This document shows, piece by piece, positions 1 through 64,000 of a DNA stretch of 64,000 nt. Origin of the DNA: an uncultured Lachnospiraceae bacterium (GTDB lineage: Bacteria > Bacillota > Clostridia > Lachnospirales > Lachnospiraceae); assembly GCA_947625775.1 (NCBI GenBank), contig CANQPM010000014.1, forward strand, positions 1 to 64,000, in the 5' to 3' direction. Position 1 is the stretch's first letter. Every line of letters begins with the position of its first letter. The position numbers and the translations under genes were made by a program. A model generated the notes under the pieces. That model had not been told where the DNA came from and searched no databases. It was given only the letters and a program-made list of their open reading frames with translations.

Positions 1-54
1 GAGGACAGAAGCTAAAGCATACGCACATTTACGTATTTTATACAGCTTGTACAC
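1..54 (-). CDS. Start of a truncated secreted or membrane protein
   Basis: A GTG start at 54-52 on the minus strand follows a strong AAAGGAGGTG ribosome binding site with a 6-base spacer. The 18 codons inside the window read V-Y-K-L-Y-K-I-R-K-C-A-Y-A-L-A-S-V-L, a basic then hydrophobic start typical of a signal peptide. The rest lies beyond the window edge, so no function can be assigned. It is transcribed divergently from the gene at 303 and has its own sigma-A-type promoter at 114-142. Confidence 0.6.
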   Translation of the reverse strand, partial: MYKLYKIRKCAYALASVL

Positions 55-82
55 GTGTATCACCTCCTTTCAGCAGGTAAGA

Positions 83-96
83 CACAATATATTGTG
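83..96. promoter_or_regulatory. Candidate operator palindrome
   Basis: The perfect 14-bp palindrome CACAATATATTGTG lies between the minus-strand promoter and the truncated gene it serves. A partial copy (TATATTGTG) overlaps the -10 element at 114-126. Position and symmetry suit a dimeric repressor site; the regulator is unknown. Confidence 0.4.
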
Positions 97-113
97 CCCA
101 AGTGTATGAATAA

Positions 114-142
114 AGTATATATTGTGTTTTGCCAAATGTCAA
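114..142 (-). promoter_or_regulatory. Sigma-A-type promoter for the truncated gene
   Basis: On the minus strand TTGACA (142-137) is followed after exactly 17 bases by TATACT (119-114), close to the vegetative consensus. It points at the truncated minus-strand gene about 60 bases away. Confidence 0.65.
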
Positions 143-202
143 CATTTAAATTCTAAAATAAAAATTAAATAAAATAAAAAGCTTTTAAAATCAAATCAAA
201 AA

Positions 203-236
203 TATCCTTTACAGACATCACTGTAAGGGATATAAT
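203..236 (+). promoter_or_regulatory. Sigma-A-type promoter with overlapping dyad
   Basis: TTTACA (208-213), 17 bases, then TATAAT (231-236). The core is wrapped by a dyad, TATCCTTTACAG at 203-214 and CTGTAAGGGATA at 221-232, complementary except for one G-T pair. The dyad covers the -35 and reaches the -10, which is where a repressor would compete with polymerase. Confidence 0.6.
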
Positions 237-302
237 AATAGAAGAAGTAAAAACAGTAAACAAACAAATAAACAAGCAAAAAATAAAGTGGAGGTAGATA
301 TT

Positions 303-1007
303 ATGAAAATTAACACACTAGATAAAATAACAGCAGCAAAGGTAACAGCGCTCCTGTCGGCAGCAGTTGTGACAGCGTCATCTATGAGCGGTGTGACAGC
401 ATATGCAGAGGAGCTGCCTGATGCATACAATGCAGCAGAGCTGGCAGAGGAGGTGCTTGCACCTACAGTAGCAGATCCTACGAAGTTTGATTTCTTTGGT
501 ACGTGGATAATAGACCACGACACAGAAGGCAACCCTGATCCGCAGATAGTAAGTAATGGGGACGGTACATATACGATTATTATATACGAGGGACAAAGCG
601 TAGCGTTTCCTGTTAATAACCCGTATGCGAATCTGGAAGCAGGTTTATGGTCGTATCCTACAGTTATCACAGAAACAGATTTACTGAATGATGGTACCTG
701 GAAAGGAAATGGATATAGTAGTGAATTAATTACAGAAGAGAACGGTTCTACTTATTTAGTAATGCATGGAGCAAAAGCGGGTTCGGCGGTAATAGAGGTT
801 GGGTTGGAGGATGCTTATATAATGTCACCTACCGTTAATCAGATAATAGGTAACACTGTAACAGTTGGCTTATTTGTACTCCCAGTTACACCTGGAGCAC
901 AAGCACCTACGCTTACGCAGGAAGAAATTGAGAGTGAAGCAGCATATAACAGCAATCATGGTGCGCATATACCAGGTTCTACATTTTACTTTGGTGTTGA
1001 TTTTTAA
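303..1007 (+). CDS. Secreted protein of unknown function (234 aa)
   Basis: The start at 303 is chosen because GGAGGT at 290-295 is well spaced from it; an in-frame GTG at 288 would lie on the ribosome binding site. The first 40 residues form a signal peptide: basic start, hydrophobic segment (TALLSAAVVTASS) and an AYA-EE-like cleavage point. The mature part has a short repeated-strand region around FFGTWIIDHDTEGNP and ends FYFGVDF. It has no anchor motif and no recognised family. It has its own promoter and a terminator at 1037-1073, so it is probably a single-gene unit next to the giant secreted protein. Confidence 0.7.
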   Translation: MKINTLDKITAAKVTALLSAAVVTASSMSGVTAYAEELPDAYNAAELAEEVLAPTVADPTKFDFFGTWIIDHDTEGNPDPQIVSNGDGTYTIIIYEGQSVAFPVNNPYANLEAGLWSYPTVITETDLLNDGTWKGNGYSSELITEENGSTYLVMHGAKAGSAVIEVGLEDAYIMSPTVNQIIGNTVTVGLFVLPVTPGAQAPTLTQEEIESEAAYNSNHGAHIPGSTFYFGVDF

Positions 1008-1036
1008 TCAGTAGAATAAAAGAATAAAGCAGACAA

Positions 1037-1073
1037 AAAGAAGTTAGACGATTAATTCTCTAACTTCTTTTTT
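1037..1073 (+). terminator. Rho-independent terminator
   Basis: A 12-bp perfect stem, AAAGAAGTTAGA and TCTAACTTCTTT, with a 10-base loop, followed by more T residues. Confidence 0.8.
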
Positions 1074-1191
1074 GTTATGCAATTAAGCTTTTAAGTATAG
1101 CGCCTTCTATTAAAATTCTGCTTAAGAGAATCTTTAAAATCAAATTTTTAAAATCAAATTAAAAATTTAAATTAGTGAGGAGATGATTGAA

Positions 1192-4100
1192 ATGAAGTAT
1201 AAACACAAGCGAATATTTAAATCGCTAGTCAGTTTGCTGCTAATTTTGACATTTATATTAGCACCATTTGAAGGTGTATTCGCAGAAGAAGATGATTATG
1301 ATGAAGCACATGTAAACGGAAACACTGAATCAGAAAAGATTACTTCAGGTTATGATCCAAATGCTATTAAACCGTTCGTGTGCCAGGCTGTTATTATTGG
1401 AATGTTAGAGATAGACAATACGACCCAGGAGTATCGTAGCCAGATAGAAGCACATAATGCGGCATTGCCAGAGGGAAGTGATGATTATTGGAGTGAGTAC
1501 CGTGTGTCTATAACGGACCAGTATCTTTATTCGCATCCACAGGAGATGTCGGAGATGGCTAATGTAGATAGACTTGCTTTAATACGCTTAATTAAATCGG
1601 GTGAGACTAAAAATAATAAACGGTATAAAGCTTTAGCTTTAAACGGGAAGAGTGGCTCTCAGGGTAAGTATCAAGGAACATATTACGCAGTGCGTAAGAG
1701 CGGCTCTCAACATTCTTCATATAATGTAGATGTCGTATTCAGTAAGGTTAAGAATAATGAGGCGTATTACGAAGCTTTTAAGTCAGGCAGTTTAGACGTT
1801 GATCTTGTTTTGGCTTTAGCGGATCAAAACTCAAGCGCTTTGGAAGGTGGAGTTAATGATTTTGTTGCATTATGGGAACAGTCAGGAGATGTTGATGTAT
1901 GCTTGAATAAGTTTGTTTCTCAGGAAGCAGATTCTTATGGTAATGCATTAAGGTATCTTGATTTCTTATTGGTAATAAATAAGTTATGTGGTAATAAATA
2001 CCGTGATTCGATTAAAAAGTATCTCAAGTATTTAAATCGTGATGAATCAGATAAGTTTATAACAGTATGCGCTGCAGCGGCAGTTATGTGTAAGATAAAT
2101 ACAGTCCCAGGTGATTACTATGCGGCAACATTACCAAATTATTATGCAGCTTTAACAGGTGAGAGTTTTGAGTGTTATCAGACGTTTTCTTTTAGTCGTA
2201 GTTTTCCTTCACCAGTGGAGCCAGGTACAGGAGGGTATGATGCAGATCCAGATGGTTTTATAGGTTCATTGCGGCAGCAATATACTGATGTAAGTAGTAG
2301 AGTTGCTACCCAGTGTTTGTCTGGTAATGTATCAACTATTTTCTGGTGGGATGATATGGGACAAGGTTATAACTATGAGATGGGATGGATGCTGCAGCCG
2401 ACAGACATAAATGGTAATGCAACAGGAAATACAGGATATACGTTCTTAGGTGTTCATGGTAAGGAGACACCACCAGTACCCGATGATGACGATGACGATG
2501 ATCCAGACCCCGATCCCACGCCAGACGACGGTGGTGACTTAGCCAACGATGCATATGCCAAGTTCTACATCAGTGCTTCATCAGACGAGTATGAGGTAAT
2601 GCCAGGTGATACGGTGGCGGCTAGGATAGACATCAACTTAAAACAGTCAGCACAGATGCTTTATGACCTGAAATTGAAGTGGACAGCCAACGGCATTAAA
2701 TACCGTGACTGGGATCCGTCGTTCGGTATCGCTCTTGTAAGAGAAGGCGGTGGCAGTGATATTGCCGTAGACACTATGACATCAAATCCGTCAGGCTCGG
2801 GAGGACTCGACCCTACAATGCAGACAAACACGTTAGGCGGCTTTACTGTAATGGACGTAAGCTGGGAAGAAGCGCTTGAGATATTTAACGGGCGTAAGAA
2901 TGTTACAGTCTATGATGAAAACGTCACAATCAACAGTGACAAGGAGCAGCGTTATGTCGCTGTGGTTAATCTTTATTGGTTTTATGACAATGCAAATGTT
3001 GAGTCAGCCACAGCAGCCACAATGAATTTCTACTCATCAGGTAAGGAGATAGTTACCGAGTACCAGGGTGCAGACGAAGTGCCATGGATAGTCAGGAAAG
3101 ATGATCCAAATAAAGGGCATTTCTATTCGCAGCTGCGTGACGGCAACTATGTGGAGATGAAGGACAACTCTCCAGGCAACGGCGAGACTTACGAAGCGAT
3201 GGCAGGCGTGCCCACTACCGAAAACCTTTACGCTGGATTTGGCGCCAATGAGTTTATGATAAATATGGAGTGTGAGCTGAAATCAGACACTGGCAAGCAG
3301 AGGAAATATACTTATACCTATCAGGTTAATAATTGTATTGGGAATAATACCAAGTGTGTGTACTCTTGTCCTGGGGATCATCAAGATACAGTTTATGCTA
3401 ATGGCTGTGGCAAGGTGTTAGTAAAGGGAGACCCTGTAAAGGGTACACCTGATGTGACTTGCAATTCAGGAACTGCAGGCGAAAAGGTAAGTTGTGCAAA
3501 TGGTCCAGTCAAATCAAAGTCAACTTGTGGGTGTGGGGCTAAATCAAGTGAAACGACATATAGTCCTAAAGAGAAGTGCGATTGGTGTGAAGGAAGTGGC
3601 TGTGTAGTAGTGGAACATGCGAACCAAGCGCATCCGCATGTCCACAATTTTGTTACTGTAGTTACACAGAACATAAACGGCTATTCTTATCTTGACATAG
3701 TCGGCACGGATTTATGGCAGGTGACAAAGCTTCTGGTAAACGGGAACAAGGAGCTTTTATCTAATCCTGTACAGTCTAAAGATCCGAATACGGGCTACAG
3801 GGCATTTGTAAGCCAGGGTGGTTATTCAAGTGGCAATGGGCGTATAGTGTTTGACTGGTCTTTACCAGGTGACTCTAATACTTCTCGTTTCTGGGGTGAC
3901 ACGGAGGGACAAGGGGTAGATGAAAGTAATAATGTGTTATTCACAGATGGCGAAAAGAGAGCAAGGCACGCTTTTTCAGATGTGTTTGGACATTCTGTTA
4001 CAGCAAATGTTATAAGTGATTACATTACGCTTGCTACGACAGAAGGATATCAGACAATTACTTATAATGACCAGATAAGTGGAACTGTTCCTATTTTAAG

Positions 4101-7100
4101 CGATAACAGTCAAGATAGTTGGGAGACTAAGGAATGTGATTGTGATAGTGTAATAGGAGGCTCAACACAGACTTCGTATGCTGCACGAAGTGGTAGTCCT
4201 ATACCGTTTAGTGAGACAAGGACTTGGTTAGATTTGTGGAATCACGAAAAGGAAGCTTCTCTGTCAAATTCTACGATGGGCAGCTATTCAGCCCAGAAGT
4301 GGGAATCGACTCAGATTACAAGGAGCGGGTATAACGGCAAGTATGACAGTCCCACAACTAAGTGGAATAACACGAATGTATTCAACAGTAGTGGCAAAGA
4401 TCCAGCGGAACAGTGGGAAACTGGCAGCACGACCTTCACGAGTGAGAATGTAGGCAGACAACCCAATGCACAGTTTGACCCGCACGGTGGATTTGTGGCA
4501 GATGGCTTCTCTAATACAAGAATGCTCATCAGTGGTTTTAACATAATCGATTCAACGCAGAAGACGGCAGGTGAGTCGGGCGTATATTCAGCAGATGACG
4601 GTGTGGAGCCTGTGAGCAACGGTGAGTGGAATACGGGTAATGCGTACCTCTTAGCTAAGCGTGTCATACATAATGGCAGTCTGTCAAAGGGAGTACGTTA
4701 CGATCAGAGGTCTGATAAATGGGCTGCAGGTGTCGGTCTGGGAGAATCATCAGGTGATTATTATGTTGAAGTCGGGTACACGCAGGGCAAGGAGAAGATA
4801 AACAACGTGGTAATACACAATCCTGTGGCAGTACAGAATGCACAGATACATGACTCGATAGACCTTAAAGACGACAGGACAGCATCATCACTTAGCTCGG
4901 GAGGCGATCCTGTATCGGGAACAACTGTTGCAAAACAGTGGGTGCTGGATTGTGATGAGCCTATAGTCCCGCATGGCACGGATTGTTATGTTTACACACA
5001 GTCCTCTATGAAGCATTATGGCGGTCTTAACTCTCATAAGCATACGGAAGCCTGCTATACTGATTTCAGCCAGAGTCTGGTTTCCACGGGTGAGGAGCAG
5101 ACCTTTAACATAGGTAAGGGGCTTTATTACTTTGAGATAGCCGGAGCATCAGGAAAAGACGGAGATGAGGAAGGAGAGTATGGAGATGTCGTGCGTGGTA
5201 CGTTTACTGTTGACGGTGATTGTACGGTAACGGCGACGATAGGCTCTGAATCAGATTCGTATCCAGATGGCGGAGGTTCCGAAACAGGGACATATACAAA
5301 TGAAGCTGGAGCGACATTAAGCTACGCGGCACAAGCAGCAGGTGGCGGAAGTTCTAAGATGATAATCAGCGGAACGGATGTACGAATAGAAGTAAAAGGC
5401 GGCAGGGGAGGCAGGTTTAATGTGCCTTACACAGACGCTTATGCAAGTTCATTCTCTAATAACGGTGGCGGAGAAACAAAGGCAAATGGGATTATTGTTG
5501 TTGATAGGGCTGATAAGTCTAACAATGGCAATGGTTACTTAAAGCTTTACAGAGCTAAGCAGAGTGGTACTTCCTCTATCGATTACGAATGTTATTCTGA
5601 GGGCTGGGATGTAATACAGGAGAATGGTGCTGGGGTTGCTGTTTTATGGCAGTGCAGGACATGTAAGGCTACGACAACTTCTATGCCTGACAGTAATGTA
5701 AAGCACCATAAGGCAACAAAGACAATTACAAACTATATTTCAGATCCAGTGCTTTCGTGCAGTAATATCCCGAATAAGCATGTATGTGTTACGTGTGAGG
5801 AAGGCGCTATAGTCAAGACGCTTGTATGTACAAACCCGCACCATTATGATCCAAACACTGAGGAAGGTCCTGCAGCGGATGGAAGCAATAAGTTTAAGTT
5901 CCATTATGACCCAGGCGTAGGTGACTGTTATAAGCAGGTTGAGGTTGGCTCAAGCGGAGTGACAGACGGCACAGAGGCAGGCGCAGGCGGAAGTGGTGCA
6001 GGCGGAAGCGCTGATGCTGTAGTCAATCTTGACAGTGCATTTACCATTACATATCCGAGGACAGGTGATTTCTCAGAAGCTCCTAGCATGTGGGGGATAC
6101 TTGACTGTACTCAGGTAAGAGGCAAGGGTTATACAGACGGAATGGATACTGAACAGTGGACAAGGGATATTTATGTAATATTCCCGGTTGATGTGGAAGA
6201 TGAGAATGATGATTACTGGACGGCAGGAACGCCTATTCCGTTGTACCACATACACAATCCAGTATCGCAGGGTGATACATATACATTCTATTGTATCCTT
6301 GAGAACAGGGAAATGGCAAGTGGGTCGGTACAGTTCACGTCGATAGCCACGAATGCTGATGAGGTCAGATATTATACGGATAACCAGGCAAATACAAACA
6401 AGGAGCGTGACAGGGTAGCATATGCAGCAAGGCATACAGCCATACAAAAGAGGAAAGTTGATATTGTTGGATTTATAGGTGCATTGACAATCAATGATAC
6501 GCAGGATTTAAGATTTGCAGAGTTATTTAAGCAGGTTGATCCGAGTGCAGACTGGCTGATACCGGGCATTGTGCATGGTGTGTTCAGCAATGTACCTAAT
6601 AAGGTTGTTACTGATCCTGAAAATGTTCTGCACAAATCGAATACCGCTCCTTATTATGGTGATGTATTCGGAAATGGAGAACTTCAGTCGTCAGGAACGC
6701 TGTACAGTAGTAATGGTGGTAAGCACTATGAGAATCCGACTTTACCGCTAACTCCAGCTCTTAATCCAGTTGTGGCATTACAGACTGAGCCTATGCGTGT
6801 CGGGTATAATCTGCTTATGGATGTCCAGACGGTCGGAAATTATTATGGCATCAACACTGATGGCGATGGTAATTACAAAGATAACAATATGGACTACAAG
6901 ATGCAGATAACACCGAGGTATTGGCTGCTTGACTTAAAGACAAATAAGTACACACCGCTTGATGTGTATGCAAGCTTTAATGGCAGTTACGGTCTTGTCA
7001 ACAGCTTTGACGGCAATAAGTCTGTAGAAAATTATTACCTATATTTAGACTGGCTTAATGAATCTGCAAGGCGTAATTATACAGGAAACGAAAGAAGCTC

Positions 7101-7707
7101 TACGTTGTTAGGTCAGCAGTACTTCTCAGGGCTTGAAGACAGTGGAGAAGTTGATGAGGATGGCGATCCTATTTATATTCCGTCTACTGTCATAAAAGCG
7201 AGGGCGCCGCAGACAGACCAGGATGTTATTGGCACGGCACAGAGGCTGTTCCTTAACGACCTTAACAGGACTTTCGTAGGTGGCTCATATACTATGGGCG
7301 AAGGGCATAATCAGGCAGATGCATGGTATGAGCAGGAATACGCTATACAGGCACAGAGATGGCATTTTACTATGGGATTACCTTCAAGCTCTGTGTTTGT
7401 TGAGAGAGGCAAGAACTGTAACCAGACTAACATAGATGCTATCATGAAGCAGGAGGATACGGTTGTAGTATGTACTCTTAATATACTTGTAGCAGGAACT
7501 GTGTGGACACTTGAATATGATGGAACGGCAATTAATACATCAGCTGGCGGAGGTTTCAAAATATTTGGGGATGAAAGTGAGTTCAGCAGGGTTTATACAC
7601 CGCCAACAGAACCAGGTACGAGTACACCGACAAAAGACCCAGTAGTTGCGGTTTATACTCCGAATAAGTCAGCGGCTGATGATTTGGTAACATCAGGTTC
7701 GCATTAA
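1192..7707 (+). CDS. Giant secreted mosaic protein (2,171 aa)
   Basis: The start at 1192 is preferred over 1183 because the GAGGAG site (1177-1182) touches the latter. Residues 1-35 are a clear signal peptide (basic KYKHKR, hydrophobic core, VFA-EE cleavage site). A 400-residue N-terminal part is followed near residue 430 by an Asp/Pro-rich linker with a run of seven Asp, then a beta-rich segment beginning DEYEVMPGDTVAARI that looks like an adhesin or cohesin-type sandwich. Residues about 715-815 hold many CxxC and CxC pairs, suggesting a metal-binding or disulfide-rich module; more Cys/His pairs occur near 1480-1560. Residues about 1300-1460 are Gly-rich. The C-terminus (DDLVTSGSH) has no LPxTG or membrane anchor. 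It is probably released or held by partner proteins. A role in cell contact during element transfer is possible but only inference. No whole-protein family was recognised. Confidence 0.75.
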   Translation: MKYKHKRIFKSLVSLLLILTFILAPFEGVFAEEDDYDEAHVNGNTESEKITSGYDPNAIKPFVCQAVIIGMLEIDNTTQEYRSQIEAHNAALPEGSDDYWSEYRVSITDQYLYSHPQEMSEMANVDRLALIRLIKSGETKNNKRYKALALNGKSGSQGKYQGTYYAVRKSGSQHSSYNVDVVFSKVKNNEAYYEAFKSGSLDVDLVLALADQNSSALEGGVNDFVALWEQSGDVDVCLNKFVSQEADSYGNALRYLDFLLVINKLCGNKYRDSIKKYLKYLNRDESDKFITVCAAAAVMCKINTVPGDYYAATLPNYYAALTGESFECYQTFSFSRSFPSPVEPGTGGYDADPDGFIGSLRQQYTDVSSRVATQCLSGNVSTIFWWDDMGQGYNYEMGWMLQPTDINGNATGNTGYTFLGVHGKETPPVPDDDDDDDPDPDPTPDDGGDLANDAYAKFYISASSDEYEVMPGDTVAARIDINLKQSAQMLYDLKLKWTANGIKYRDWDPSFGIALVREGGGSDIAVDTMTSNPSGSGGLDPTMQTNTLGGFTVMDVSWEEALEIFNGRKNVTVYDENVTINSDKEQRYVAVVNLYWFYDNANVESATAATMNFYSSGKEIVTEYQGADEVPWIVRKDDPNKGHFYSQLRDGNYVEMKDNSPGNGETYEAMAGVPTTENLYAGFGANEFMINMECELKSDTGKQRKYTYTYQVNNCIGNNTKCVYSCPGDHQDTVYANGCGKVLVKGDPVKGTPDVTCNSGTAGEKVSCANGPVKSKSTCGCGAKSSETTYSPKEKCDWCEGSGCVVVEHANQAHPHVHNFVTVVTQNINGYSYLDIVGTDLWQVTKLLVNGNKELLSNPVQSKDPNTGYRAFVSQGGYSSGNGRIVFDWSLPGDSNTSRFWGDTEGQGVDESNNVLFTDGEKRARHAFSDVFGHSVTANVISDYITLATTEGYQTITYNDQISGTVPILSDNSQDSWETKECDCDSVIGGSTQTSYAARSGSPIPFSETRTWLDLWNHEKEASLSNSTMGSYSAQKWESTQITRSGYNGKYDSPTTKWNNTNVFNSSGKDPAEQWETGSTTFTSENVGRQPNAQFDPHGGFVADGFSNTRMLISGFNIIDSTQKTAGESGVYSADDGVEPVSNGEWNTGNAYLLAKRVIHNGSLSKGVRYDQRSDKWAAGVGLGESSGDYYVEVGYTQGKEKINNVVIHNPVAVQNAQIHDSIDLKDDRTASSLSSGGDPVSGTTVAKQWVLDCDEPIVPHGTDCYVYTQSSMKHYGGLNSHKHTEACYTDFSQSLVSTGEEQTFNIGKGLYYFEIAGASGKDGDEEGEYGDVVRGTFTVDGDCTVTATIGSESDSYPDGGGSETGTYTNEAGATLSYAAQAAGGGSSKMIISGTDVRIEVKGGRGGRFNVPYTDAYASSFSNNGGGETKANGIIVVDRADKSNNGNGYLKLYRAKQSGTSSIDYECYSEGWDVIQENGAGVAVLWQCRTCKATTTSMPDSNVKHHKATKTITNYISDPVLSCSNIPNKHVCVTCEEGAIVKTLVCTNPHHYDPNTEEGPAADGSNKFKFHYDPGVGDCYKQVEVGSSGVTDGTEAGAGGSGAGGSADAVVNLDSAFTITYPRTGDFSEAPSMWGILDCTQVRGKGYTDGMDTEQWTRDIYVIFPVDVEDENDDYWTAGTPIPLYHIHNPVSQGDTYTFYCILENREMASGSVQFTSIATNADEVRYYTDNQANTNKERDRVAYAARHTAIQKRKVDIVGFIGALTINDTQDLRFAELFKQVDPSADWLIPGIVHGVFSNVPNKVVTDPENVLHKSNTAPYYGDVFGNGELQSSGTLYSSNGGKHYENPTLPLTPALNPVVALQTEPMRVGYNLLMDVQTVGNYYGINTDGDGNYKDNNMDYKMQITPRYWLLDLKTNKYTPLDVYASFNGSYGLVNSFDGNKSVENYYLYLDWLNESARRNYTGNERSSTLLGQQYFSGLEDSGEVDEDGDPIYIPSTVIKARAPQTDQDVIGTAQRLFLNDLNRTFVGGSYTMGEGHNQADAWYEQEYAIQAQRWHFTMGLPSSSVFVERGKNCNQTNIDAIMKQEDTVVVCTLNILVAGTVWTLEYDGTAINTSAGGGFKIFGDESEFSRVYTPPTEPGTSTPTKDPVVAVYTPNKSAADDLVTSGSH

Positions 7708-7721
7708 TAGACAAAAGAAAG

Positions 7722-7758
7722 AGAAAAGCGTCTCAATGCGTGTGAGACGCTTTTCTTA
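7722..7758 (+). terminator. Rho-independent terminator after the giant protein
   Basis: Perfect 14-bp stem AGAAAAGCGTCTCA (7722-7735) and TGAGACGCTTTTCT (7743-7756) with a 7-base loop. Confidence 0.85.
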
Positions 7759-7807
7759 ATAAATACAAATAATAAACGAAAAGGAGCTCTTTAAAATCAA
7801 CTCCTTA

Positions 7808-7854
7808 CAGTATTATTCCGTATAGAGTCGGGTTCTCTATAGGGAATAATATTG
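7808..7854 (+). other. Long hairpin in the leader of the small paralogs
   Basis: CAGTATTATTCC, then TATAGAG, a short loop, CTCTATA and GGAATAATATTG pair into an almost continuous 19-bp stem. No run of T follows, so it is not a normal terminator. It lies 104 bases before the gene at 7958, flanked by two copies of the CTCTTTAAAATCAA motif. Function unknown. Confidence 0.5.
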
Positions 7855-7957
7855 TATCAAGAATCTCTATTTGAACTAATGCTCTTTAAAATCAAAATCA
7901 ATTAAAATTAAATAAAATATTTATTAAGTATTTATTAACTATGAGGAGGTATTTAGA

Positions 7958-8149
7958 ATGCAGGTAATATTGGTTGATAATGGTACGAGGGATTATGTGG
8001 ATTCGCAGGTCTTTGTGAGTAACCTTACTCTTGAGCAGGCAAAGAGAGAAGCACATGAATATAATAAGAAGCAAGGACCAAAGACAAAGCTATTTGCTAA
8101 GGCTATGCCTGATGACTGGAGGAAATATGATTATATACCGTGGCCGTAG
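7958..8149 (+). CDS. Small orphan protein (63 aa), paralog 1
   Basis: It is preceded by a strong site (TGAGGAGGTAT). It shares with the next gene a VDNxxRDxVD start, an LTxEQAxxxAxEYN core and an acidic/aromatic tail, so the two are tandem paralogs. There is no signal peptide or membrane segment. The family was not recognised; the pattern (short beta strand, then a helix LTLEQAKREAHEYNKK) suggests a compact cytoplasmic alpha/beta protein. Element cargo of unknown role. Confidence 0.65.
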   Translation: MQVILVDNGTRDYVDSQVFVSNLTLEQAKREAHEYNKKQGPKTKLFAKAMPDDWRKYDYIPWP

Positions 8150-8316
8150 TCTTGCGGATAGCTGTAGGTTATTTTAGTGGTAGCAGGAGTAGTTGTTCTC
8201 AAAAAGAAAAGCATTGTGCATTTTGAATCTTTAAAATTAATTAGTAAAGTATAGAAATATTTTTAAAGATACATAAATCTTTGAAATCAATTAGAGAAGT
8301 AGAGGAGTGTGATTAT

Positions 8317-8511
8317 ATGGCAAAAGTTGTTTTAGTGGATAACTTTGATAGAGATTGTGTGGACGATTTTCTCTATAAGGAAGGTTTGACAGACGAGCAG
8401 GCTCAGAAGATTGCTAATGAGTATAATGAAAGTGTTGGTGATTATGATCCATGGTATGCAGTAGTGAAGTCTGATTACTATAAGCTGAAGACGTTTAATG
8501 CGGAATGGTAG
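8317..8511 (+). CDS. Small orphan protein (64 aa), paralog 2
   Basis: The start at 8317 (MAKVVLVDNFDRD) is chosen from GAGGAG at 8302-8307 with normal spacing; an upstream TTG at 8281 has no ribosome binding site. It is a diverged duplicate of the protein at 7958, with matching VLVDN, RDxVD and LTDEQAQKIANEYN segments and an acidic, aromatic C-terminal third. Two copies of the TTTAAAATC-like motif lie in its leader. Function unknown. Confidence 0.65.
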   Translation: MAKVVLVDNFDRDCVDDFLYKEGLTDEQAQKIANEYNESVGDYDPWYAVVKSDYYKLKTFNAEW

Positions 8512-8601
8512 ACGTAAGAAGTAAAAATTCCAGTCGGGAAGTCCATATAAAAATAGAAGGTTTAGCATAACAGAATGAAGTATAAAAGGAGGAATTAATT
8601 T

Positions 8602-9366
8602 ATGTGTCGATTTAAGTCTGGCATCATTTTAAAGAGTAGAGTTGTATTAGCACCAGATGAAAACGAAAGTCACTTTGATTTATTGAAAAGTATGAATATT
8701 GAAGACGAGTATGTAAATGCAACCAAAAATTTTGTCAAAGTTGAACTTATACCTCCAGATGGTAATAAAGCAGCAGATATTAGTATTTGGAAGTATAGTG
8801 TAGAACAAGATATTCTTCCAGACTGGTATGAGAATGATCCAGAAAGATATGAGCAAGAATTTAGAAGTGAAGTTGCGGAATACCTTAAGGATAGAATTAC
8901 TACTGTTATCTGTGGTTATGCGTGGACCTCAATAAAGGTTGACAAGGTTGGAACCTACTACCTTATGGATGGGTACCTAGGAGAATCAAAATTTGGGGAA
9001 GATAATAACTATGCAAAATCAGATATTCGTAATACTTTGAATAATAGTAAATTAGCAGCAGCATTAAAGAATGAATTTGGTAATAAGCTTGTACCAATTA
9101 CCACGGACTTGTTATCACTTGATGGGCTTAGTGATTATGGGAAAGTGGAAGGCGATATTTTGGCAATTCCTACAATTGACTTGTATAGGGAGTGTAGACA
9201 GAATATTCCTAAAATAGATGTCTGGTGGTGGATTGCAACACCAGACTCCACGCCTTCAGGTTGTGGCAGTATGTATGTTCGGTATATCCTTTCGGGCGGT
9301 AACGTAAGTGGAGGTAGTTGTGACTGTTGTGGAGCTGTGCGTCCATTTTTCATCTTAAGGAATTAA
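8602..9366 (+). CDS. Two-part protein with DUF6273-like C-terminal domain (254 aa)
   Basis: The site AAAGGAGGAATTAATTT lies just before the ATG. The N-terminal part (about 1-110, starting MCRFKSGIILKSRVVLAP) is recalled from mobile-element proteins of gut Firmicutes but has no function I can name. The C-terminal part (about 125-254) has the pattern of DUF6273-type, lectin-like domains: IRNTLNN, then WWWIATPDS, a Gly/Ser-rich stretch (SGGNVSGGSC) and the closing VRPFFIL. Such folds bind surface ligands in some systems and serve as diversified targets in others. No reverse transcriptase or template repeat was seen here. No signal peptide, so it is probably cytoplasmic. Confidence 0.6.
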   Translation: MCRFKSGIILKSRVVLAPDENESHFDLLKSMNIEDEYVNATKNFVKVELIPPDGNKAADISIWKYSVEQDILPDWYENDPERYEQEFRSEVAEYLKDRITTVICGYAWTSIKVDKVGTYYLMDGYLGESKFGEDNNYAKSDIRNTLNNSKLAAALKNEFGNKLVPITTDLLSLDGLSDYGKVEGDILAIPTIDLYRECRQNIPKIDVWWWIATPDSTPSGCGSMYVRYILSGGNVSGGSCDCCGAVRPFFILRN

Positions 9367-9464
9367 ATCTTTGTATCTTGAAAAAGATTGTAGTGAGATA
9401 CAGGGAGTAATTGTACGAAAGATGACTTAGTTAGAATAATACTTTATTAGCTAAGAAGGAGGCA

Positions 9465-9497
9465 ACAAAAAAGACACCCGTTAGTAATGGGTGTCTC
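9465..9497 (-). terminator. Terminator of the small minus-strand gene
   Basis: On the minus strand GACACCC, a short loop and GGGTGTC are followed by TTTTTTG, directly after the 31-codon reading frame. Confidence 0.75.
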
Positions 9498-9501
9498 CAT
9501 G

Positions 9502-9597
9502 CTAAATGCCTGAGTATAAGCCAACGCTTGTTACGATAATGGCGAATATTATGAGGGTGATTGTCTCGTGAGCCATATCGTTTAACCATTTATGCAT
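9502..9597 (-). CDS. 31-aa membrane peptide, type I toxin-like
   Basis: The frame reads MHKWLNDMAHETITLIIFAIIVTSVGLYSGI: a short charged start and one hydrophobic helix of about 20 residues. It has a strong AAAGGAG site 8 bases upstream (9611-9605), a TATAAT box on the same strand at 9700-9695, and a terminator right after the stop, so it looks like a complete small transcription unit. Size and layout match toxins of type I toxin-antitoxin systems and small holin-like peptides, but no sequence family was recognised. Its 5' region contains inverted repeats (9629-9683, 9839-9853) that could fold or pair with an antisense RNA. Confidence 0.55.
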   Translation of the reverse strand: MHKWLNDMAHETITLIIFAIIVTSVGLYSGI

Positions 9598-9628
9598 GAT
9601 GTTGTCTCCTTTCTATATAAATAAAAAG

Positions 9629-9683
9629 CTGCATCTTGTGTTGTGTTTGACTCAATGATCAAACTGTACTTCACAAAATGCAG
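9629..9683. repeat. Inverted repeats around the small peptide's leader
   Basis: CTGCATCTTGTG (9629-9640) pairs with CACAAAATGCAG (9672-9683) apart from one base, and GTTTGA/TCAAAC nests inside. The right arm CTTCACAAAATGCAG (9669-9683) recurs as its exact 15-bp reverse complement at 9839-9853, 155 bases on and just before the gene at 9920. The remaining gene-free sequence at 9367-9470 and 9684-9919 shows only AT-rich DNA with two TTTAAAATCAAAT-type motifs (9736-9748, 9856-9873). Confidence 0.6.
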
Positions 9684-9919
9684 TAACATTTCTAATTATA
9701 TTAAAACATATTTGTTCGGCGTTGTCAATCAAATTTTTAAAATCAAATAAAAAAAATCAAGATAATATTTTACAATGAAAACAGATAAAACCTTAAATGA
9801 GGTGGGAGTTATTAGGAGTGCCATAGAGCATATTTACGCTGCATTTTGTGAAGTTTTTTAAAATCGAATCAAATAAAACTATTTTTGTACAATGAATTAT
9901 TTAAGGGAGTGGTATCGAT

Positions 9920-10813
9920 ATGGAAAAGAGAATATTAGATTTTTATAAACAAACAAGTTTATATACTGATTTAGGATTTTATAAAAACTTTTGTAAAAAC
10001 CTAACTGACGATATCGATGAGTTATGTGTTTTACAAAGAATGCAAATAATTCATCCTGTTGCATTTGCTAATCCAGATATTAGAAAACAGGAAAAATGTT
10101 TTTGGGGAGATATGACAAAAGTACCTGTTACAAGATTAGACTATGAAGATGATTTATTTCCAACTGCAATTAGTATGATTAGTGAATTGTTGAGAAAAGA
10201 TAGTAATTATAGTAAAGGTAGAAATGCCGAAGATAAGATACATGTCACTTGTAGAGGTGAAGCTATATTACTTGCTGCTACATTAAAGGCAAAAGGATAT
10301 TCTGCAAGAGTAAGAAGTGGCTTTGCACCTTATATAAAATATGATGGAGTTGCTTACGATCATTGGATTACAGAATATTTTGATGATAAAAAAAATCGAT
10401 GGGTATTAGTAGATGCAGATGGACATTGTTCAGACCATGATATGGGATTCGATTTAAATGATATACCAAGAGATAAATTTATATTTGGAGCTGAGGCTTA
10501 TTTAGGTATAAGAAATAATAAATATCAAACAAATGAAATATATTATACTTCTGAGCCTGCAACATTGGGACTTAAAGCATCTTTGAGATGCTTATTTTAC
10601 GATTTTCATTCTTTAATGAATGATGAAATAATTTTCTTGCATTTACCAAAATATATACAAGATAAGAATTTTCAATTGACTGAAAATGAATATAAAGAAC
10701 TTGATAAATTAGCAATTTTAATGTTAGATCCTGATAAAAATTTTGATGAACTAATTCAAATATGGAATAATGAATCTAAATATAGGATTATGTCTGGTGC
10801 TTTGAATGGATAA
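9920..10813 (+). CDS. Transglutaminase-like cytoplasmic protein (297 aa)
   Basis: The ATG follows AAGGGAGTGG. The papain-like transglutaminase triad is visible: Cys in VTCRGEAILLAATLKAKGY (near residue 110), His in DHWITEY (near 150) and Asp in WVLVDADGHC (near 165). There is no signal peptide, so it acts inside the cell, as a peptidase or amidase-like enzyme of unknown substrate. The last 110 residues are unrelated to the core fold. The gene is markedly AT-rich (AAA, TTA, AAT, ATA codons) even compared with its element neighbours, suggesting a recent separate acquisition. Confidence 0.65.
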   Translation: MEKRILDFYKQTSLYTDLGFYKNFCKNLTDDIDELCVLQRMQIIHPVAFANPDIRKQEKCFWGDMTKVPVTRLDYEDDLFPTAISMISELLRKDSNYSKGRNAEDKIHVTCRGEAILLAATLKAKGYSARVRSGFAPYIKYDGVAYDHWITEYFDDKKNRWVLVDADGHCSDHDMGFDLNDIPRDKFIFGAEAYLGIRNNKYQTNEIYYTSEPATLGLKASLRCLFYDFHSLMNDEIIFLHLPKYIQDKNFQLTENEYKELDKLAILMLDPDKNFDELIQIWNNESKYRIMSGALNG

Positions 10814-10818
10814 ATATT

Positions 10819-10862
10819 GCGTGGAATAACCAGAGAAAGGTATTGCTAAGTATCTGGCTATT
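10819..10862 (+). repeat. 44-bp hairpin repeat, copy 1 (before the Thg1-like gene)
   Basis: The 44 bases match 11724-11767 at 42 positions. AATAACCAGA near the start can pair with TCTGGCTATT at the end with one mismatch. It lies between the transglutaminase-like gene and the Thg1-like gene. Confidence 0.7.
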
Positions 10863-10886
10863 ATGCATTAGAAAGGAGGAAGAGTT

Positions 10887-11699
10887 ATGCCAGTAAATGA
10901 TGAGTTAGGTAAGAGGATGAAAACATACTATGAGGAGATTCCAAAGACAAAATTAATGAGGAGAACACCTGTTATCATAAGAATTGATGGAAAAGCGTTC
11001 CACACGTTTACAAGAGGTTTCAAAAGACCTTTTGATGATGTTCTTATAAGGTCTATGCAGGATACTATGCAGTATTTGTGTGAGAATATTCAAGGGTGTG
11101 TATTAGGGTATCACCAGTCAGACGAGATTTCCTTAGTTCTTGTTGATTATGCAAATCTTAATACAGCAGCCTGGTTTGATAATGAGGTACAGAAAATGTG
11201 CAGCATTTCTGCTAGTATGGCTACTATGGCATTTAATAAGTCCTTTTGGCAGAACACCTCTATTGAGGATGACACATTCTGTTTTAGGGATAGAAGAAAT
11301 GAAGAAATCACTGAATATATTGATACATTAGTGAAGGCAAGAAAAGTTGGTGCAGTATTCGATAGTCGTGTATTTAACATTCCTCGAGAAGAGGTAGCTA
11401 ATTATATCTACTGGAGACAGCTTGATGCAACACGCAACAGTATTCAGATGGTGGGACAGGCTAATTTTAGCCATAAAGAATTGCAGAATAAGACTTGTAA
11501 TGAGATTCAGGATATGTTGATGACGCAGAAGGGTATTAACTGGAATAGTTATGCAGCATATCTTAAGCGGGGTTCCTGCTGTATAAAAGAGATATATCAT
11601 GATGAGGTAATTGATGCAGTCCGTAGTCGTTGGATTGTTGATAAGAACATTCCTATTTTCAGGGGAGAAGACAGGAAGTACATAGAAAGGTTTATATAG
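10887..11699 (+). CDS. Thg1-like 3'-5' tRNA nucleotidyltransferase (270 aa)
   Basis: Thg1 and Thg1-like proteins add nucleotides in the 3'-to-5' direction to tRNA 5' ends; eukaryotic Thg1 adds G-1 to tRNA-His, bacterial and archaeal relatives repair truncated tRNAs. Seen here are the palm-domain signatures RIDGKAFHTFTRGF (near residue 32, metal-binding Asp), LGYHQSDEISLVL (near 74, second Asp pair) and a SISASMATMAFN helix. Length is normal for the family. The start at 10887 follows AGAAAGGAGGAAG. Chromosomal tRNA-His in bacteria normally has G-1 encoded, so this element-borne copy more likely acts in tRNA repair, perhaps after damage by a nuclease. Confidence 0.85.
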   Translation: MPVNDELGKRMKTYYEEIPKTKLMRRTPVIIRIDGKAFHTFTRGFKRPFDDVLIRSMQDTMQYLCENIQGCVLGYHQSDEISLVLVDYANLNTAAWFDNEVQKMCSISASMATMAFNKSFWQNTSIEDDTFCFRDRRNEEITEYIDTLVKARKVGAVFDSRVFNIPREEVANYIYWRQLDATRNSIQMVGQANFSHKELQNKTCNEIQDMLMTQKGINWNSYAAYLKRGSCCIKEIYHDEVIDAVRSRWIVDKNIPIFRGEDRKYIERFI

Positions 11700-11723
11700 C
11701 AGTTGGAGAATAAAGAAATATTT

Positions 11724-11767
11724 GCGTGGAATAACCAGAGAAAGGTATTGCTGAGTATCTGGTTATT
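11724..11767 (+). repeat. 44-bp hairpin repeat, copy 2
   Basis: Second copy of the element at 10819-10862. Here AATAACCAGA pairs perfectly with TCTGGTTATT and the stem is followed by TTT, so this copy could work as a terminator or attenuator between the Thg1-like gene and the Cys-rich gene at 11801. Confidence 0.7.
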
Positions 11768-11800
11768 TTTGTGTTAAGAAGTTGGGAAAGGAGTTTTGTT

Positions 11801-12118
11801 ATGAATAGTGCATCTAGGTGTGTGATAGAGCCTTCAGATAATATTGTGTACTTATGCTCTAATTCAGACGCAGAGTGCAAGAAGTGTAGTGACTGTGGAT
11901 ATTGCATTCATTGTTCTGTAGAGAGGGGAAATTATCTTGTGGACAGAGAACATATCTACACATCTATTCTTGATAACGCAGACACACGTGTTTACGGTTA
12001 CAGGGTATTTGATAAGAACACTCTACTGTTTCAGGGCTTGCTGAGTACAGACAATGTGGCTTTATGGTATGTGAGGGAGGACATGCTACGGGAATGTGAC
12101 GAATCGGAGGTTATGTAG
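11801..12118 (+). CDS. Small Cys-rich orphan protein (105 aa)
   Basis: The start at 11801 fits GGGAAAGGAG at 11784-11793; an upstream ATG-like start at 11771 has no site. The N-terminal half holds a cluster CxxxxxxxxCxxCxxCxxCxxC (LCSNSDAECKKCSDCGYCIHC), which could hold zinc or an iron-sulfur centre. The C-terminal half reads as a small beta domain (VYGYRVFDKNTLLFQGLLS). Its stop is one base from the start of the next gene, so the two are translated together. Family not recognised. Confidence 0.65.
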   Translation: MNSASRCVIEPSDNIVYLCSNSDAECKKCSDCGYCIHCSVERGNYLVDREHIYTSILDNADTRVYGYRVFDKNTLLFQGLLSTDNVALWYVREDMLRECDESEVM

Positions 12119-12119
12119 A

Positions 12120-13340
12120 ATGGGAATGAAGTTTTATTGTGATAAATGCAAGAAACAGATAGAAGGGAATGCACGCTGTTTTTTATTAAGTAAGGTTTCT
12201 TTAAAAGATGGACAGTGTTCAAATGTGGTTACAGGGTGCTATTGCTCTGACTGTTTTAAGAGTATACTGAGGGAGGACAAGCAATCATATTTAGAAGGGG
12301 AGCAGATTGACTATAGTAACTTTAGTTTGCCAGAGGGATATGAATTTAAGAGAGGAGATAAGGCGAGATTTATACGCGGCTTGACTAAAGTAGGTAAGAA
12401 TTCTAAAGAAATAGCTGAGATATTGCATTTGTGTGAGTTAGATGTGCGACGAGAGGTCTACAGGCAGTTTCCTGAGAAGAGAGAAGAAGTAAAGATTGTC
12501 CATTATGACAGTCCGCCTTTGTTTCCAGAGGATTATAAGTTTAAGTATGGTGAGAAGTCTAGTGTTATAAAGAAGCTTCTTAGTGAGGGTAAGTCAAGAA
12601 AAGAGATTGCTTATCTAATGAGTCTGGATACTGCTGATGTGAACAAGGTTATATGCAACATAAGATGCAGAGAAAAGAAGAAGGGCATTAGGGGGCAAGA
12701 AGTAGCGCAGACAGACAATGTACTTATTGAGGAACTCAAAGAGGGAGACAGGCAGCCACCTGTAGAATCAGAGCAGGAAGTTCCGCAGGAAGGTAAAACA
12801 AGTACGGAAGTAGAGAATCTGTTAAGGAATGAATCTGAAGAAAAAGGAGAAGATGAGCAGGCTATTGTTGAATCAGAGAAAGAAGCTGATATATTTAGCA
12901 TGCCACCTCTTTATCCTGCACATTATGATTTTGGGTATGGTGAGAAACCTAGGATTATAAGGCAGTTGCTTAATGAGGGAAGAACACAGAAAGAGATTGC
13001 TTATTTAATGAGTCTAGGAACTGATGAAGTAAATCACGACATAAATCAGTTTAAGTACTATGAGAGGCATAAAGAGAAGTTTAGAAGAATACATCAAAAG
13101 AATGATGCAACCGAAGATAGTCAGAGTGAACAGTCAAAAGATGCATCTGATACTGCGAGTGAAATTTATGGGAATATGTTTGACTTACCTGTAGAAAAGT
13201 TAGACTTGCCTAAGATTAATGCATTGTATAATGCTCACTGGACTTTTAAGGATATTGCTAGTGAGATGCACTGTTCAATTGATACTGCAAAGAGAGCACT
13301 CATTATTTATCGCAAGAGTGTACAGGGTGTACATAATTAA
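12120..13340 (+). CDS. Zinc-ribbon protein with repeated HTH modules (406 aa)
   Basis: The start at 12120 has GGAGG at 12106-12110, 9 bases away; its stop-start contact with the previous gene suggests coupling. Residues 1-50 hold paired CxxC motifs (FYCDKCKK and CYCSDCFK), a probable zinc ribbon. Three copies of a 40-residue unit follow near residues 73-115, 138-178 and 268-310, each with a Y-x-F-x-x-G-(D/E)-K-x-x-x-I start and a KEIA-(E/Y)-(I/L)-(L/M) helix-turn-helix core. A fourth, diverged HTH (FKDIASEMHCSIDTAKRAL) is near 372-395. Acidic linkers separate them. Probably a DNA-binding regulator of the element that contacts several sites at once; not matched to a named family. Confidence 0.6.
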   Translation: MGMKFYCDKCKKQIEGNARCFLLSKVSLKDGQCSNVVTGCYCSDCFKSILREDKQSYLEGEQIDYSNFSLPEGYEFKRGDKARFIRGLTKVGKNSKEIAEILHLCELDVRREVYRQFPEKREEVKIVHYDSPPLFPEDYKFKYGEKSSVIKKLLSEGKSRKEIAYLMSLDTADVNKVICNIRCREKKKGIRGQEVAQTDNVLIEELKEGDRQPPVESEQEVPQEGKTSTEVENLLRNESEEKGEDEQAIVESEKEADIFSMPPLYPAHYDFGYGEKPRIIRQLLNEGRTQKEIAYLMSLGTDEVNHDINQFKYYERHKEKFRRIHQKNDATEDSQSEQSKDASDTASEIYGNMFDLPVEKLDLPKINALYNAHWTFKDIASEMHCSIDTAKRALIIYRKSVQGVHN

Positions 13341-13366
13341 ATATTTTTAGAGAAAGGGATCAAACA

Positions 13367-13699
13367 ATGAAGAAGTCAAAATTTAAGGTTAGAGAGAAGC
13401 CGGAAGATTATCTTAAGCGGATAGAAGGTTTTGGTGATTTATATATTACAGATGTAGAAATAGTCTATTATATTCCTACTAATAAGATAGGTAAAAGATT
13501 AGTACGCGAAGCTGTAGATGATATCAAGAAAGCTATGTATGCTGCTGCAGGATATGATATTCTCTATGTAGAGATGTATGCGTCTAGGAGTGGTATTCCT
13601 GTAATGATAATTCTTGATGCAGTTAGGGAATTATTAGAAGTGCAGAGTAAAGATAATAAGGCTATTGCATGTTTGGCAGAAAGAATCTTAGAATCCTGA
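13367..13699 (+). CDS. Orphan protein (110 aa)
   Basis: It follows the repeat-HTH gene by 26 bases behind GAGAAAGGG, so probably the same operon. The protein starts basic (MKKSKFKVREKPEDYLKRI) and then has alternating strands and helices; no Cys, membrane segment or signal peptide pattern. Not recognised. Its place just before the excisionase suggests an element maintenance or regulatory role, but that is inference. Confidence 0.6.
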   Translation: MKKSKFKVREKPEDYLKRIEGFGDLYITDVEIVYYIPTNKIGKRLVREAVDDIKKAMYAAAGYDILYVEMYASRSGIPVMIILDAVRELLEVQSKDNKAIACLAERILES

Positions 13700-13795
13700 G
13701 TATCAAATTTCACAAACAAATTGAGTATTTTTGTGCAAAATGACGAAAGTGATAAATAAATTATTTATGTTGAAGTATTCTTAAAAAAGTGTCCT

Positions 13796-13830
13796 GATAC
13801 AGTAAGAGGGTTAAATCCTCTTACTGTATC
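13796..13830 (+). terminator. Perfect 14-bp hairpin before the excisionase gene
   Basis: GATACAGTAAGAGG and CCTCTTACTGTATC form a perfect 14-bp stem with a 7-base loop. Only TTG follows, so termination would be weak; it may insulate or attenuate transcription into xis-int. TTGACA at 13831 directly after could serve as a -35, but no good -10 follows. Confidence 0.5.
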
Positions 13831-13890
13831 TTGACAACTGAATATTATTAAGATAACAGAAGTTATTTTTATAAGAAAGGAGTTATTATA

Positions 13891-14100
13891 ATGGAAAATA
13901 AAAGTGTAGGGTATGTACCAATTTGGGAGAAAGCATTATTAACAATTAATGAGGCTGCGGCATATTCAAATATAGGAATACACAAAATAACTGATTTGGT
14001 TAAAAGACCTAGTTGCAAGTTTGTTTTATATGTTGGCAATAGGAGGTTAATTAAGCGTAAAGAGTTTGAAGAATTTATCAGCAAATCAGTAGAACTATGA
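13891..14100 (+). CDS. xis: Excisionase, Tn916 Xis-like
   Basis: A 69-residue basic protein ending in a winged-helix pattern like Tn916 Xis: VPIWEKALLTINEAAAYSNIGIHKITDLV (recognition helix) and GNRRLIKRKEFEEFI (wing and last helix). Such proteins bend DNA at the element ends and steer the integrase toward excision. The start follows AGAAAGGAG. The integrase gene starts 21 bases after the stop, the typical xis-int pair. Confidence 0.85.
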   Translation: MENKSVGYVPIWEKALLTINEAAAYSNIGIHKITDLVKRPSCKFVLYVGNRRLIKRKEFEEFISKSVEL

Positions 14101-14121
14101 TTTTATTATGGAAGGAGTTTT

Positions 14122-15267
14122 ATGGGTAAGGATTTACGAGGCAAGGAATTGGGAGTTGGTATCAGTCAGAGGTCTGATAAGTATTATGTTGGGCGATTTG
14201 TGGACAAGAATGGACATAGACAGCAGAAGTTATTTAAAAAGCTTCAAGAATGTAGACAGTGGTTAGCTGATGCACAATATCAAGATGAACATAGTAATAT
14301 AGATTTACCATCAGAGATGACGGTAAAGGCATGGTTTGATTATTGGCTTAATATGAAGAAAAGAATTAGGCGTGTCACTACGATAGGGTGTTACATTAGC
14401 ACATATAATAGTCATATTGGACCGAGTATTGGAGATAAGTTGTTAGTAGATGTAAAGCCAATGCATTGTCAGGAAATAGTGACTAACCTTATAAGTAAGG
14501 GTTACTGTACATCTACTGTACAGTCAGTTGCTATACGTTTATATGATATTTTTGAGTATGCATACAAAAATAGTATAATTCTCAAAAATCCATGTGATGG
14601 TTTATATGAGTACTGTACTAATGGAAAAAGTTCATCTGTAAGGGAAGCCTTGACAAGAGAACAGCAAAAAGTATTTTTAGAGGAAATACGTGGTAGAAGC
14701 TATGAGTATCAGTGGCGACTTATATTACAAACGGGTATTAGGGTAGGTGAACTTTGCGGTTTAAAATGGAGTGATATTGATTTTGATAAGCGTATTATGT
14801 GTATACGAAGGACATTATCAAAAGTTGCATCAAGTAAAAGTTTAGTTATAGGTGAGCCTAAAACAAAGGCTGGCATACGGAACATACCGTTAACTGAAGA
14901 GGCAATTAATATTTTGAAATTGCAAAAAAGGAAAAGAGATGGTATTATTGTATTAGAGAGTAAGTGGGAAGATTATATATTCTTAAGTCGTCGAGGAAGT
15001 CCCATATTGACACATACATATGATGAGAGCTTGCAAGTTATTGGTAAGAAGATAGGTGTAAAAGGTCTGTCAATGCACATATTGCGGCATACATTTGCGA
15101 CGAGGTGTATAGAGGGTGGAATGATGCCTAAGACCCTGCAAGTAATTTTAGGACATTCTAGCTACAGTTTGACAATGGATAGGTACGTACATGTGACAGA
15201 TGATGTAAGGCTTGAAGAAATGAATAAAATCGAGAGTATTTTGAATATAGCACAAAATGGTACGTAA
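14122..15267 (+). CDS. int: Tyrosine integrase, Tn916 family (381 aa)
   Basis: It catalyses integration and excision of the element through a 3'-phosphotyrosine intermediate. An N-terminal arm-binding domain (about 1-60) is followed by a SAM-like core-binding domain (MTVKAWFDYWLNMKKRIR onward) and the catalytic domain: first Arg in TGIRVGELCGLKW (near 206), HILRHTFATR (near 319), GHSS (near 343) and the nucleophile in MDRYVHV (near 354). Length is standard. The site GGAAGGAG precedes the start. ATGGTAC occurs twice at its end (15257-15275), a possible arm-type binding repeat. Confidence 0.92.
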   Translation: MGKDLRGKELGVGISQRSDKYYVGRFVDKNGHRQQKLFKKLQECRQWLADAQYQDEHSNIDLPSEMTVKAWFDYWLNMKKRIRRVTTIGCYISTYNSHIGPSIGDKLLVDVKPMHCQEIVTNLISKGYCTSTVQSVAIRLYDIFEYAYKNSIILKNPCDGLYEYCTNGKSSSVREALTREQQKVFLEEIRGRSYEYQWRLILQTGIRVGELCGLKWSDIDFDKRIMCIRRTLSKVASSKSLVIGEPKTKAGIRNIPLTEEAINILKLQKRKRDGIIVLESKWEDYIFLSRRGSPILTHTYDESLQVIGKKIGVKGLSMHILRHTFATRCIEGGMMPKTLQVILGHSSYSLTMDRYVHVTDDVRLEEMNKIESILNIAQNGT

Positions 15268-15388
15268 GATGGTACATAGCGGTAAGTTAATAGTTTCTAA
15301 GCGTACATATTTATGAAAAATTTGTCGTATTGCGATAAATTATAGAATATATACTAATAAATAATATAATTAATGTCTATAATTAAAA

Positions 15389-15416
15389 ATGCAACATTTT
15401 GGATAAAATGTTGCAT
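15389..15416 (+). repeat. Left recombination site (IR-L)
   Basis: Arms ATGCAACATTT (15389-15399) and AAATGTTGCAT (15406-15416) are perfect inverted copies around the asymmetric hexamer TGGATA. With two further bases on the right (TT), 30 bp are the exact reverse complement of 16344-16373. The 11-6-11 layout equals that of Xer/dif-type crossover sites, though the arm sequence is not dif. Confidence 0.85.
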
Positions 15417-15445
15417 TTGCTATTTTTCATAAAACAAATTATTAT
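15417..15445 (+). promoter_or_regulatory. Possible promoter of the recombinase gene
   Basis: TTGCTA (15417-15422), 17 bases, TATTAT (15440-15445). It is inside the segment, so it would stay with the recombinase in either orientation. Confidence 0.4.
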
Positions 15446-15497
15446 ATTAAAGGAAAGGAAATCTAACGAAAGGAAACGTTTAGAGAAGGGTATAACT

Positions 15498-16088
15498 ATG
15501 AGCACAATGTCGCCTATAAAGGACAAAAAAGAGCTGGAGGCTATGAAAAAATATTTTTTGGGAAAAAACGAGATAAGAAACTATGCGCTGTTCTGCGTAG
15601 GGATTAATACCGCCCTGCGCATAGGCGATATTTTAAGGCTGCGATGGAAAGATGTGTATGATTTTGGCAGCCGCTCATTTAAAAAACATCTGCAGCTCAA
15701 AGAGCAGAAGACGAAGAAAAGGGCTGAAATACTCTTAAATAAGGGGGTAATAAATGCGTTAAAAAAGCTGCTTGCATATTTTAACAAAAACCATATAACG
15801 ATAGACGAAAACACATATATATTCACAGGCAGGAAAAACATGGAAAAACCGCTGAGCCGCTCTCAGGCATACCGCATTATAAGCAGCGCCGCCAAAGCGC
15901 TTAAAATAACTGGAAATATCGGCTGCCACTCACTTCGTAAAACCTTCGGATATTTTGCGGCGCGCAGCGGAATTTCTTCCGTATTGCTTATGCATATCTA
16001 CAACCATTCCTCATTCCCAATAACAATGCGTTATCTGGGAATAGAACAGGATGAGCGCGATGAGGTGTTTATGCGGATAGCGCTTTAG
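15498..16088 (+). CDS. Small tyrosine recombinase, probable DNA invertase (196 aa)
   Basis: The start at 15498 has GAAGGG 8 bases upstream; earlier in-frame starts run into the left repeat. The protein is essentially a bare catalytic domain, the size of FimB/FimE and clostridial RecV. Catalytic residues are all present: Arg41 (NTALRIGD), His144 and Arg147 (GCHSLRKTF), His170 (YNHSSF) and the nucleophile Tyr179 (MRYLGI). It is enclosed by the two 28-bp sites and unrelated in size and base use to the Tn916-type integrase next door; codon use is like the chromosome. Likely substrate: the flanking sites. A housekeeping XerC/D role is unlikely because it lacks the N-terminal core-binding domain. 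Confidence 0.85.
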   Translation: MSTMSPIKDKKELEAMKKYFLGKNEIRNYALFCVGINTALRIGDILRLRWKDVYDFGSRSFKKHLQLKEQKTKKRAEILLNKGVINALKKLLAYFNKNHITIDENTYIFTGRKNMEKPLSRSQAYRIISSAAKALKITGNIGCHSLRKTFGYFAARSGISSVLLMHIYNHSSFPITMRYLGIEQDERDEVFMRIAL

Positions 16089-16287
16089 CTACTGTTTTTG
16101 CCTATATAACATCATTTTGACAGTTTGCTGCAACTTTTCATATGTTGTATGAGTATATCTGGCTGCCTTTTTGAAATTTTTAACATTCTTACGGTACAAC
16201 TATGCCTTTTTCAAGCAATCTCAGTATGTTCTTTATGTTCTCAAGAATTTTTTTCCATAAAAATAAAATTTTTTTTCAGATAAGGGG

Positions 16288-16314
16288 TAAAGTATTTTTA
16301 ACAATAACCGATAT
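16288..16314 (+). promoter_or_regulatory. Sigma-D (sigma-28) flagellar promoter
   Basis: TAAA (16288-16291), 16 bases, CCGATAT (16308-16314), which equals the TAAA-N15-GCCGATAT consensus with A in place of the first G. It points at csrA-flagellin, starts transcription near 16321, and lies 32 bases inside the right recombination site, so inversion would detach it from the genes. Confidence 0.8.
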
Positions 16315-16345
16315 ATAGAGTGTAAGAACAAAACGGCGTTAAAAA

Positions 16346-16373
16346 ATGCAACATTTTATCCAAAATGTTGCAT
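16346..16373 (-). repeat. Right recombination site (IR-R)
   Basis: Same arms as IR-L but with the central hexamer reversed (TATCCA), so the site is inverted relative to 15389-15416. It lies in the transcribed leader of csrA, 79 bases before its start. No T run follows on the plus strand, arguing against a terminator for csrA-flagellin. Confidence 0.85.
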
Positions 16374-16452
16374 AGCGCAGAACACAAGCCAGAAAAGGCA
16401 GAGCCTTATCAATATGCATTAAAGCTGCAGACAAAAACAAGGAGGTTTTTAT

Positions 16453-16674
16453 ATGCTGATGCTTACAGTACCCAAGGAAGAATACTTGATGATAGGCGAT
16501 AATATCAAAATCACCTTTCTTGGTGGTAATGACAGGCAGCTTAGGGTGATGATAGACGCTCCAAAGGATGTAAATGTCGCAAGAGGCAGAGCCATCAAAA
16601 AGCGTGCAATAAAAAGAGCGGCTAAAAAAGCAGCAGAGGCAGCAGCAGAAAAGACGGAAATACAGGAAATATAA
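16453..16674 (+). CDS. csrA: CsrA-family RNA-binding regulator (73 aa), divergent
   Basis: CsrA dimers bind GGA motifs in mRNA leaders; in Bacillus subtilis CsrA blocks flagellin translation until FliW removes it. The core EYLMIGDNIKITFLG and MIDAPKDVNVAR matches the family, and the two key RNA contacts Leu4 and Arg44 are kept. Differences: the usual T-R-(R/K)-x-G-E after residue 5 reads T-V-P-K-E-E, and the C-terminus is a long basic/Ala helix (KKRAIKRAAKKAAEAAAEK). GGAGG at 16441-16445 sets the start, and ACAAGGAGG there also fits a CsrA site, so it may limit its own translation. No fliW gene is adjacent. Confidence 0.82.
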   Translation: MLMLTVPKEEYLMIGDNIKITFLGGNDRQLRVMIDAPKDVNVARGRAIKKRAIKRAAKKAAEAAAEKTEIQEI

Positions 16675-16896
16675 AGGTTAATAACCGAGGCTGTCCGCCC
16701 AAAGCAGGCGCGCCGATACGTGGACAGTTTCGGATATTATAAATCAAAACTAAATAAGGAACAAAAACAGACGGTGGGAAACGGAATTTCCCACGGCAAA
16801 GCCAAAGCGCGGATTTGTGGATGTAAGATTTACAAAAGTGAAATTTATGGACGCAAAGCCAAATAAGCGCGGCAGGCAAAACAAGGAGGTAAGATT
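16675..16896 (+). promoter_or_regulatory. Flagellin leader with candidate CsrA sites
   Basis: A stem GTGGGAAA (16774-16781)/TTTCCCAC (16787-16794) shows the loop CGGAA, the typical CsrA presentation of GGA. Further GGA motifs are GGATGT (16819-16824, matching the consensus end), 16849-16851, and ACAAGGAGGT (16881-16890) that includes the ribosome binding site of flagellin. One site in a loop and one on the ribosome binding site resembles the B. subtilis hag leader. The stretch GCAAAGCCAAA is duplicated at 16796-16806 and 16853-16863. No promoter was seen, so flagellin is probably read from the sigma-D promoter with csrA. Confidence 0.55.
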
Positions 16897-18393
16897 ATGG
16901 TAGTACAGCACAATTTACAGGCAATGAACTCTAACCGTATGTTAGGCATCACACAGGGAACATTATCAAAGTCAACAGAGAAGCTTTCTTCTGGTTATAA
17001 GATTAACAGAGCGGCTGATAACGCAGCAGGTCTTGCTATATCTGAGAAGATGAGAAAGCAGATCAGAGGACTTACACAGGCATCTGCAAACGCAGAGGAC
17101 GGCATTTCATCTGTACAGACAGCAGAGGGTGCTCTTACGGAAGTACACGATATGCTTCAGAGAATGAACGAGCTGGCAGTTCAGGCAGCAAACGGCACGA
17201 ACTCAGAAGATGACCGTGCATACATTCAGGACGAGATTGACCAGCTTACACAGGAAATCGACCGTGTAGCAGAGACAACCAAATTCAATGAGACATATCT
17301 TTTGAAGGGTGACAATTCAGTTGAGAAGACATACAGCTATGCTTACACAATGGGAACAAGCACATCAGCAAAGGCTGAGTTCTCAGGTACAGCAGACGCA
17401 AACGGTGTTACTGTATCAGTAAGCTTCTCTACGATGGGTACAGCGACATCTCCGTCAGTAGCGGATCAGAATGCTTTAGCAAAAGCACTCAAGAACCAAG
17501 GTCTTACAATTACGACATCAACTGTCAAAGTGACAGGTGCTGATGGCACTACTACAGATCAGGTTAAGGTTTCTATCCAGCTTAACGGCAGCGATGCAAA
17601 GAGCAACTTCTCAATAGTTGGTTCTGGTACAGTGGCAGATGGTGTAGCATCATTTACTGTTATTAACTCACAGGGTAAGGTTGTCGGCAACATTGATGTA
17701 AACTTGGAGGAGGTTAAGGCAGGACTTAGCAGCAATATCACGGCTACTACTGTGTCAGCAGCAGGAAGCGAGCTTGAGGCATATGCATACTATGATAAGG
17801 ACGGCAACAAGATAGCGGCTAATGGTTTGAAAGATTACTTCACCTCTATGGATAAAATTCTAGACGATGGCTCGACAACTATTTCAACATCAGGCAGGGC
17901 TGATTCTAAGAAGGTATATGACGCTCTTGGCAATGAGATAGGACTTGACGCGAGCAAGGTTAAGGCTGCAAAGGATCAGATTGGTGCATTGAACCTTAAG
18001 TTCCATGTAGGCGCTGACGGCACAGACAACAACAAGATTTCTATTAACATTCAGGCGCTCACGGCTAAGGGACTTGGCATCAATGGCTTAAAGGTCAATG
18101 GCGAGAACGGCGATAAGGCTACAGATGCTATCTCTGTAATCAGCGAGGCAATCAAGATTGTATCTACACAGCGTTCAGCACTCGGTGCAGTTCAGAACCG
18201 CTTAGAGCATACGATCAACAACCTGGATAACATTGTTGAGAATACGACATCAGCAGAGTCAGCAATCCGCGATACAGATATGGCTGATGAGATGGTTAAA
18301 TACTCTAACAACAATATCCTCTCACAGGCAGGTCAGTCAATGCTTGCACAGGCTAACCAGTCTAACCAGGGCGTACTCTCATTGCTTGGCTAA
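16897..18393 (+). CDS. hag: Flagellin (498 aa)
   Basis: It is the filament subunit exported by the flagellar type III apparatus. The conserved N-terminal D0/D1 region ([20 protein letters not shown], then [28 protein letters not shown]) and C-terminal region ([43 protein letters not shown]) are intact. The centre (about residues 145-390) is the variable surface part, rich in Thr/Ser/Gly. Cys is absent, as is usual. The start follows AAGGAGGT. The gene is followed by a terminator and by an unrelated gene on the other strand, so csrA-flagellin is a small stand-alone unit away from other flagellar genes. Confidence 0.95.
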
Positions 18394-18430
18394 TCAACAT
18401 TCTGATACAGATTATTGGTACAATCATAAT

Positions 18431-18462
18431 AAGGGGACTGTTCATAAGAGCAGTCCCCCTTA
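18431..18462 (+). terminator. Terminator after flagellin
   Basis: AAGGGGACTG and CAGTCCCCCTT form a GC-rich stem with a 10-base loop. It lies between convergent genes and may serve both. Confidence 0.8.
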
Positions 18463-18467
18463 ATTTG

Positions 18468-20159
18468 TTAAAATATTAGGACTTCCTTACCTTTAAACGC
18501 AACCCCATACTTGCGGATATTTTCCGCAGGGATACCCCTCGCAAGCAGCGTCTGCTCATATTTTTTATCTTCTATCTGCTGCAGCGCTGATTTTACAGTA
18601 TCATCAAGCGAGGCATCGCGCTTTGGATTATATATCTTAAACTCAATAATCACGGCGATATCAGCTGGATTTTTCGGCTCCAGCATAATATCATACCGCC
18701 CAAAGCCGCTCTCACGGTTGGAAGTGAGAACATATTTTTCACGCAGCTCCACCAGCAGTCCGAGCACAAATCCGTGGTAAAAGCGTTCAGGTTCAGAAAA
18801 ATTGTCCCTTGGCACATCAAAAAAGCTGAAAACATCACGCGTCACTCTGTTCATATACTCATTCATAGCTTCAATGTCTCCAGCAAACATTGCCTTTATA
18901 AAGCGGCTGTAAGAAGACGCTGCAGGAGCAAACCAGTTTTTAACCATATTTTCAAACATACAGCGCACTTCAAAGTTTGTGAGTGCCAGCTCATAGCGCG
19001 GCTGCTTCCATTCCTCAAAGCCGATTTCCTCAAAGCCCTCTACATTCAATATTTTCAGATACCCGCTTGTAAGCAGAAAACTCCAAATACTGTCCCTTGT
19101 ACTGTCAAGCTGGTTATATACAATCTGCTCATCAATCTCACTCACAACAGTCTGTCCCAGCAGCAGCCCCTTAAACTCCTCTTTAATTTCAGCCTCAGCG
19201 CTCTGTATAAGCTTTGAGACAAGGCTGTTTGAACTGGTGTTTGCCCAGTAGGTGTTAAATTTCTGGGTATCCAGATAATTTATTATCGACCAAGGATTAT
19301 ATATGTCGTGCGTATTCCCAAAGGTAAAACCGTCATACCAGAATTTGACATTTTCTTTTTTATCAAGCCCATATTCATCCATTGCCGCAAATACTTCGCC
19401 TTCCGTAAACCCAAATGCGTCGGCGTATTCATTTGAGGTAGTGGTTACAACCTTTAGATTATTCAAATCCGAAAATATAGACTCCTTACTGACTCTTGTA
19501 ATGCCAGTCATAATACCGCGCTCAAGCCAGGGATTTGTTTTAAACGTCGAATTGAACATACTCCTGGTAAAAGCGACAAGCTCATTCCAAAACCCGCCGA
19601 CATATGCCTCCTGCATAGGCGTATCGTACTCGTCAAGCAGGATTATGACATTTTTGCCATAATATTTATGAAGAAAGTCGCACAATTGATAAAGCGCCAG
19701 AGTAGCAACCCCCTCGCTCATATCAATTGAAACCTTGTCGAAAAATTTTTTATCATTTTCATTGAGAGCATCACTTTCCCGCAAAAAATAATACTGCGAA
19801 TAAAGATTAGCCAATAGCAAACAGATTTTTTCGCGAGTCCGCTCATAATTCGGCTCCTTGACATTGGCAAAGCTCAGGCTGATGACGGGATAAGTTCCCT
19901 GCAGCTTTCGGTATTTCTGCTCGTTCCATATGGAAAGCCCTTCAAACAAATCACCCCGCCCCGCATATTTTACGGAAAAAAATTTTTCAAGCATATTTAT
20001 GGTAAGAGTTTTGCCAAAACGCCTCGGGCGCGTGATAAGCGTGACACTGTCGCAGCCCTCCCACCATTCTTTTATAAATGATGTTTTATCAATATAGAAG
20101 CAATTGCCTTTGACAATCGTTTCAAAATCCTGAATACCGATTCCGACAGTCCTAGCCAT
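18468..20159 (-). CDS. AAA-ATPase-like / PD-(D/E)XK nuclease-like protein (563 aa)
   Basis: The start at 20159 (MARTVGIGIQDFE) has AGGAGGTATCTG directly upstream. The N-terminal part matches AAA-ATPase_like proteins: FYIDKTSFI, Walker A RPRRFGKT (near residue 44), Walker B VIILLDEYDTP (near 175). The C-terminal part has the PD-(D/E)XK core GRYDIMLEP then AVIIEFKIY (near 490-515), with Asp, Glu and Lys in place. This two-domain family is often present in many copies in gut Firmicutes and Bacteroidetes; the biological role is not established, though defence or mobile-element functions have been suggested. Confidence 0.85.
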   Translation of the reverse strand: MARTVGIGIQDFETIVKGNCFYIDKTSFIKEWWEGCDSVTLITRPRRFGKTLTINMLEKFFSVKYAGRGDLFEGLSIWNEQKYRKLQGTYPVISLSFANVKEPNYERTREKICLLLANLYSQYYFLRESDALNENDKKFFDKVSIDMSEGVATLALYQLCDFLHKYYGKNVIILLDEYDTPMQEAYVGGFWNELVAFTRSMFNSTFKTNPWLERGIMTGITRVSKESIFSDLNNLKVVTTTSNEYADAFGFTEGEVFAAMDEYGLDKKENVKFWYDGFTFGNTHDIYNPWSIINYLDTQKFNTYWANTSSNSLVSKLIQSAEAEIKEEFKGLLLGQTVVSEIDEQIVYNQLDSTRDSIWSFLLTSGYLKILNVEGFEEIGFEEWKQPRYELALTNFEVRCMFENMVKNWFAPAASSYSRFIKAMFAGDIEAMNEYMNRVTRDVFSFFDVPRDNFSEPERFYHGFVLGLLVELREKYVLTSNRESGFGRYDIMLEPKNPADIAVIIEFKIYNPKRDASLDDTVKSALQQIEDKKYEQTLLARGIPAENIRKYGVAFKGKEVLIF

Positions 20160-20269
20160 ACAGATACCTCCTGAATATCGTTTATACACTTAGTTTAACA
20201 CACTTCGCCGTTTATTGTCATTATTATTCGCGTAAAATCAGCCAGCCGCACACTTTTTTTCTCAAAAGC

Positions 20270-20298
20270 TTGTCAAACATATGGCATAATGCTATAGT
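20270..20298 (+). promoter_or_regulatory. Sigma-A-type promoter for the cysteine hydrolase gene
   Basis: TTGTCA (20270-20275), 17 bases, TATAGT (20293-20298), about 100 bases before the gene. Confidence 0.6.
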
Positions 20299-20405
20299 AA
20301 ATTCAAATAAACCAAATTAATTGCGCATATGCTGCTGGCGCAGGCTGTTAATCTGTTTATTATTTATGAATTTGCGCAGGGAGCAGTGCAGAAATGAGGA
20401 AAATC

Positions 20406-20927
20406 ATGAAAAACATACTCATAGCAGTAGATATGCAGAAAGACTTCATCGACGGGGCGCTCGGCACTAAGGAGGCGGAGGCGATAGTTGACAATGTAGC
20501 GCGGACTGTGAAAAGCTTTGACGGAGAAGTAATATTCACGCGCGACACTCACTATGACAACTATATGGACACTCAGGAGGGGAAAAATCTTCCCGTGCCG
20601 CATTGCATAAAGGGCACTGACGGCTGGCAGATAGACAAAAAGCTTGCGGCGATAATAGATGCTGACAGCAGCATAAAGATTTTTGACAAGCCGACTTTCG
20701 GTTCGGTGGAGCTTGCAGAATATTTGAAGCGCAGCGGCGGCATCGAAAAGGTTACGCTTATAGGACTTTGCACTGACATATGTGTCATTTCCAATGCGCT
20801 TTTGATAAAGGCGTATCTCCCCGAAACAGAGGTGTCCGTAATCGAAAGCTGCTGCGCGGGAGTTACGCCTGAAAGCCACAAAAATGCGCTCGAAGCAATG
20901 AAAATGTGCCAGATAAAAATTGTATAA
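20406..20927 (+). CDS. Cysteine hydrolase, isochorismatase/nicotinamidase superfamily (173 aa)
   Basis: The fold is recognised from ILIAVDMQKDFIDGALGT (catalytic Asp), the Lys in DKPTFGSVEL and the nucleophile Cys in LIGLCTDICVISNAL. This triad hydrolyses amides such as nicotinamide or vinyl ethers such as isochorismate. The short form with metal-ligand-like TRDTHYDNY suggests nicotinamidase-type activity (NAD salvage), but substrate cannot be fixed. The start at 20406 gives the usual MKNILIAVDMQ beginning with GAGGA 5 bases upstream; 20394 is an alternative. Confidence 0.8.
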   Translation: MKNILIAVDMQKDFIDGALGTKEAEAIVDNVARTVKSFDGEVIFTRDTHYDNYMDTQEGKNLPVPHCIKGTDGWQIDKKLAAIIDADSSIKIFDKPTFGSVELAEYLKRSGGIEKVTLIGLCTDICVISNALLIKAYLPETEVSVIESCCAGVTPESHKNALEAMKMCQIKIV

Positions 20928-21050
20928 AAATGTATAGCGGTTTTGGGCATATCAGAAGTCTTCGCCCTTGCTTTTGCCAAAGGCATAACATACCATTCCA
21001 AAATGCATTGCTGCATTGCGTACTGAGAAACATAAAAAATGATACATGTG

Positions 21051-21854
21051 TCAGCTATAATATTTATCATGCCACTTAATCGCCTCCGCGCGGTACTGTG
21101 TGGCTGTATCCATAAGCTCATTGTACTGTTTTTTGATGCTCTCAATAAGCTTGTCGCGCATATCCAGCTCGGCAGCATATTTTGAAGCCTGTTCGCGCGC
21201 GGCGGCAAGTTCCGCCTGCGCTTGCGAGAGGTTTTCTTTGGTTCGACCAAGCTCCAATTTTTGGACATCTATGTCCGCTTTGCTCTGGCTCAACAATTCC
21301 TCATATCTGCCCTTTAACTGGGGCTCGGGCACAAGCGTTTCACAGACAAGATTTTCATTTAGCCTGAAAATGAGCTCCTTTTTGCCGTCGCCCAGATAGA
21401 CAATCATACTGTTGCGCAGCATAATAATGTGAAATGCAGGCATATCTGAAAAGCGCTCGTCAGGCAGTGAAAGCGCGCTTGTGTCATCAAGCGGAAAAAG
21501 TCCCTTTAGACAGTAGCTTTCATCAAGCGGATTTTTTATTATGTAGAAAAGCATGAGCTGGCCTGCAAGGACGGCAATCCGCGGCATAAAACAGTCAGGC
21601 GTGTCAAGGCTTTTTATCCTGTACACGTCGCGCAGGTCCGTGACGCTTTTTACCACAATGTCCTGTGAGGTATTTCTGTACACATAGTAAATCGTATTGT
21701 TGTAAACTATGTCAAAAAGATTATCCAGATAATCGTTGCATAACACTACGGCGCGCGTCAGGCTGCTGCCTATGGAGGTGCGCAGGCATATGCTTGTTCC
21801 TGCGCTGTATAAAATCAGATTTTTGTCCGCGTCAAGCGAGTACACATTTCCCAT
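21051..21854 (-). CDS. Orphan beta-rich protein with C-terminal coiled coil (267 aa)
   Basis: Residues about 1-175 are repeating short strands (NVYSLDADKNLILYSAG, TIYYVYRNTSQDIVV, LMLFYIIKNPLDES), as in a partial propeller or beta-sandwich. Residues about 178-260 are a heptad-rich coiled coil (SKADIDVQKLELGRTKENLSQAQAELAAAREQ broken by charges). There is no signal peptide. It lies convergent to the cysteine hydrolase gene and divergent from the Cys-rich gene at 21992. Not recognised; possibly a structural or scaffold protein. Confidence 0.65.
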   Translation of the reverse strand: MGNVYSLDADKNLILYSAGTSICLRTSIGSSLTRAVVLCNDYLDNLFDIVYNNTIYYVYRNTSQDIVVKSVTDLRDVYRIKSLDTPDCFMPRIAVLAGQLMLFYIIKNPLDESYCLKGLFPLDDTSALSLPDERFSDMPAFHIIMLRNSMIVYLGDGKKELIFRLNENLVCETLVPEPQLKGRYEELLSQSKADIDVQKLELGRTKENLSQAQAELAAAREQASKYAAELDMRDKLIESIKKQYNELMDTATQYRAEAIKWHDKYYS

Positions 21855-21991
21855 TTATTCATTATTCCCCTTATACTGTCATTTCGGCAGATATTCAGGC
21901 TTTCCGCATTTCCTTTTCAATAATATATGGCACAATACCGCAAAAAAGAACATATTATGTAGTAAATATTTATAAAGAAGGGGAAAAGATT

Positions 21992-22906
21992 ATGGCTAAA
22001 TGTAGATCTGGTAAATGCGGGTGCAAAACGAGGATTGTCAGCAGCGGGGTACAGAACCTGCAGCAGAGCGGCAATGCAAACTGCATTGATGTATGCGCTA
22101 ATCCGATATGCGGCTCTCCATCAACGCTGGGGATTATGGCGCCGCTCATCTATGATGAGATTGGCATAAACCTCTGCACGACTTTTGCTCTCGGCGCGGA
22201 CATCTCTACGGCTTATCCTACGGCTGTGACGGCGACGGCGCGTGTACTGAACATTACCTACACCTATGGCGATGGAAATGTGTTGGTGGAGGCGATTACA
22301 GGCAGGCCAAACTGTTATGCCGTGACCTTGTCAAATCTGACGGTACAGTTTGCGGTTAATCTTTATGATGCAAACTGCAGGCTGCTTGCCACGCTGTTTC
22401 CGACGGCGGTTTATCTGCCGTCTGATGAGGCGAGCGCCACTTATGACGAGGACACTAATCCCAGCTCGGTAGAGCTTGAAATCTTTGCGCCTTACGGCAT
22501 TGGCTATAATGGTGAGAATCCTGTCATAAACTATATCGGCTTTACGGCGGATAATGCGTATATAAGGCAGGGGCTTAATCTTTATGCTTATGCCAAGGTG
22601 CTTGATTTTGAGATTGATGACGATACAGTTACAGTCGGCTTGACGCTTGTGCTGCAGAGCTTATATTTTGCAGGCTATAATGTAGCCAGCGAAGGCAAGA
22701 TTAATACACCCAAGGGAAGCATCATAACGCCTGACAATTCAAGCTGCATGAGCTTCGTGACAGGCGATCTGCTCAACCTTGCCATTAAACCGCTGGAGCT
22801 TGGTCCGCCTAACTGCGAGGAACAGTATAAGCAGGGCTGCTGCCAGCAAAACTGCGCAGGCGGCTCAACCGACGACACCGTAGTTTTACCTGGCATTGGA
22901 GGCTAA
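21992..22906 (+). CDS. Cys-rich orphan protein (304 aa)
   Basis: The start at 21992 has GAAGGGGAAAAG upstream. The N-terminus is basic and Cys-rich (MAKCRSGKCGCKTR, then CIDVCANPICGS), and the C-terminus has another cluster (NCEEQYKQGCCQQNCAGG). Between them, about residues 45-275, runs a strand-rich domain with Asn/Tyr/Thr-rich segments. There is no signal peptide. Terminal Cys clusters around a beta core recall cross-linked coat or surface-layer proteins, but nothing in the sequence proves it. A terminator follows, so it is a single-gene unit. Confidence 0.65.
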   Translation: MAKCRSGKCGCKTRIVSSGVQNLQQSGNANCIDVCANPICGSPSTLGIMAPLIYDEIGINLCTTFALGADISTAYPTAVTATARVLNITYTYGDGNVLVEAITGRPNCYAVTLSNLTVQFAVNLYDANCRLLATLFPTAVYLPSDEASATYDEDTNPSSVELEIFAPYGIGYNGENPVINYIGFTADNAYIRQGLNLYAYAKVLDFEIDDDTVTVGLTLVLQSLYFAGYNVASEGKINTPKGSIITPDNSSCMSFVTGDLLNLAIKPLELGPPNCEEQYKQGCCQQNCAGGSTDDTVVLPGIGG

Positions 22907-22910
22907 GATG

Positions 22911-22944
22911 AAGGGGGAAGCGGAGATTTCCGCGCTCCCCCTTT
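22911..22944 (+). terminator. Strong Rho-independent terminator
   Basis: AAGGGGGAAGCGGA and TCCGCGCTCCCCCTT pair over 14 bp with one mismatch; TTT follows. Confidence 0.85.
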
Positions 22945-23194
22945 ACATATGCCGATTTAATATAGTGTTTCATATAAATTTTTTATGATAATTATTCATT
23001 CAGTTTTGACATATTGAAAGTCTTTTTGGCATTAACTCTCGTAATACATCTTGCAATCCCTCCGCATAAATGCTATATTAAAATTACCTAAAAACAACAA
23101 TCGCATTTGCCGCACGAATACTGTCTTATCGGCAAAAGCGAAACCTAAATCAAACCAGAAAAATATCAAAACAAAACGGAGGAGAATATTAATT

Positions 23195-24070
23195 ATGAAA
23201 AAAGAACCAAACAAAAGGATAAAAAGGCTAGTGGCTCTTATTCTGTCTGCGTTTCTGATTTTTAGCGTATCGTCAGCGAACGCTCTGTCAGTCTGCGCCG
23301 CGCCGGCCGCTGATTTCAAATGGTATTTAGGCGTGCCTAAGTTTCACTCAAACGAAGGCTGTCTGAAATACATATCAGAGCACGGCATGGAGTCATATAC
23401 CACAAAGGACACATTTAACCTTGAACAGTTCCTGATTGACAATCCAGACCTTGTGGCAGCGTCAATTACGGACCGTGATGCCGTATGGAACTGGATAGTC
23501 ACATTTGACAGCGTCTCGCCGAGGATTATCCATTCTATGGACGCGGAGGAGGAGTATTACTGCCGCGCGAGGAATTTGTGCATACAGCTTGGCGTTTATG
23601 CTCCGACATCTGCCAAGACGGTAAAGGAAAAATGCAAGACAATTCATGACGAGGTATGCCGCCGCTGTTATTATGACGACAGCTTCAGCAAGTACACATA
23701 CAAGGAGATTATGGATCAGAATATAGGAGTATGCAATGCGTTTGCCACATACGGCTGCCTTATGTTTACTATAGCAGGCGTTGAAAATGGCTTTGTGGCG
23801 GGACCTAACCATATTTGGAACGCCGTGCTTGCGGAGGACGGAAACTGGTATCAGATTGACATGACATGGGATGCCTGCAACTATAATAATTATCATATGG
23901 GAGAAATCGCCCTTGATGTATTCTTTTGGATAACCGACAGATCCTCATTTACGGAAAAAAGAGTTTACGAGAATGATTACAGCTATTGGATTGTCAAAAA
24001 TGTTTCGGCTTCAGGCGTCGCTATGGCTCCAACATCGCAGGATATGTTTATTACACAGGATTTAAGATAA
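23195..24070 (+). CDS. Secreted transglutaminase-like protein (291 aa)
   Basis: The start at 23195 has GGAGGAG upstream. Residues 1-36 are a signal peptide (KKEPNKRIKRLVALILSAF, ending near VCAAPAAD). The transglutaminase/protease triad is visible: Cys in QNIGVCNAFATYGC (near 185), His in GPNHIWNAV (near 212) and Asp in YQIDMTWDAC (near 229). Proteins of this type are often found as surface peptidases or amidases in clostridia. The spacing and short length fit the bacterial transglut_core group. It has no cell-wall anchor. A weak terminator-like hairpin follows at 24211. Confidence 0.8.
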   Translation: MKKEPNKRIKRLVALILSAFLIFSVSSANALSVCAAPAADFKWYLGVPKFHSNEGCLKYISEHGMESYTTKDTFNLEQFLIDNPDLVAASITDRDAVWNWIVTFDSVSPRIIHSMDAEEEYYCRARNLCIQLGVYAPTSAKTVKEKCKTIHDEVCRRCYYDDSFSKYTYKEIMDQNIGVCNAFATYGCLMFTIAGVENGFVAGPNHIWNAVLAEDGNWYQIDMTWDACNYNNYHMGEIALDVFFWITDRSSFTEKRVYENDYSYWIVKNVSASGVAMAPTSQDMFITQDLR

Positions 24071-24210
24071 TGTTGCGTAAACATGCAGGCAAAACTTTTG
24101 CAACGGATCTTCACTTATTTCTCTTGATTTAAGGTAATGCCGAATAAATATGCAGGCAAAACCAGACAATTGGGAATACGCGTTGAAAGCTTAATATTGT
24201 TATAAATCAA

Positions 24211-24246
24211 AAACAGTGCCTCTCTAAAAAGCGGCGCTGTTTTTTG
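24211..24246 (+). terminator. Rho-independent terminator
   Basis: ACAGTGCC and GGCGCTGT pair (one G-T) and are followed by TTTTTTG. Upstream in the same 480-bp gap, ATGCAGGCAAAAC occurs twice (near 24083 and 24150) without a known meaning. Confidence 0.7.
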
Positions 24247-24409
24247 CGCCTGTATGGCATATGTAAACCGTTGGAATTTAAGCAGGCATGAAAAAACACG
24301 GCTGTATGCATATCACTCTGCCTCGGGCTGCTATTAATCTGTATATCGCTCTGCATGCACGTTAAAACAACATTACAATAAAAATTTATTGTTTTTCGAT
24401 AAAAATATA

Positions 24410-24438
24410 TTGCATTTCAAACAAAACTGTGCTATTCT
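24410..24438 (+). promoter_or_regulatory. Sigma-A-type promoter for the membrane protein
   Basis: TTGCAT (24410-24415), 17 bases, TATTCT (24433-24438), 115 bases before the gene. Confidence 0.5.
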
Positions 24439-24553
24439 TTATTCAGCTTAAAAATAATTGGCATAATATAATTGGCATAAAAATAATTGCAAAATAACTT
24501 TAGTTAGATTCAATTAACTAAAATTAAATTGAAAAAGAATGGAGATAAAGCTA

Positions 24554-26146
24554 ATGGACAATTTAAAAACAGTAGAACTGCAAAATTCACAGCCGCCACA
24601 GCCTTCATACACAGCGCAGAACCCCGAAGAAGCCGCAAAAGCGGCAAAACCTGACAAGCCCGACAAAGCCGCCCGCTTCAAGTCTTTTGCGCTCCCGACC
24701 GCGCTGTATGCCTTATTTTACACCTTCTGCCTGTACCACAATGCATCAGGAATAACCTACCCTTTTTTCGCAGGCGGAACCCTCTGGTTTTTCTCGCGCT
24801 GTATCAGAGAGTCAAAGAGCAGCTCCGCCGCCGCCAATGCCACATTTAACAAATACTTCCTTGCCGCGTCAATCCTTGTGGCAGGCGCGCTGAACTGCTG
24901 CACCGATTCAGCCGTGCTGCTGTTTTTCAACAAAGCGCTGATGTACACCCTGCTCATAATCAGTCTTTTAGAACTGTCGCACGACACACGCGGCTGGAGC
25001 ATAACAGCCAACATAAGGGCAGTATTTGCCGTAATTTTCGGCGCAATAGGAAAATGCTTTGACGCGGTAAGCGACGCATGCGCGGCAATATCGCTCTCCC
25101 ATATCAAGGATAGACCGCGCAGCATGGAGCGCAGGCGCATAATTATTTCCATTATAATAGGAATCGCCATAAGCATTCCAATATCATCTTTTGTCCTGAT
25201 GCTTTTGGGCGATGCCGACGCCATTTTCTGGAAACTCTTGTCGGATACCGTCAGCTGGGCATTTGAGCATAGCTTTGAAATAAACAAGACAGCGGTAAAG
25301 CTTATAGCCAGAATAGTGATAACCTTTGCCATTTCATACGGCATACTTTCATTCTGCACCGACAGCGGGCGCATAAAGGCAATAGATGAAAAGGCGGCAG
25401 GACAAAAGCCGCGCTTTGACGAGTATATCGCAATCACCTTTACAGCCATAGTGGCAGTGATATATTTGGTTTTCTCCTTTACGCAGATATTCGGGCTCTT
25501 TCTTGGCAGGATGACGCTGCCAGAAGGCTTCACCTATTCAAGCTATGCGCGGAAAGGCTTTTTTGACCTCGTGATTTTATGCGTGTTCAACATAGTGCTT
25601 GTGCTGTGCGCTGCGGCATATTTTAATACAAATAAAATACTTCGGTCAATCCTCACCGTTATATGCCTGTGTACCTATATAATGGCGGCATCAAGCGCTT
25701 TCAGAATGTATATGTATATAAAGGAATATAATCTCACCTTCCTGCGCCTTTTGGTGCTTTGGGGGCTTTTGATGACAGCTATAGTTATGGCGGAAGTGAT
25801 AACGTATGTTTACAAGGATAATCTCAGGCTTTTCAAATATATTACAATGACGCTTACCATAGGCTGGCTTGCTTTTTCCGCGCTGCATCCTGATTACTGG
25901 ATTATGCGTTACAATGTTTCAAAAGCGGATTACACGCTGTTTTACCATTACAGCGGTATGTCGCTTGACGCTTTTTCCGCCGCGGAAAATATTGATAATC
26001 TCAATGAAATGAGAATAATGCGGCGCGTTGACGAATACGCGGATACTAAAAAAGGCATAGATACAGTCAGAAAATTTAATTTTTCAAAAGAATATGCTTT
26101 GCATAAGGCAAAAAGCGCAGGCTACAAGCCTAATAAGGACAATTAA
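24554..26146 (+). CDS. DUF4173-like polytopic membrane protein (530 aa)
   Basis: The start at 24554 has GGAG at 24541 with normal spacing; the ATG at 24539 overlaps that site. A 45-residue soluble start rich in Pro, Ala and Lys is followed by about 10-12 hydrophobic segments from FALPTALYALFYTFCLYHNASG onward. The pattern GRMTLPEGFTYSSYARKGFFDL near residue 330 is typical of DUF4173 (DUF4153-related) proteins of Firmicutes. The C-terminal 80 residues are soluble (HPDYWIMRYNVSKADY onward). The function of the family is not known. Confidence 0.75.
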   Translation: MDNLKTVELQNSQPPQPSYTAQNPEEAAKAAKPDKPDKAARFKSFALPTALYALFYTFCLYHNASGITYPFFAGGTLWFFSRCIRESKSSSAAANATFNKYFLAASILVAGALNCCTDSAVLLFFNKALMYTLLIISLLELSHDTRGWSITANIRAVFAVIFGAIGKCFDAVSDACAAISLSHIKDRPRSMERRRIIISIIIGIAISIPISSFVLMLLGDADAIFWKLLSDTVSWAFEHSFEINKTAVKLIARIVITFAISYGILSFCTDSGRIKAIDEKAAGQKPRFDEYIAITFTAIVAVIYLVFSFTQIFGLFLGRMTLPEGFTYSSYARKGFFDLVILCVFNIVLVLCAAAYFNTNKILRSILTVICLCTYIMAASSAFRMYMYIKEYNLTFLRLLVLWGLLMTAIVMAEVITYVYKDNLRLFKYITMTLTIGWLAFSALHPDYWIMRYNVSKADYTLFYHYSGMSLDAFSAAENIDNLNEMRIMRRVDEYADTKKGIDTVRKFNFSKEYALHKAKSAGYKPNKDN

Positions 26147-26415
26147 ATACACGCTCTCTCCTTGGCAGCGGAAAATAGAAAACAAAAGAAGACGAAAGCC
26201 CGCCGCCGCAATCAGGATAATTGACAGCCGCATATAATTGAGATATTATATATATGCTTTGCCAAAACCTCAAATTATCGGACAAGGCTATGCAAGTTCT
26301 ATAAAATATAAGCTGAAAAACTGTAATGCAGATGTTTGTTAAATTTTGCCAACTTAGGACACATTTCGCAATTACCTATAAAATTATACGGCGCAGCAAG
26401 GAGAGAGTGAGAATT

Positions 26416-27465
26416 ATGGAAGACAACAAAATCAGATTTGAGTGTGACTATACAGAGGGAGCGCATCCGAGGATTATGGAGGCGCTTATGAAAACAAATA
26501 TGGAGCAGACAATAGGCTATGGCGTTGACGCGCATTGCGAGCAGGCGCGTGAATACATAAAGCGCCATTGCGGCAGGAGCGATATCGACATACATTTTCT
26601 GGTGGGCGGCACACAGGCAAATATGACAGTGATAGCCTCTGCCTTAAGACCTTATCAGGGCGTAATCAGCGCGGAAAGCGGTCACATCAATGTCCATGAG
26701 ACGGGCGCAGTCGAGTCTACAGGCCACAAGGTGCTTGCCCTTCCAAGCAGCGACGGCAAGATAACGGCAATGCAGGTTTTTGACCTGTACACAGCGCACA
26801 TAAACGATGACAGCAGCGAGCATATGGTGCAGCCCGCAATGGTGTACATCTCAAACCCCACGGAAAACGGCACCCTTTACACCAAAGACGAGCTGGCAGC
26901 GTTAAACAGCGTATGCAGAAGATGCGGCCTTACGCTTTTTATGGACGGGGCGCGGCTTGGTTATGGGCTTATGTCCGAGGCGAATGACCTTACGCTTGGC
27001 GATATAGCAGAGCTCTGCGACGTATTTTACATAGGCGGCACAAAAGTCGGCGCGCTTTTTGGCGAGGCGGTTGTAATCGTAAACAAAAAGCTGAAAAAAG
27101 ACTTCAGATATTACATAAAACAGAACGGCGCTATGCTTGCAAAGGGGAGGCTGTTAGGCATACAGTTTGAGGAGCTTTTCAGGGACAATCTGTATTTTGA
27201 AATATCGAAAAACGCCGATCGGTTAGCGCTTATGATAAGGAAGGCTTTTGAGGAAAAAGGAATTAAAATGGCATATGACTCATACACAAACCAGCAGTTT
27301 CCGATTTTAAGCCACGAGCAGGCGGTAAAGCTTGCGTGCAGGTATTCCTTCACGATGAACGAAAGCGAGCTTAAAAAAGCGCCGTCAATGACGCGCTTCT
27401 GCACGAGCTGGGCGACGACGCAGGAAAATGTAAATAAGCTTATACAGGACATAAAAGCCTTATGA
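26416..27465 (+). CDS. ltaE: Low-specificity L-threonine aldolase (349 aa)
   Basis: A PLP-dependent fold-type I enzyme that splits threonine (and allo-threonine) to glycine and acetaldehyde. Seen: GVDAHCEQAREYI, LVGGTQANMTVI, the aspartate in LFMDGARLGYGL that contacts the pyridine ring, and the Schiff-base Lys in FYIGGTKVGALFGE. The start at 26416 follows AAGGAGAGAG. Its stop overlaps the start of the DUF2752 gene in ATGA, so the two are coupled. Confidence 0.9.
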   Translation: MEDNKIRFECDYTEGAHPRIMEALMKTNMEQTIGYGVDAHCEQAREYIKRHCGRSDIDIHFLVGGTQANMTVIASALRPYQGVISAESGHINVHETGAVESTGHKVLALPSSDGKITAMQVFDLYTAHINDDSSEHMVQPAMVYISNPTENGTLYTKDELAALNSVCRRCGLTLFMDGARLGYGLMSEANDLTLGDIAELCDVFYIGGTKVGALFGEAVVIVNKKLKKDFRYYIKQNGAMLAKGRLLGIQFEELFRDNLYFEISKNADRLALMIRKAFEEKGIKMAYDSYTNQQFPILSHEQAVKLACRYSFTMNESELKKAPSMTRFCTSWATTQENVNKLIQDIKAL

Positions 27466-27920
27466 CGGCAGTAAAAGAACAGCTTGGAAAAATCTGCGGC
27501 AGGGCGGCAAAAGACATAAAAGACTACTACATAGCGATTATACTATTCATCGCCTACAACATAATAGTGCGCAAAACATTCCACGCCTTCTGTCCGTTTT
27601 GGATAATAACAGGCTTTCCATGCGCAGGTTGCGGAATGACGCGCGCCGTGCTTTATCTGCTCACTGGCAGGTTTTCAAGGGCAATGAACCTCAATCCCGC
27701 CGCGCCTCTGTGGGCAGCCTTCATTATCTGGTTTTTCTATATGCGCTATGTAAAGGGAAAGACGCCCAAACGCGCTATGATGTGGCTTGGCATTGTCTGC
27801 GCGGCGACGCTTGCGATATACATATACCGAATGATAATTTATTTCCCCTCATATCCGCCGCTTGTGTACAACAGGAGAAACCTTATGCTCAGGTTTATAA
27901 GGCTTTTACAGGGCAAATAA
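27462..27920 (+). CDS. DUF2752 membrane protein (152 aa)
   Basis: It overlaps the aldolase stop by 4 bases. The family mark CPFWIITGFPCAGCGMTRAV is at residues 44-63, in a protein with three predicted membrane helices. DUF2752 proteins are short integral membrane proteins whose conserved Cys pairs suggest redox or metal handling, but no reaction is known. Translational coupling to threonine aldolase has no evident metabolic reason. Confidence 0.85.
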   Translation: MTAVKEQLGKICGRAAKDIKDYYIAIILFIAYNIIVRKTFHAFCPFWIITGFPCAGCGMTRAVLYLLTGRFSRAMNLNPAAPLWAAFIIWFFYMRYVKGKTPKRAMMWLGIVCAATLAIYIYRMIIYFPSYPPLVYNRRNLMLRFIRLLQGK

Positions 27921-28043
27921 ACAGGGCAGCCGAATATCAGCAGCGTTCTCGTAAGCCTGTCGCCATTTTTTTGCATGAAGCCTTTCCGCATATGCGCAAA
28001 AACCACAAAAAGGTTAAAATTTGTGTTAATATGATTATTTTTG

Positions 28044-28073
28044 TTGCAACCTCGCGCACAAATATGTTATTAT
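28044..28073 (+). promoter_or_regulatory. Sigma-A-type promoter
   Basis: TTGCAA (28044-28049) and TATTAT (28068-28073) with an 18-base spacer, about 85 bases before the Q-rich protein gene. Confidence 0.5.
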
Positions 28074-28157
28074 ATCTAACGTAGTTTAATTTACTAACAA
28101 TCTATAATGCGTTAGGTCAATAATAAACAAAGACATAAGCGCGGAAACGAGGTAAAA

Positions 28158-28565
28158 ATGGATAACAACAATATGTACGATCAGGATAAATCGAGCGCGG
28201 GCGCAGAACAGCAGCAGCCGCAGTTTCAGCAGCCCTACCAGCAGCAGGGCTACTATCAGCAGCCCCAGTACCAGCAGCCATATCAGCAGCCTGTCCAGCA
28301 GAACTTTTACCAGCAGCCGTATGACAGCGGCCTTGAAGAACCTGTGGGCATAGGTGAATGGCTGGTTACTATGCTTATACTTATGATTCCCTGCGTAAAT
28401 ATCGTAATGATTTTTGTATGGGCGTTTAGCTCAAGCGCAAAAAAAAGCAAGTCGAACTACTTCAAGGCAAGCCTTATAATGGCGCTGATAGCCATTGCCT
28501 TGTGGATTATAGTTGCAGTGATTGCGGTTGCTGCGGGTGTTTCACTTTCAGGCTCGTTTTATTAA
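28158..28565 (+). CDS. Q/P/Y-rich small membrane protein (135 aa)
   Basis: Residues 19-60 are low complexity, with repeated Q-Q-P-Y/Q-Y-Q-Q-P units. Two hydrophobic helices follow (VTMLILMIPCVNIVMIFVWAF and LIMALIAIALWIIVAVIAVAAG) joined by a basic loop (SSSAKKSKSNYFK). This layout is common in Lachnospiraceae and in other Gram-positive membrane proteins; function is unknown. The disordered, sticky N-terminus probably faces the cytoplasm. A strong terminator follows. Confidence 0.75.
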   Translation: MDNNNMYDQDKSSAGAEQQQPQFQQPYQQQGYYQQPQYQQPYQQPVQQNFYQQPYDSGLEEPVGIGEWLVTMLILMIPCVNIVMIFVWAFSSSAKKSKSNYFKASLIMALIAIALWIIVAVIAVAAGVSLSGSFY

Positions 28566-28592
28566 TGCCCAATATAATATGTGTTAATCACA

Positions 28593-28634
28593 GCGGGCGG
28601 CGCATTAAGGACTTAGTGCGTCGCCCGCATATTT
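28593..28634 (+). terminator. GC-rich terminator
   Basis: GCGGGCGGCGCA and TGCGTCGCCCGC form a 12-bp stem with one mismatch, followed by ATATTTTA. It sits between convergent genes. Confidence 0.8.
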
Positions 28635-28665
28635 TATGCATTGAAAAGCAAAAAACACATTCCTA

Positions 28666-29544
28666 TTATTCAAACACGCACCGCCCGCTTGCGCCGCAGG
28701 GCAGGACAAGCCCGTTTGCCGATACAGGCAGCCCTATTTCATCTGCCTCGGCATGTCCTCCAAAACGTGATATTATGGCGGTTTCAAGCATATATTTGAG
28801 CACGGCGGGCTGCAGCCCCGTGGTATATGAGTTAATCAGGAAAAACAAGGGCTTGGGCGGCAAAAGCTTTGCCGTAAGCTCTATAAAGGCAAAAATATTC
28901 TCCTCCATCTTCCAGATTTCCCCCTTAGGCCCGCGCCCGTAAGACGGCGGATCCATAATAATTGCGTCATATGTATTCCCGCGCCGTATTTCTCTCTCCA
29001 CGAACTTTATGCAGTCGTCTACAAGCCACCGCACAGGCGCGCCTGCAAGCCCTGATGATGCGGCGTTTTCCTTTGCCCAGCCGACCATGCCCTTTGACGC
29101 GTCAACATGCGTGACGCTCGCGCCCGCAGCCGCAGCGCTAAGCGTAGCTCCGCCCGTATATGCAAAAAGATTGAGCGCCTTAATCTGCCTGCCAGGACTT
29201 TTTTCAAGCGCCTCCTTTATAATAGAAGAAAACCAATCCCAGTTTACCGCCTGCTCGGGAAAAAGCCCCGTGTGCTTAAAGCTGAAGGGTTTCAAATTAA
29301 ACGTCAGATTTTTATAGCTGATGCTCCACTCGTCAGGCAGCTTAAAAAATTCCCACTCGCCGCCGCCCTTTGGGCTTCTGTGGTAATGGGCGTTAGGCTT
29401 TTTCCAGCGCGGCTCATCTTTAGGAGTGTCCCATATAACCTGGGGATCAGGGCGCACGAGTATATATTTTCCCCACCTTTCAAGCTTTTCACCCGCAGAT
29501 GTGTCAATTACTTCATAATCAGTCCAGTTGTCAGCAGTCCACAT
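28666..29544 (-). CDS. SAM-dependent RNA methyltransferase, RlmI/RlmK-like (292 aa)
   Basis: The Rossmann-type methyltransferase core is seen: LNLFAYTGGATLSAAAAGASVTHVDASKG (SAM-binding motif I and the acidic loop II) and AIIMDPPSYGRGPKGE (motif IV, DPPSY). The N-terminal portion (WKYILVRPDPQVIW onward) fits the COG1092-type 23S rRNA methyltransferases, although no PUA domain is evident, so the target base is unsure. The start at 29544 has AAGGA about 11 bases upstream. Single gene, convergent to the Q-rich protein gene. Confidence 0.8.
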   Translation of the reverse strand: MWTADNWTDYEVIDTSAGEKLERWGKYILVRPDPQVIWDTPKDEPRWKKPNAHYHRSPKGGGEWEFFKLPDEWSISYKNLTFNLKPFSFKHTGLFPEQAVNWDWFSSIIKEALEKSPGRQIKALNLFAYTGGATLSAAAAGASVTHVDASKGMVGWAKENAASSGLAGAPVRWLVDDCIKFVEREIRRGNTYDAIIMDPPSYGRGPKGEIWKMEENIFAFIELTAKLLPPKPLFFLINSYTTGLQPAVLKYMLETAIISRFGGHAEADEIGLPVSANGLVLPCGASGRCVFE

Positions 29545-29737
29545 ATTTACATATTCCTTTCCAGCATTTTGTCATTTCAGATTTCAGGCTTGCATTATGC
29601 GAAGCCAGCAATGTATAATGTACAATGTATATAAAATAAGCTTTACATAAATTATACTATATACAAAGCGTCATTTACAATGACAAGCCACCCTAAAATT
29701 GTACTTAAAAAAATACAATAAAAATTCCAAAAAATGC

Positions 29738-29766
29738 TTGCAAAAAATAAAGGTCTACGATATAGT
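29738..29766 (+). promoter_or_regulatory. Promoter of the S10 ribosomal operon
   Basis: TTGCAA (29738-29743), 17 bases, TATAGT (29761-29766). It is the only good promoter in the 470-bp gap and starts a leader of about 235 bases before rpsJ. Confidence 0.7.
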
Positions 29767-29778
29767 AGTAGTTGCTGT

Positions 29779-29971
29779 GACATTGATAGCGTTGAAACGT
29801 GAGGTTGCCGTCTGAAAATGGCGGGTTTTCCGCGGAGCGAATGTCAAGTTATGAAACTGGCGACAAGTCACTGTACAAGGTATTAAAGCTGATGTGAAGT
29901 CTGCGGATTGCGCTGATTTATGGCGCAGGGCGTATGACACACACGGGAGAGTGTACAGTCACCGCTTGTCG
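29779..29971 (+). ncRNA. Structured mRNA leader of rpsJ operon
   Basis: GACATT (29779-29784) can pair with AATGTC (29840-29845). A long-range stem joins CGACAAG (29861-29867) to CTTGTCG (29965-29971) and ACTGTACA (29870-29877) to TGTACAGT (29952-29959), 15 bp in total around an inner hairpin (TGCGC/GCGCA). Ribosomal operons are often controlled by such leaders; in Escherichia coli the S10 leader is bound by L4. Whether this RNA does the same is inference. Confidence 0.55.
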
Positions 29972-30012
29972 TACTTATTTATGAAAAGTGCGAAAAGGAG
30001 GCGACTTTTTTT

Positions 30013-30330
30013 ATGGCAAATCAGATAATGAGAATTACATTAAAAGCATACGACCACCAGCTGGTTGATGCTTCTGCCAAAAAAATTATCGAAACAGTAA
30101 AGAAGAACGGTTCACAGGTGAGCGGACCGGTGCCCCTTCCTACAAAGAAGGAGGTTATAACAATTTTGAGGGCGGTTCATAAGTACAAGGACTCGAGAGA
30201 GCAGTTTGAACAGAGAACCCACAAGAGGCTGATTGATATCATCACGCCGACACCCAAGACTGTAGATGCGCTGCAGAGACTTGAGATGCCTGCTGGTGTT
30301 TACATTGATATCAAGATGAAGAATAAATAA
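30013..30330 (+). CDS. rpsJ: 30S ribosomal protein S10
   Basis: Full length (105 aa), with [24 protein letters not shown] and the loop region [29 protein letters not shown] that reaches the 30S head. First gene of the S10-spc cluster, behind AAAAGGAGGCGAC. S10 also serves as NusE in antitermination. The next gene starts 61 bases on. Confidence 0.97.
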
Positions 30331-30391
30331 GCCCCTACTAGTATGAGCGGCGCACATGCCGTTCCGCTGTAGAACAAACGGAGGTAAGGAA

Positions 30392-31075
30392 ATGAAGAAG
30401 GCTATCTTAGCTACAAAAGTCGGAATGACTCAAATCTTCAACGAAGACGGTTCGCTGATACCCGTAACCGTGCTTCAGGCAGGACCATGCGTGGTAACGC
30501 AGATTAGGACAGAAGAAAACGACGGCTACAAGGCTGTACAGGTCGGTTTCGTGGACAAGAAGGACAGGATTATCAACAAGGACAAGGGCGGCAAGAGAGA
30601 AGTAATCCACATACACGGTGTAAACAAGCCGCTCAAGGGACACTTTGAGAAGGCAGGCGTTTCTTCAAAGAGATATTTAAGAGAGCTTAAGCTTGAAAAC
30701 GCAGAGGAATATACGCTTGGCAGCGAGATAAAGGCGGACATATTCACGGTTGGCGACAGGGTTGACGCTACGGCTATTTCAAAGGGAAAAGGCTTTCAGG
30801 GCGCAATCAAAAGGCACGGTCAGCACAGAGGACCTATGGCGCACGGCTCAAAATTCCATCGTCATCAGGGCTCAAACGGACCTGCGACAACGCCGGGGCG
30901 CGTATTCAAGGGCAAGGGAATGCCCGGCCATATGGGCTGCGTAAAGGTAACAGTGCAGAATCTTGAGGTTGTAAGGGTAGACGCTGAAAAAAACGTGCTT
31001 TTGGTAAAAGGCTCAGTGCCCGGACCTAAGAAGGGGCTGGTTACGCTCAAGGAAACCACCAGAGTAGAAGTGTAA
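30392..31075 (+). CDS. rplC: 50S ribosomal protein L3
   Basis: 227 residues beginning [15 protein letters not shown]. The start at 30392 has GGAGGTAAGG upstream; the frame stays open further 5' but without a site. The long loop [22 protein letters not shown] that reaches the peptidyl-transferase centre is complete. Confidence 0.97.
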
Positions 31076-31119
31076 AAATGTGTTTCGCATAATATGCGGA
31101 CGAAAGGAGGACCATACAG

Positions 31120-31740
31120 ATGGCAAAAGTATCTGTTTATAATATGGAAGGCAAGGAAGTTGAAAGCATGGACTTAAACGACGCTGTCTTTGGTGTAGAA
31201 GTAAACGAGCACTTAGTACACATGGCAGTAGTCCAGCACCTTGCAAACAGGCGTCAGGGCACCCAGAAGGCAAAGACGCGTTCTGAGGTATCGGGCGGCG
31301 GAAGAAAACCTTGGAGGCAGAAGGGAACAGGTCATGCAAGACAGGGTTCCATCAGGGCTCCCCAGTGGAAAGGCGGCGGAGTCGTATTTGCTCCCGTTCC
31401 AAGAGATTATTCCTTCAAGATAAATAAGAAGGAAAAGAGGGCGGCATTAAAGTCAGCTCTTACAAGCAGAGTTCAGGAGAATAAGCTGATTGTCATTGAC
31501 GAGCTTAAATTTGACGAGATAAAGACAAAGAATTTCAAGGCGGTAATGGATAACCTGAACGTAGCCAAGGCTTATGTTGTCATCAACGACAATGACGAGA
31601 AGGTCATCAAATCGGCAAGCAATCTTCCTAATGTCAACACGGCAGTTGCAAATATGATTAATGTGTATGACATTATGAACGGCGGCACGGTAATTCTCAC
31701 AAAGGATGCCGTAAAGACAATAGAGGAGGTGTACGCATAA
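31120..31740 (+). CDS. rplD: 50S ribosomal protein L4
   Basis: 206 residues with the extended tunnel loop [22 protein letters not shown], where macrolide-resistance changes occur in other species. Its TAA and the ATG of rplW share a base (31740), so the pair is coupled. In some bacteria L4 also represses its own operon via the leader. Confidence 0.97.
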
Positions 31741-32039
31741 TGGCAGATATTAAATATTATGATGTAATCCTCAAGCCTGTTATCACAGAAAAGAGCATGG
31801 CTGGCATGGGTGAGAAGAAATATACATTCTTAGTCCACCCGGAGGCTAACAAGAGTCAGGTTAAAGAAGCCGTTGAAAAGATGTTTGACGGCGCAAAGGT
31901 TAAAAAGGTAAATACAATGAACATTCCTGGCAAGAACAGAAGGCGCGGGGCAGTCGTAGGCAAGACAGCAAAGACCAAGAAGGCTATAGTGTGGCTTACA
32001 GAGGACAGCAAGGATATTGAAATCTTTACAGGCTTATAA
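31740..32039 (+). CDS. rplW: 50S ribosomal protein L23
   Basis: 99 residues, normal length, with [11 protein letters not shown] and the loop [20 protein letters not shown]23 lies at the tunnel exit and docks trigger factor and SRP. The start overlaps the rplD stop by one base. Confidence 0.97.
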
Positions 32040-32099
32040 TCAGACCGCGCAGCTATACACAATCAAGTGTGATAATAAAATAGAAAAGGAGAAATAGTC

Positions 32100-32942
32100 A
32101 TGGGAATTAAGACATACAACCCATATACACCCTCGAGAAGAAATATGACTGGTTCGGATTTTTCTGAGATTACAAAGAAGACTCCCGAGAAGTCGCTTTG
32201 CGTTTCAAAGAAAAAACATTCAGGGCGCAATAATCAGGGTAAAATAACAGTCAGACACCGCGGCGGCGGAAACAGACAGAAATACAGACTCGTAGATTTC
32301 AGGAGAAATAAGGAAGGGATACCTGCAAAGGTTATCGGCATTGAGTACGATCCCAACAGATCGGCGAACATTGCATTAATCTGCTATGCAGACGGAGAAA
32401 AATCATATATCCTTGCTCCCGAAGGTTTGGCGGACGGCATGACGGTTATGAACGGTCCGGAGGCTGAGGTAAGGGTAGGCAATTGCCTTCCGCTTTCAGA
32501 GATACCCGTAGGTACTTTAGTACACAACATTGAGCTTTATCCCGGCAAGGGCGGACAGCTCGTGCGTTCAGCAGGAAACAGCGCCCAGCTTATGGCTAAG
32601 GAAGGTAAATATGTAACACTCAGGCTTCCGTCTGGCGAGATGAGAATGGTGCTTGCAGTATGCCGCGCTTCAATCGGAGTTGTAGGCAACGGCGACCACA
32701 ACCTTATTAAAATCGGTAAAGCAGGACGCAAGCGTCATATGGGCATCAGACCTACAGTTCGCGGTTCGGTTATGAACCCCAACGACCATCCTCATGGTGG
32801 CGGCGAAGGCAAGACAGGCATCGGACGTCCCGGTCCTTGCACGCCTTGGGGCAAGCCCGCTCTTGGCTTGAAGACAAGAAAGCGCAAGAAGTCTTCTGAT
32901 AAGCTTATTGTAAGAAGACGCGACGGCAGAGCCATAAAGTAG
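32100..32942 (+). CDS. rplB: 50S ribosomal protein L2
   Basis: 280 residues. Contains the C-terminal [14 protein letters not shown] segment with the conserved His needed near the peptidyl-transferase centre and a basic tail ([19 protein letters not shown]). A 60-base gap with AAAAGGAG separates it from rplW. Confidence 0.97.
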
Positions 32943-32976
32943 TTTAAACCAACGGTTGAATAAGGAGGAAAATTTA

Positions 32977-33258
32977 ATGGGCAGATCATTAAAGAAGGGA
33001 CCTTTCGCAGATGCGAGCCTTTTAAAGAAGGTTGACGCAATGAATGCGTCAGGCAGTAAATCAGTAATTAAAACATGGTCCCGTCGTTCTACAATCTTCC
33101 CCTCATTTGTGGGGCTCACGTTTGCAGTTCACGACGGCAGAAAGCATGTACCCGTATATGTAACAGAGGATATGGTTGGACACAAGCTTGGTGAATTCGT
33201 TGCAACCAGAACCTATAGAGGACATGGCAAAGACGAAAAGAAATCAAAGGTTAAGTAA
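32977..33258 (+). CDS. rpsS: 30S ribosomal protein S19
   Basis: 93 residues beginning [15 protein letters not shown]; the start at 32977 follows AAGGAGGAAAATT. It has the standard [27 protein letters not shown] core and binds 16S rRNA in the head together with S13. Confidence 0.97.
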
Positions 33259-33280
33259 TTAGTTGAAGGGAGGTTCAACC

Positions 33281-33685
33281 ATGGAAGCAATGGAAAAGAA
33301 GAAATATAGCAGATCAAGCTATAAGAGAAAAAGAAACGCGGAAAACAGAGAAACCAGACCGTCAGCAAAGCTATCTTACGCAAGAGTATCTGTTCAGAAG
33401 GCCTGCTTTGTACTTGATGCCATAAGAGGAAAAGACGTAGAGACAGCGCTTGCTATTCTTGAGTACAGCCCCAGATATGCTTCAAGCGTTATTAAAAAGC
33501 TTTTGGAGTCAGCCATAGCCAATGCCGAGAACAACAACGGTATGAGCGCTGACAGCCTTTATATAGCGGAGTGCTATGCAAATAAGGGACCTACAATGAA
33601 AAGAATAAAGCCAAGAGCGCAAGGCAGAGCTTATAGAATCGAGAAGAGAACAAGCCACATTACTATTGTGCTTGATGAGAGATAG
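33281..33685 (+). CDS. rplV: 50S ribosomal protein L22
   Basis: 134 residues. The start at 33281 has GGGAGG upstream. There is a basic N-terminal extension of about 25 residues ([20 protein letters not shown]) before the core [22 protein letters not shown]; the tunnel hairpin [21 protein letters not shown] is intact. The extension is longer than in Bacillus. Confidence 0.96.
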
Positions 33686-33695
33686 GAGGAAGAAA

Positions 33696-34352
33696 ATGGG
33701 ACAGAAGGTTAATCCTCACGGACTGAGAGTCGGCGTTATTAAGGATTGGGACTCTAAGTGGTATGCTGATGCTGAGTTTGCTGATTATTTAGTAGAAGAT
33801 TACAATATAAGAAAATTTTTAAAGAAGAAATTATATGATGCCGGCGTTTCAAAGATTGAAATCGAGAGGGCGGCAGACAGAGTAAAGGTTATTGTCTTCA
33901 CGGCAAAGCCCGGCGTTGTCATCGGCAAAGGCGGCGCTGAGATAGAGAAGACAAAGAAGGAGCTGCAGAAGCTTACAGGAAAAAATGTCCTTGTTGACAT
34001 CAAGGAGATAAAGAAGCCCGATAAGGATGCGCAGCTTGTCGCTGAGAATATTGCGCAGCAGCTTGAAAACCGTGTTTCCTTCAGACGCGCGATGAAGTCA
34101 TGCATGGGCAGGACAATGAAGTCAGGCGCGCTTGGCATAAAGACGGCGGTTTCAGGACGTCTTGGCGGAGCGGATATGGCTCGTACAGAGTTTTACAGCG
34201 AGGGAACTATTCCGCTTCAGACACTTAGGGCAGATATTGATTATGGTTTCGCTGAGGCAGACACGACCTATGGTAAGATAGGCGTCAAGGTTTGGATTTA
34301 CAAGGGCGAGGTACTTCCTACAAAGGGAACCAAGGAAGGGAGCGATAAATAA
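33696..34352 (+). CDS. rpsC: 30S ribosomal protein S3
   Basis: 218 residues. The start at 33696 follows TAGGAGGAAGAA and gives the standard [12 protein letters not shown]. It has the KH-domain GxxG-type loop [11 protein letters not shown] and lies at the mRNA entry channel. Its stop overlaps the rplP start by one base. Confidence 0.97.
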
Positions 34353-34789
34353 TGTTAATGCCAAAAAGAGTAAAGCATCGTAAACAGTTTCGTGGCTCAA
34401 TGAGAGGCAAGGCAACAAGGGGCAACACAATCACTTATGGCGATTATGGTATTGTGGCATTAGAGCCTTGTTGGATTAAGTCAAATCAGATAGAGGCAGC
34501 CCGTATCGCAATCACGCGTTATGTTAAGCGCGGCGGTAAGGTATGGATTAAGATTTTCCCGGATAAGCCCGTAACAGCGAAGCCTGCTGAAACCCGAATG
34601 GGCTCAGGTAAAGGAACGCTTGAATACTGGGTAGCAGTTGTTAAGCCCGGGCGTGTAATGTTTGAAATCGGCGGAGTAACTGAGGATGTAGCGAAAGAAG
34701 CATTGCGTCTTGCAACATATAAGCTTCCCTGCAAGTGTAAAGTCGTTTCAAAAGCGGATTTGGAAGGCGGTGCAGTAAATGAAAACTAG
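34352..34789 (+). CDS. rplP: 50S ribosomal protein L16
   Basis: 145 residues starting [16 protein letters not shown], with the [17 protein letters not shown] segment that contacts the A-site tRNA region. The start overlaps rpsC and the end overlaps rpmC by 11 bases, a tightly coupled trio. Confidence 0.97.
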
Positions 34790-34988
34790 TAAGTATGTAG
34801 AAGATTTAAGAAGCAAATCAGATGCAGAATTATCACAGGAATTAGTAGCTGCAAAAAAGGAACTTTTCAATTTGAGATTTCAGAACGCAACTAACCAGTT
34901 GGATAATACAGCAAGAATTAAAGAGGTAAGAAGAAACATTGCCAGGATTCAGACTGTAATATCTGCAAATCTTAGGAATGCAGAGTAA
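34779..34988 (+). CDS. rpmC: 50S ribosomal protein L29
   Basis: 69 residues, two helices ([19 protein letters not shown] and [17 protein letters not shown]). The start lies inside the end of rplP. It sits by L23 at the tunnel exit. Confidence 0.96.
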
Positions 34989-35002
34989 GGAGGAAATTAG
35001 TC

Positions 35003-35257
35003 GTGGAAAGAAATTTGAGAAAAACACGTGTTGGCAAGGTTGTAAGCAACAAAATGCAGAAAACCATCGTAGTTGCTGTAGAAGACCATGTTAAGCACCC
35101 TCTTTACGGAAAAATCGTTAAGAGAACTTATAAGCTCAAGGCGCATGATGAGAATAATGACTGCAACATCGGCGACACGGTTAAGGTTATGGAGACAAGG
35201 CCTTTGTCAAAGGATAAGAGATGGCGTCTTGTAGAGATAATCGAGAGAGTAAAATAA
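35003..35257 (+). CDS. rpsQ: 30S ribosomal protein S17
   Basis: 84 residues with a GTG start behind AAGGAGGAAAT. The core is [33 protein letters not shown]-fold primary binder of 16S rRNA. Confidence 0.96.
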
Positions 35258-35297
35258 ATTTAAAATCGCGGTTTTGCGGTTTGGAAGGAGAATTGGC

Positions 35298-35666
35298 ATG
35301 ATACAACAGGAAACCAGACTCAAGGTTGCTGACAATACAGGCGCTAAAGAGTTACTTTGTATTAGGGTTATGGGTGGTTCTACAAGAAGATATGCAGGCA
35401 TCGGCGATATAATTGTTGCCAGCGTTAAAGATGCAACACCAGGCGGCGTTGTAAAAAAAGGCGATGTAGTCAAGGCAGTGGTTGTCCGCACAGTAAAGGG
35501 CGCGCGCCGCAAGGATGGCTCATATATCAAGTTTGATGAAAACGCTGCTGTTATAATAAAGGATGATAAGACTCCGAGAGGCACACGTATTTTTGGACCA
35601 GTTGCAAGAGAGCTTCGCGATAAGCAGTTTATGAAGATTGCTTCATTAGCTCCCGAAGTATTATAA
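35298..35666 (+). CDS. rplN: 50S ribosomal protein L14
   Basis: 122 residues, the exact usual length, beginning [26 protein letters not shown]. The start at 35298 follows GGAAGGAG. It forms intersubunit bridges and is the docking place of RsfS. Confidence 0.97.
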
Positions 35667-35678
35667 GGAGGTGCCATA

Positions 35679-35984
35679 ATGTTAAAGATTAAGAAGGGCG
35701 ATACCGTAAAGGTCATTGCCGGCAAGGATAAGGATAAGGAAGGAAAGGTTTTGGCAGTTTACGCCAAGAAATCAAGAGTTCTGGTTGAGGGCGTAAATAT
35801 GATTACAAAGCATGTAAAGCCTTCTGCCGCAAACCAGAACGGCGGCATTATCCAGAAGGAAGCTCCTATTGACATTTCAAACGTAATGTATCTCCACAAT
35901 GGAAAAGCTACAAGAATAGGCTTTAAATTCGAGGGAGACAAGAAGGTACGCTTTGCAAAGACAACGGGCGAGGTTATTGATTAA
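35679..35984 (+). CDS. rplX: 50S ribosomal protein L24
   Basis: 101 residues with the KOW motif [21 protein letters not shown] near the N-terminus. It starts 50S assembly. AAGGAGGTG precedes the start, 12 bases after rplN. Confidence 0.96.
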
Positions 35985-36008
35985 TTCTAAGGAAGGAGGT
36001 TTAAACTG

Positions 36009-36551
36009 GTGAGCAGACTTAAAGATTTATATAAAAACGAAATAGTTGACGCTATGATGAAAAAGTTTGGATATAAGAACGTTATGCAGGTTCCCAAGCT
36101 TGACAAAATCGTTATCAATATGGGCGTAGGCGAGGCAAGGGACAACGCCAAGGCGCTTGAGTCAGCCGTTAGGGATATGGAGATAATTGCAGGACAGAAG
36201 GCAATTGTTACAAAGGCAAAGAAGGCTGTCGCTAACTTTAAAATTCGTGAGGGCATGCCTATCGGCTGCAAGGTAACTCTCCGCGGCGAGAGAATGTATG
36301 AGTTTCTTGACCGCCTTGTGAACCTTGCGCTTCCTAGAGTTCGTGACTTTAGAGGTGTGAGCGCCAACTCTTTTGACGGCAGAGGCAATTATGCCCTTGG
36401 CATCAAGGAGCAGATTATCTTCCCCGAAATCGAGTATGACAAGATTGACAAGGTAAGAGGTATGGATGTTATTATCGTAACTACTGCTAAGACTGATGAA
36501 GAAGCGCGCGAACTGTTGACACAGTTCAATATGCCTTTCGCCAAAAATTAA
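36009..36551 (+). CDS. rplE: 50S ribosomal protein L5
   Basis: 180 residues with a GTG start behind AAGGAGGTTTAAACTG. Contains [17 protein letters not shown] and the closing NMPFAKN. Binds 5S rRNA in the central protuberance. Confidence 0.96.
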
Positions 36552-36565
36552 GGAGGTAAATTCGT

Positions 36566-36751
36566 ATGGCAAAAACATCAATGAAAGTTAAACAGCAGCG
36601 TAATCCTAAGTTTTCTACACGGGCATACAGCCGCTGCAAAATCTGCGGCCGTCCGCATGCTTACTTAAGGAAATATGGCATTTGCAGAATATGCTTCCGT
36701 GAGCTGGCATATAAAGGACAGATACCAGGTGTAAAGAAGGCTAGTTGGTAA
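36566..36751 (+). CDS. rpsN: 30S ribosomal protein S14, zinc type
   Basis: 61 residues with [21 protein letters not shown], the zinc-holding CxxC pairs of the C+ form. Some Firmicutes carry a second, zinc-free copy elsewhere for zinc shortage; none is in this window. Confidence 0.97.
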
Positions 36752-36780
36752 TAAATGAAATCCAAGAGGAGGAAACTGAA

Positions 36781-37182
36781 ATGACAATGAGTGATCCTAT
36801 TGCAGATATGCTTACAAGAATCCGTAACGCTAATACTGCAAAGCACGATACAGTAGATGTTCCGTCGTCAAAGATGAAGCTTGCTATAGCTCAGATTCTT
36901 CTTGACGAGGGATATATTAAGAAGTTTGATGTTGTTGACGATGGCGCATTCAAGACCATTCACATCACATTGAAGTATGGCGCAGATAAGAATGAAAGAA
37001 TCATCACGGGCTTAAAGAGAATTTCAAAGCCAGGTCTTCGTATCTACGCAGGCAAGGATGAGCTGCCCAAGGTGCTTGGCGGACTTGGTATTGCTATCAT
37101 ATCCACAAACCAGGGCGTTGTTACTGATAAGAAGGCAAGACAGCTTCAGGTTGGCGGCGAGGTATTAGCGTTTATCTGGTAA
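36781..37182 (+). CDS. rpsH: 30S ribosomal protein S8
   Basis: 133 residues starting [17 protein letters not shown]. The start at 36781 follows AAGAGGAGGAAACTGA. S8 binds helix 21 of 16S rRNA and in some bacteria represses the spc operon. Confidence 0.97.
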
Positions 37183-37230
37183 TACGAGCCGATTTAATAT
37201 ATATATTTATCATTTATAGGAGGTACGGGC

Positions 37231-37773
37231 ATGTCACGTATAGGAAGAATGCCAATCGCGGTTCCCGCAGGAGTGACTGTGGAAATTGCAGAAAATAATA
37301 AAGTGACTGTAAAAGGTCCCAAGGGTACGCTTGAGAGAGTGCTCCCGTCAGAGATGGAGATTAAGCTTGAAGGCTCTGAGATAACTGTTACAAGGCCAAA
37401 TGATTTAAAGAAAATGAAGTCATTGCACGGTCTTACAAGAACGCTTATCAACAATATGGTTGTAGGCGTTACACAAGGGTACGAGAAGAAGCTTGAGGTA
37501 AACGGCGTAGGCTACAGAGCGGCTAAGTCAGGAAAGAAGCTGACATTATCCCTTGGATATTCGCATCCTGTTGAGATGATTGATCCCGAAGGCATTGAGA
37601 CAGTGCTTGACGGCGCGAACATCATTATCGTTAAGGGCATTGATAAAGAAAAGGTCGGTCAATTCGCCGCTGAAATCAGAGATAAGAGAAGACCTGAGCC
37701 TTATAAGGGCAAGGGCATCAAGTATGCTGATGAGACGATCAGACGTAAAGTCGGTAAGACTGGTAAGAAGTAA
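37231..37773 (+). CDS. rplF: 50S ribosomal protein L6
   Basis: 180 residues starting [14 protein letters not shown], with the two duplicated RNA-binding domains; the [16 protein letters not shown] segment in the C-terminal half is complete. GGAGGTACGG precedes the start. Confidence 0.97.
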
Positions 37774-37791
37774 ATAAGGAGGGCGTAAAAA

Positions 37792-38160
37792 ATGGTTAGT
37801 AAAAAATCAAGAGCAGAAGTTCGTAAAAAGAAGCACATGAGAATGCGTAACCGTTTTAGCGGCACAGCGCAGAGACCGCGCTTGGCAGTATTCAGAAGCA
37901 ATAATCATATGTATGCTCAAATTATTGACGATACAGTTGGAAATACACTGGCGGCAGCTTCAACCGTAGAAAAAGAGGTAAGGGCTGAGCTTAAATATAC
38001 CGATAATGTTGAGGCGGCGGCATACTTAGGAAAGGTTATCGCAAAGAGGGCATTAGATAAGGGTATTACAGAAGTGGTTTTTGACAGAGGCGGCTTTTTA
38101 TACCATGGAAAAATTAAAGCTTTAGCTGAGGCAGCAAGAGAAGCTGGCTTGGTATTCTAG
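37792..38160 (+). CDS. rplR: 50S ribosomal protein L18
   Basis: 122 residues: basic start ([19 protein letters not shown]), then [20 protein letters not shown] and [24 protein letters not shown]. Brings 5S rRNA into the large subunit with L5. Confidence 0.97.
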
Positions 38161-38176
38161 GAAGGGAGAAAATCAC

Positions 38177-38686
38177 ATGAAACGTACAATTATTGATGCT
38201 AGTCAGCTTGAATTAACAGATAAGGTTGTTACAATTAAGCGAGTAACCAAAACTGTTAAAGGTGGACGTAATATGCGTTTTACCGCGCTGGTAGTCGTAG
38301 GTGACGGTAACGGCCATGTAGGCGCAGGCCTTGGTAAAGCCGTAGAAATTCCAGAGGCTATCCGTAAGGGTAAGGAAGACGCAATGAAAAATCTTGTTAA
38401 AATTGCGCTTGATGAAAATAACTCTATTCCACACGATTTTATGGGCAAATACGGTTCTTCTACTATTTTGCTGAAGAAGGCTCCTGAAGGTACAGGTATT
38501 ATTGCGGGCGGTCCTGCGCGTGTCGTATGCGAGCTTGCAGGTATTAAAAATATCCGTACAAAGGCGCTTGGCTCTACAAACAAGCAGAACGTTGTATATG
38601 CAACTATTTCAGGTCTGTCACAGTTAAAGACTCCTGAGCAGGTGGCTGCTAATCGTGGAAAATCTATCGACGAGATTTTAGCTTAA
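38177..38686 (+). CDS. rpsE: 30S ribosomal protein S5
   Basis: 169 residues. Domains: double-stranded RNA-binding-like ([24 protein letters not shown]) and the C-terminal half ([20 protein letters not shown]). S5 works in mRNA unwinding and accuracy. Confidence 0.97.
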
Positions 38687-38700
38687 GGAGGTAGATGAAA

Positions 38701-38886
38701 ATGGCAAAAACATTAAAAGTTACTTTAATAAAATCAACAATCGGTGCCGTTCCAAAGAACAAGGCTACAGTTGAGGCTATGGGGCTGAGAAAGCTTCACA
38801 AGACGGTTGAGCTTCCTGACAATGCCTGCACAAGAGGCATGATTCAAAAGGTAAGGCATTTAGTAAAGGTTGAAGAAGTGGAATAA
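38701..38886 (+). CDS. rpmD: 50S ribosomal protein L30
   Basis: 61 residues, AKTLKVTLIKSTIGAVPKN onward. The start at 38701 is preferred to the ATG at 38695, which is too close to GGAGG (38687-38691). Confidence 0.95.
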   Translation: MAKTLKVTLIKSTIGAVPKNKATVEAMGLRKLHKTVELPDNACTRGMIQKVRHLVKVEEVE

Positions 38887-38898
38887 GGAGGTGTCAAA

Positions 38899-39336
38899 AT
38901 GGAGCTATATAATTTAAAGCCGGCTAAGGGTTCTAAGCATAATGATTTCAGAAAAGGCCGCGGACACGGCTCAGGCAACGGCAAGACTGCCGGTAAAGGA
39001 CACAAAGGCCAGAAGGCTCGTTCAGGCGGAAAGAGGCCGGGATTTGAAGGCGGACAGATGCCATTATACAGACGTATTCCCAAGAGAGGCTTCACTAACA
39101 GAAACTCAAAGGAAATTGTCGGCATAAATGTTGAGGCGCTTGAAAGATTTGAGGCAGGCGCTACTGTTTCAGTTGATACTTTAATAGAGACTGGAATTGT
39201 TAAAAATCCTAAAGACGGAGTAAAGATTTTAGGCAGAGGTGAATTAACCAAGAAGCTTAATGTAAAGGCAAATGCGTTCAGCGCGTCAGCAAAGGAAAAA
39301 ATTGAGGCACTTGGTGGAACAGCAGAGGTGATTTAA
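38899..39336 (+). CDS. rplO: 50S ribosomal protein L15
   Basis: 145 residues with the Gly-rich start [20 protein letters not shown] and the globular end GILVE-type fold. Its last base is shared with the secY start, so translation is coupled. Confidence 0.96.
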
Positions 39337-40649
39337 TGTTTAAAACATTAAAGGACGCTTTTAAGGTCAAAGAAATCAGGAAGGGCTTAATATTTACCTT
39401 TCTTATGCTGGTAGTAATCCGATTTGGCTCACAGCTGCCTGTGCCGGGCGTAAACAGAAATTATTTCGCTTCATGGTTTGAGTCGCAGACAGGCGGCGCG
39501 TTCAATTTCTTTGATGCTTTTACAGGCGGATCGTTCCTGAATATGTCGGTATTTGCGCTTAATATTACGCCGTATATTACCTCATCTATTATTATGCAGC
39601 TTCTCACCATAGCTATTCCTAAGCTCGAGGAAATGCAGAAGGACGGCGAGGACGGGCGTAAAAAAATTGCGTCGATAACGCGTTATGTCACGGTAGGTCT
39701 TGCCCTTATAGAGAGTACGGCTATGGCGATTGGTTTTGGTAATCAGGGGCTCTTGGAGAAATTCGGTCCCTTGGAGGTTATTACGGTAGTTGCGTCGCTG
39801 ACAGCGGGAAGCGCGTTTCTTATGTGGATTGGCGAGCGCATTACGGAGAAGGGGGTTGGCAACGGCATTTCGATAGTGCTTGTTATCAACATTATTTCCC
39901 GTCTGCCGAATGACTTTAAAAACCTGTTTGAGCAGTTTGTTATGGGCAAATCCATTCCGCTTGCTGTGGTGGCTTCGCTTGTTATCATTGCGATTGTGCT
40001 TGCGATGATAGTATTCGTGGTTATTCTCAACAGCGGCGTGCGCAAGGTGCCTGTGCAGTATGCAAAGAAGATTCAGGGCAATAAAATGATAGGCGGGCAG
40101 ATGACATATTTGCCGCTAAAGGTCAATACGGCTGGAGTTATTCCTATTATTTTTGCGTCATCGCTTATGCAGTTTCCCATTGTCATATCAAGCATGGCAG
40201 GCTATCAGGGAAATGGCGTGTGGCGTCAGATTTTAAACGGGCTTAATCAGGATAACTGGTGTAATCCCCAGCAGCTTGTCTACTCGATTGGGTTGGTAGT
40301 GTATGTTATACTCACGATATTTTTTGCTTATTTCTATACATCATTGACCTTCAATCCATTGGAGATATCAAACAATATGAAGAAGCAGGGCGGCTTCATA
40401 CCGGGCATACGTCCTGGCAAGCCGACAAACGATTATCTCACTAAGGTGCTTAATGCCATAATTTTTATAGGTGCTGTCGGCTTGGTGATTATAGCGGTTG
40501 TTCCTTTCTTCTTTAACGGCGTATTTAATGCTTCCGTTTCATTTGGCGGCACGAGCCTTATCATTATAGTGAGCGTTGTTCTTGAGACAATGAAGCAGAT
40601 AGAGTCAAAAATGCTGGTACGAAACTACAAAGGATTTTTGAATGATTAG
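39336..40649 (+). CDS. secY: Protein translocase subunit SecY (437 aa)
   Basis: The channel of the Sec export machinery. Ten membrane helices are evident; landmarks are the plug region after NYFASWFESQ, TPYITSSIIMQLLTIAIPKLEE, GVGNGISIVLVINII and the cytoplasmic loop RPGKPTNDYLTKVLN that meets SecA and ribosomes. It starts on the last base of rplO. Confidence 0.96.
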   Translation: MFKTLKDAFKVKEIRKGLIFTFLMLVVIRFGSQLPVPGVNRNYFASWFESQTGGAFNFFDAFTGGSFLNMSVFALNITPYITSSIIMQLLTIAIPKLEEMQKDGEDGRKKIASITRYVTVGLALIESTAMAIGFGNQGLLEKFGPLEVITVVASLTAGSAFLMWIGERITEKGVGNGISIVLVINIISRLPNDFKNLFEQFVMGKSIPLAVVASLVIIAIVLAMIVFVVILNSGVRKVPVQYAKKIQGNKMIGGQMTYLPLKVNTAGVIPIIFASSLMQFPIVISSMAGYQGNGVWRQILNGLNQDNWCNPQQLVYSIGLVVYVILTIFFAYFYTSLTFNPLEISNNMKKQGGFIPGIRPGKPTNDYLTKVLNAIIFIGAVGLVIIAVVPFFFNGVFNASVSFGGTSLIIIVSVVLETMKQIESKMLVRNYKGFLND

Positions 40650-40670
40650 TCTGGCTTATGGATAATGGAT

Positions 40671-40700
40671 ATAGAAGCAAAGCAGATGCTTTGCTTCTAT
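40671..40700 (+). terminator. 13-bp hairpin after secY
   Basis: ATAGAAGCAAAGC and its exact complement around the loop AGAT. Only GACATTTTC follows, so termination may be partial. Confidence 0.6.
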
Positions 40701-40723
40701 GACATTTTCATTATTTATGTATA

Positions 40724-40751
40724 TTGAGTTAAAAACATTAGCGAATATAAT
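40724..40751 (+). promoter_or_regulatory. Promoter for adk-map-infA
   Basis: TTGAGT (40724-40729), 16 bases, TATAAT (40746-40751). It would restart transcription after the secY hairpin. Confidence 0.55.
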
Positions 40752-40817
40752 TTTTTTAACTGAATATATATGGAAGGCTAAATGAAAACACTAAATTAAA
40801 AACAAGGAGGAAACGAG

Positions 40818-41459
40818 ATGAAGATTATTATGTTAGGCGCGCCTGGAGCGGGAAAAGGCACGCAGGCAAAGATGATTGCCGATAAGTTTTCAATCCCACA
40901 TGTTTCTACAGGGGATATATTCAGGGCGAACATCAAAAACGGCACAGAGCTTGGCATGGAGGCTAAAAAGTATATGGATCAGGGGCTTTTGGTTCCTGAT
41001 GAGCTCACGGTAAAAATCCTCTTGGACAGGGTAGCGCAGGACGATTGCAAAAACGGTTATGTGCTTGACGGATTTCCAAGGACAATACCGCAGGCGGAGG
41101 TGCTTGACAAGGCGCTCACGGAGCTTGGTGACAAGATTGACTATGCCATAAATGTAGATGTTCCCGATGAAAATATCATAAACAGAATGTCTGGCAGGCG
41201 CGCATGCGTCACTTGTGGCGCTACCTATCATATAGTGCATGTTCCGCCTAAGACAGAGGGAATATGCGACAAGTGCGGCGCTGAGCTTATTCTGAGAGAT
41301 GACGATAAGCCTGAAACTGTGAAAAACAGGCTTAACGTATATCATGAGCAGACACAGCCGCTGATTGAGTTCTATTCAAAGAAGGGTGTGCTCAAATCAG
41401 TTGACGGCACAAAGGATATGAATGACGTTTTTGCTGACATAGTAAATATTTTAAAATAA
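40818..41459 (+). CDS. adk: Adenylate kinase (213 aa)
   Basis: Interconverts ATP + AMP and 2 ADP. P-loop GAPGAGKGTQ at residues 7-16, DGFPRTIPQAE (near 84), and a zinc-holding LID domain with CVTCGATYH and CDKCG (four Cys, near 130-153), as in Gram-positive enzymes. Start behind AAGGAGGAAACGAG. Confidence 0.97.
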   Translation: MKIIMLGAPGAGKGTQAKMIADKFSIPHVSTGDIFRANIKNGTELGMEAKKYMDQGLLVPDELTVKILLDRVAQDDCKNGYVLDGFPRTIPQAEVLDKALTELGDKIDYAINVDVPDENIINRMSGRRACVTCGATYHIVHVPPKTEGICDKCGAELILRDDDKPETVKNRLNVYHEQTQPLIEFYSKKGVLKSVDGTKDMNDVFADIVNILK

Positions 41460-41504
41460 GATAAAACTGTAATTTTAAGCGGTCATTGCACGGGAGGTTT
41501 AGAA

Positions 41505-42257
41505 ATGGCTGTTACAATTAAGTCTAATCGCGAGATTGAGCTGATGCGGACGTCATGCAGGCTGCTTGCCGATGTGTTTGCGCAGCTTGAGAAATCAATT
41601 AAGCCGGGGATTTCTACACTGTCAATTGACAGATTGGGTGAGAAACTGATAAGAGGCCATGGATGTGTCCCGAATTTCCTTCATTATGAAGGATTTCCCG
41701 CCTCGATATGCGTATCCGTTAATGATGAGGTCGTACACGGCATACCGAGGTCTGACAGAATACTTCAGGAGGGAGACATAGTAAGCCTTGATGCGGGACT
41801 TATATATAAAGGCTATCATTCAGATATGGCAAGAACCTTTGGCGTAGGCCGCATAAGTGAAGATGCAAGAAGGCTTATAGAGGAGACGCGCAATGCATTT
41901 TTTGCGGGGATAAGCAAAGCTAAGGTGGGAAATCATTTGTTTGACATATCAAATGCGATTGATGATTATATATCTCAGTTTGGATATGGCATAGTGGAGG
42001 ATTTGGTAGGGCATGGCATAGGAACCTCTCTCCACGAAGATCCGCAAGTGCCTAATTTCAGGCAGAAGCGCAGGGGCATGAAGCTGCAGGCAGGTATGAC
42101 GCTTGCCGTGGAGCCTATGATAAACGAAGGACGCGGCGATGTTGAGTGGCTTGATGATGACTGGACAGTGGTTACGGAGGACGGCTCGCTTTCCGCGCAT
42201 TATGAAAACACCATACTGATTACTGATGGCGAGCCTGAAATACTTACTCTCATATAA
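41505..42257 (+). CDS. map: Methionine aminopeptidase, type I (250 aa)
   Basis: Removes the first methionine from new proteins. Metal ligands are in place: Asp in VSLDAGLIYKGYHSDMART (two), His in GHGIGTSLHEDP, Glu in LAVEPMINEG and Glu in SAHYENTI. GGGAGG precedes the start. Confidence 0.96.
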   Translation: MAVTIKSNREIELMRTSCRLLADVFAQLEKSIKPGISTLSIDRLGEKLIRGHGCVPNFLHYEGFPASICVSVNDEVVHGIPRSDRILQEGDIVSLDAGLIYKGYHSDMARTFGVGRISEDARRLIEETRNAFFAGISKAKVGNHLFDISNAIDDYISQFGYGIVEDLVGHGIGTSLHEDPQVPNFRQKRRGMKLQAGMTLAVEPMINEGRGDVEWLDDDWTVVTEDGSLSAHYENTILITDGEPEILTLI

Positions 42258-42317
42258 CAAAAAGAGCGGCGCATACAATGCCGCTTGAACCGCCAAGGAG
42301 TATCATGGAGGATTAGC

Positions 42318-42575
42318 ATGACAGGATATTTCGCATATTCAATGGCAGGGCATGACAAGGGAAAAATATATCTTATCATAAAGGAAGACGCTGATTATGT
42401 GTGGCTTGCCGACGGCAGGGCGCGTGGGCTTTCCAATCCCAAACGGAAGAACAAAAAGCATATTCAGATAATAAAAAAATACGGTCAGGAAACCGATATT
42501 GATGTGATGACAGATGAGAAAATAAAGTACATTATTAAAAAGCTGTATGGTAATGAATCAAACGGTAGCAGGTAA
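42318..42575 (+). CDS. KOW-domain RNA-binding protein (85 aa)
   Basis: The start at 42318 has GGAGGA upstream. Residues 1-50 (GYFAYSMAGHDKGKIYLIIKEDADYVWLADGRARGL) match the ribosomal L14e-type KOW domain, and a Lys-rich segment follows (NPKRKNKKHIQIIKKYG). A gene of this type between map and infA is usual in Clostridia. Its part in translation has not been settled. Confidence 0.85.
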   Translation: MTGYFAYSMAGHDKGKIYLIIKEDADYVWLADGRARGLSNPKRKNKKHIQIIKKYGQETDIDVMTDEKIKYIIKKLYGNESNGSR

Positions 42576-42603
42576 TAAGTCAAAATGAGGAGAATGAATA
42601 GCA

Positions 42604-42822
42604 ATGTCAAAAGCTGATGTAATTGAAATCGAAGGAACAGTAGTTGAGAAGCTTCCTAATACAATGTTTCAGGTAGAGCTTGAAAATGGGCACAGGGTAC
42701 TTGCGCATATAAGCGGAAAGCTTAGGCAGAACTTTATCCGCATACTTCCCGGCGATAAAGTAACGCTGGAGCTGTCGCCATATGACTTGAGCAAGGGAAG
42801 AATTATATGGCGCGACAAATAA
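42604..42822 (+). CDS. infA: Translation initiation factor IF-1
   Basis: 72 residues, the standard length, an S1-type OB fold: [29 protein letters not shown] onward to [10 protein letters not shown]. It blocks the A site during initiation. GAGGAGAATGAATAGCA precedes the start. Confidence 0.97.
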
Positions 42823-42871
42823 GCGGCGGCAAATTTATTCAGAAATTATTCAGAATTTATTCTTATATCGC

Positions 42872-42900
42872 TTGCATTTAAACGCTTGGCGTGATATAAT
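42872..42900 (+). promoter_or_regulatory. Promoter before rpmJ
   Basis: TTGCAT (42872-42877), 17 bases, a perfect TATAAT (42895-42900). It can drive rpmJ and the alpha operon. Confidence 0.75.
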
Positions 42901-42932
42901 GAAAAACGGTCTTTTTGAAAGGAGGGTTTAAC

Positions 42933-43046
42933 ATGAAGGTTAGATCATCAGTAAAACCTATTTGCGAAAAGTGCAAAGTTATCAAGAGAAAGGGAAGAAT
43001 CAGGATTATCTGTGAGAATCCCAAACACAAACAAAGACAGGGTTAA
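42933..43046 (+). CDS. rpmJ: 50S ribosomal protein L36
   Basis: 37 residues, [19 protein letters not shown] onward to NPKHKQRQG, with the zinc ligands CxxC, a later Cys and His. GAAAGGAGGGTT precedes the start. It is the smallest 50S protein and the usual neighbour of infA. Confidence 0.96.
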
Positions 43047-43290
43047 TAAAAAGCTCTGGATTAAAAAAGCGGCTGAGGCATACATGGCTAAACCGTCAAA
43101 CAGCCAGTATGCTATAAATATATGACAGCTTAGACTGTCGTGTGTTTACTTCTTGATACCGAGAAATATTTCGCAGAACACCCATAATATTTCAATGGGT
43201 GCCGATAGTATCGGACAAATCGGGTTATGCCCGATTGGGTAAAAGTACCCCAATCAATTAGTTTACTATTATTAAATGGAGGAATTTAAC
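43047..43290 (+). promoter_or_regulatory. Leader between rpmJ and rpsM with several hairpins
   Basis: In 244 gene-free bases, ACACCCAT/ATGGGTG (43180s-43202), AATCGGG/CCCGATT (43217-43237) and ATTGGG/CCCAAT (43234-43256) can form three adjacent, partly exclusive stems right before rpsM. No T run follows, so they are more likely a translation-control leader (in E. coli S4 controls this operon) than terminators. Confidence 0.4.
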
Positions 43291-43659
43291 ATGGCTCGTA
43301 TCGCTGGTGTTGACTTACCAAGGGAAAAACGTGTGGAAATTGGCTTAACTTACATCTATGGTATCGGCAGAACAAGCTCTAACAAGATTTTGGAGAAGGC
43401 AGGAGTAAATCCTGATGTCCGTGTTAGGGATTTGACAGATGATGATGTAAAGAAGATTAGCACAATCATTGATGAGGAGTATATGGTTGAAGGCGATCTC
43501 AAGCGTGAAATCGCGCTTAACATCAAGAGACTTCAGGAGATTGGCTGCTATCGCGGCATCCGCCACAGAAAGGGACTTCCCGTGCGCGGTCAGAAGACAA
43601 AGACAAACGCAAGGACAAGAAAAGGTCCTAAGCGTACTGTCGCAAATAAGAAGAAGTAA
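43291..43659 (+). CDS. rpsM: 30S ribosomal protein S13
   Basis: 122 residues: [25 protein letters not shown], with the basic C-terminal tail that reaches the P-site tRNA ([15 protein letters not shown]). The start at 43291 follows ATGGAGGAATTTAAC. Confidence 0.97.
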
Positions 43660-43701
43660 TTAACAAATCAATTATTGTATGAGAAAGTAGGTTAGTTTAA
43701 A

Positions 43702-44097
43702 ATGGCTAAAAAAGTTGCGAAAAAAGTAACAAAAAAGCGTGTAAAGAAAAACGTTGAACGTGGACAGGCACATATTCAGTCATCATTTAACAATACTATT
43801 GTTACATTGACGGACTTAGAGGGTAATGCGCTCTCTTGGGCAAGTGCCGGTGGTCTGGGATTTAGAGGTTCAAAGAAATCTACTCCATATGCTGCGCAAA
43901 TGGCTGCTGAGACAGCTACAAAGGCGGCTTTAGTACATGGTTTGAAATCCGTAGATGTTATGGTAAAAGGTCCCGGCTCAGGCAGGGAGGCCGCTATCAG
44001 GGCGCTTCAAGCCTGCGGTCTTGAGGTAACAAGCATTAAGGACGTAACAGCAGTTCCTCACAACGGCTGCCGTCCGCCAAAACGTCGTAGAGTTTAA
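43702..44097 (+). CDS. rpsK: 30S ribosomal protein S11
   Basis: 131 residues with a Lys/Arg-rich start ([17 protein letters not shown]) then [18 protein letters not shown] and the closing [12 protein letters not shown]. Lies on the platform near the mRNA exit. Confidence 0.97.
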
Positions 44098-44114
44098 TTT
44101 AGGAGGATAAAAAC

Positions 44115-44708
44115 ATGGCAGTTAATAGAGTTCCTGTACTTAAAAGATGCAGGTCGCTTGATTTAGATCCTGTATTCTTAGGATATGATAAGAAATCTAA
44201 GAGAAAATCTCCCAGAGCCGGAAAGAAAATGAGTGAGTATGGCTTGCAGCTCAGAGAGAAGCAGAAGGCTAAGTTTATTTATGGCGTGCTTGAAAAGCCT
44301 TTCCGCAATTATTATGAAAAGGCCGACAGAATGAAGGGCATGACAGGTGAGAACCTTATGGTGCTTCTTGAGAGAAGGCTTGACAATGTCGTATTCAGAA
44401 TGGGCTTTGCAAGAACAAGGCACGAGGCAAGGCAGGTTGTAGGCCACAAGCACATTTTAGTAAACGGCAGATGCATAAATATACCTTCATATTTGATTAA
44501 GCCCGGCGACGTTGTCGAGGTCAGGGAGAAATCAAAGGGAATGCAGAGATACAAGGATATTGCAGAGGTTACTAACGGCAGATTAGTTCCTGAGTGGATT
44601 GATGTAGACTTAGAGAATTTTAAGGGGACAATTAAGGAGCTCCCTTCAAGAGAGGCAATTGACGTTCCTGTAAATGAGATGCTTATAGTCGAGTTATATT
44701 CTAAATAA
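44115..44708 (+). CDS. rpsD: 30S ribosomal protein S4
   Basis: 197 residues, zinc-free form with the S4 RNA-binding motif [31 protein letters not shown]. Primary 16S binder; in other bacteria S4 represses this operon. Confidence 0.97.
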
Positions 44709-44750
44709 TTTAGGGTTGTATCATCACATTCATAAAGGAGGGTATTTACA

Positions 44751-45716
44751 GTGCTGGCATTTGATTTTGACAGTCCGAATATTGAAGTGGCAGAAATCTC
44801 TGAAGACAAAAAGTATGGTAAATTTATTGTTGAGCCTTTAGAGAGAGGTTATGGAATCACACTGGGCAATTCTCTTAGAAGGATTATGCTTGCTTCTCTC
44901 CCAGGTGCTGCTGTATGCCAGGTTAAGATTGATGGTGTGCTTCATGAATTTAGTTCTATTCCCGGAGTAAAGGAAGACGTAACTGAAATCATTATGAACC
45001 TCAAAAGTCTGGCTATTAAAAACAACTCTGACACTGATGAGCCCAAGAAAGCCATCATAGATTTTGAAGGCGAGGGAGTTGTTACGGCGGCGGATATTCA
45101 AGCCGATCAGGATATTGAGATAATGAATCCTGAGCAAGTGATTGCAACCCTTTCAGGCGGAAAGGAAAGCAAGCTCTATATGGAGATGCTTATTTCCAAA
45201 GGCAGGGGTTACAAAAGCGCGGAGAAAAACAAGGGAGAGGATATGCCAATAGGTGTCATCGCAGTTGATTCTATCTTTACTCCTGTAGAGCGAGTGAATG
45301 TTACCGTAGAAAATACCCGCGTAGGTCAGATTACCGATTATGATAAGCTGACTTTGGACGTATATACAAATGCTACGCTTGCGCCCGACGAGGCTGTGAG
45401 CCTTGCGGCTAAGGTGCTGAGTGAGCATTTAAAGCTTTTCATCAACCTTTCTGAGAATGCAAAGAATGCAGAGGTCATGATAGAAAAAGAGGATGATGAG
45501 AAGGAGAAAGTGCTTGAGATGAGCATTGACGAGCTTGAATTGTCAGTTCGTTCATACAATTGTCTCAAGAGGGCAGGCATCAATACTGTCGAGGAGCTTA
45601 CCAACAGAACGCCTGAGGATATGATGAAGGTCCGCAACTTAGGACGCAAGTCTTTAGACGAGGTATTGGCAAAGCTAAAGGAGTTAGGTTTACAGCTGAA
45701 TCCGTCAGACGAGTAA
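44751..45716 (+). CDS. rpoA: RNA polymerase alpha subunit (321 aa)
   Basis: GTG start behind AAAGGAGGGT. N-terminal domain with the dimerisation and assembly motif [20 protein letters not shown]-terminal domain (about 245-321) with the helix-hairpin-helix [18 protein letters not shown] and [15 protein letters not shown] that contacts UP elements and activators. Confidence 0.97.
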
Positions 45717-45912
45717 TAGGGCGGGACAGTGTAAAACATATGCAGGCGCGGTAATCCCAAAGTGTTCGCGCTTGTGCTCATGAATGGAATATTAACTAAC
45801 ATTTGGCAAGTAAGCCCAAAGCGCGTTGCCATTTGTTCCACAAGTGAGGGTAGTCTGCGCCATAGGCATAAAAGGCGCTGATGATGTGTCCTCAAAATGA
45901 AAGGAGCCTAAT

Positions 45913-46455
45913 ATGGCAGGTTATAGAAAGCTTGGCAGAACGTCAAGCCAGAGAAAGGCATTACTTAGAGGTCAGGTTACTTCTTTGATTGCGAGCAAGA
46001 ATGGAAGGATAATTACAACTGAGGCAAGGGCTAAGGAAGTCCAGAAAATTGTCGAGGGCATTATCGCAATGGCTGTAAAAGAGAAGGACAATTATGAGAT
46101 GGTCAAGGTTACGGCTAAAGTTCCCAAGAAGGACAAAGACGGCAAGAGAATTAAGGAAGTAAAAGACGGCAAGAGGGTTACAGTGTATGAGGAGGTAGAG
46201 AAGGAAATCAAGAAGGATCTTCCTTCAAGGCTTCATGCAAGAAGACAGATACTCAGGGTATTATATCCTTATACTGAGGTTCCCAAGGAGAGGGCAGGCA
46301 GAAAGAGAAATACGAAAAAGGTTGACCTTGTAGCAAAGCTGTTTGACGAGATGGCGCCTAAGTATGTAGGACGCAATGGCGGTTATACGAGAATAGTAAA
46401 GATTGGCCAGCGTAAAGGCGACGGAGCTATGCAGGTAGTTCTTGAGTTTGTATAA
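45913..46455 (+). CDS. rplQ: 50S ribosomal protein L17 with internal insertion (180 aa)
   Basis: The conserved ends [24 protein letters not shown] and RILRVLYP...[17 protein letters not shown] are present, but between them, at about residues 68-100, there is an extra Lys/Glu-rich segment ([20 protein letters not shown] and on), making the protein about 50-60 residues longer than the usual form. A 196-base gap separates it from rpoA. Confidence 0.94.
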
Positions 46456-46463
46456 TAATAATT

Positions 46464-46491
46464 AAAGCTCCCATATTTGGGAGCTTTTTTT
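46464..46491 (+). terminator. Terminator at the end of the alpha operon
   Basis: AAAGCTCCC and GGGAGCTTT with a 6-base loop, followed by TTTT. Confidence 0.9.
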
Positions 46492-46571
46492 GAAAAGGCG
46501 CGATATGCATAAATGACAGGAGTGCCCATATACTATGCTTGGATAACACTTATTGCGGAGGAATCAGTGCA

Positions 46572-47180
46572 ATGACAAGGAAAGAGGCAAGCTATTTTTT
46601 AGGCATACATGAGGACGCTACGGAGGAGCAGATAAAGAGGGCATACAGATATAAGGCAAAGCTCTATCACCCTGACGCAAATCCCGATACAGACACGCGC
46701 GATTATTATATTAAGGCGCAGAAAGCTTATGAGTATCTGATAAATAATCCGTATAATCCAGCCGCGCAGGAAACAGGAAACGGCAAAACAGTGATAAACA
46801 GCGCATACAGCTCGCCGTTTTATTATGCCAATGCGTACACAGGAATGCAGCCGCAGCAAAGACCGGCAAAGATTTTCTCCACGGACAGCAAAGCCAAGGT
46901 GCAGTATCAAAAGCAGAAGCAGAAGGAAAAAGAGCGCAAAAAGGTCCAGCAGTGGGAAAGTGATAATAAGGCAGGCAGGCAGCATGCCCCGCTTGCGCAG
47001 CAGAGTCCGCAGAAGGCCAAGTCATATGAGGAGGAAATACTTGATAAGATAAGGGCAATATGGATTGCGGAGACGATAAAGCGCCAGATTGATTTGGACA
47101 AGCAGCATTCAGAGGCGCTGCAGCGCAGAAAGCTGTATAAGGCGTTTATGCAGCAGAAAATTCAAGAGGAAGATAAGTAA
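46572..47180 (+). CDS. J-domain protein (202 aa)
   Basis: Residues 1-68 form a J-domain ([36 protein letters not shown]) with the HPD motif that stimulates DnaK ATPase. The rest has no DnaJ zinc fingers; it is a Gln/Lys-rich linker followed by a long charged helix ([33 protein letters not shown]). The start at 46572 has GGAGGA 9 bases upstream. It is probably a specialised co-chaperone; the client is unknown. The ECF transporter gene begins 4 bases after its stop. Confidence 0.85.
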
Positions 47181-47184
47181 AGGC

Positions 47185-48045
47185 ATGGGAATCATTAAGG
47201 TTAAGGATTTAATCTTTGAATATATACGGCGCGACGAGGAGGGCAATGTTGAGGGCATAACCACGGCGGTTGACGATGTGAATCTTGACATCAACCAGGG
47301 TGATTTTGTGTCCATTTTAGGGCATAACGGCTCAGGGAAATCAACATTGGCAAAGCATTTAAACGCTATCTTATACCCCACAGAGGGGACTGTATGGGTA
47401 GACGGCAAGGACACAAAAAATGACGAATACTTATGGGATATAAGGCAGACAGCGGGAATGGTTTTCCAGAATCCCGACAACCAGATTATAGGTCAGGTCG
47501 TCGAGGAGGATGTGGGCTTTGGCCCTGAAAATATGGGAGTGCCGACGGCGGAAATATGGGCGCGTGTGGAGGAAAGCTTAAAGGCGGTCGGAATGTACGA
47601 ATTTAGGAAATATTCTCCCAATAAGCTTTCGGGCGGTCAAAAGCAGAGGGTTTCCATTGCGGGAGTCATCGCCATGCACCCAAAATGCATTATTTTAGAT
47701 GAGCCGACAGCGATGCTTGATCCAAAAGGGCGCAGGGAAGTGATACGCGCGGTGCGCGCCTTGAATGATGTGGAGAAAATCACTGTGATACTTATCACGC
47801 ATTATATGGAAGAAGTCATTTATTCGGACAGAGTCTATGTAATGGACAAGGGAAAAGTGGCGCTTCAGGGAACGCCGAGGGAGATTTTTTCACAGGTGGA
47901 GCGTCTGCGGGAGCTTCGTCTTGACGTGCCGCAGGTGACGCTGCTTGCGCATGAGCTTAGAAAGGAAGGCTTTCCGATACCCGCAGGCATACTTACCAAA
48001 GAGGAATTTGCTGACGCGCTTGACGAAAGCATTAAGGAAATCTAA
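47185..48045 (+). CDS. ecfA1: ECF transporter ATP-binding protein EcfA1 (286 aa)
   Basis: One of the paired ATPases of the shared energy-coupling-factor module that drives uptake of vitamins and metal ions through exchangeable S components. Walker [10 protein letters not shown], signature [13 protein letters not shown], Walker [13 protein letters not shown] are seen. The start at 47185 follows AAGATAAGTAAAGGC, a weak site. Confidence 0.95.
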
Positions 48046-48087
48046 CGCGGGCATATGTGGGCAGTGCAGATAAAGAGGATGATAGCG

Positions 48088-48960
48088 ATGCCAATTATTT
48101 TAGATAAGGTAAGCCATGTGTATGAGGCGGGCACGGCGATGTCAGTAACCGCTTTAAATAATGTAAGTCTTGTCATACCTGATGGACAGTTTATCGGGCT
48201 TATAGGCCACACGGGTTCGGGCAAATCCACGCTGATACAGCATTTGAACGGGCTTATAAAGGCGACGAGCGGCAGCATATACTTTAACGGTGAAGACATA
48301 GATGCAGATGATTTTGACAAGAAAAAATTAAGGAGCAAGGTAGGGCTCGTCTTTCAATATCCTGAATACCAGCTTTTTGAGGCAGATGTATTTTCAGATG
48401 TATGCTTCGGCCCCAAAAATCTTGGGCTTACGAAAAAAGAGGCTGAGCTTAGGGCGTATGAGGCGCTGAAACTGGTGGGCGTTGACGACGAATACTTTTA
48501 CCAGTCGCCATTTGATTTGTCAGGCGGGCAGAAAAGGCGCGTGGCGATTGCGGGAGTGCTTGCCATGAAACCAGATGTGCTTATACTTGACGAGCCTACG
48601 GCGGGACTTGATCCGCGTGGAAGGGATGAGATTTTAGAGCAGGTTGCAAAGCTGAAGCGTGAGACGGGAATAACCGTAATGCTTGTGTCGCACAGCATGG
48701 ATGATGTCGCCAAATATGTGGACAGGATCATAGTGATGAACAAAGGCAGCGTGATGCTTGACGACAAGCCAAAGGAGGTATTTAAGCAGTATGAGCGCCT
48801 TGAAGAAGTGGGGCTTGCCGCGCCGCAGGTCACTTATATTATGAAGACGCTGCATGACAGAGGCTATGACGTCAGGCTCGACATAGATACCATAGATGAG
48901 GCAAAAGAGGAGATAATGAGCTATTTTTCACGGCTTGCAGAGGCAAAAAAGAGGAGGTAG
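48088..48960 (+). CDS. ecfA2: ECF transporter ATP-binding protein EcfA2 (290 aa)
   Basis: Second ATPase of the module: Walker A GHTGSGKST, signature LSGGQKRRVAIAG, Walker B VLILDEPTAGLD. The start at 48088 follows AGAGGA with 9-base spacing; the in-frame ATG at 48055 has no site. Confidence 0.95.
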   Translation: MPIILDKVSHVYEAGTAMSVTALNNVSLVIPDGQFIGLIGHTGSGKSTLIQHLNGLIKATSGSIYFNGEDIDADDFDKKKLRSKVGLVFQYPEYQLFEADVFSDVCFGPKNLGLTKKEAELRAYEALKLVGVDDEYFYQSPFDLSGGQKRRVAIAGVLAMKPDVLILDEPTAGLDPRGRDEILEQVAKLKRETGITVMLVSHSMDDVAKYVDRIIVMNKGSVMLDDKPKEVFKQYERLEEVGLAAPQVTYIMKTLHDRGYDVRLDIDTIDEAKEEIMSYFSRLAEAKKRR

Positions 48961-48966
48961 AGGTCT

Positions 48967-49788
48967 GTGTTAAGGGATATAACATTGGGGCAGTATTATC
49001 AGACCGACTCGGTGATACATAGGCTGGATCCAAGGGTGAAGCTTGTGGCTACGATAGCCTTTATCTTGTCGCTTTTTATTTTTGACGGAGTAGCTGAATA
49101 TATCATAGCGGCTCTGTTTCTGGCAGTGATGATAAAGCTGTCGCGGGTGCCGTTTAAATTTATGGTAAGGGGCATGAAGGCGATAGTTTTCCTGCTTGTG
49201 ATTACTATAGTTTTTAATATGTTCCTGACGCCAGGGGAGCCGATTTTTACACTGTGGAAACTCAGCATAACAAAGGAAGGGATAAGGCTTGCGGCATTTC
49301 TCGCCATAAGGCTGAGCTTTCTGGTTATCGGCTCGTCTATTATGACGCTCACGACCACGCCTAATCAGCTTACTGACGGTCTGGAGAGCCTTTTAAAGCC
49401 GCTAAAAAAAATAAAGGTGCCCGTGCATGAAATCGCTATGATGATGTCGATAGCGCTTAGGTTTATTCCTATACTTATGGAGGAAACCGACAAGATAATG
49501 AAGGCGCAGATGGCAAGAGGCGCTGACTTTGAGAGCGGAAATTTTATAAAAAAGGCAAAAAGCCTTATACCGCTGCTTGTGCCGCTGATAATATCAGCTT
49601 TCAGGCGGGCGAATGATTTGGCGATGGCGATGGAGGCGCGCTGTTACAGAGGAGGGGAGCACCGCACGCGCATGAAGCCGCTCTGCTATAAAAGAAGGGA
49701 CTTTGCCGCCTATGCAGTTATCCTGCTTTATCTGGCGGCTGGCATAATGGCGGACAGGCTTGTGAAAGCGGTGCTTGTTTTATTATGA
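48967..49788 (+). CDS. ecfT: ECF transporter transmembrane protein EcfT (273 aa)
   Basis: GTG start behind AGGAGGTAGAGGTCT. Five or six hydrophobic helices; the two coupling-helix motifs are MARGADFES and MEARCYRGG, i.e. the Ala-Arg pairs that meet EcfA1 and EcfA2. Its stop overlaps the truA start in ATGA. Confidence 0.94.
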   Translation: MLRDITLGQYYQTDSVIHRLDPRVKLVATIAFILSLFIFDGVAEYIIAALFLAVMIKLSRVPFKFMVRGMKAIVFLLVITIVFNMFLTPGEPIFTLWKLSITKEGIRLAAFLAIRLSFLVIGSSIMTLTTTPNQLTDGLESLLKPLKKIKVPVHEIAMMMSIALRFIPILMEETDKIMKAQMARGADFESGNFIKKAKSLIPLLVPLIISAFRRANDLAMAMEARCYRGGEHRTRMKPLCYKRRDFAAYAVILLYLAAGIMADRLVKAVLVLL

Positions 49789-50522
49789 AAAGAGTGATGC
49801 TTACAGTAGCGTATGACGGGACAAATTATCATGGCTGGCAGCTGCAGCCAAATGCTGTTACCGTAGAAGGCGTGTTAAATAAGGCGCTGAGTGCGCTTTT
49901 TGGCGAGGAGATAAAAGTTATAGGCGCGTCGCGCACTGATACAGGCGTTCACGCGCTTGGAAATATTGCCGTATTTGACACATCAGCGAAAATGCCTGCT
50001 GAAAAGATATCATATGCGTTGAACCAAAGGCTTCCCGAGGACATAAGGATACAGGCGTCAAAGGAAGTGGCTTCGGATTTTCATCCGCGCCGTCAGGACA
50101 GCAGAAAGACATATGAATATAAAATACTGAACACGGAATTCCCGATACCGACATACCGCCTGTACTCGCACTTTACATATGTGCCGCTTGACGTGGAAAA
50201 AATGAATGAGGCGGCGCAGTATTTTAAGGGCGAGCATGATTTCAAGAGCTTTTGCAGCGCGGATTCTGCGGCGGATACGACAGTAAGGACTATTTATGAC
50301 ATAAGTGTCAAAAAAAGCGGAGACATGATTGCGGTACGCGTGACAGGCAGCGGTTTTTTGTACAATATGGTAAGGATAATCGCAGGCACTCTTATAGAGG
50401 TAGGGAGAGGCAATATGCAGGCATCTCAAATCCCCGAAATCATTGAGGCGCGCGAACGCTCCAAGGCAGGACCGACAGCGCCTGCGTGTGGGCTTACGCT
50501 TGTTTCATATGAATATCCGTGA
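49785..50522 (+). CDS. truA: tRNA pseudouridine(38-40) synthase (245 aa)
   Basis: Makes pseudouridine in the tRNA anticodon arm. The catalytic Asp is in GASRTDTGVHALGN (residue about 51), with the family motifs VAYDGTNYHGWQ and GSGFLYNMVRIIAGTL. Coupled to ecfT by a 4-base overlap, as usual in Firmicutes. Confidence 0.96.
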   Translation: MKRVMLTVAYDGTNYHGWQLQPNAVTVEGVLNKALSALFGEEIKVIGASRTDTGVHALGNIAVFDTSAKMPAEKISYALNQRLPEDIRIQASKEVASDFHPRRQDSRKTYEYKILNTEFPIPTYRLYSHFTYVPLDVEKMNEAAQYFKGEHDFKSFCSADSAADTTVRTIYDISVKKSGDMIAVRVTGSGFLYNMVRIIAGTLIEVGRGNMQASQIPEIIEARERSKAGPTAPACGLTLVSYEYP

Positions 50523-50603
50523 ATATCCGCAGTAAATCGGCAAAATCAGCTGTGGCAGGACTGGAAAAAATCTGCAAAAATCCAAAAAATGCGGAAAAAG
50601 GTG

Positions 50604-50632
50604 TTGACACGCTCGGCGCCGTATAATATAAT
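50604..50632 (+). promoter_or_regulatory. Strong promoter for rplM-rpsI
   Basis: Perfect TTGACA (50604-50609) and perfect TATAAT (50627-50632) with a 17-base spacer. Confidence 0.85.
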
Positions 50633-50639
50633 AATTCAA

Positions 50640-50812
50640 TGTGGCGGTATGTGGTTTGGCAATATCAAAGCCCCGATATTTTCAAGCGCATACGCCTATG
50701 TATCTAGGTGACTCGTGGACTGGCAGGGTACGGCCGGACATTCCGTATCGGAGCGGTTCAATCGGGAATATCCGTCAAAGGAGAGCCGACAGGCTTAATA
50801 TATGGAGGTAAC
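50640..50812 (+). ncRNA. Structured leader of rplM (L13 leader candidate)
   Basis: About 175 transcribed, gene-free bases with foldable parts: AATATC/GATATT (50661-50684), TACGG/CCGTA (50729-50748) and others. An L13 leader that binds L13 is known from Bacillales; position matches, but I cannot confirm the same consensus here. Confidence 0.45.
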
Positions 50813-50815
50813 ATA

Positions 50816-51244
50816 ATGAAGACATTTATGGCTAGTCCAGCTACGATTGATAGAAAATGGTATGTAGTAGACGCTGCAGGCATGACATTAGGGCGCTTGG
50901 CATCAGAGGTGGCAAGCATATTGAGAGGCAAGAATAAGCCTATATTTACGCCGCATATTGACACAGGCGATTATGTAATCGTTATCAACGCTGAGAAGGT
51001 TTCCGTAACAGGAAAGAAGCTCGACAAGAAGATATATTATCATCATTCTGACTACGTTGGCGGCATGAAGCAGACAACTTTGAGAGAAAAGCTTGACAAG
51101 AAGCCCGAGGAGGTTATTGAGCTTGCTGTTAAGGGAATGCTTCCTAAGGGACCTTTAGGACGTGAAATGTACAGAAAGCTTTTTGTATATGCAGGACCAG
51201 AGCACAAGCATGCGGCTCAGAAGCCTGAGTTATTAACGTTTTAA
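50816..51244 (+). CDS. rplM: 50S ribosomal protein L13
   Basis: 142 residues: [32 protein letters not shown] onward to [16 protein letters not shown]. The start at 50816 has TGGAGGTAAC upstream. It is among the first proteins in 50S assembly and is always paired with S9. Confidence 0.97.
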
Positions 51245-51276
51245 TTAAAGGGGACAAATAAAGGAGGAAAATTAAA

Positions 51277-51681
51277 ATGGCAAAGGCAGCAAATGCTTCA
51301 AGATATTATGGTACAGGCAGAAGAAAGACATCTGTCGCTAGAGTATATTTAACACCAGGTACAGGCAATGTTACAATCAATAAGAGAAACATTGACGATT
51401 ATTTCGGGCTTGAGACTTTAAAGGTTATAGTTCGCCAGCCCTTGGTTGCTACAGACACGGTTGATAAGTTTGATGTGCTTGTAAACGTATATGGCGGCGG
51501 CTACACAGGTCAGGCAGGCGCTATAAGGCACGGCATTTCAAGAGCTTTACTGCAGGCAGACGCAGACTACAGACCTGTTCTTAAAAAGGAAGGTTTCCTG
51601 ACGCGCGATCCTCGTATGAAGGAGCGTAAGAAATACGGTCTCAAAGCTGCGCGTAGGGCTCCTCAGTTCAGTAAGAGATAG
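51277..51681 (+). CDS. rpsI: 30S ribosomal protein S9
   Basis: 134 residues: [19 protein letters not shown] and the basic tail [16 protein letters not shown] whose last Arg reaches the P-site tRNA. Ends the rplM-rpsI unit. Confidence 0.97.
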
Positions 51682-51716
51682 TTCCGCATACAACAATACA
51701 ATATGCAAATATACAG

Positions 51717-51753
51717 AACCCTTGGAAATCCAGTATTTCCAAGGGTTTCTTTA
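51717..51753 (+). terminator. Terminator after rpsI
   Basis: AACCCTTGGAAAT and ATTTCCAAGGGTTT pair over 13 bp, followed by CTTT. Confidence 0.9.
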
Positions 51754-51850
51754 TGTTTAAATTCCCGAAATTTTGCTAAAGAGCATATGATTTTGGAACG
51801 CAGCGCACAGGCAGCATATAAATTCCAGTATATAAATTCAGATTAAAAAC

Positions 51851-51879
51851 TTGTGTCTTGCATGAGACTTTTGTATAAT
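51851..51879 (+). promoter_or_regulatory. Promoter for the oxidoreductase gene
   Basis: TTGTGT (51851-51856), 17 bases, TATAAT (51874-51879), about 115 bases before the gene. The rest of the 316-bp gap after rpsI holds the terminator and AT-rich DNA. Confidence 0.55.
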
Positions 51880-51997
51880 AAACTTAACATGTAAAAAGGC
51901 AACAACATTCTTTTATGAATTGGACAGCTTAGCGGGAAATAATTGATATATCAAAAATTATTAATATATAAAATTAAGAATATAAGAGGTATAATCC

Positions 51998-53137
51998 ATG
52001 CAAAAAGTAAGACTCGCCCTAATCGGCGTAGGGGTTATGGGAAAAAAGTACGCTGAAATGATAACAAACGGCGCAGCGCCGAATATGACTCTCACGGCAG
52101 TGGTAATACGCCGCCCTGAACAGCAGGAGTGGGGCAGAGCACTCACAAACACAGACGGCACGCACCCCATTATCTATCCCTCCACAGACGCACTATTTGA
52201 CAATCCCGACCAATACGACGCAGTCCTTATAGTCACGCCGCACAAGCTTCACCCCGAGCAGGCAAAGCGCGCGTTTATGCTTGGCAAGCATGTTATGTGC
52301 GACAAGCCCGCGGGCGCGACTATAGCCCAGGCGATGGAGATGTCGCGCGATGCCGCAAATGCAGGCAGAATATACGCGATGATGTTCCACCAAAGACTCT
52401 ACCCAAAATACCAAAAAATAAAGCAAATCTTAGAAAACAGAGAGCTTGGCAGATTAAGCCGCATTATGCTTGTAAATTCAAGATATTTCCGCACGGCGCA
52501 TTATCACGCGTCGGGAAGCTGGCGCAGCAGCTGGAACGGTGAGGGCGGCGGAGCGCTCATAAACCAGGGGCAGCATATACTTGACATATGGCAGTGGCTT
52601 TTCGGAATGCCCGACAGGCTCTACGCCGACATACCCTTTGGAAAATACAACAGCTTTCAGGTAGACGACGAAGCGACGATACAGATGCGCTATCCCGACA
52701 ATCTCACGGCAGTGTTTATGCTCACTACAGGGGAGGCAGTCTGGGAGGAGAGGCTTGAAATCATAGGCACAAAGGGAAAGCTGCTGCTTGAAGACGACAC
52801 GCTCCACATATGGCGCTACAGCGAGGATTCATCACAATACATAGCCACGCGCAAGGTAACGTCACGCGAGGAGCTTACAGTCACAGAGGAAACAATCCAA
52901 TTTGATAAGTCTGCGGAGCCATATCCGCAGATGCTTGAAAACTTTGCAGACGCCGTAATAAAAAACGACAGCAGCCTGCTTATCGCCAAGGGAGAAAATG
53001 CGGTAAATCCGCTTATGCTCACCAATGCGGCGTATTATTCCGCATGGAAGGGCGAAACAGTTTCGCTGCCGCTTTCAGCGCAGGAGTATGAGGCAGAGCT
53101 GGAAAAGCATTGCCGTGACGAGCTTACCTCATGTTAA
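51998..53137 (+). CDS. Gfo/Idh/MocA family oxidoreductase (379 aa)
   Basis: NAD(P)-binding Rossmann start RLALIGVGVMGKKYAEM, then DAVLIVTPHKLHPEQAKRA and CDKPAG (the EKP-type motif with catalytic Lys). The second half is the alpha/beta substrate domain with GGGALINQGQHILDIWQWLFG, carrying the conserved His-Asp region. Members oxidise sugars or inositols; the substrate is unknown. Its 3' end overlaps the convergent diguanylate cyclase gene by 14 bases. The ribosome binding site is weak (AAGAGGTATAATCC). Confidence 0.88.
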   Translation: MQKVRLALIGVGVMGKKYAEMITNGAAPNMTLTAVVIRRPEQQEWGRALTNTDGTHPIIYPSTDALFDNPDQYDAVLIVTPHKLHPEQAKRAFMLGKHVMCDKPAGATIAQAMEMSRDAANAGRIYAMMFHQRLYPKYQKIKQILENRELGRLSRIMLVNSRYFRTAHYHASGSWRSSWNGEGGGALINQGQHILDIWQWLFGMPDRLYADIPFGKYNSFQVDDEATIQMRYPDNLTAVFMLTTGEAVWEERLEIIGTKGKLLLEDDTLHIWRYSEDSSQYIATRKVTSREELTVTEETIQFDKSAEPYPQMLENFADAVIKNDSSLLIAKGENAVNPLMLTNAAYYSAWKGETVSLPLSAQEYEAELEKHCRDELTSC

Positions 53138-54827
53138 GTTCGGGATGCCTTTTCTTTAATTCCACCTTGCGCGAATACATAAATTTGTCAGCGCGCTTCA
53201 TGGTGTCCCTCAGGGTGTAGTCGAGCTTGCCGTCAAATGGCGCATAGCCTGCCGATATTTCCATATGGATATCGTGCCCTGGCACTATAAGCTCCTCAAT
53301 GCGCTTTTCAGCCGTGTTGCGCAGCTCCAGAAATTTTTCATATTCAAGGTTGTTGGCAATCACGCAGAATTCGTCGCCTCCAATGCGGTACACATTGCCG
53401 CATTGCGAGTAGACGTCTGATATAATCTCGCTCGCCACAATAATATAGTAATCACCCATATCATGGCCAAGCACGTCATTAAAATATTTAAGGTTGTTTA
53501 GGTCAAGCACAATTATTCCCTTTTTAGCCCACTGTCTTTGTGTCCCCTTCATAATATCCATCTCAAAGGTCGCGCGGTTGCGCACCTTCGTCATAGGATC
53601 GATGGCAGCCTCCTCCTTAATCTGCTCCGCTTCAAAGCCCATCTGCACGATTGATACGAAATCAAGGAAAAGAGTTATGGAAATTGTCATTATGTAAAAA
53701 ATATCACCCAGACGGCAGAATTTTGCAATATCAGGCGAATTTACAAGATAATAGCGCATAAGGTCGATAAGCGAGGTCACAATAATCGCAAGGGTGCATA
53801 TAATCTGGGCTATATATGCGTTGCGCTTTTTGGCAGGTAGCACTACCATTTCAGATTCACGCAGCTTCTCGCGCAGGGAAGCGATGCTTATCAGTGCGGC
53901 ATACACGCCGCCGCTCAGCAAAATGCCATGCGTAACAAAAACAGTGCTTGCAAAGTCCACACCGCACTTAAACTGCAAAATGCCCGTTATCCAAAATTCC
54001 GCAATCTCCGCAGCCGTCAAAATCTTTAGAAATCTGCTACGCCCATTGTGGAAGGTCACATTTATAAACTGCAGAAAGGAAACCGTGGCAAGCTTCAGGC
54101 AAAGGTATGAAAGCTGGCTGAAAAGCAGCAGGTGCGTAAAGAAAAGCGAGTAGACATTTGTTTCTATTGAGCTCCATATGCCCCTGAAAAGCGCAAAAAG
54201 CGCAAGCCATTTAAGCCCTAAAACAAACTGCTGGTTTTTGCGGTACAATATGCAGAAAATGCCAAGCCCCAAGCCCATCACTACAGTGACAAAGCTTATC
54301 AGTATCTGCACAGCCTCAATTTTCAGGTAATGAGCCGCGATGCCGTGCTGGGAGCCGTAGTAAAATTCTGGTATTGCGACACGCCCCTCCGAGTAACATT
54401 CATATACCTGTATCGTGAGAGTTTTGCCATTGTATTCGTCGAATAAGGGTATGAAATTCCACTTGTTTCCTGGTGTAGAGCTTAAAACGCCCTCGCCAGG
54501 CACAAAGCTGTAAATAAGCTCATTTTCAATATACACCTTTATCTGCTGCTGAAATGAAAAAAATCCGATATAATCCCCGTCTTTGGCGTCTGCGATGGTA
54601 CGGCTTATCAGCGCCGAGTGTCCGCTGTCGGTATATAAAAAATCGGGAAGCGAATCGTAAAATAAGACAGATGATGACGTGGATATAGTCCAGCCATGCC
54701 TGTATGGCTCGCAGTCGTTTATGCGCTGAACCGTGGAAAGGCTCGCGTCAGGCAGATATCTCAGGCTGACATAAGCGAACAGAATCACGGCCAGAATCTG
54801 GATATAAATAATTTTAGGTTTGTTCAT
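53124..54827 (-). CDS. Membrane diguanylate cyclase (567 aa)
   Basis: Synthesises cyclic di-GMP. The start at 54827 (MNKPKIIYIQILAVILF) is chosen because upstream codons lack membrane or domain signal. After one helix, an extracytoplasmic region (about 25-205) of the 7TMR-DISM kind is followed by about seven helices (ALKIEAVQILISFVTVV onward) and a C-terminal GGDEF domain (about 400-560): DPMTKVRNRATFE, LDLNNLKYFNDVLGHDMGD and the active-site loop RIGGDEFCVIA. The GGDEF motif is intact. The product commonly lowers motility, relevant to the flagellin unit in this window, but no direct link is seen. Confidence 0.88.
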   Translation of the reverse strand: MNKPKIIYIQILAVILFAYVSLRYLPDASLSTVQRINDCEPYRHGWTISTSSSVLFYDSLPDFLYTDSGHSALISRTIADAKDGDYIGFFSFQQQIKVYIENELIYSFVPGEGVLSSTPGNKWNFIPLFDEYNGKTLTIQVYECYSEGRVAIPEFYYGSQHGIAAHYLKIEAVQILISFVTVVMGLGLGIFCILYRKNQQFVLGLKWLALFALFRGIWSSIETNVYSLFFTHLLLFSQLSYLCLKLATVSFLQFINVTFHNGRSRFLKILTAAEIAEFWITGILQFKCGVDFASTVFVTHGILLSGGVYAALISIASLREKLRESEMVVLPAKKRNAYIAQIICTLAIIVTSLIDLMRYYLVNSPDIAKFCRLGDIFYIMTISITLFLDFVSIVQMGFEAEQIKEEAAIDPMTKVRNRATFEMDIMKGTQRQWAKKGIIVLDLNNLKYFNDVLGHDMGDYYIIVASEIISDVYSQCGNVYRIGGDEFCVIANNLEYEKFLELRNTAEKRIEELIVPGHDIHMEISAGYAPFDGKLDYTLRDTMKRADKFMYSRKVELKKRHPELNMR

Positions 54828-55159
54828 AATACAATTCCCCCATATCAGTACGGCAGCGCTCTTTTGCCTCCCCAAGCCTGTACAGCGCCAGACAGCCGCA
54901 GAAATTTCATTTACACATATGTACAATATATTTAAGCCAGTGCCGCCAAGACATAAACAATCAGGCATAGCGGTAAGCATATCAGCGAAATATATGTCAA
55001 CAACAATTATAGTATAAATTTACGTATTTAACAACAGCAAAAGTTTGTAAGCGCGGATTTAGGTATAGATGTTTGGAAAAAATTGCTTTATAATATATTA
55101 AAAACAGCCATAAAAACACAGGCTAAGCTCACAGATGCATTAAGAATGGAGGAATTTTT

Positions 55160-55903
55160 GTGGAAAAAAGTAATTCTGTCAGGAAAAAAGCCCTCATAAC
55201 AGGCGCTTCGCGGGGCATAGGTCGGGCAATCGCGTGCGAGCTGGCATCGGCGGGCTATGATTTATATTTGACCTGCCATAAAAATATACGCCAGCTGGAG
55301 GAGGTGTCACGCGGGCTTGCGTCGAAGTATGAAATTTTATGCCGCTGTTTTGCTTTTCCCATATATATGGAAGAAAACGTGCTTGAAATGTTTTCGGAGA
55401 TACAGCGGCTTGATGTGCTGGTAAATAACGCGGGCATTTCATATATCGGACTTATGACAGATATGTCATATTCTGAATGGAACGAGGTCATAAACACAAA
55501 TTTGAACGCCTGCTTTTTGACAAGCAGGGAAGCCGCCAAAAGAATGATACGGCAGAAAAGCGGCAAAATAATAAATATATCTTCTGTCTGGGGAAGCGCG
55601 GGCGCGTCGATGGAGGTCGCTTACTCGGCGTCAAAGGGCGGCTTAAACGCGATGACGCGCGCGCTTGCAAAGGAGCTTGGACCAAGCAATATACAGGTCA
55701 ATGCCATAGCCTGCGGGGTGATTGACACAGATATGAACAAATGCTTTAGCGAAGAGGAAATGAATGACCTGATAGCGGAGATACCCGCGGATCGAATTGG
55801 AAAGCCTGATGAGGTCGCAAAGCTTGTGCGTTTGCTCTGCGAAGGAAACGACTATCTGACGGGGCAGGTTATTGCGTTGGATGGGGGCTGGATAAAACAT
55901 TAA
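55160..55903 (+). CDS. SDR-family reductase, FabG-like (247 aa)
   Basis: NAD(P)H-dependent short-chain reductase: cofactor motif ITGASRGIGRA, NNAG motif, catalytic Ser in INISSVWG, Tyr and Lys in AYSASKGG, and the end LTGQVIALDGGW typical of 3-oxoacyl-ACP reductases. It stands alone, not among fatty-acid genes, so the substrate is uncertain. GTG start behind ATGGAGGAA. A 332-bp gap separates it from the divergent cyclase gene; it holds a TATAAT at 55085-55090 with no clear -35. Confidence 0.85.
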   Translation: MEKSNSVRKKALITGASRGIGRAIACELASAGYDLYLTCHKNIRQLEEVSRGLASKYEILCRCFAFPIYMEENVLEMFSEIQRLDVLVNNAGISYIGLMTDMSYSEWNEVINTNLNACFLTSREAAKRMIRQKSGKIINISSVWGSAGASMEVAYSASKGGLNAMTRALAKELGPSNIQVNAIACGVIDTDMNKCFSEEEMNDLIAEIPADRIGKPDEVAKLVRLLCEGNDYLTGQVIALDGGWIKH

Positions 55904-55904
55904 G

Positions 55905-55982
55905 GAACTCTAAGGCAGCAAAGAACGCTGCCTAAGACTTCCTAAATGTTTAGAAAAATGCCTAAGGGCGGGCATTTTTCGG
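55905..55982 (+). repeat. Two-hairpin intergenic repeat, copy A
   Basis: GGCAGC/GCTGCC forms one hairpin, and after TGTTTAGAAAAATGCC a second (AAAATGCC/GGGCATTTTT, 55953-55980) looks like a terminator. The same order, with TGTTTAGAAAAACGC and GCGTTTTTCGG, is at 62147-62230. Confidence 0.6.
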
Positions 55983-56029
55983 ATATAGTTGTTTAATATT
56001 AATGTTGATATGAGCGAGGAGGATTAATT

Positions 56030-56950
56030 ATGTACGATGTTTTGATTTTGGGAGCGGGGCCTGCGGGGCTGGGAGCGGCGATTTACGGGATAAGGGCGGG
56101 CTTTAAGCTTGCGGTGATTGACCAGAGCCCTGTGAGCGGAGGGCAGGTGCTTAATACTTATGAGGTGGATAATTATCTGGGACTTCCTATGATAAGCGGC
56201 GGGGATATATCTGATAAGTTCAGGGAGCACGCTGATAAGCTGGGGGTGGAATTTATTACGGCTCAGGTGACGGGGATAGAGACTGGCAAAGAGCCTGAAA
56301 ATATAAAGACTGTAAAAACTGATAATGGGGATTATGAGGCGAAGGCATTGATTCTTGCCACGGGAGCGGAGCATATGCATCTGGGAGTAAAGGGGGAAAA
56401 TGAGCTTTCGGGTATGGGGGTTTCGTATTGCGCTACCTGCGACGGCGCTTTTTTCAGGAAACGGACAGTGGCTGTTGTCGGAGGCGGAGATGTGGCGGTT
56501 GAGGACGCGATATTTCTTGCGGGGATATGCAGGAGGGTATATCTCATTCACAGAAGGGACAAGCTGCGCGCGGCGGATATTTTGCAGAAAAAGCTTATGT
56601 CGCTTGAAAATGTTGAGATAATATGGGACAGCGAGGTAAAGGAAATAAAGGGCAGCGACGTTGTAGAGGGCGTGGAGCTTTTTAACAAAAAAAGCAATGA
56701 GTGCAGCAGCCTTGAGGTAAACGGAGTGTTCATTGCGGTGGGCGTAAAGCCTGTTACCGAGATGTTTAAAGGGCTTGTCGAAATGAACGAGGGCGGATAT
56801 ATCATTGCGGGGGAGGACTGCTGCACGTCAGCGGAAGGGATATACGTGGCGGGCGATATCCGCAAAAAGCCGATGCGCCAAATTATAACCGCAGTTGCCG
56901 ACGGGGCAAATGCGATAAATTCATTGCAAAACGCGCTTATGCGGGGCTGA
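56030..56950 (+). CDS. trxB: Thioredoxin-reductase-like FAD/NAD(P) oxidoreductase (306 aa)
   Basis: FAD motif ILGAGPAGLGAAIY at the N-terminus, redox-active Cys pair in YCATCDGAFF (residues about 133-136), NAD(P) motif VAVVGGGDVAVEDA, and the late GIYVAGDIRKKPMRQI motif that holds FAD. All match thioredoxin reductase. No thioredoxin gene is adjacent. GAGGAGGATT precedes the start. Confidence 0.9.
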   Translation: MYDVLILGAGPAGLGAAIYGIRAGFKLAVIDQSPVSGGQVLNTYEVDNYLGLPMISGGDISDKFREHADKLGVEFITAQVTGIETGKEPENIKTVKTDNGDYEAKALILATGAEHMHLGVKGENELSGMGVSYCATCDGAFFRKRTVAVVGGGDVAVEDAIFLAGICRRVYLIHRRDKLRAADILQKKLMSLENVEIIWDSEVKEIKGSDVVEGVELFNKKSNECSSLEVNGVFIAVGVKPVTEMFKGLVEMNEGGYIIAGEDCCTSAEGIYVAGDIRKKPMRQIITAVADGANAINSLQNALMRG

Positions 56951-57041
56951 AGGCGGGTGTTAGTGGGAAAGCGCCAAAAAACTGTGGAAATATAAGATGA
57001 AAATTTGTAAATAATGCCAAATACCGAAAATGAATATAAAC

Positions 57042-57070
57042 TTGACATTTATGCCGAAATATGTTAATTT
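57042..57070 (+). promoter_or_regulatory. Promoter for the NlpC/P60 protein
   Basis: Perfect TTGACA (57042-57047), 17 bases, TAATTT (57065-57070), 100 bases before the gene. Confidence 0.5.
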
Positions 57071-57170
57071 AATTCAAGGACGTAATAATTTTGTAACAAT
57101 TAGACTTAAAATTGAAATATTTATAAAACTATGATGTAATAATTTGGAGTTACGTTTGGAGGATTAAGTA

Positions 57171-58616
57171 ATGAACAAGTTCGGCATACGACTTGTGGCG
57201 GGTGCTCTTGTGGGTGCGGTTGCAGTCGGCGGATATCAGATGACTCTTGAAGCAAAGCTCAACCGCACATCAAATGTTCCAGCTGCGGGAGTTGCCGTAG
57301 TGCTTGATAATGGCAGCACGATCGAGGATTTGCAGGCGGAGGTTGTGGACAACATAGCTTACCTTGAAAGCGTGTCAGGAATAAAACCGAATACAGTGAT
57401 TATTTCCGAGCAGGTAGCTCTTTCGGAAAACGGGCTTGACGGGATAGTCAAAGACAACAGCAGGGATACAACTGATTCTAAGCTGGACAGGGAGACGGAG
57501 GATGAAGCCTCCGATGAGGAAATCAGCGAAGAACCGAGAACAAGCGTAGGCTTTTCGGCGCTTGACATTTATGAGGATTACGACATAGATGCCAAGGCAG
57601 ATAAGACTGGGAAAACATCAACAGCCGAGGAAAATGATGAAGAAAAGGAAGAAGACGAACAGGACTTTTCAAATCTTGTAATCGCGCAGGTAAACAATTA
57701 CGTAAACGTGAGAAGCCTGCCAAGCGAGGAGGGCGAGATTGTCGGTAAGCTCTATGACAAATCAGTCGGCGAGTTTATAGAGGAAGAAAACGGCTGGTAC
57801 AAGATTACATCAGGGAAATGCACAGGATACGTAAAAGGTGAATACTGCGTGACAGGCAAGGAGGCTGAAAAGCTTGCTAAGGAAGTAGGCACTACATATG
57901 CGGTAGTAAACACCACCACATTAAAGGTTAGAAAAGAAGCAGGGACAGACGCTTCAGTGCTTGGGCTGGTGCCTATGGGCGAGGAGCTTATAGTAGTCAG
58001 CGAGCTTGACGGCTGGGTACAGATATCCATTGAAGAAGGCGACGGATATGTTTCAAGAGATTATGTAAAGCTCAGGACAGATTTCGTACACGCCGAGTCA
58101 AAAGAGGAAGAAGAAGCAAGGCTTGCAAAGGAAGCCAAAGCGCGTGAGGAGGCAAGGGCGGCAGCCGCTGCAGCGCAGGCATCAAGGGCGGCTCAGCAGG
58201 CGCAGAAGCAGGAAAAAAATCAGGCAGTCATAGAGGCGGCGCAGAATACAGTGGCGGCATCGTCAGGAAGTGAGAGCGGAAAGGCGGTTATAGACTATGC
58301 TTTACAGTTTGTAGGCAATCCTTATGTATATGGCGGCTCAAGCCTTACAAACGGCACAGACTGTTCAGGCTTTGTAATGAGCGTCTACTCCAACTTTGGC
58401 GTAAGCCTTCCGCATTCGTCTACAGCGCTTAGAAGCCAGGGATATGATGTAGGAGGAGTTGCCAATGCGCAGCCGGGCGATATCATATGCTATTCAGGAC
58501 ACGTAGGCTTATATATAGGAGACGGCAAGATAGTACACGCCAGCACAAGCAAGACAGGCATCATAGTTTCAAATGTAAGCTACAGAAATGTACTTTCAGT
58601 AAGAAGAATTTTCTAA
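57171..58616 (+). CDS. Secreted SH3-domain NlpC/P60 cell-wall hydrolase (481 aa)
   Basis: Splits peptide links in peptidoglycan. Order: signal or anchor helix (1-28), an acidic region with repeated Glu/Asp runs (about 100-165), two SH3b wall-binding domains (about 168-230: QVNNYVNVRSLPSEEGEIVGKL; about 243-300: TTLKVRKEAGTDASVLGLV), an Ala/Glu/Gln coiled segment (305-360) and the catalytic domain with Cys in NGTDCSGFVMSVYSNFG (near 400) and His in GHVGLYIGD and IVHAST. All key residues are present. Own promoter and terminator. Confidence 0.93.
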   Translation: MNKFGIRLVAGALVGAVAVGGYQMTLEAKLNRTSNVPAAGVAVVLDNGSTIEDLQAEVVDNIAYLESVSGIKPNTVIISEQVALSENGLDGIVKDNSRDTTDSKLDRETEDEASDEEISEEPRTSVGFSALDIYEDYDIDAKADKTGKTSTAEENDEEKEEDEQDFSNLVIAQVNNYVNVRSLPSEEGEIVGKLYDKSVGEFIEEENGWYKITSGKCTGYVKGEYCVTGKEAEKLAKEVGTTYAVVNTTTLKVRKEAGTDASVLGLVPMGEELIVVSELDGWVQISIEEGDGYVSRDYVKLRTDFVHAESKEEEEARLAKEAKAREEARAAAAAAQASRAAQQAQKQEKNQAVIEAAQNTVAASSGSESGKAVIDYALQFVGNPYVYGGSSLTNGTDCSGFVMSVYSNFGVSLPHSSTALRSQGYDVGGVANAQPGDIICYSGHVGLYIGDGKIVHASTSKTGIIVSNVSYRNVLSVRRIF

Positions 58617-58632
58617 TAAAAACGTAATATTA

Positions 58633-58664
58633 AGACAGGCGGCATGCATTGCCGTCTGTTTTTT
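58633..58664 (+). terminator. Terminator after the NlpC/P60 gene
   Basis: ACAGGCGGC and GCCGTCTGT (one G-T pair) followed by TTTTTT. Confidence 0.85.
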
Positions 58665-58755
58665 GCATGCATTTGATGCATATTTGGTAAAAATGCACAA
58701 TTGACAGATATTAAACCGCTATGACACAAACGTCATTTTTTGCCAGTTTCACATT

Positions 58756-58853
58756 ATATCCACAGAAAAAATTAAAAAAAGGCGCGTAAAATGGACTTAT
58801 ACACCGAGTTATCCACAATATCCACAGGATTGAACACCCTTTCGTGTGGATTT
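58756..58853. promoter_or_regulatory. Cluster of DnaA-box-like 9-mers
   Basis: Within 98 bases: ATATCCACA (58756-58764), a perfect TTATCCACA (58809-58817), ATATCCACA directly after it (58818-58826), and TGTGGATTT (58845-58853, minus-strand AAATCCACA). The surroundings are very AT-rich. The rest of the 435-bp gap holds the terminator above and the hpf promoter below. No dnaA or dnaN gene is near. Confidence 0.5.
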
Positions 58854-58988
58854 GCGCGGCTGAAAATATACACAAATTTTAACAAAACGCAAGTTTTTTT
58901 GAAAATATCATTGACAAATTAAATGTCGGAAAATGAAATAAAACAAGGAAAAATTTTCAAAAAAATTAATTATAAACAACAAAAAATA

Positions 58989-59016
58989 TTGAAAAAATAG
59001 GCGTATATGGTATAAT
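58989..59016 (+). promoter_or_regulatory. Promoter for hpf
   Basis: TTGAAA (58989-58994), 16 bases, TATAAT (59011-59016), 35 bases before the gene. Confidence 0.65.
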
Positions 59017-59051
59017 AATTATACAATTATTTACGAAGGGACGTGAGTGTA

Positions 59052-59585
59052 ATGAAATTTATAATCAGTGGTAAAAATATTGAGATTACTCCGGGGTTAA
59101 AGTCTGCGGTTGAGGACAAGATTGGCAAGCTTGACAAATATTTCACGCCTGAGACAGAGGTGCACGCGACCTTGAGCGTCGAGAAGGAGAGGCAGAAGAT
59201 AGAGGTGACAATCCCCGTAAAGGGCAATATCATACGTTCTGAGCAGGTAAGCAACGATATGTATGTGTCAATCGACCTTGCGGCGGAGGTTATAGAGAGA
59301 CAGCTTAAGAAATACAAAAATAAATTCAGGGCAGAGCAGCAGGCGGGCGCGGCGAGTCTGCGCACTGATTTTATGGACAAGGATTATGGCGCTGACGACG
59401 ACGAGGTAAAAATCGTGCGCACCAAGAAATTTGACATCAAGCCGATGTACCCCGAGGATGCCTGTGTGCAGATGGAGCTTTTAGGGCATGATTTCTATGT
59501 GTTCTGCAATGCGGAGACAGGCGATGTAAACGTGGTGTACAAGAGAAAGGGCAACACTTACGGTCTGATAGAGCCTGAGAAATAA
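59052..59585 (+). CDS. hpf: Long-form ribosome hibernation promoting factor (177 aa)
   Basis: It binds the 30S A/P region and pairs 70S ribosomes into inactive 100S dimers in slow growth. The N-terminal domain (KFIISGKNIEITPGLKSAVEDKIGKLDKYF) and C-terminal dimerisation domain (KFDIKPMYPEDACVQMELLGHDFYVF to KRKGNTYGLIEP) are present with a linker of about 30 residues. The start at 59052 fits GAAGGG at 59035-59040; the GTG at 59043 is too close. Confidence 0.95.
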   Translation: MKFIISGKNIEITPGLKSAVEDKIGKLDKYFTPETEVHATLSVEKERQKIEVTIPVKGNIIRSEQVSNDMYVSIDLAAEVIERQLKKYKNKFRAEQQAGAASLRTDFMDKDYGADDDEVKIVRTKKFDIKPMYPEDACVQMELLGHDFYVFCNAETGDVNVVYKRKGNTYGLIEPEK

Positions 59586-59620
59586 GGATTAGAAGAACTG
59601 TAAATTAAATATTTTTACAA

Positions 59621-59651
59621 AAAATTGCCGTATAAACGCGGCAATTTTTTT
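59621..59651 (+). terminator. Terminator after hpf
   Basis: AATTGCCG and CGGCAATT with an 8-base loop, then TTTTT. Confidence 0.85.
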
Positions 59652-59673
59652 GCGCTTAAACCTAAAAAGCGAA

Positions 59674-60783
59674 ATGGCATCATATATTACAAGTAAAGCT
59701 ATTGCGGATATATGGTGGTATATGCGGGGCAGGATTATGTTTTTGCTGATAGCGGGCGCGTTTGTGCTCGCGTCAGGGATATATTTTTACGAGGGAGCTC
59801 TAAAGGAGGCAGCCACGGCAAACGGCACATCAACGGCAGACGGGGCGTATGTGGCGCAGAATACGGACAGCTATATAAAATGGGTGGATTTCAACGCGTC
59901 GTATGAGGCGCTGAAAAAGGCGTGCCTTATGGATATAGAAAGCTATGAGAGCGACGTGCATTTAGACTGGATTGTCCTGCTTGCGTATGCGGCTGTGCGC
60001 GGGGGCGGGGAGTTTGGCGAAAACTCTGAGAAATATATTGACAGCATTGCAAAGCAGCTTTCGGAAAAAGAGATTACGAAAGAGGATTTGGCTCAGAAGT
60101 ATGAATATTTTTCATATTATTATGAGGCATACGGGGCAGTGCTTGGCGGCATGCTTGGCGAGTATGAAATTGAAGACGGAAACGGCAAAATGCAGAAAAA
60201 ATATGGCTTAAAGGCGTTTTCGCCGATTGCAAAGGGATTTTCATATCAGGATTATGATGATTTTGGCGTGTCGCGCAGCTTTGGCTATAAAAGACAGCAC
60301 CTTGGGCACGACATGATGGGGCTTATAGGCACTCCGATTATCGCGTGCGAGTCCGGATATGTGGAAGCGATTGGCTGGAACAGGTACGGCGGCTGGCGCA
60401 TAGGCATAAGGAGTTTTGACCAAAAGAGGTATTATTACTATGCCCATCTGCGGCAGAACAGACCGTATGCGGAGGGGCTGAAGGAGGGCGATTTTGTCAC
60501 GGCGGGCGATGTGATAGGCTATATGGGGCACACAGGCTACAGCGATAAGGAAAACGTCAACAATATAGACACTGTGCATCTTCACGTAGGGCTGCAGCTT
60601 ATTTTTGATGAGTCGCAAAAGGAAGGCAACAACGAGATATGGGTTGATTTTTACCAGCTTGCACGTTTCCTAAGCGCAAACCGTAGCGATGTGGAGCGGA
60701 ATGACAACACAAAGGAATGGCATAGACGCTACAGACTTGTCGATCCTGTCGTGGAGGAGGCAAAAAAATCCCAAAATACTTAA
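59674..60783 (+). CDS. M23-family metallopeptidase, membrane-anchored (369 aa)
   Basis: A LytM-type fold is seen in the last third: HLGHDMMG (first His and Asp ligands), GWRIGIRSFDQKRYYYYAHL and the HxH ligand pair in TVHLHVGLQ, so zinc binding appears complete. Near residue 20-45 a hydrophobic helix (GRIMFLLIAGAFVLASGIYFY) anchors it, facing out. M23 enzymes cut peptidoglycan peptides or serve in sporulation and division. The start is uncertain: 59674 has only GCGAA upstream, and no good site is seen within reach; the upstream terminator argues against earlier starts. Confidence 0.85.
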   Translation: MASYITSKAIADIWWYMRGRIMFLLIAGAFVLASGIYFYEGALKEAATANGTSTADGAYVAQNTDSYIKWVDFNASYEALKKACLMDIESYESDVHLDWIVLLAYAAVRGGGEFGENSEKYIDSIAKQLSEKEITKEDLAQKYEYFSYYYEAYGAVLGGMLGEYEIEDGNGKMQKKYGLKAFSPIAKGFSYQDYDDFGVSRSFGYKRQHLGHDMMGLIGTPIIACESGYVEAIGWNRYGGWRIGIRSFDQKRYYYYAHLRQNRPYAEGLKEGDFVTAGDVIGYMGHTGYSDKENVNNIDTVHLHVGLQLIFDESQKEGNNEIWVDFYQLARFLSANRSDVERNDNTKEWHRRYRLVDPVVEEAKKSQNT

Positions 60784-60800
60784 TTATAATAATAAATAGA

Positions 60801-60829
60801 TTGCTTTTTTTTTAACAATGTGATAAAAT
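60801..60829 (+). promoter_or_regulatory. Promoter for the thl-crt-hbd unit
   Basis: TTGCTT (60801-60806), 17 bases, TAAAAT (60824-60829), about 80 bases before thl. Confidence 0.6.
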
Positions 60830-60911
60830 AAGCGAAGTGATTGTGATAAAAATAACAATCAGGCAAATGTAAACCAATAAACAGCTTTATTAGCAAATGG
60901 AGGAATTGATA

Positions 60912-62096
60912 ATGGCAAAGAAAATCGTATTGGCAGGCGCCTGCCGTACAGCAATCGGCACTATGGGCGGTTCACTCAGCACCACTCCCGCGGCGGAGCT
61001 TGGCGCTATCGTAATCAAAGAGGCTTTAAACAGGGCAGGAGTGGCTCCTGAAAAGGTAGACCACGTATATATGGGCTGCGTTATACAGGCAGGCCAGGGA
61101 CAGAACGTGGCGCGTCAGGCGGCAATCAAGGCAGGGCTTCCCATTGAAACGCCCGCCGTTACGATAAATGTAGTATGCGGTTCAGGTCTTAACTGCGTAA
61201 ATATGGCAGCTCAGATGATTGAAGCAGGCGATGCCGATATCGTTGTCGCAGGCGGCATGGAGAATATGTCAATGGCTCCGTTTGCCCTGCCTAATGCGCG
61301 TTTCGGCTATAGAATGAACAATGGCGTTTTGGTTGATACAATGATTAAGGACGCTCTTTGGGACGCTTTCAATGATTACCATATGATTCAGACGGCAGAC
61401 AATATCTGCGATGAGTGGGGCATCACGCGCGAGGAGCTTGACGAGTTCGCGTTAAAGAGCCAGCAGAAGACAGAGGCGGCTCAGAAGTCGGGCGCATTTG
61501 ACAAGGAAATCGTGCCTGTAATGGTTAAGAAAAAGAAAGAGACGATCGAGTTTAAGGTTGACGAGGGACCAAGACCTGGATCTACCATGGAAGGTCTTGC
61601 AAAGCTTCGCCCCATCAACAAGGATAAATATGTTACGGCGGGCAATGCGTCAGGCATCAATGACGGCGCTGCCGCTATCGTAGTTATGACTGAGGAGAAG
61701 GCTAAGGAGCTTGGCGTTAAGCCGATGGCAGAGTGGGTTGCGGGCGCGCTTGCAGGCGTAAGGCCTGAGGTAATGGGCATAGGTCCCGTAGCAGCCACAA
61801 AGAAGGTAATGGCTAAGACAGGCATGAAGATTGAGGATTTTGACATCATCGAGGCAAACGAGGCGTTTGCGGCGCAGTCAATCGCTGTAGGCAGAGAGCT
61901 TGGCATTGATGTTGACAAGCAGCTCAATCCCAACGGAGGCGCTATCGCTCTCGGACATCCCGTAGGCGCGTCAGGCTGCCGTATTCTTGTCACGCTGCTT
62001 CATGAGATGGAGGCAAGAGGCGCTAAGACAGGTCTTGCTACATTGTGTATCGGCGGCGGCATGGGCTGCTCTACAATCGTAAAGAAGTACGAATAA
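60912..62096 (+). CDS. thl: Acetyl-CoA C-acetyltransferase, thiolase (394 aa)
   Basis: Joins two acetyl-CoA to acetoacetyl-CoA, the first step of butyrate formation. Nucleophile Cys in [14 protein letters not shown] (near 88), His in [16 protein letters not shown] (near 350) and Cys in [10 protein letters not shown] (near 380) are all present. The start at 60912 follows ATGGAGGAATTGAT. Confidence 0.97.
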
Positions 62097-62252
62097 AAAC
62101 GCAAGGGCGGCGTTTTTCGGGGTGAATTAAACCGATAGGTAAAATAAGAAATTCTAATCGTTCGCAGCAATGCTGCTTCACGAAGAATTTCTAATTGTTT
62201 AGAAAAACGCAAGGGCGGCGTTTTTCGGGGTGAATTAAACCGATAGGTAAGA
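62095..62252 (+). repeat. Direct repeat and two-hairpin element between thl and crt (copy B)
   Basis: 48 bases starting AAAAACGCAAGGGCGGCG (62095-62142) recur exactly at 62203-62250. Each copy begins with a hairpin AAAAACGC/GCGTTTTT. Between them, 62147-62193 folds by AGAAATTC/GAATTTCT with GCAGCA/TGCTGC at the tip. The central hairpin and second copy have the same layout as copy A at 55905. Confidence 0.75.
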
Positions 62253-62266
62253 TATGGAGGATTAAG

Positions 62267-63052
62267 ATGGACTTTATTTTATATGAACAGAACGGCGCGG
62301 TGGGTAAAATCACTATCAACCGTGAGAAGGCATTGAATGCCCTCAACTCACAGGTGCTTGATGAGTTAAATGCGGCGCTTGACGCTGTAAATCTTGACGA
62401 GGTCAGATGCCTTATACTCACAGGCGCGGGCGCTAAATCATTTGTGGCGGGCGCGGACATCGGAGAGATGAGCACGCTCACAAAGGCGGAGGGCGAGGCA
62501 TTCGGCAAGAAGGGAAATGATGTATTCAGAAAGCTGGAGACATTCCCTATCCCTGTGATTGCTGCGGTAAACGGCTTTGCGCTTGGCGGCGGCTGCGAGA
62601 TAGCTATGAGCTGCGATATCAGGATATGCTCTGACAATGCGGTATTCGGACAGCCTGAGGTAGGTCTTGGCATCACGCCGGGCTTTGGCGGCACACAGAG
62701 ACTTGCGCGTCTTGTGGGCGCGGGTATGGCTAAGCAGATGATTTACACGGCGAGAAATATCAAGGCGGACGAGGCATACAGGATAGGTCTTGTAAATGCC
62801 GTTTATTCTCAGGAGGAGCTTATGGGGCAGGCTGAAAAGCTGGCGTCAACCATAGCAAAGAATGCTCCGATAGCTGTGCGCAACTGCAAAAAGGCAATCA
62901 ACGAAGGACTTGATGCTGATATGGACGAGGCGATTGTTATCGAGGAGAAGCTTTTCGGCGACTGCTTTGAGACAGAGGATCAGAAATACGGCATGGCATT
63001 TTTCTTGGACAAGAACAAGGAAAAGGTTAAGGAGCCGTTCAAGAATTGTTAA
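62267..63052 (+). CDS. crt: 3-hydroxybutyryl-CoA dehydratase, crotonase (261 aa)
   Basis: Dehydrates 3-hydroxybutyryl-CoA to crotonyl-CoA. Oxyanion-hole segments KSFVAGADIGEM and NGFALGGGCEIAMSCDIRI are present, with the catalytic Glu residues in GGCEIAM and FGQPEVGLGITPGFGGTQRL. Length standard. TGGAGGATTAAG precedes the start. Confidence 0.97.
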   Translation: MDFILYEQNGAVGKITINREKALNALNSQVLDELNAALDAVNLDEVRCLILTGAGAKSFVAGADIGEMSTLTKAEGEAFGKKGNDVFRKLETFPIPVIAAVNGFALGGGCEIAMSCDIRICSDNAVFGQPEVGLGITPGFGGTQRLARLVGAGMAKQMIYTARNIKADEAYRIGLVNAVYSQEELMGQAEKLASTIAKNAPIAVRNCKKAINEGLDADMDEAIVIEEKLFGDCFETEDQKYGMAFFLDKNKEKVKEPFKNC

Positions 63053-63061
63053 TATTTTTCG

Positions 63062-63090
63062 AGTAAACGCAGATTACATTTGCGTTTACT
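63062..63090 (+). terminator. 10-bp hairpin between crt and hbd
   Basis: AGTAAACGCA and TGCGTTTACT pair perfectly with a 9-base loop. No T run follows, so it may only lower or protect, not end, the transcript into hbd. Confidence 0.5.
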
Positions 63091-63172
63091 TGTGATTTAT
63101 GACAATGGAAAATTTTTAAAACGTGTTTTCTGTTGTATAAAAACATATTAAAAAAGAGGAGGAACTACAAAA

Positions 63173-64000
63173 ATGAAGGTAGGTATTATCGGCGCGGGAA
63201 CAATGGGTTCAGGCATTGCGCAGGCATTTGCCATGACAGACGGATATGAGGTCTGCTTATGTGATATCAAGCAGGAGTTTGCAGACGGCGGCAAGGCTAA
63301 GATTTTAAAAAATCTTAATTTCCTCGTAGGCAAGGAAAAAATCACGCAGGAGAAGGCTGACGCGATAGCAAACAAGATTGTCACGGGCTTAAAGGACATC
63401 TGTACAGACTGCGACCTTGTTATCGAGGTTGCGCCTGAAAATATGGAGATTAAAAAGACTACATTCAAGGAATTACAGTCAATTGTTAAACCTGACTGCA
63501 TTTTCGCGACAAATACATCATCACTCTCAATCACGGAAATCGGCGCTGGATTGGACAGACCTATGATTGGCATGCACTTCTTTAATCCCGCTGACAGAAT
63601 GAAGCTTGTCGAGGTTATCGCAGGTGAGAATACGCCCGCGGAACTTGTTGAGAAGATTAAAACTATCGCAGCGGAGATTGGCAAGACACCTGTAGAGGTT
63701 AAGGAAGCTCCTGGGTTTGTAGTAAACAGAATACTTATCCCTATGATAAATGAAGCAATCGGCATTTACGCTGATGGCATTGCGAGTGTGCCTGACATTG
63801 ACGAGGCAATGAAGCTTGGCGCTTCTCATCCTATGGGACCGCTTGCTCTTGGTGATTTGGTAGGTCTTGACATCGTACTTGCAATTATGGAGGTACTTCA
63901 GAATGAAACCGGCGATCCCAAGTACCGTCCTCATCCCCTTCTTAGAAAGATGGTAAGGGCAGGTAAGCTTGGAAGAAAGACAGGCAAGGGATTTTACGAT
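63173..64000 (+). CDS. hbd: 3-hydroxybutyryl-CoA dehydrogenase, cut by the window end
   Basis: Reduces acetoacetyl-CoA to 3-hydroxybutyryl-CoA with NAD(P)H. The NAD-binding start [18 protein letters not shown], the motif [12 protein letters not shown], the catalytic His in [17 protein letters not shown] and [16 protein letters not shown] are seen. The 276 codons inside the window end at RKTGKGFYD, so only about a dozen residues are missing. GAGGAGGAACTAC precedes the start. bcd-etf genes would be expected further right. Confidence 0.96.

Follow-up and report, generated by a model that had tools for sequence, protein, structure and literature searches.

A putative self-inverting tyrosine-recombinase cassette beside csrA–flagellin units of Lachnospiraceae

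The recombinase genes of the Escherichia coli fim system lie outside of their own invertible element, and the invertible segment of the Hin system is approximately 1 kb in length. The Salmonella recombinase Hin is described as residing inside an invertible segment that also carries a flagellin promoter (PMC5903667); downstream, in fljBA, flagellin is accompanied by the regulator FljA, which represses the other flagellin (PMC9368917, PMC5903667), and Hin is a serine recombinase that acts with Fis and an enhancer (PMC9368917). In Clostridioides difficile, Rho is reported to act in the flagellar switch (PMC7446863), and RecV to serve several switches (PMC5903667). A group of invertons, 32 of whose 33 members are from Clostridia, has been linked to a group of tyrosine-type recombinases (PMC11892184); that paper's main text contains no word beginning with 'flagell'. 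Further literature comprises PMC11868660, PMC2784873, PMC5386303 and PMC8523840. Among the matches listed from the open-access literature (preprints fall outside this scope), there was no description of flagellin inversion in Lachnospiraceae.

The window, i.e., the whole 64,000-nucleotide stretch of Lachnospiraceae DNA that we analysed, contains at 15389–16373 a 985-bp segment that lies between two exact inverted 28-bp sites. A first-pass annotation had proposed exact reverse-complement ends of 30 bp (15389–15418 and 16344–16373; the 28-bp site plus two inner bases), a 196-residue recombinase with its full catalytic set, and a sigma-D promoter some 32 bases from the right end that points to csrA and flagellin; all three are present. 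The 196-aa tyrosine recombinase (15498–16088, plus strand; its frame is open from a TTG at 15399) matches PF00589 with an E value of 7e-24, and R, K, H-x-x-R, H and Y are invariant in 33/33 aligned proteins (the window's recombinase and 32 relatives). The sigma-D promoter (TAAA-N16-CCGATAT; 16288–16314, plus strand) is approximately 32 nt from the right site and, in this ON orientation, is aimed at a diverged, 73-aa csrA paralogue (16453–16674, plus strand; PF02599), the first gene of the switched unit, and at a 498-aa flagellin (16897–18393, plus strand; PF00669 and PF00700), the putative switched surface protein. Two sigma-D matches occur in the window, as compared with 0.17 expected; 3 of 100 shuffles also gave two.

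This layout resembles that of Hin and fljBA in that a recombinase and a promoter are enclosed by inverted sites, with flagellin and a regulator downstream. The idea that the arrangement has no precedent must therefore be given up, since Hin is also described as lying inside an invertible flagellin-promoter segment (PMC5903667). The differences are that the cassette has a tyrosine rather than a serine recombinase, that csrA takes the place of fljA, that one genome holds seven cassettes with mostly different cores, and that the cassette's sites may act as terminator stems. No serine-recombinase domain of the Hin type was found, PF00589 being the only Pfam match at E ≤1e-3. FimB and FimE of E. 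coli type 1 fimbriae are likewise small tyrosine recombinases of about 200 aa, but our protein scores far below the cut-offs of the NCBIfam DNA-invertase models PRK09870 (49.4 bits; cut-off 221) and PRK09871 (38.2 bits; cut-off 222), which we take to be FimB and FimE. The cassette shares with the RecV switches of C. difficile a tyrosine recombinase and, probably, flagellar phase variation; the 195-bp invertible region at C. difficile cwpV holds no promoter, whereas the cassette described here does.

Each crossover site (left, 15389–15416, core GGAT; right, 16346–16373, an inverted copy with core ATCC) consists of two palindromic 12-bp arms, ATGCAACATTTT and AAAATGTTGCAT, that flank a 4-bp core. 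The first-pass annotation had the same site sequence but divided it into 11-bp arms around a hexamer, with the boundary shifted by one base; 12-bp arms around a GGAT/ATCC core are the better description. A chance origin of the sites is excluded: at ≤3 mismatches, the genome contains 11 instances of the site pattern and none of its reversed control. Both cores were identical in 33/33 cassettes that we tabulated from the genus, whereas 20,000 shuffles gave 1.86 such pairs on average and 9 at most; the observed count is somewhat favoured because the site pair chosen was the one with the lowest number of mismatches near each recombinase. There are 22 different cores among these 33 cassettes, and none is self-complementary. 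The notion that shared cores are actively avoided within a genome was not supported, sharing being at about chance level: AAAT is common to two cassettes of the window's genome, and AGAT to two in genome G020. As a separate observation, 45 of the 50 mismatches between paired sites fall in positions 1–11, almost wholly in the outer arms (up to 5 differing bases), with 0 in positions 12–19 and 5 in positions 20–28; the inner arms are nearly identical.

In L064, the positional orthologue of the window locus in genome G020, the cassette is turned between collinear flanks. Both loci have the core GGAT; identity to the window is 86% for the csrA–flagellin flank and 84% for the cassette, these two matches being on opposite strands. 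Specifically, the right flank of L064 matches window positions 16344–18462, 18475–20989 and 24367–25881, all on the opposite strand; the cassette (15389–16373) matches on the same strand; and the short left flank (15367–15418) is again on the opposite strand, its match extending 22 nt beyond the site in the orientation of the flanks. That the cassette alone is turned argues that this segment inverts. A duplicate unit on contig C8 of the window's own genome (L060) is also turned: its cassette DNA is 94% identical, its csrA protein 100% and its recombinase 99%, and the left-flank match runs 32 nt beyond the site. A third locus with a GGAT core (L073, on G017:C20) is turned too, with its promoter OFF and its right site lost; the sequence in which it ends recurs at the end of L071, and is probably an insertion element. 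These data support both the invertible promoter and the ON call of the first-pass annotation, which had also suggested looking among relatives for the inverted segment: L064 is that form. Comparison shows inversion at the window locus, and likewise the existence of a cassette family, core identity and the placement of the promoter; that the cassette still switches today is what we infer from these sequences. The first base of contig G020:C5 is exactly the last one that both orientations would share, which is suggestive of a mixed-orientation population. It is the only one of eight contig edges examined that fits, and we have set aside contig ends as evidence for mixed orientations.

We consider it probable (roughly 0.87) that this is a self-contained cassette, inverted by its own recombinase, that switches a csrA–flagellin unit, with several such units per genome. 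We envisage that expression of the small recombinase is probably driven by a sigma-A-like promoter of its own, which starts immediately inward of the left site (TTGCTA-N17-TATTAT; 15417–15445, plus strand) and is a consensus match only, of a kind that occurs eight times in the scanned stretch as compared with 6.2 expected in shuffles. The predicted catalysis would recombine the two inverted 28-bp sites and so flip the segment. In the ON state, transcription from the internal sigma-D promoter would cross the right site and enter csrA and flagellin; in the OFF state the promoter would face the far flank, where the palindromic site and a T tract probably end the transcript. The 4-bp cores would lie in the region of strand exchange and so have to be identical, and each cassette would therefore be largely kept to itself.

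The window's cassette is not the single switch that it was at first taken to be, as there are seven in its genome and many more in the genus and family. The seven comprise one ON (that of the window), five OFF and one that is cut by a contig end; they correspond to seven close recombinase copies (69–100% identity), and all eleven occurrences of the site pattern lie at those copies. Nine of the genome's 11 Flagellin_N matches (Pfam) were compared. Six lie beside visible cassettes: the window's is ON, and the other five, of which C8 carries one and C9 four, are OFF. These six flagellins are 79–96% identical in their N-terminal part and 10–79% in the middle. The flagellin on C16 is truncated where its contig begins, and it may go with the cassette that is cut at the start of C22; that on C5 is a distant relative. 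The flagellin on C19 has its own sigma-D promoter without a cassette, so OFF need not mean non-motile. Of the seven CsrA genes detected, the highest-scoring one (86.7 bits) lies approximately 0.4 kb upstream of the flagellin on C19; the six weaker ones (61–63 bits) are all in switched units. With cassettes beside six, and probably seven, csrA–flagellin units, the cell could vary the set of additional flagellins that accompany the one whose promoter is fixed, and relatives of the cassette beside several flagellin genes suggest a multi-gene system for changing the flagella. In a tree of 33 recombinases (15 of its 30 inner branches are open), L061 groups with L068, and one L062 cassette with one of L065; that some cassettes group across species, and not within a genome, indicates that several copies predate these species.

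Crossover sites (≤3 mismatches) were present in 19/36 genomes of the genus, including the window's, and in 0/24 from other families of the order. Recombinases were detected at E ≤1e-30 in 23/38 genus genomes, some with a distant kind only, and at E ≤1e-35 in 30/397 genomes and 28/334 genera of the family. From 17 genus genomes we tabulated 33 complete cassettes of 808–1278 bp, with the site register set by hand for L062 (third cassette), L121 and L103. The tabulation leaves out L073; L063, cut by a contig start; L138, which repeats a stretch of L062; L109, L110, L120, L126 and L139, for which a site pair was not found; sites lacking a full recombinase match, either at contig ends (L122, L124, L125, L127, L128 and L140) or otherwise (L074, L129 and L141); and L130–L137, eight recombinases at 38–40% identity for which neither a nearby csrA or flagellin nor a site pair was found. 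A strict sigma-D match lies inside 32/33 of these cassettes, 19–34 nt from the site and in the direction of the recombinase; csrA is adjacent in 33/33, and flagellin is visible in 31/33, L069 and L104 being cut by contig ends. Beside two cassettes, L070 (G027:C32) and L115 (G006:C29), there are three consecutive flagellin genes, so one switch may control several flagellins.

By layout, one genus cassette is ON (the window's), 31 are OFF as judged by the promoter, and L117, which has no strict sigma-D match, is OFF as judged by recombinase direction only. We annotated 30 loci in other genera; csrA is within reach at 18 of them, and 14 of these have a site pair that could be scored; with two mismatches allowed in the promoter motif, 14/14 (12 genomes) are OFF, and in L184 and L196 promoter and recombinase point in opposite directions. 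For the other four with csrA in reach (L177, L181, L195 and L197), a site pair was not found. The ON layout is therefore seen in only one of 47 scored cassettes, so that a strongly OFF-biased switch, or locking in many species, is possible. Bearing in mind this imbalance (32/33 in the genus and 14/14 elsewhere), and the degenerate outer arms of some sites, one might suppose that the switch is decayed or one-way, most species now staying OFF and the window being a rare locked ON. We think this unlikely: disuse should have eroded both the catalytic residues and the matching cores, yet each is retained in 33/33, and a single genome holds two closely similar units that face opposite ways.

The recombinase, the inverted ends and the several copies per genome would also fit a small transposable element that is bounded by terminal inverted repeats and frequently inserts next to flagellin genes. 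Of the 12 loci in other genera that have no csrA, three have a site pair: L178 (cut by a contig end), L179 and L182 (4 mismatches). L179 (5627–6388; G223) is a clean cassette whose inverted ends are exact; it lies between a sugar transferase and an epimerase, on one side, and a set of glycosyltransferases. L182 (5733–6623; G265) is similar, with weaker ends, and lies among sugar-transferase, glycosyltransferase and epimerase genes in a genome without a flagellin match. L189 has a glycosyltransferase neighbour, and its site pair was not found. A clean cassette at L179 means that the module has moved between kinds of locus in evolution, as a transposon would. On the other hand, csrA adjoins every one of the tabulated genus cassettes, the cassette is turned, not absent, at the orthologous locus, and cores match within pairs and vary between cassettes, all of which makes a transposon very improbable. 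With the self-inverting cassette retained as the preferred reading, L179 and L182 argue against a purely flagellar role for the recombinase family; on sequence grounds we see the cassette as a surface-structure module of which the flagellin form would be one branch. That the recombinase instead serves a neighbouring integrative element, the flagellin switch being incidental, is suggested by an integrase gene (14122–15267) that ends approximately 120 bp left of the left site, but we reject it, since that element has its own full-length integrase, the genome's other cassettes have no such integrase nearby among the matches listed, and left-flank homology to other cassettes stops at 15357–15367, as for an adjacent insertion.

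Another observation concerns the fate of the OFF transcript. Reading outward past the site, at least 5 of the first 9 bases are T in 29/33 far flanks and in 0/33 csrA flanks; reading inward past the sites, the figures are 23/33 and 22/33. T-richness is thus not special to the far flank; it is only the csrA flank that lacks it. In the window this far flank is TTTTAATTATAG when read leftward (15377–15388, minus strand), and with the A+T-rich site stem it would form a terminator in the OFF state. When OFF, L064 and L060 give transcripts that form a hairpin followed by U, with folding energies of −20.0 and −16.5 kcal/mol, respectively; the window's ON transcript forms the hairpin (−18.7) without a U run. 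A terminator scan of the window gave a minus-strand match at 15418–15387, where transcription would leave for the far flank; at the right site the plus strand gave no match. Given a T-rich far flank and a csrA flank that lacks such a tract, the crossover palindrome may double as the terminator stem in the OFF orientation.

A hairpin with a AAAGGAAA loop (15465–15480, plus strand) precedes the recombinase gene, and it resembles a CsrA-binding hairpin. A script that sought GGA hairpins, with no background control, found a comparable hairpin with AAGGA in its loop at the equivalent position in 16/18 recombinase leaders of the close clade; five second-clade leaders have a different AAGGA hairpin, and so a CsrA-type hairpin is not a universal cassette feature. 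In eight rows cut and chosen by hand, and compared with 500 shuffles, 77.5% of cells were paired (reached by 0/500), three pairs were changed on both sides (11/500), as were four cells (3/500), there were five further pair types (232/500), and the covariation score was 0.364 (10/500). Control by CsrA of the recombinase, or of other flagellins in the manner of FljA, is offered as a proposal only.

Flagellins of gut Lachnospiraceae are prominent immune antigens, and avoidance of immunity or of phage would be a plausible benefit of switching. On/off switching of single flagellins would help to explain commensal flagellin genes that have no visible promoter; three such genes are named in a 2013 survey of Eubacterium and Roseburia (PMC3720852). 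The cassettes would give the classic Salmonella switch a counterpart of different construction, whose sites are predictable from sequence, and would supply a naturally occurring collection of recombinase–site pairs in which the arms are common and the core is varied. More tentative, and in our estimation doubtful as a whole, is a combinatorial flagellin-variation system in Lachnospiraceae with up to seven units per genome and mostly private cassettes. In it the crossover site would also be the OFF terminator, and the co-switched CsrA would act back on the leader of the recombinase and, like FljA in Salmonella, repress the remaining flagellins. Such a system would have evolved separately from Hin, out of a module that in other genera serves surface polysaccharides as well.

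An excisionase-like ORF (13891–14100, identified by eye) and the 381-aa integrase end next to the cassette; from the point at which left-flank homology stops, this integrative element seems to have been inserted 20–30 bp from the left site. A 2174-aa ORF at 1183–7707, left of the integrase, may belong to this element too. In Rfam, the window has a single match that reaches the gathering score, an S10-Clostridia ribosomal protein leader at 29784–29866 (RF03136, 89 bits).
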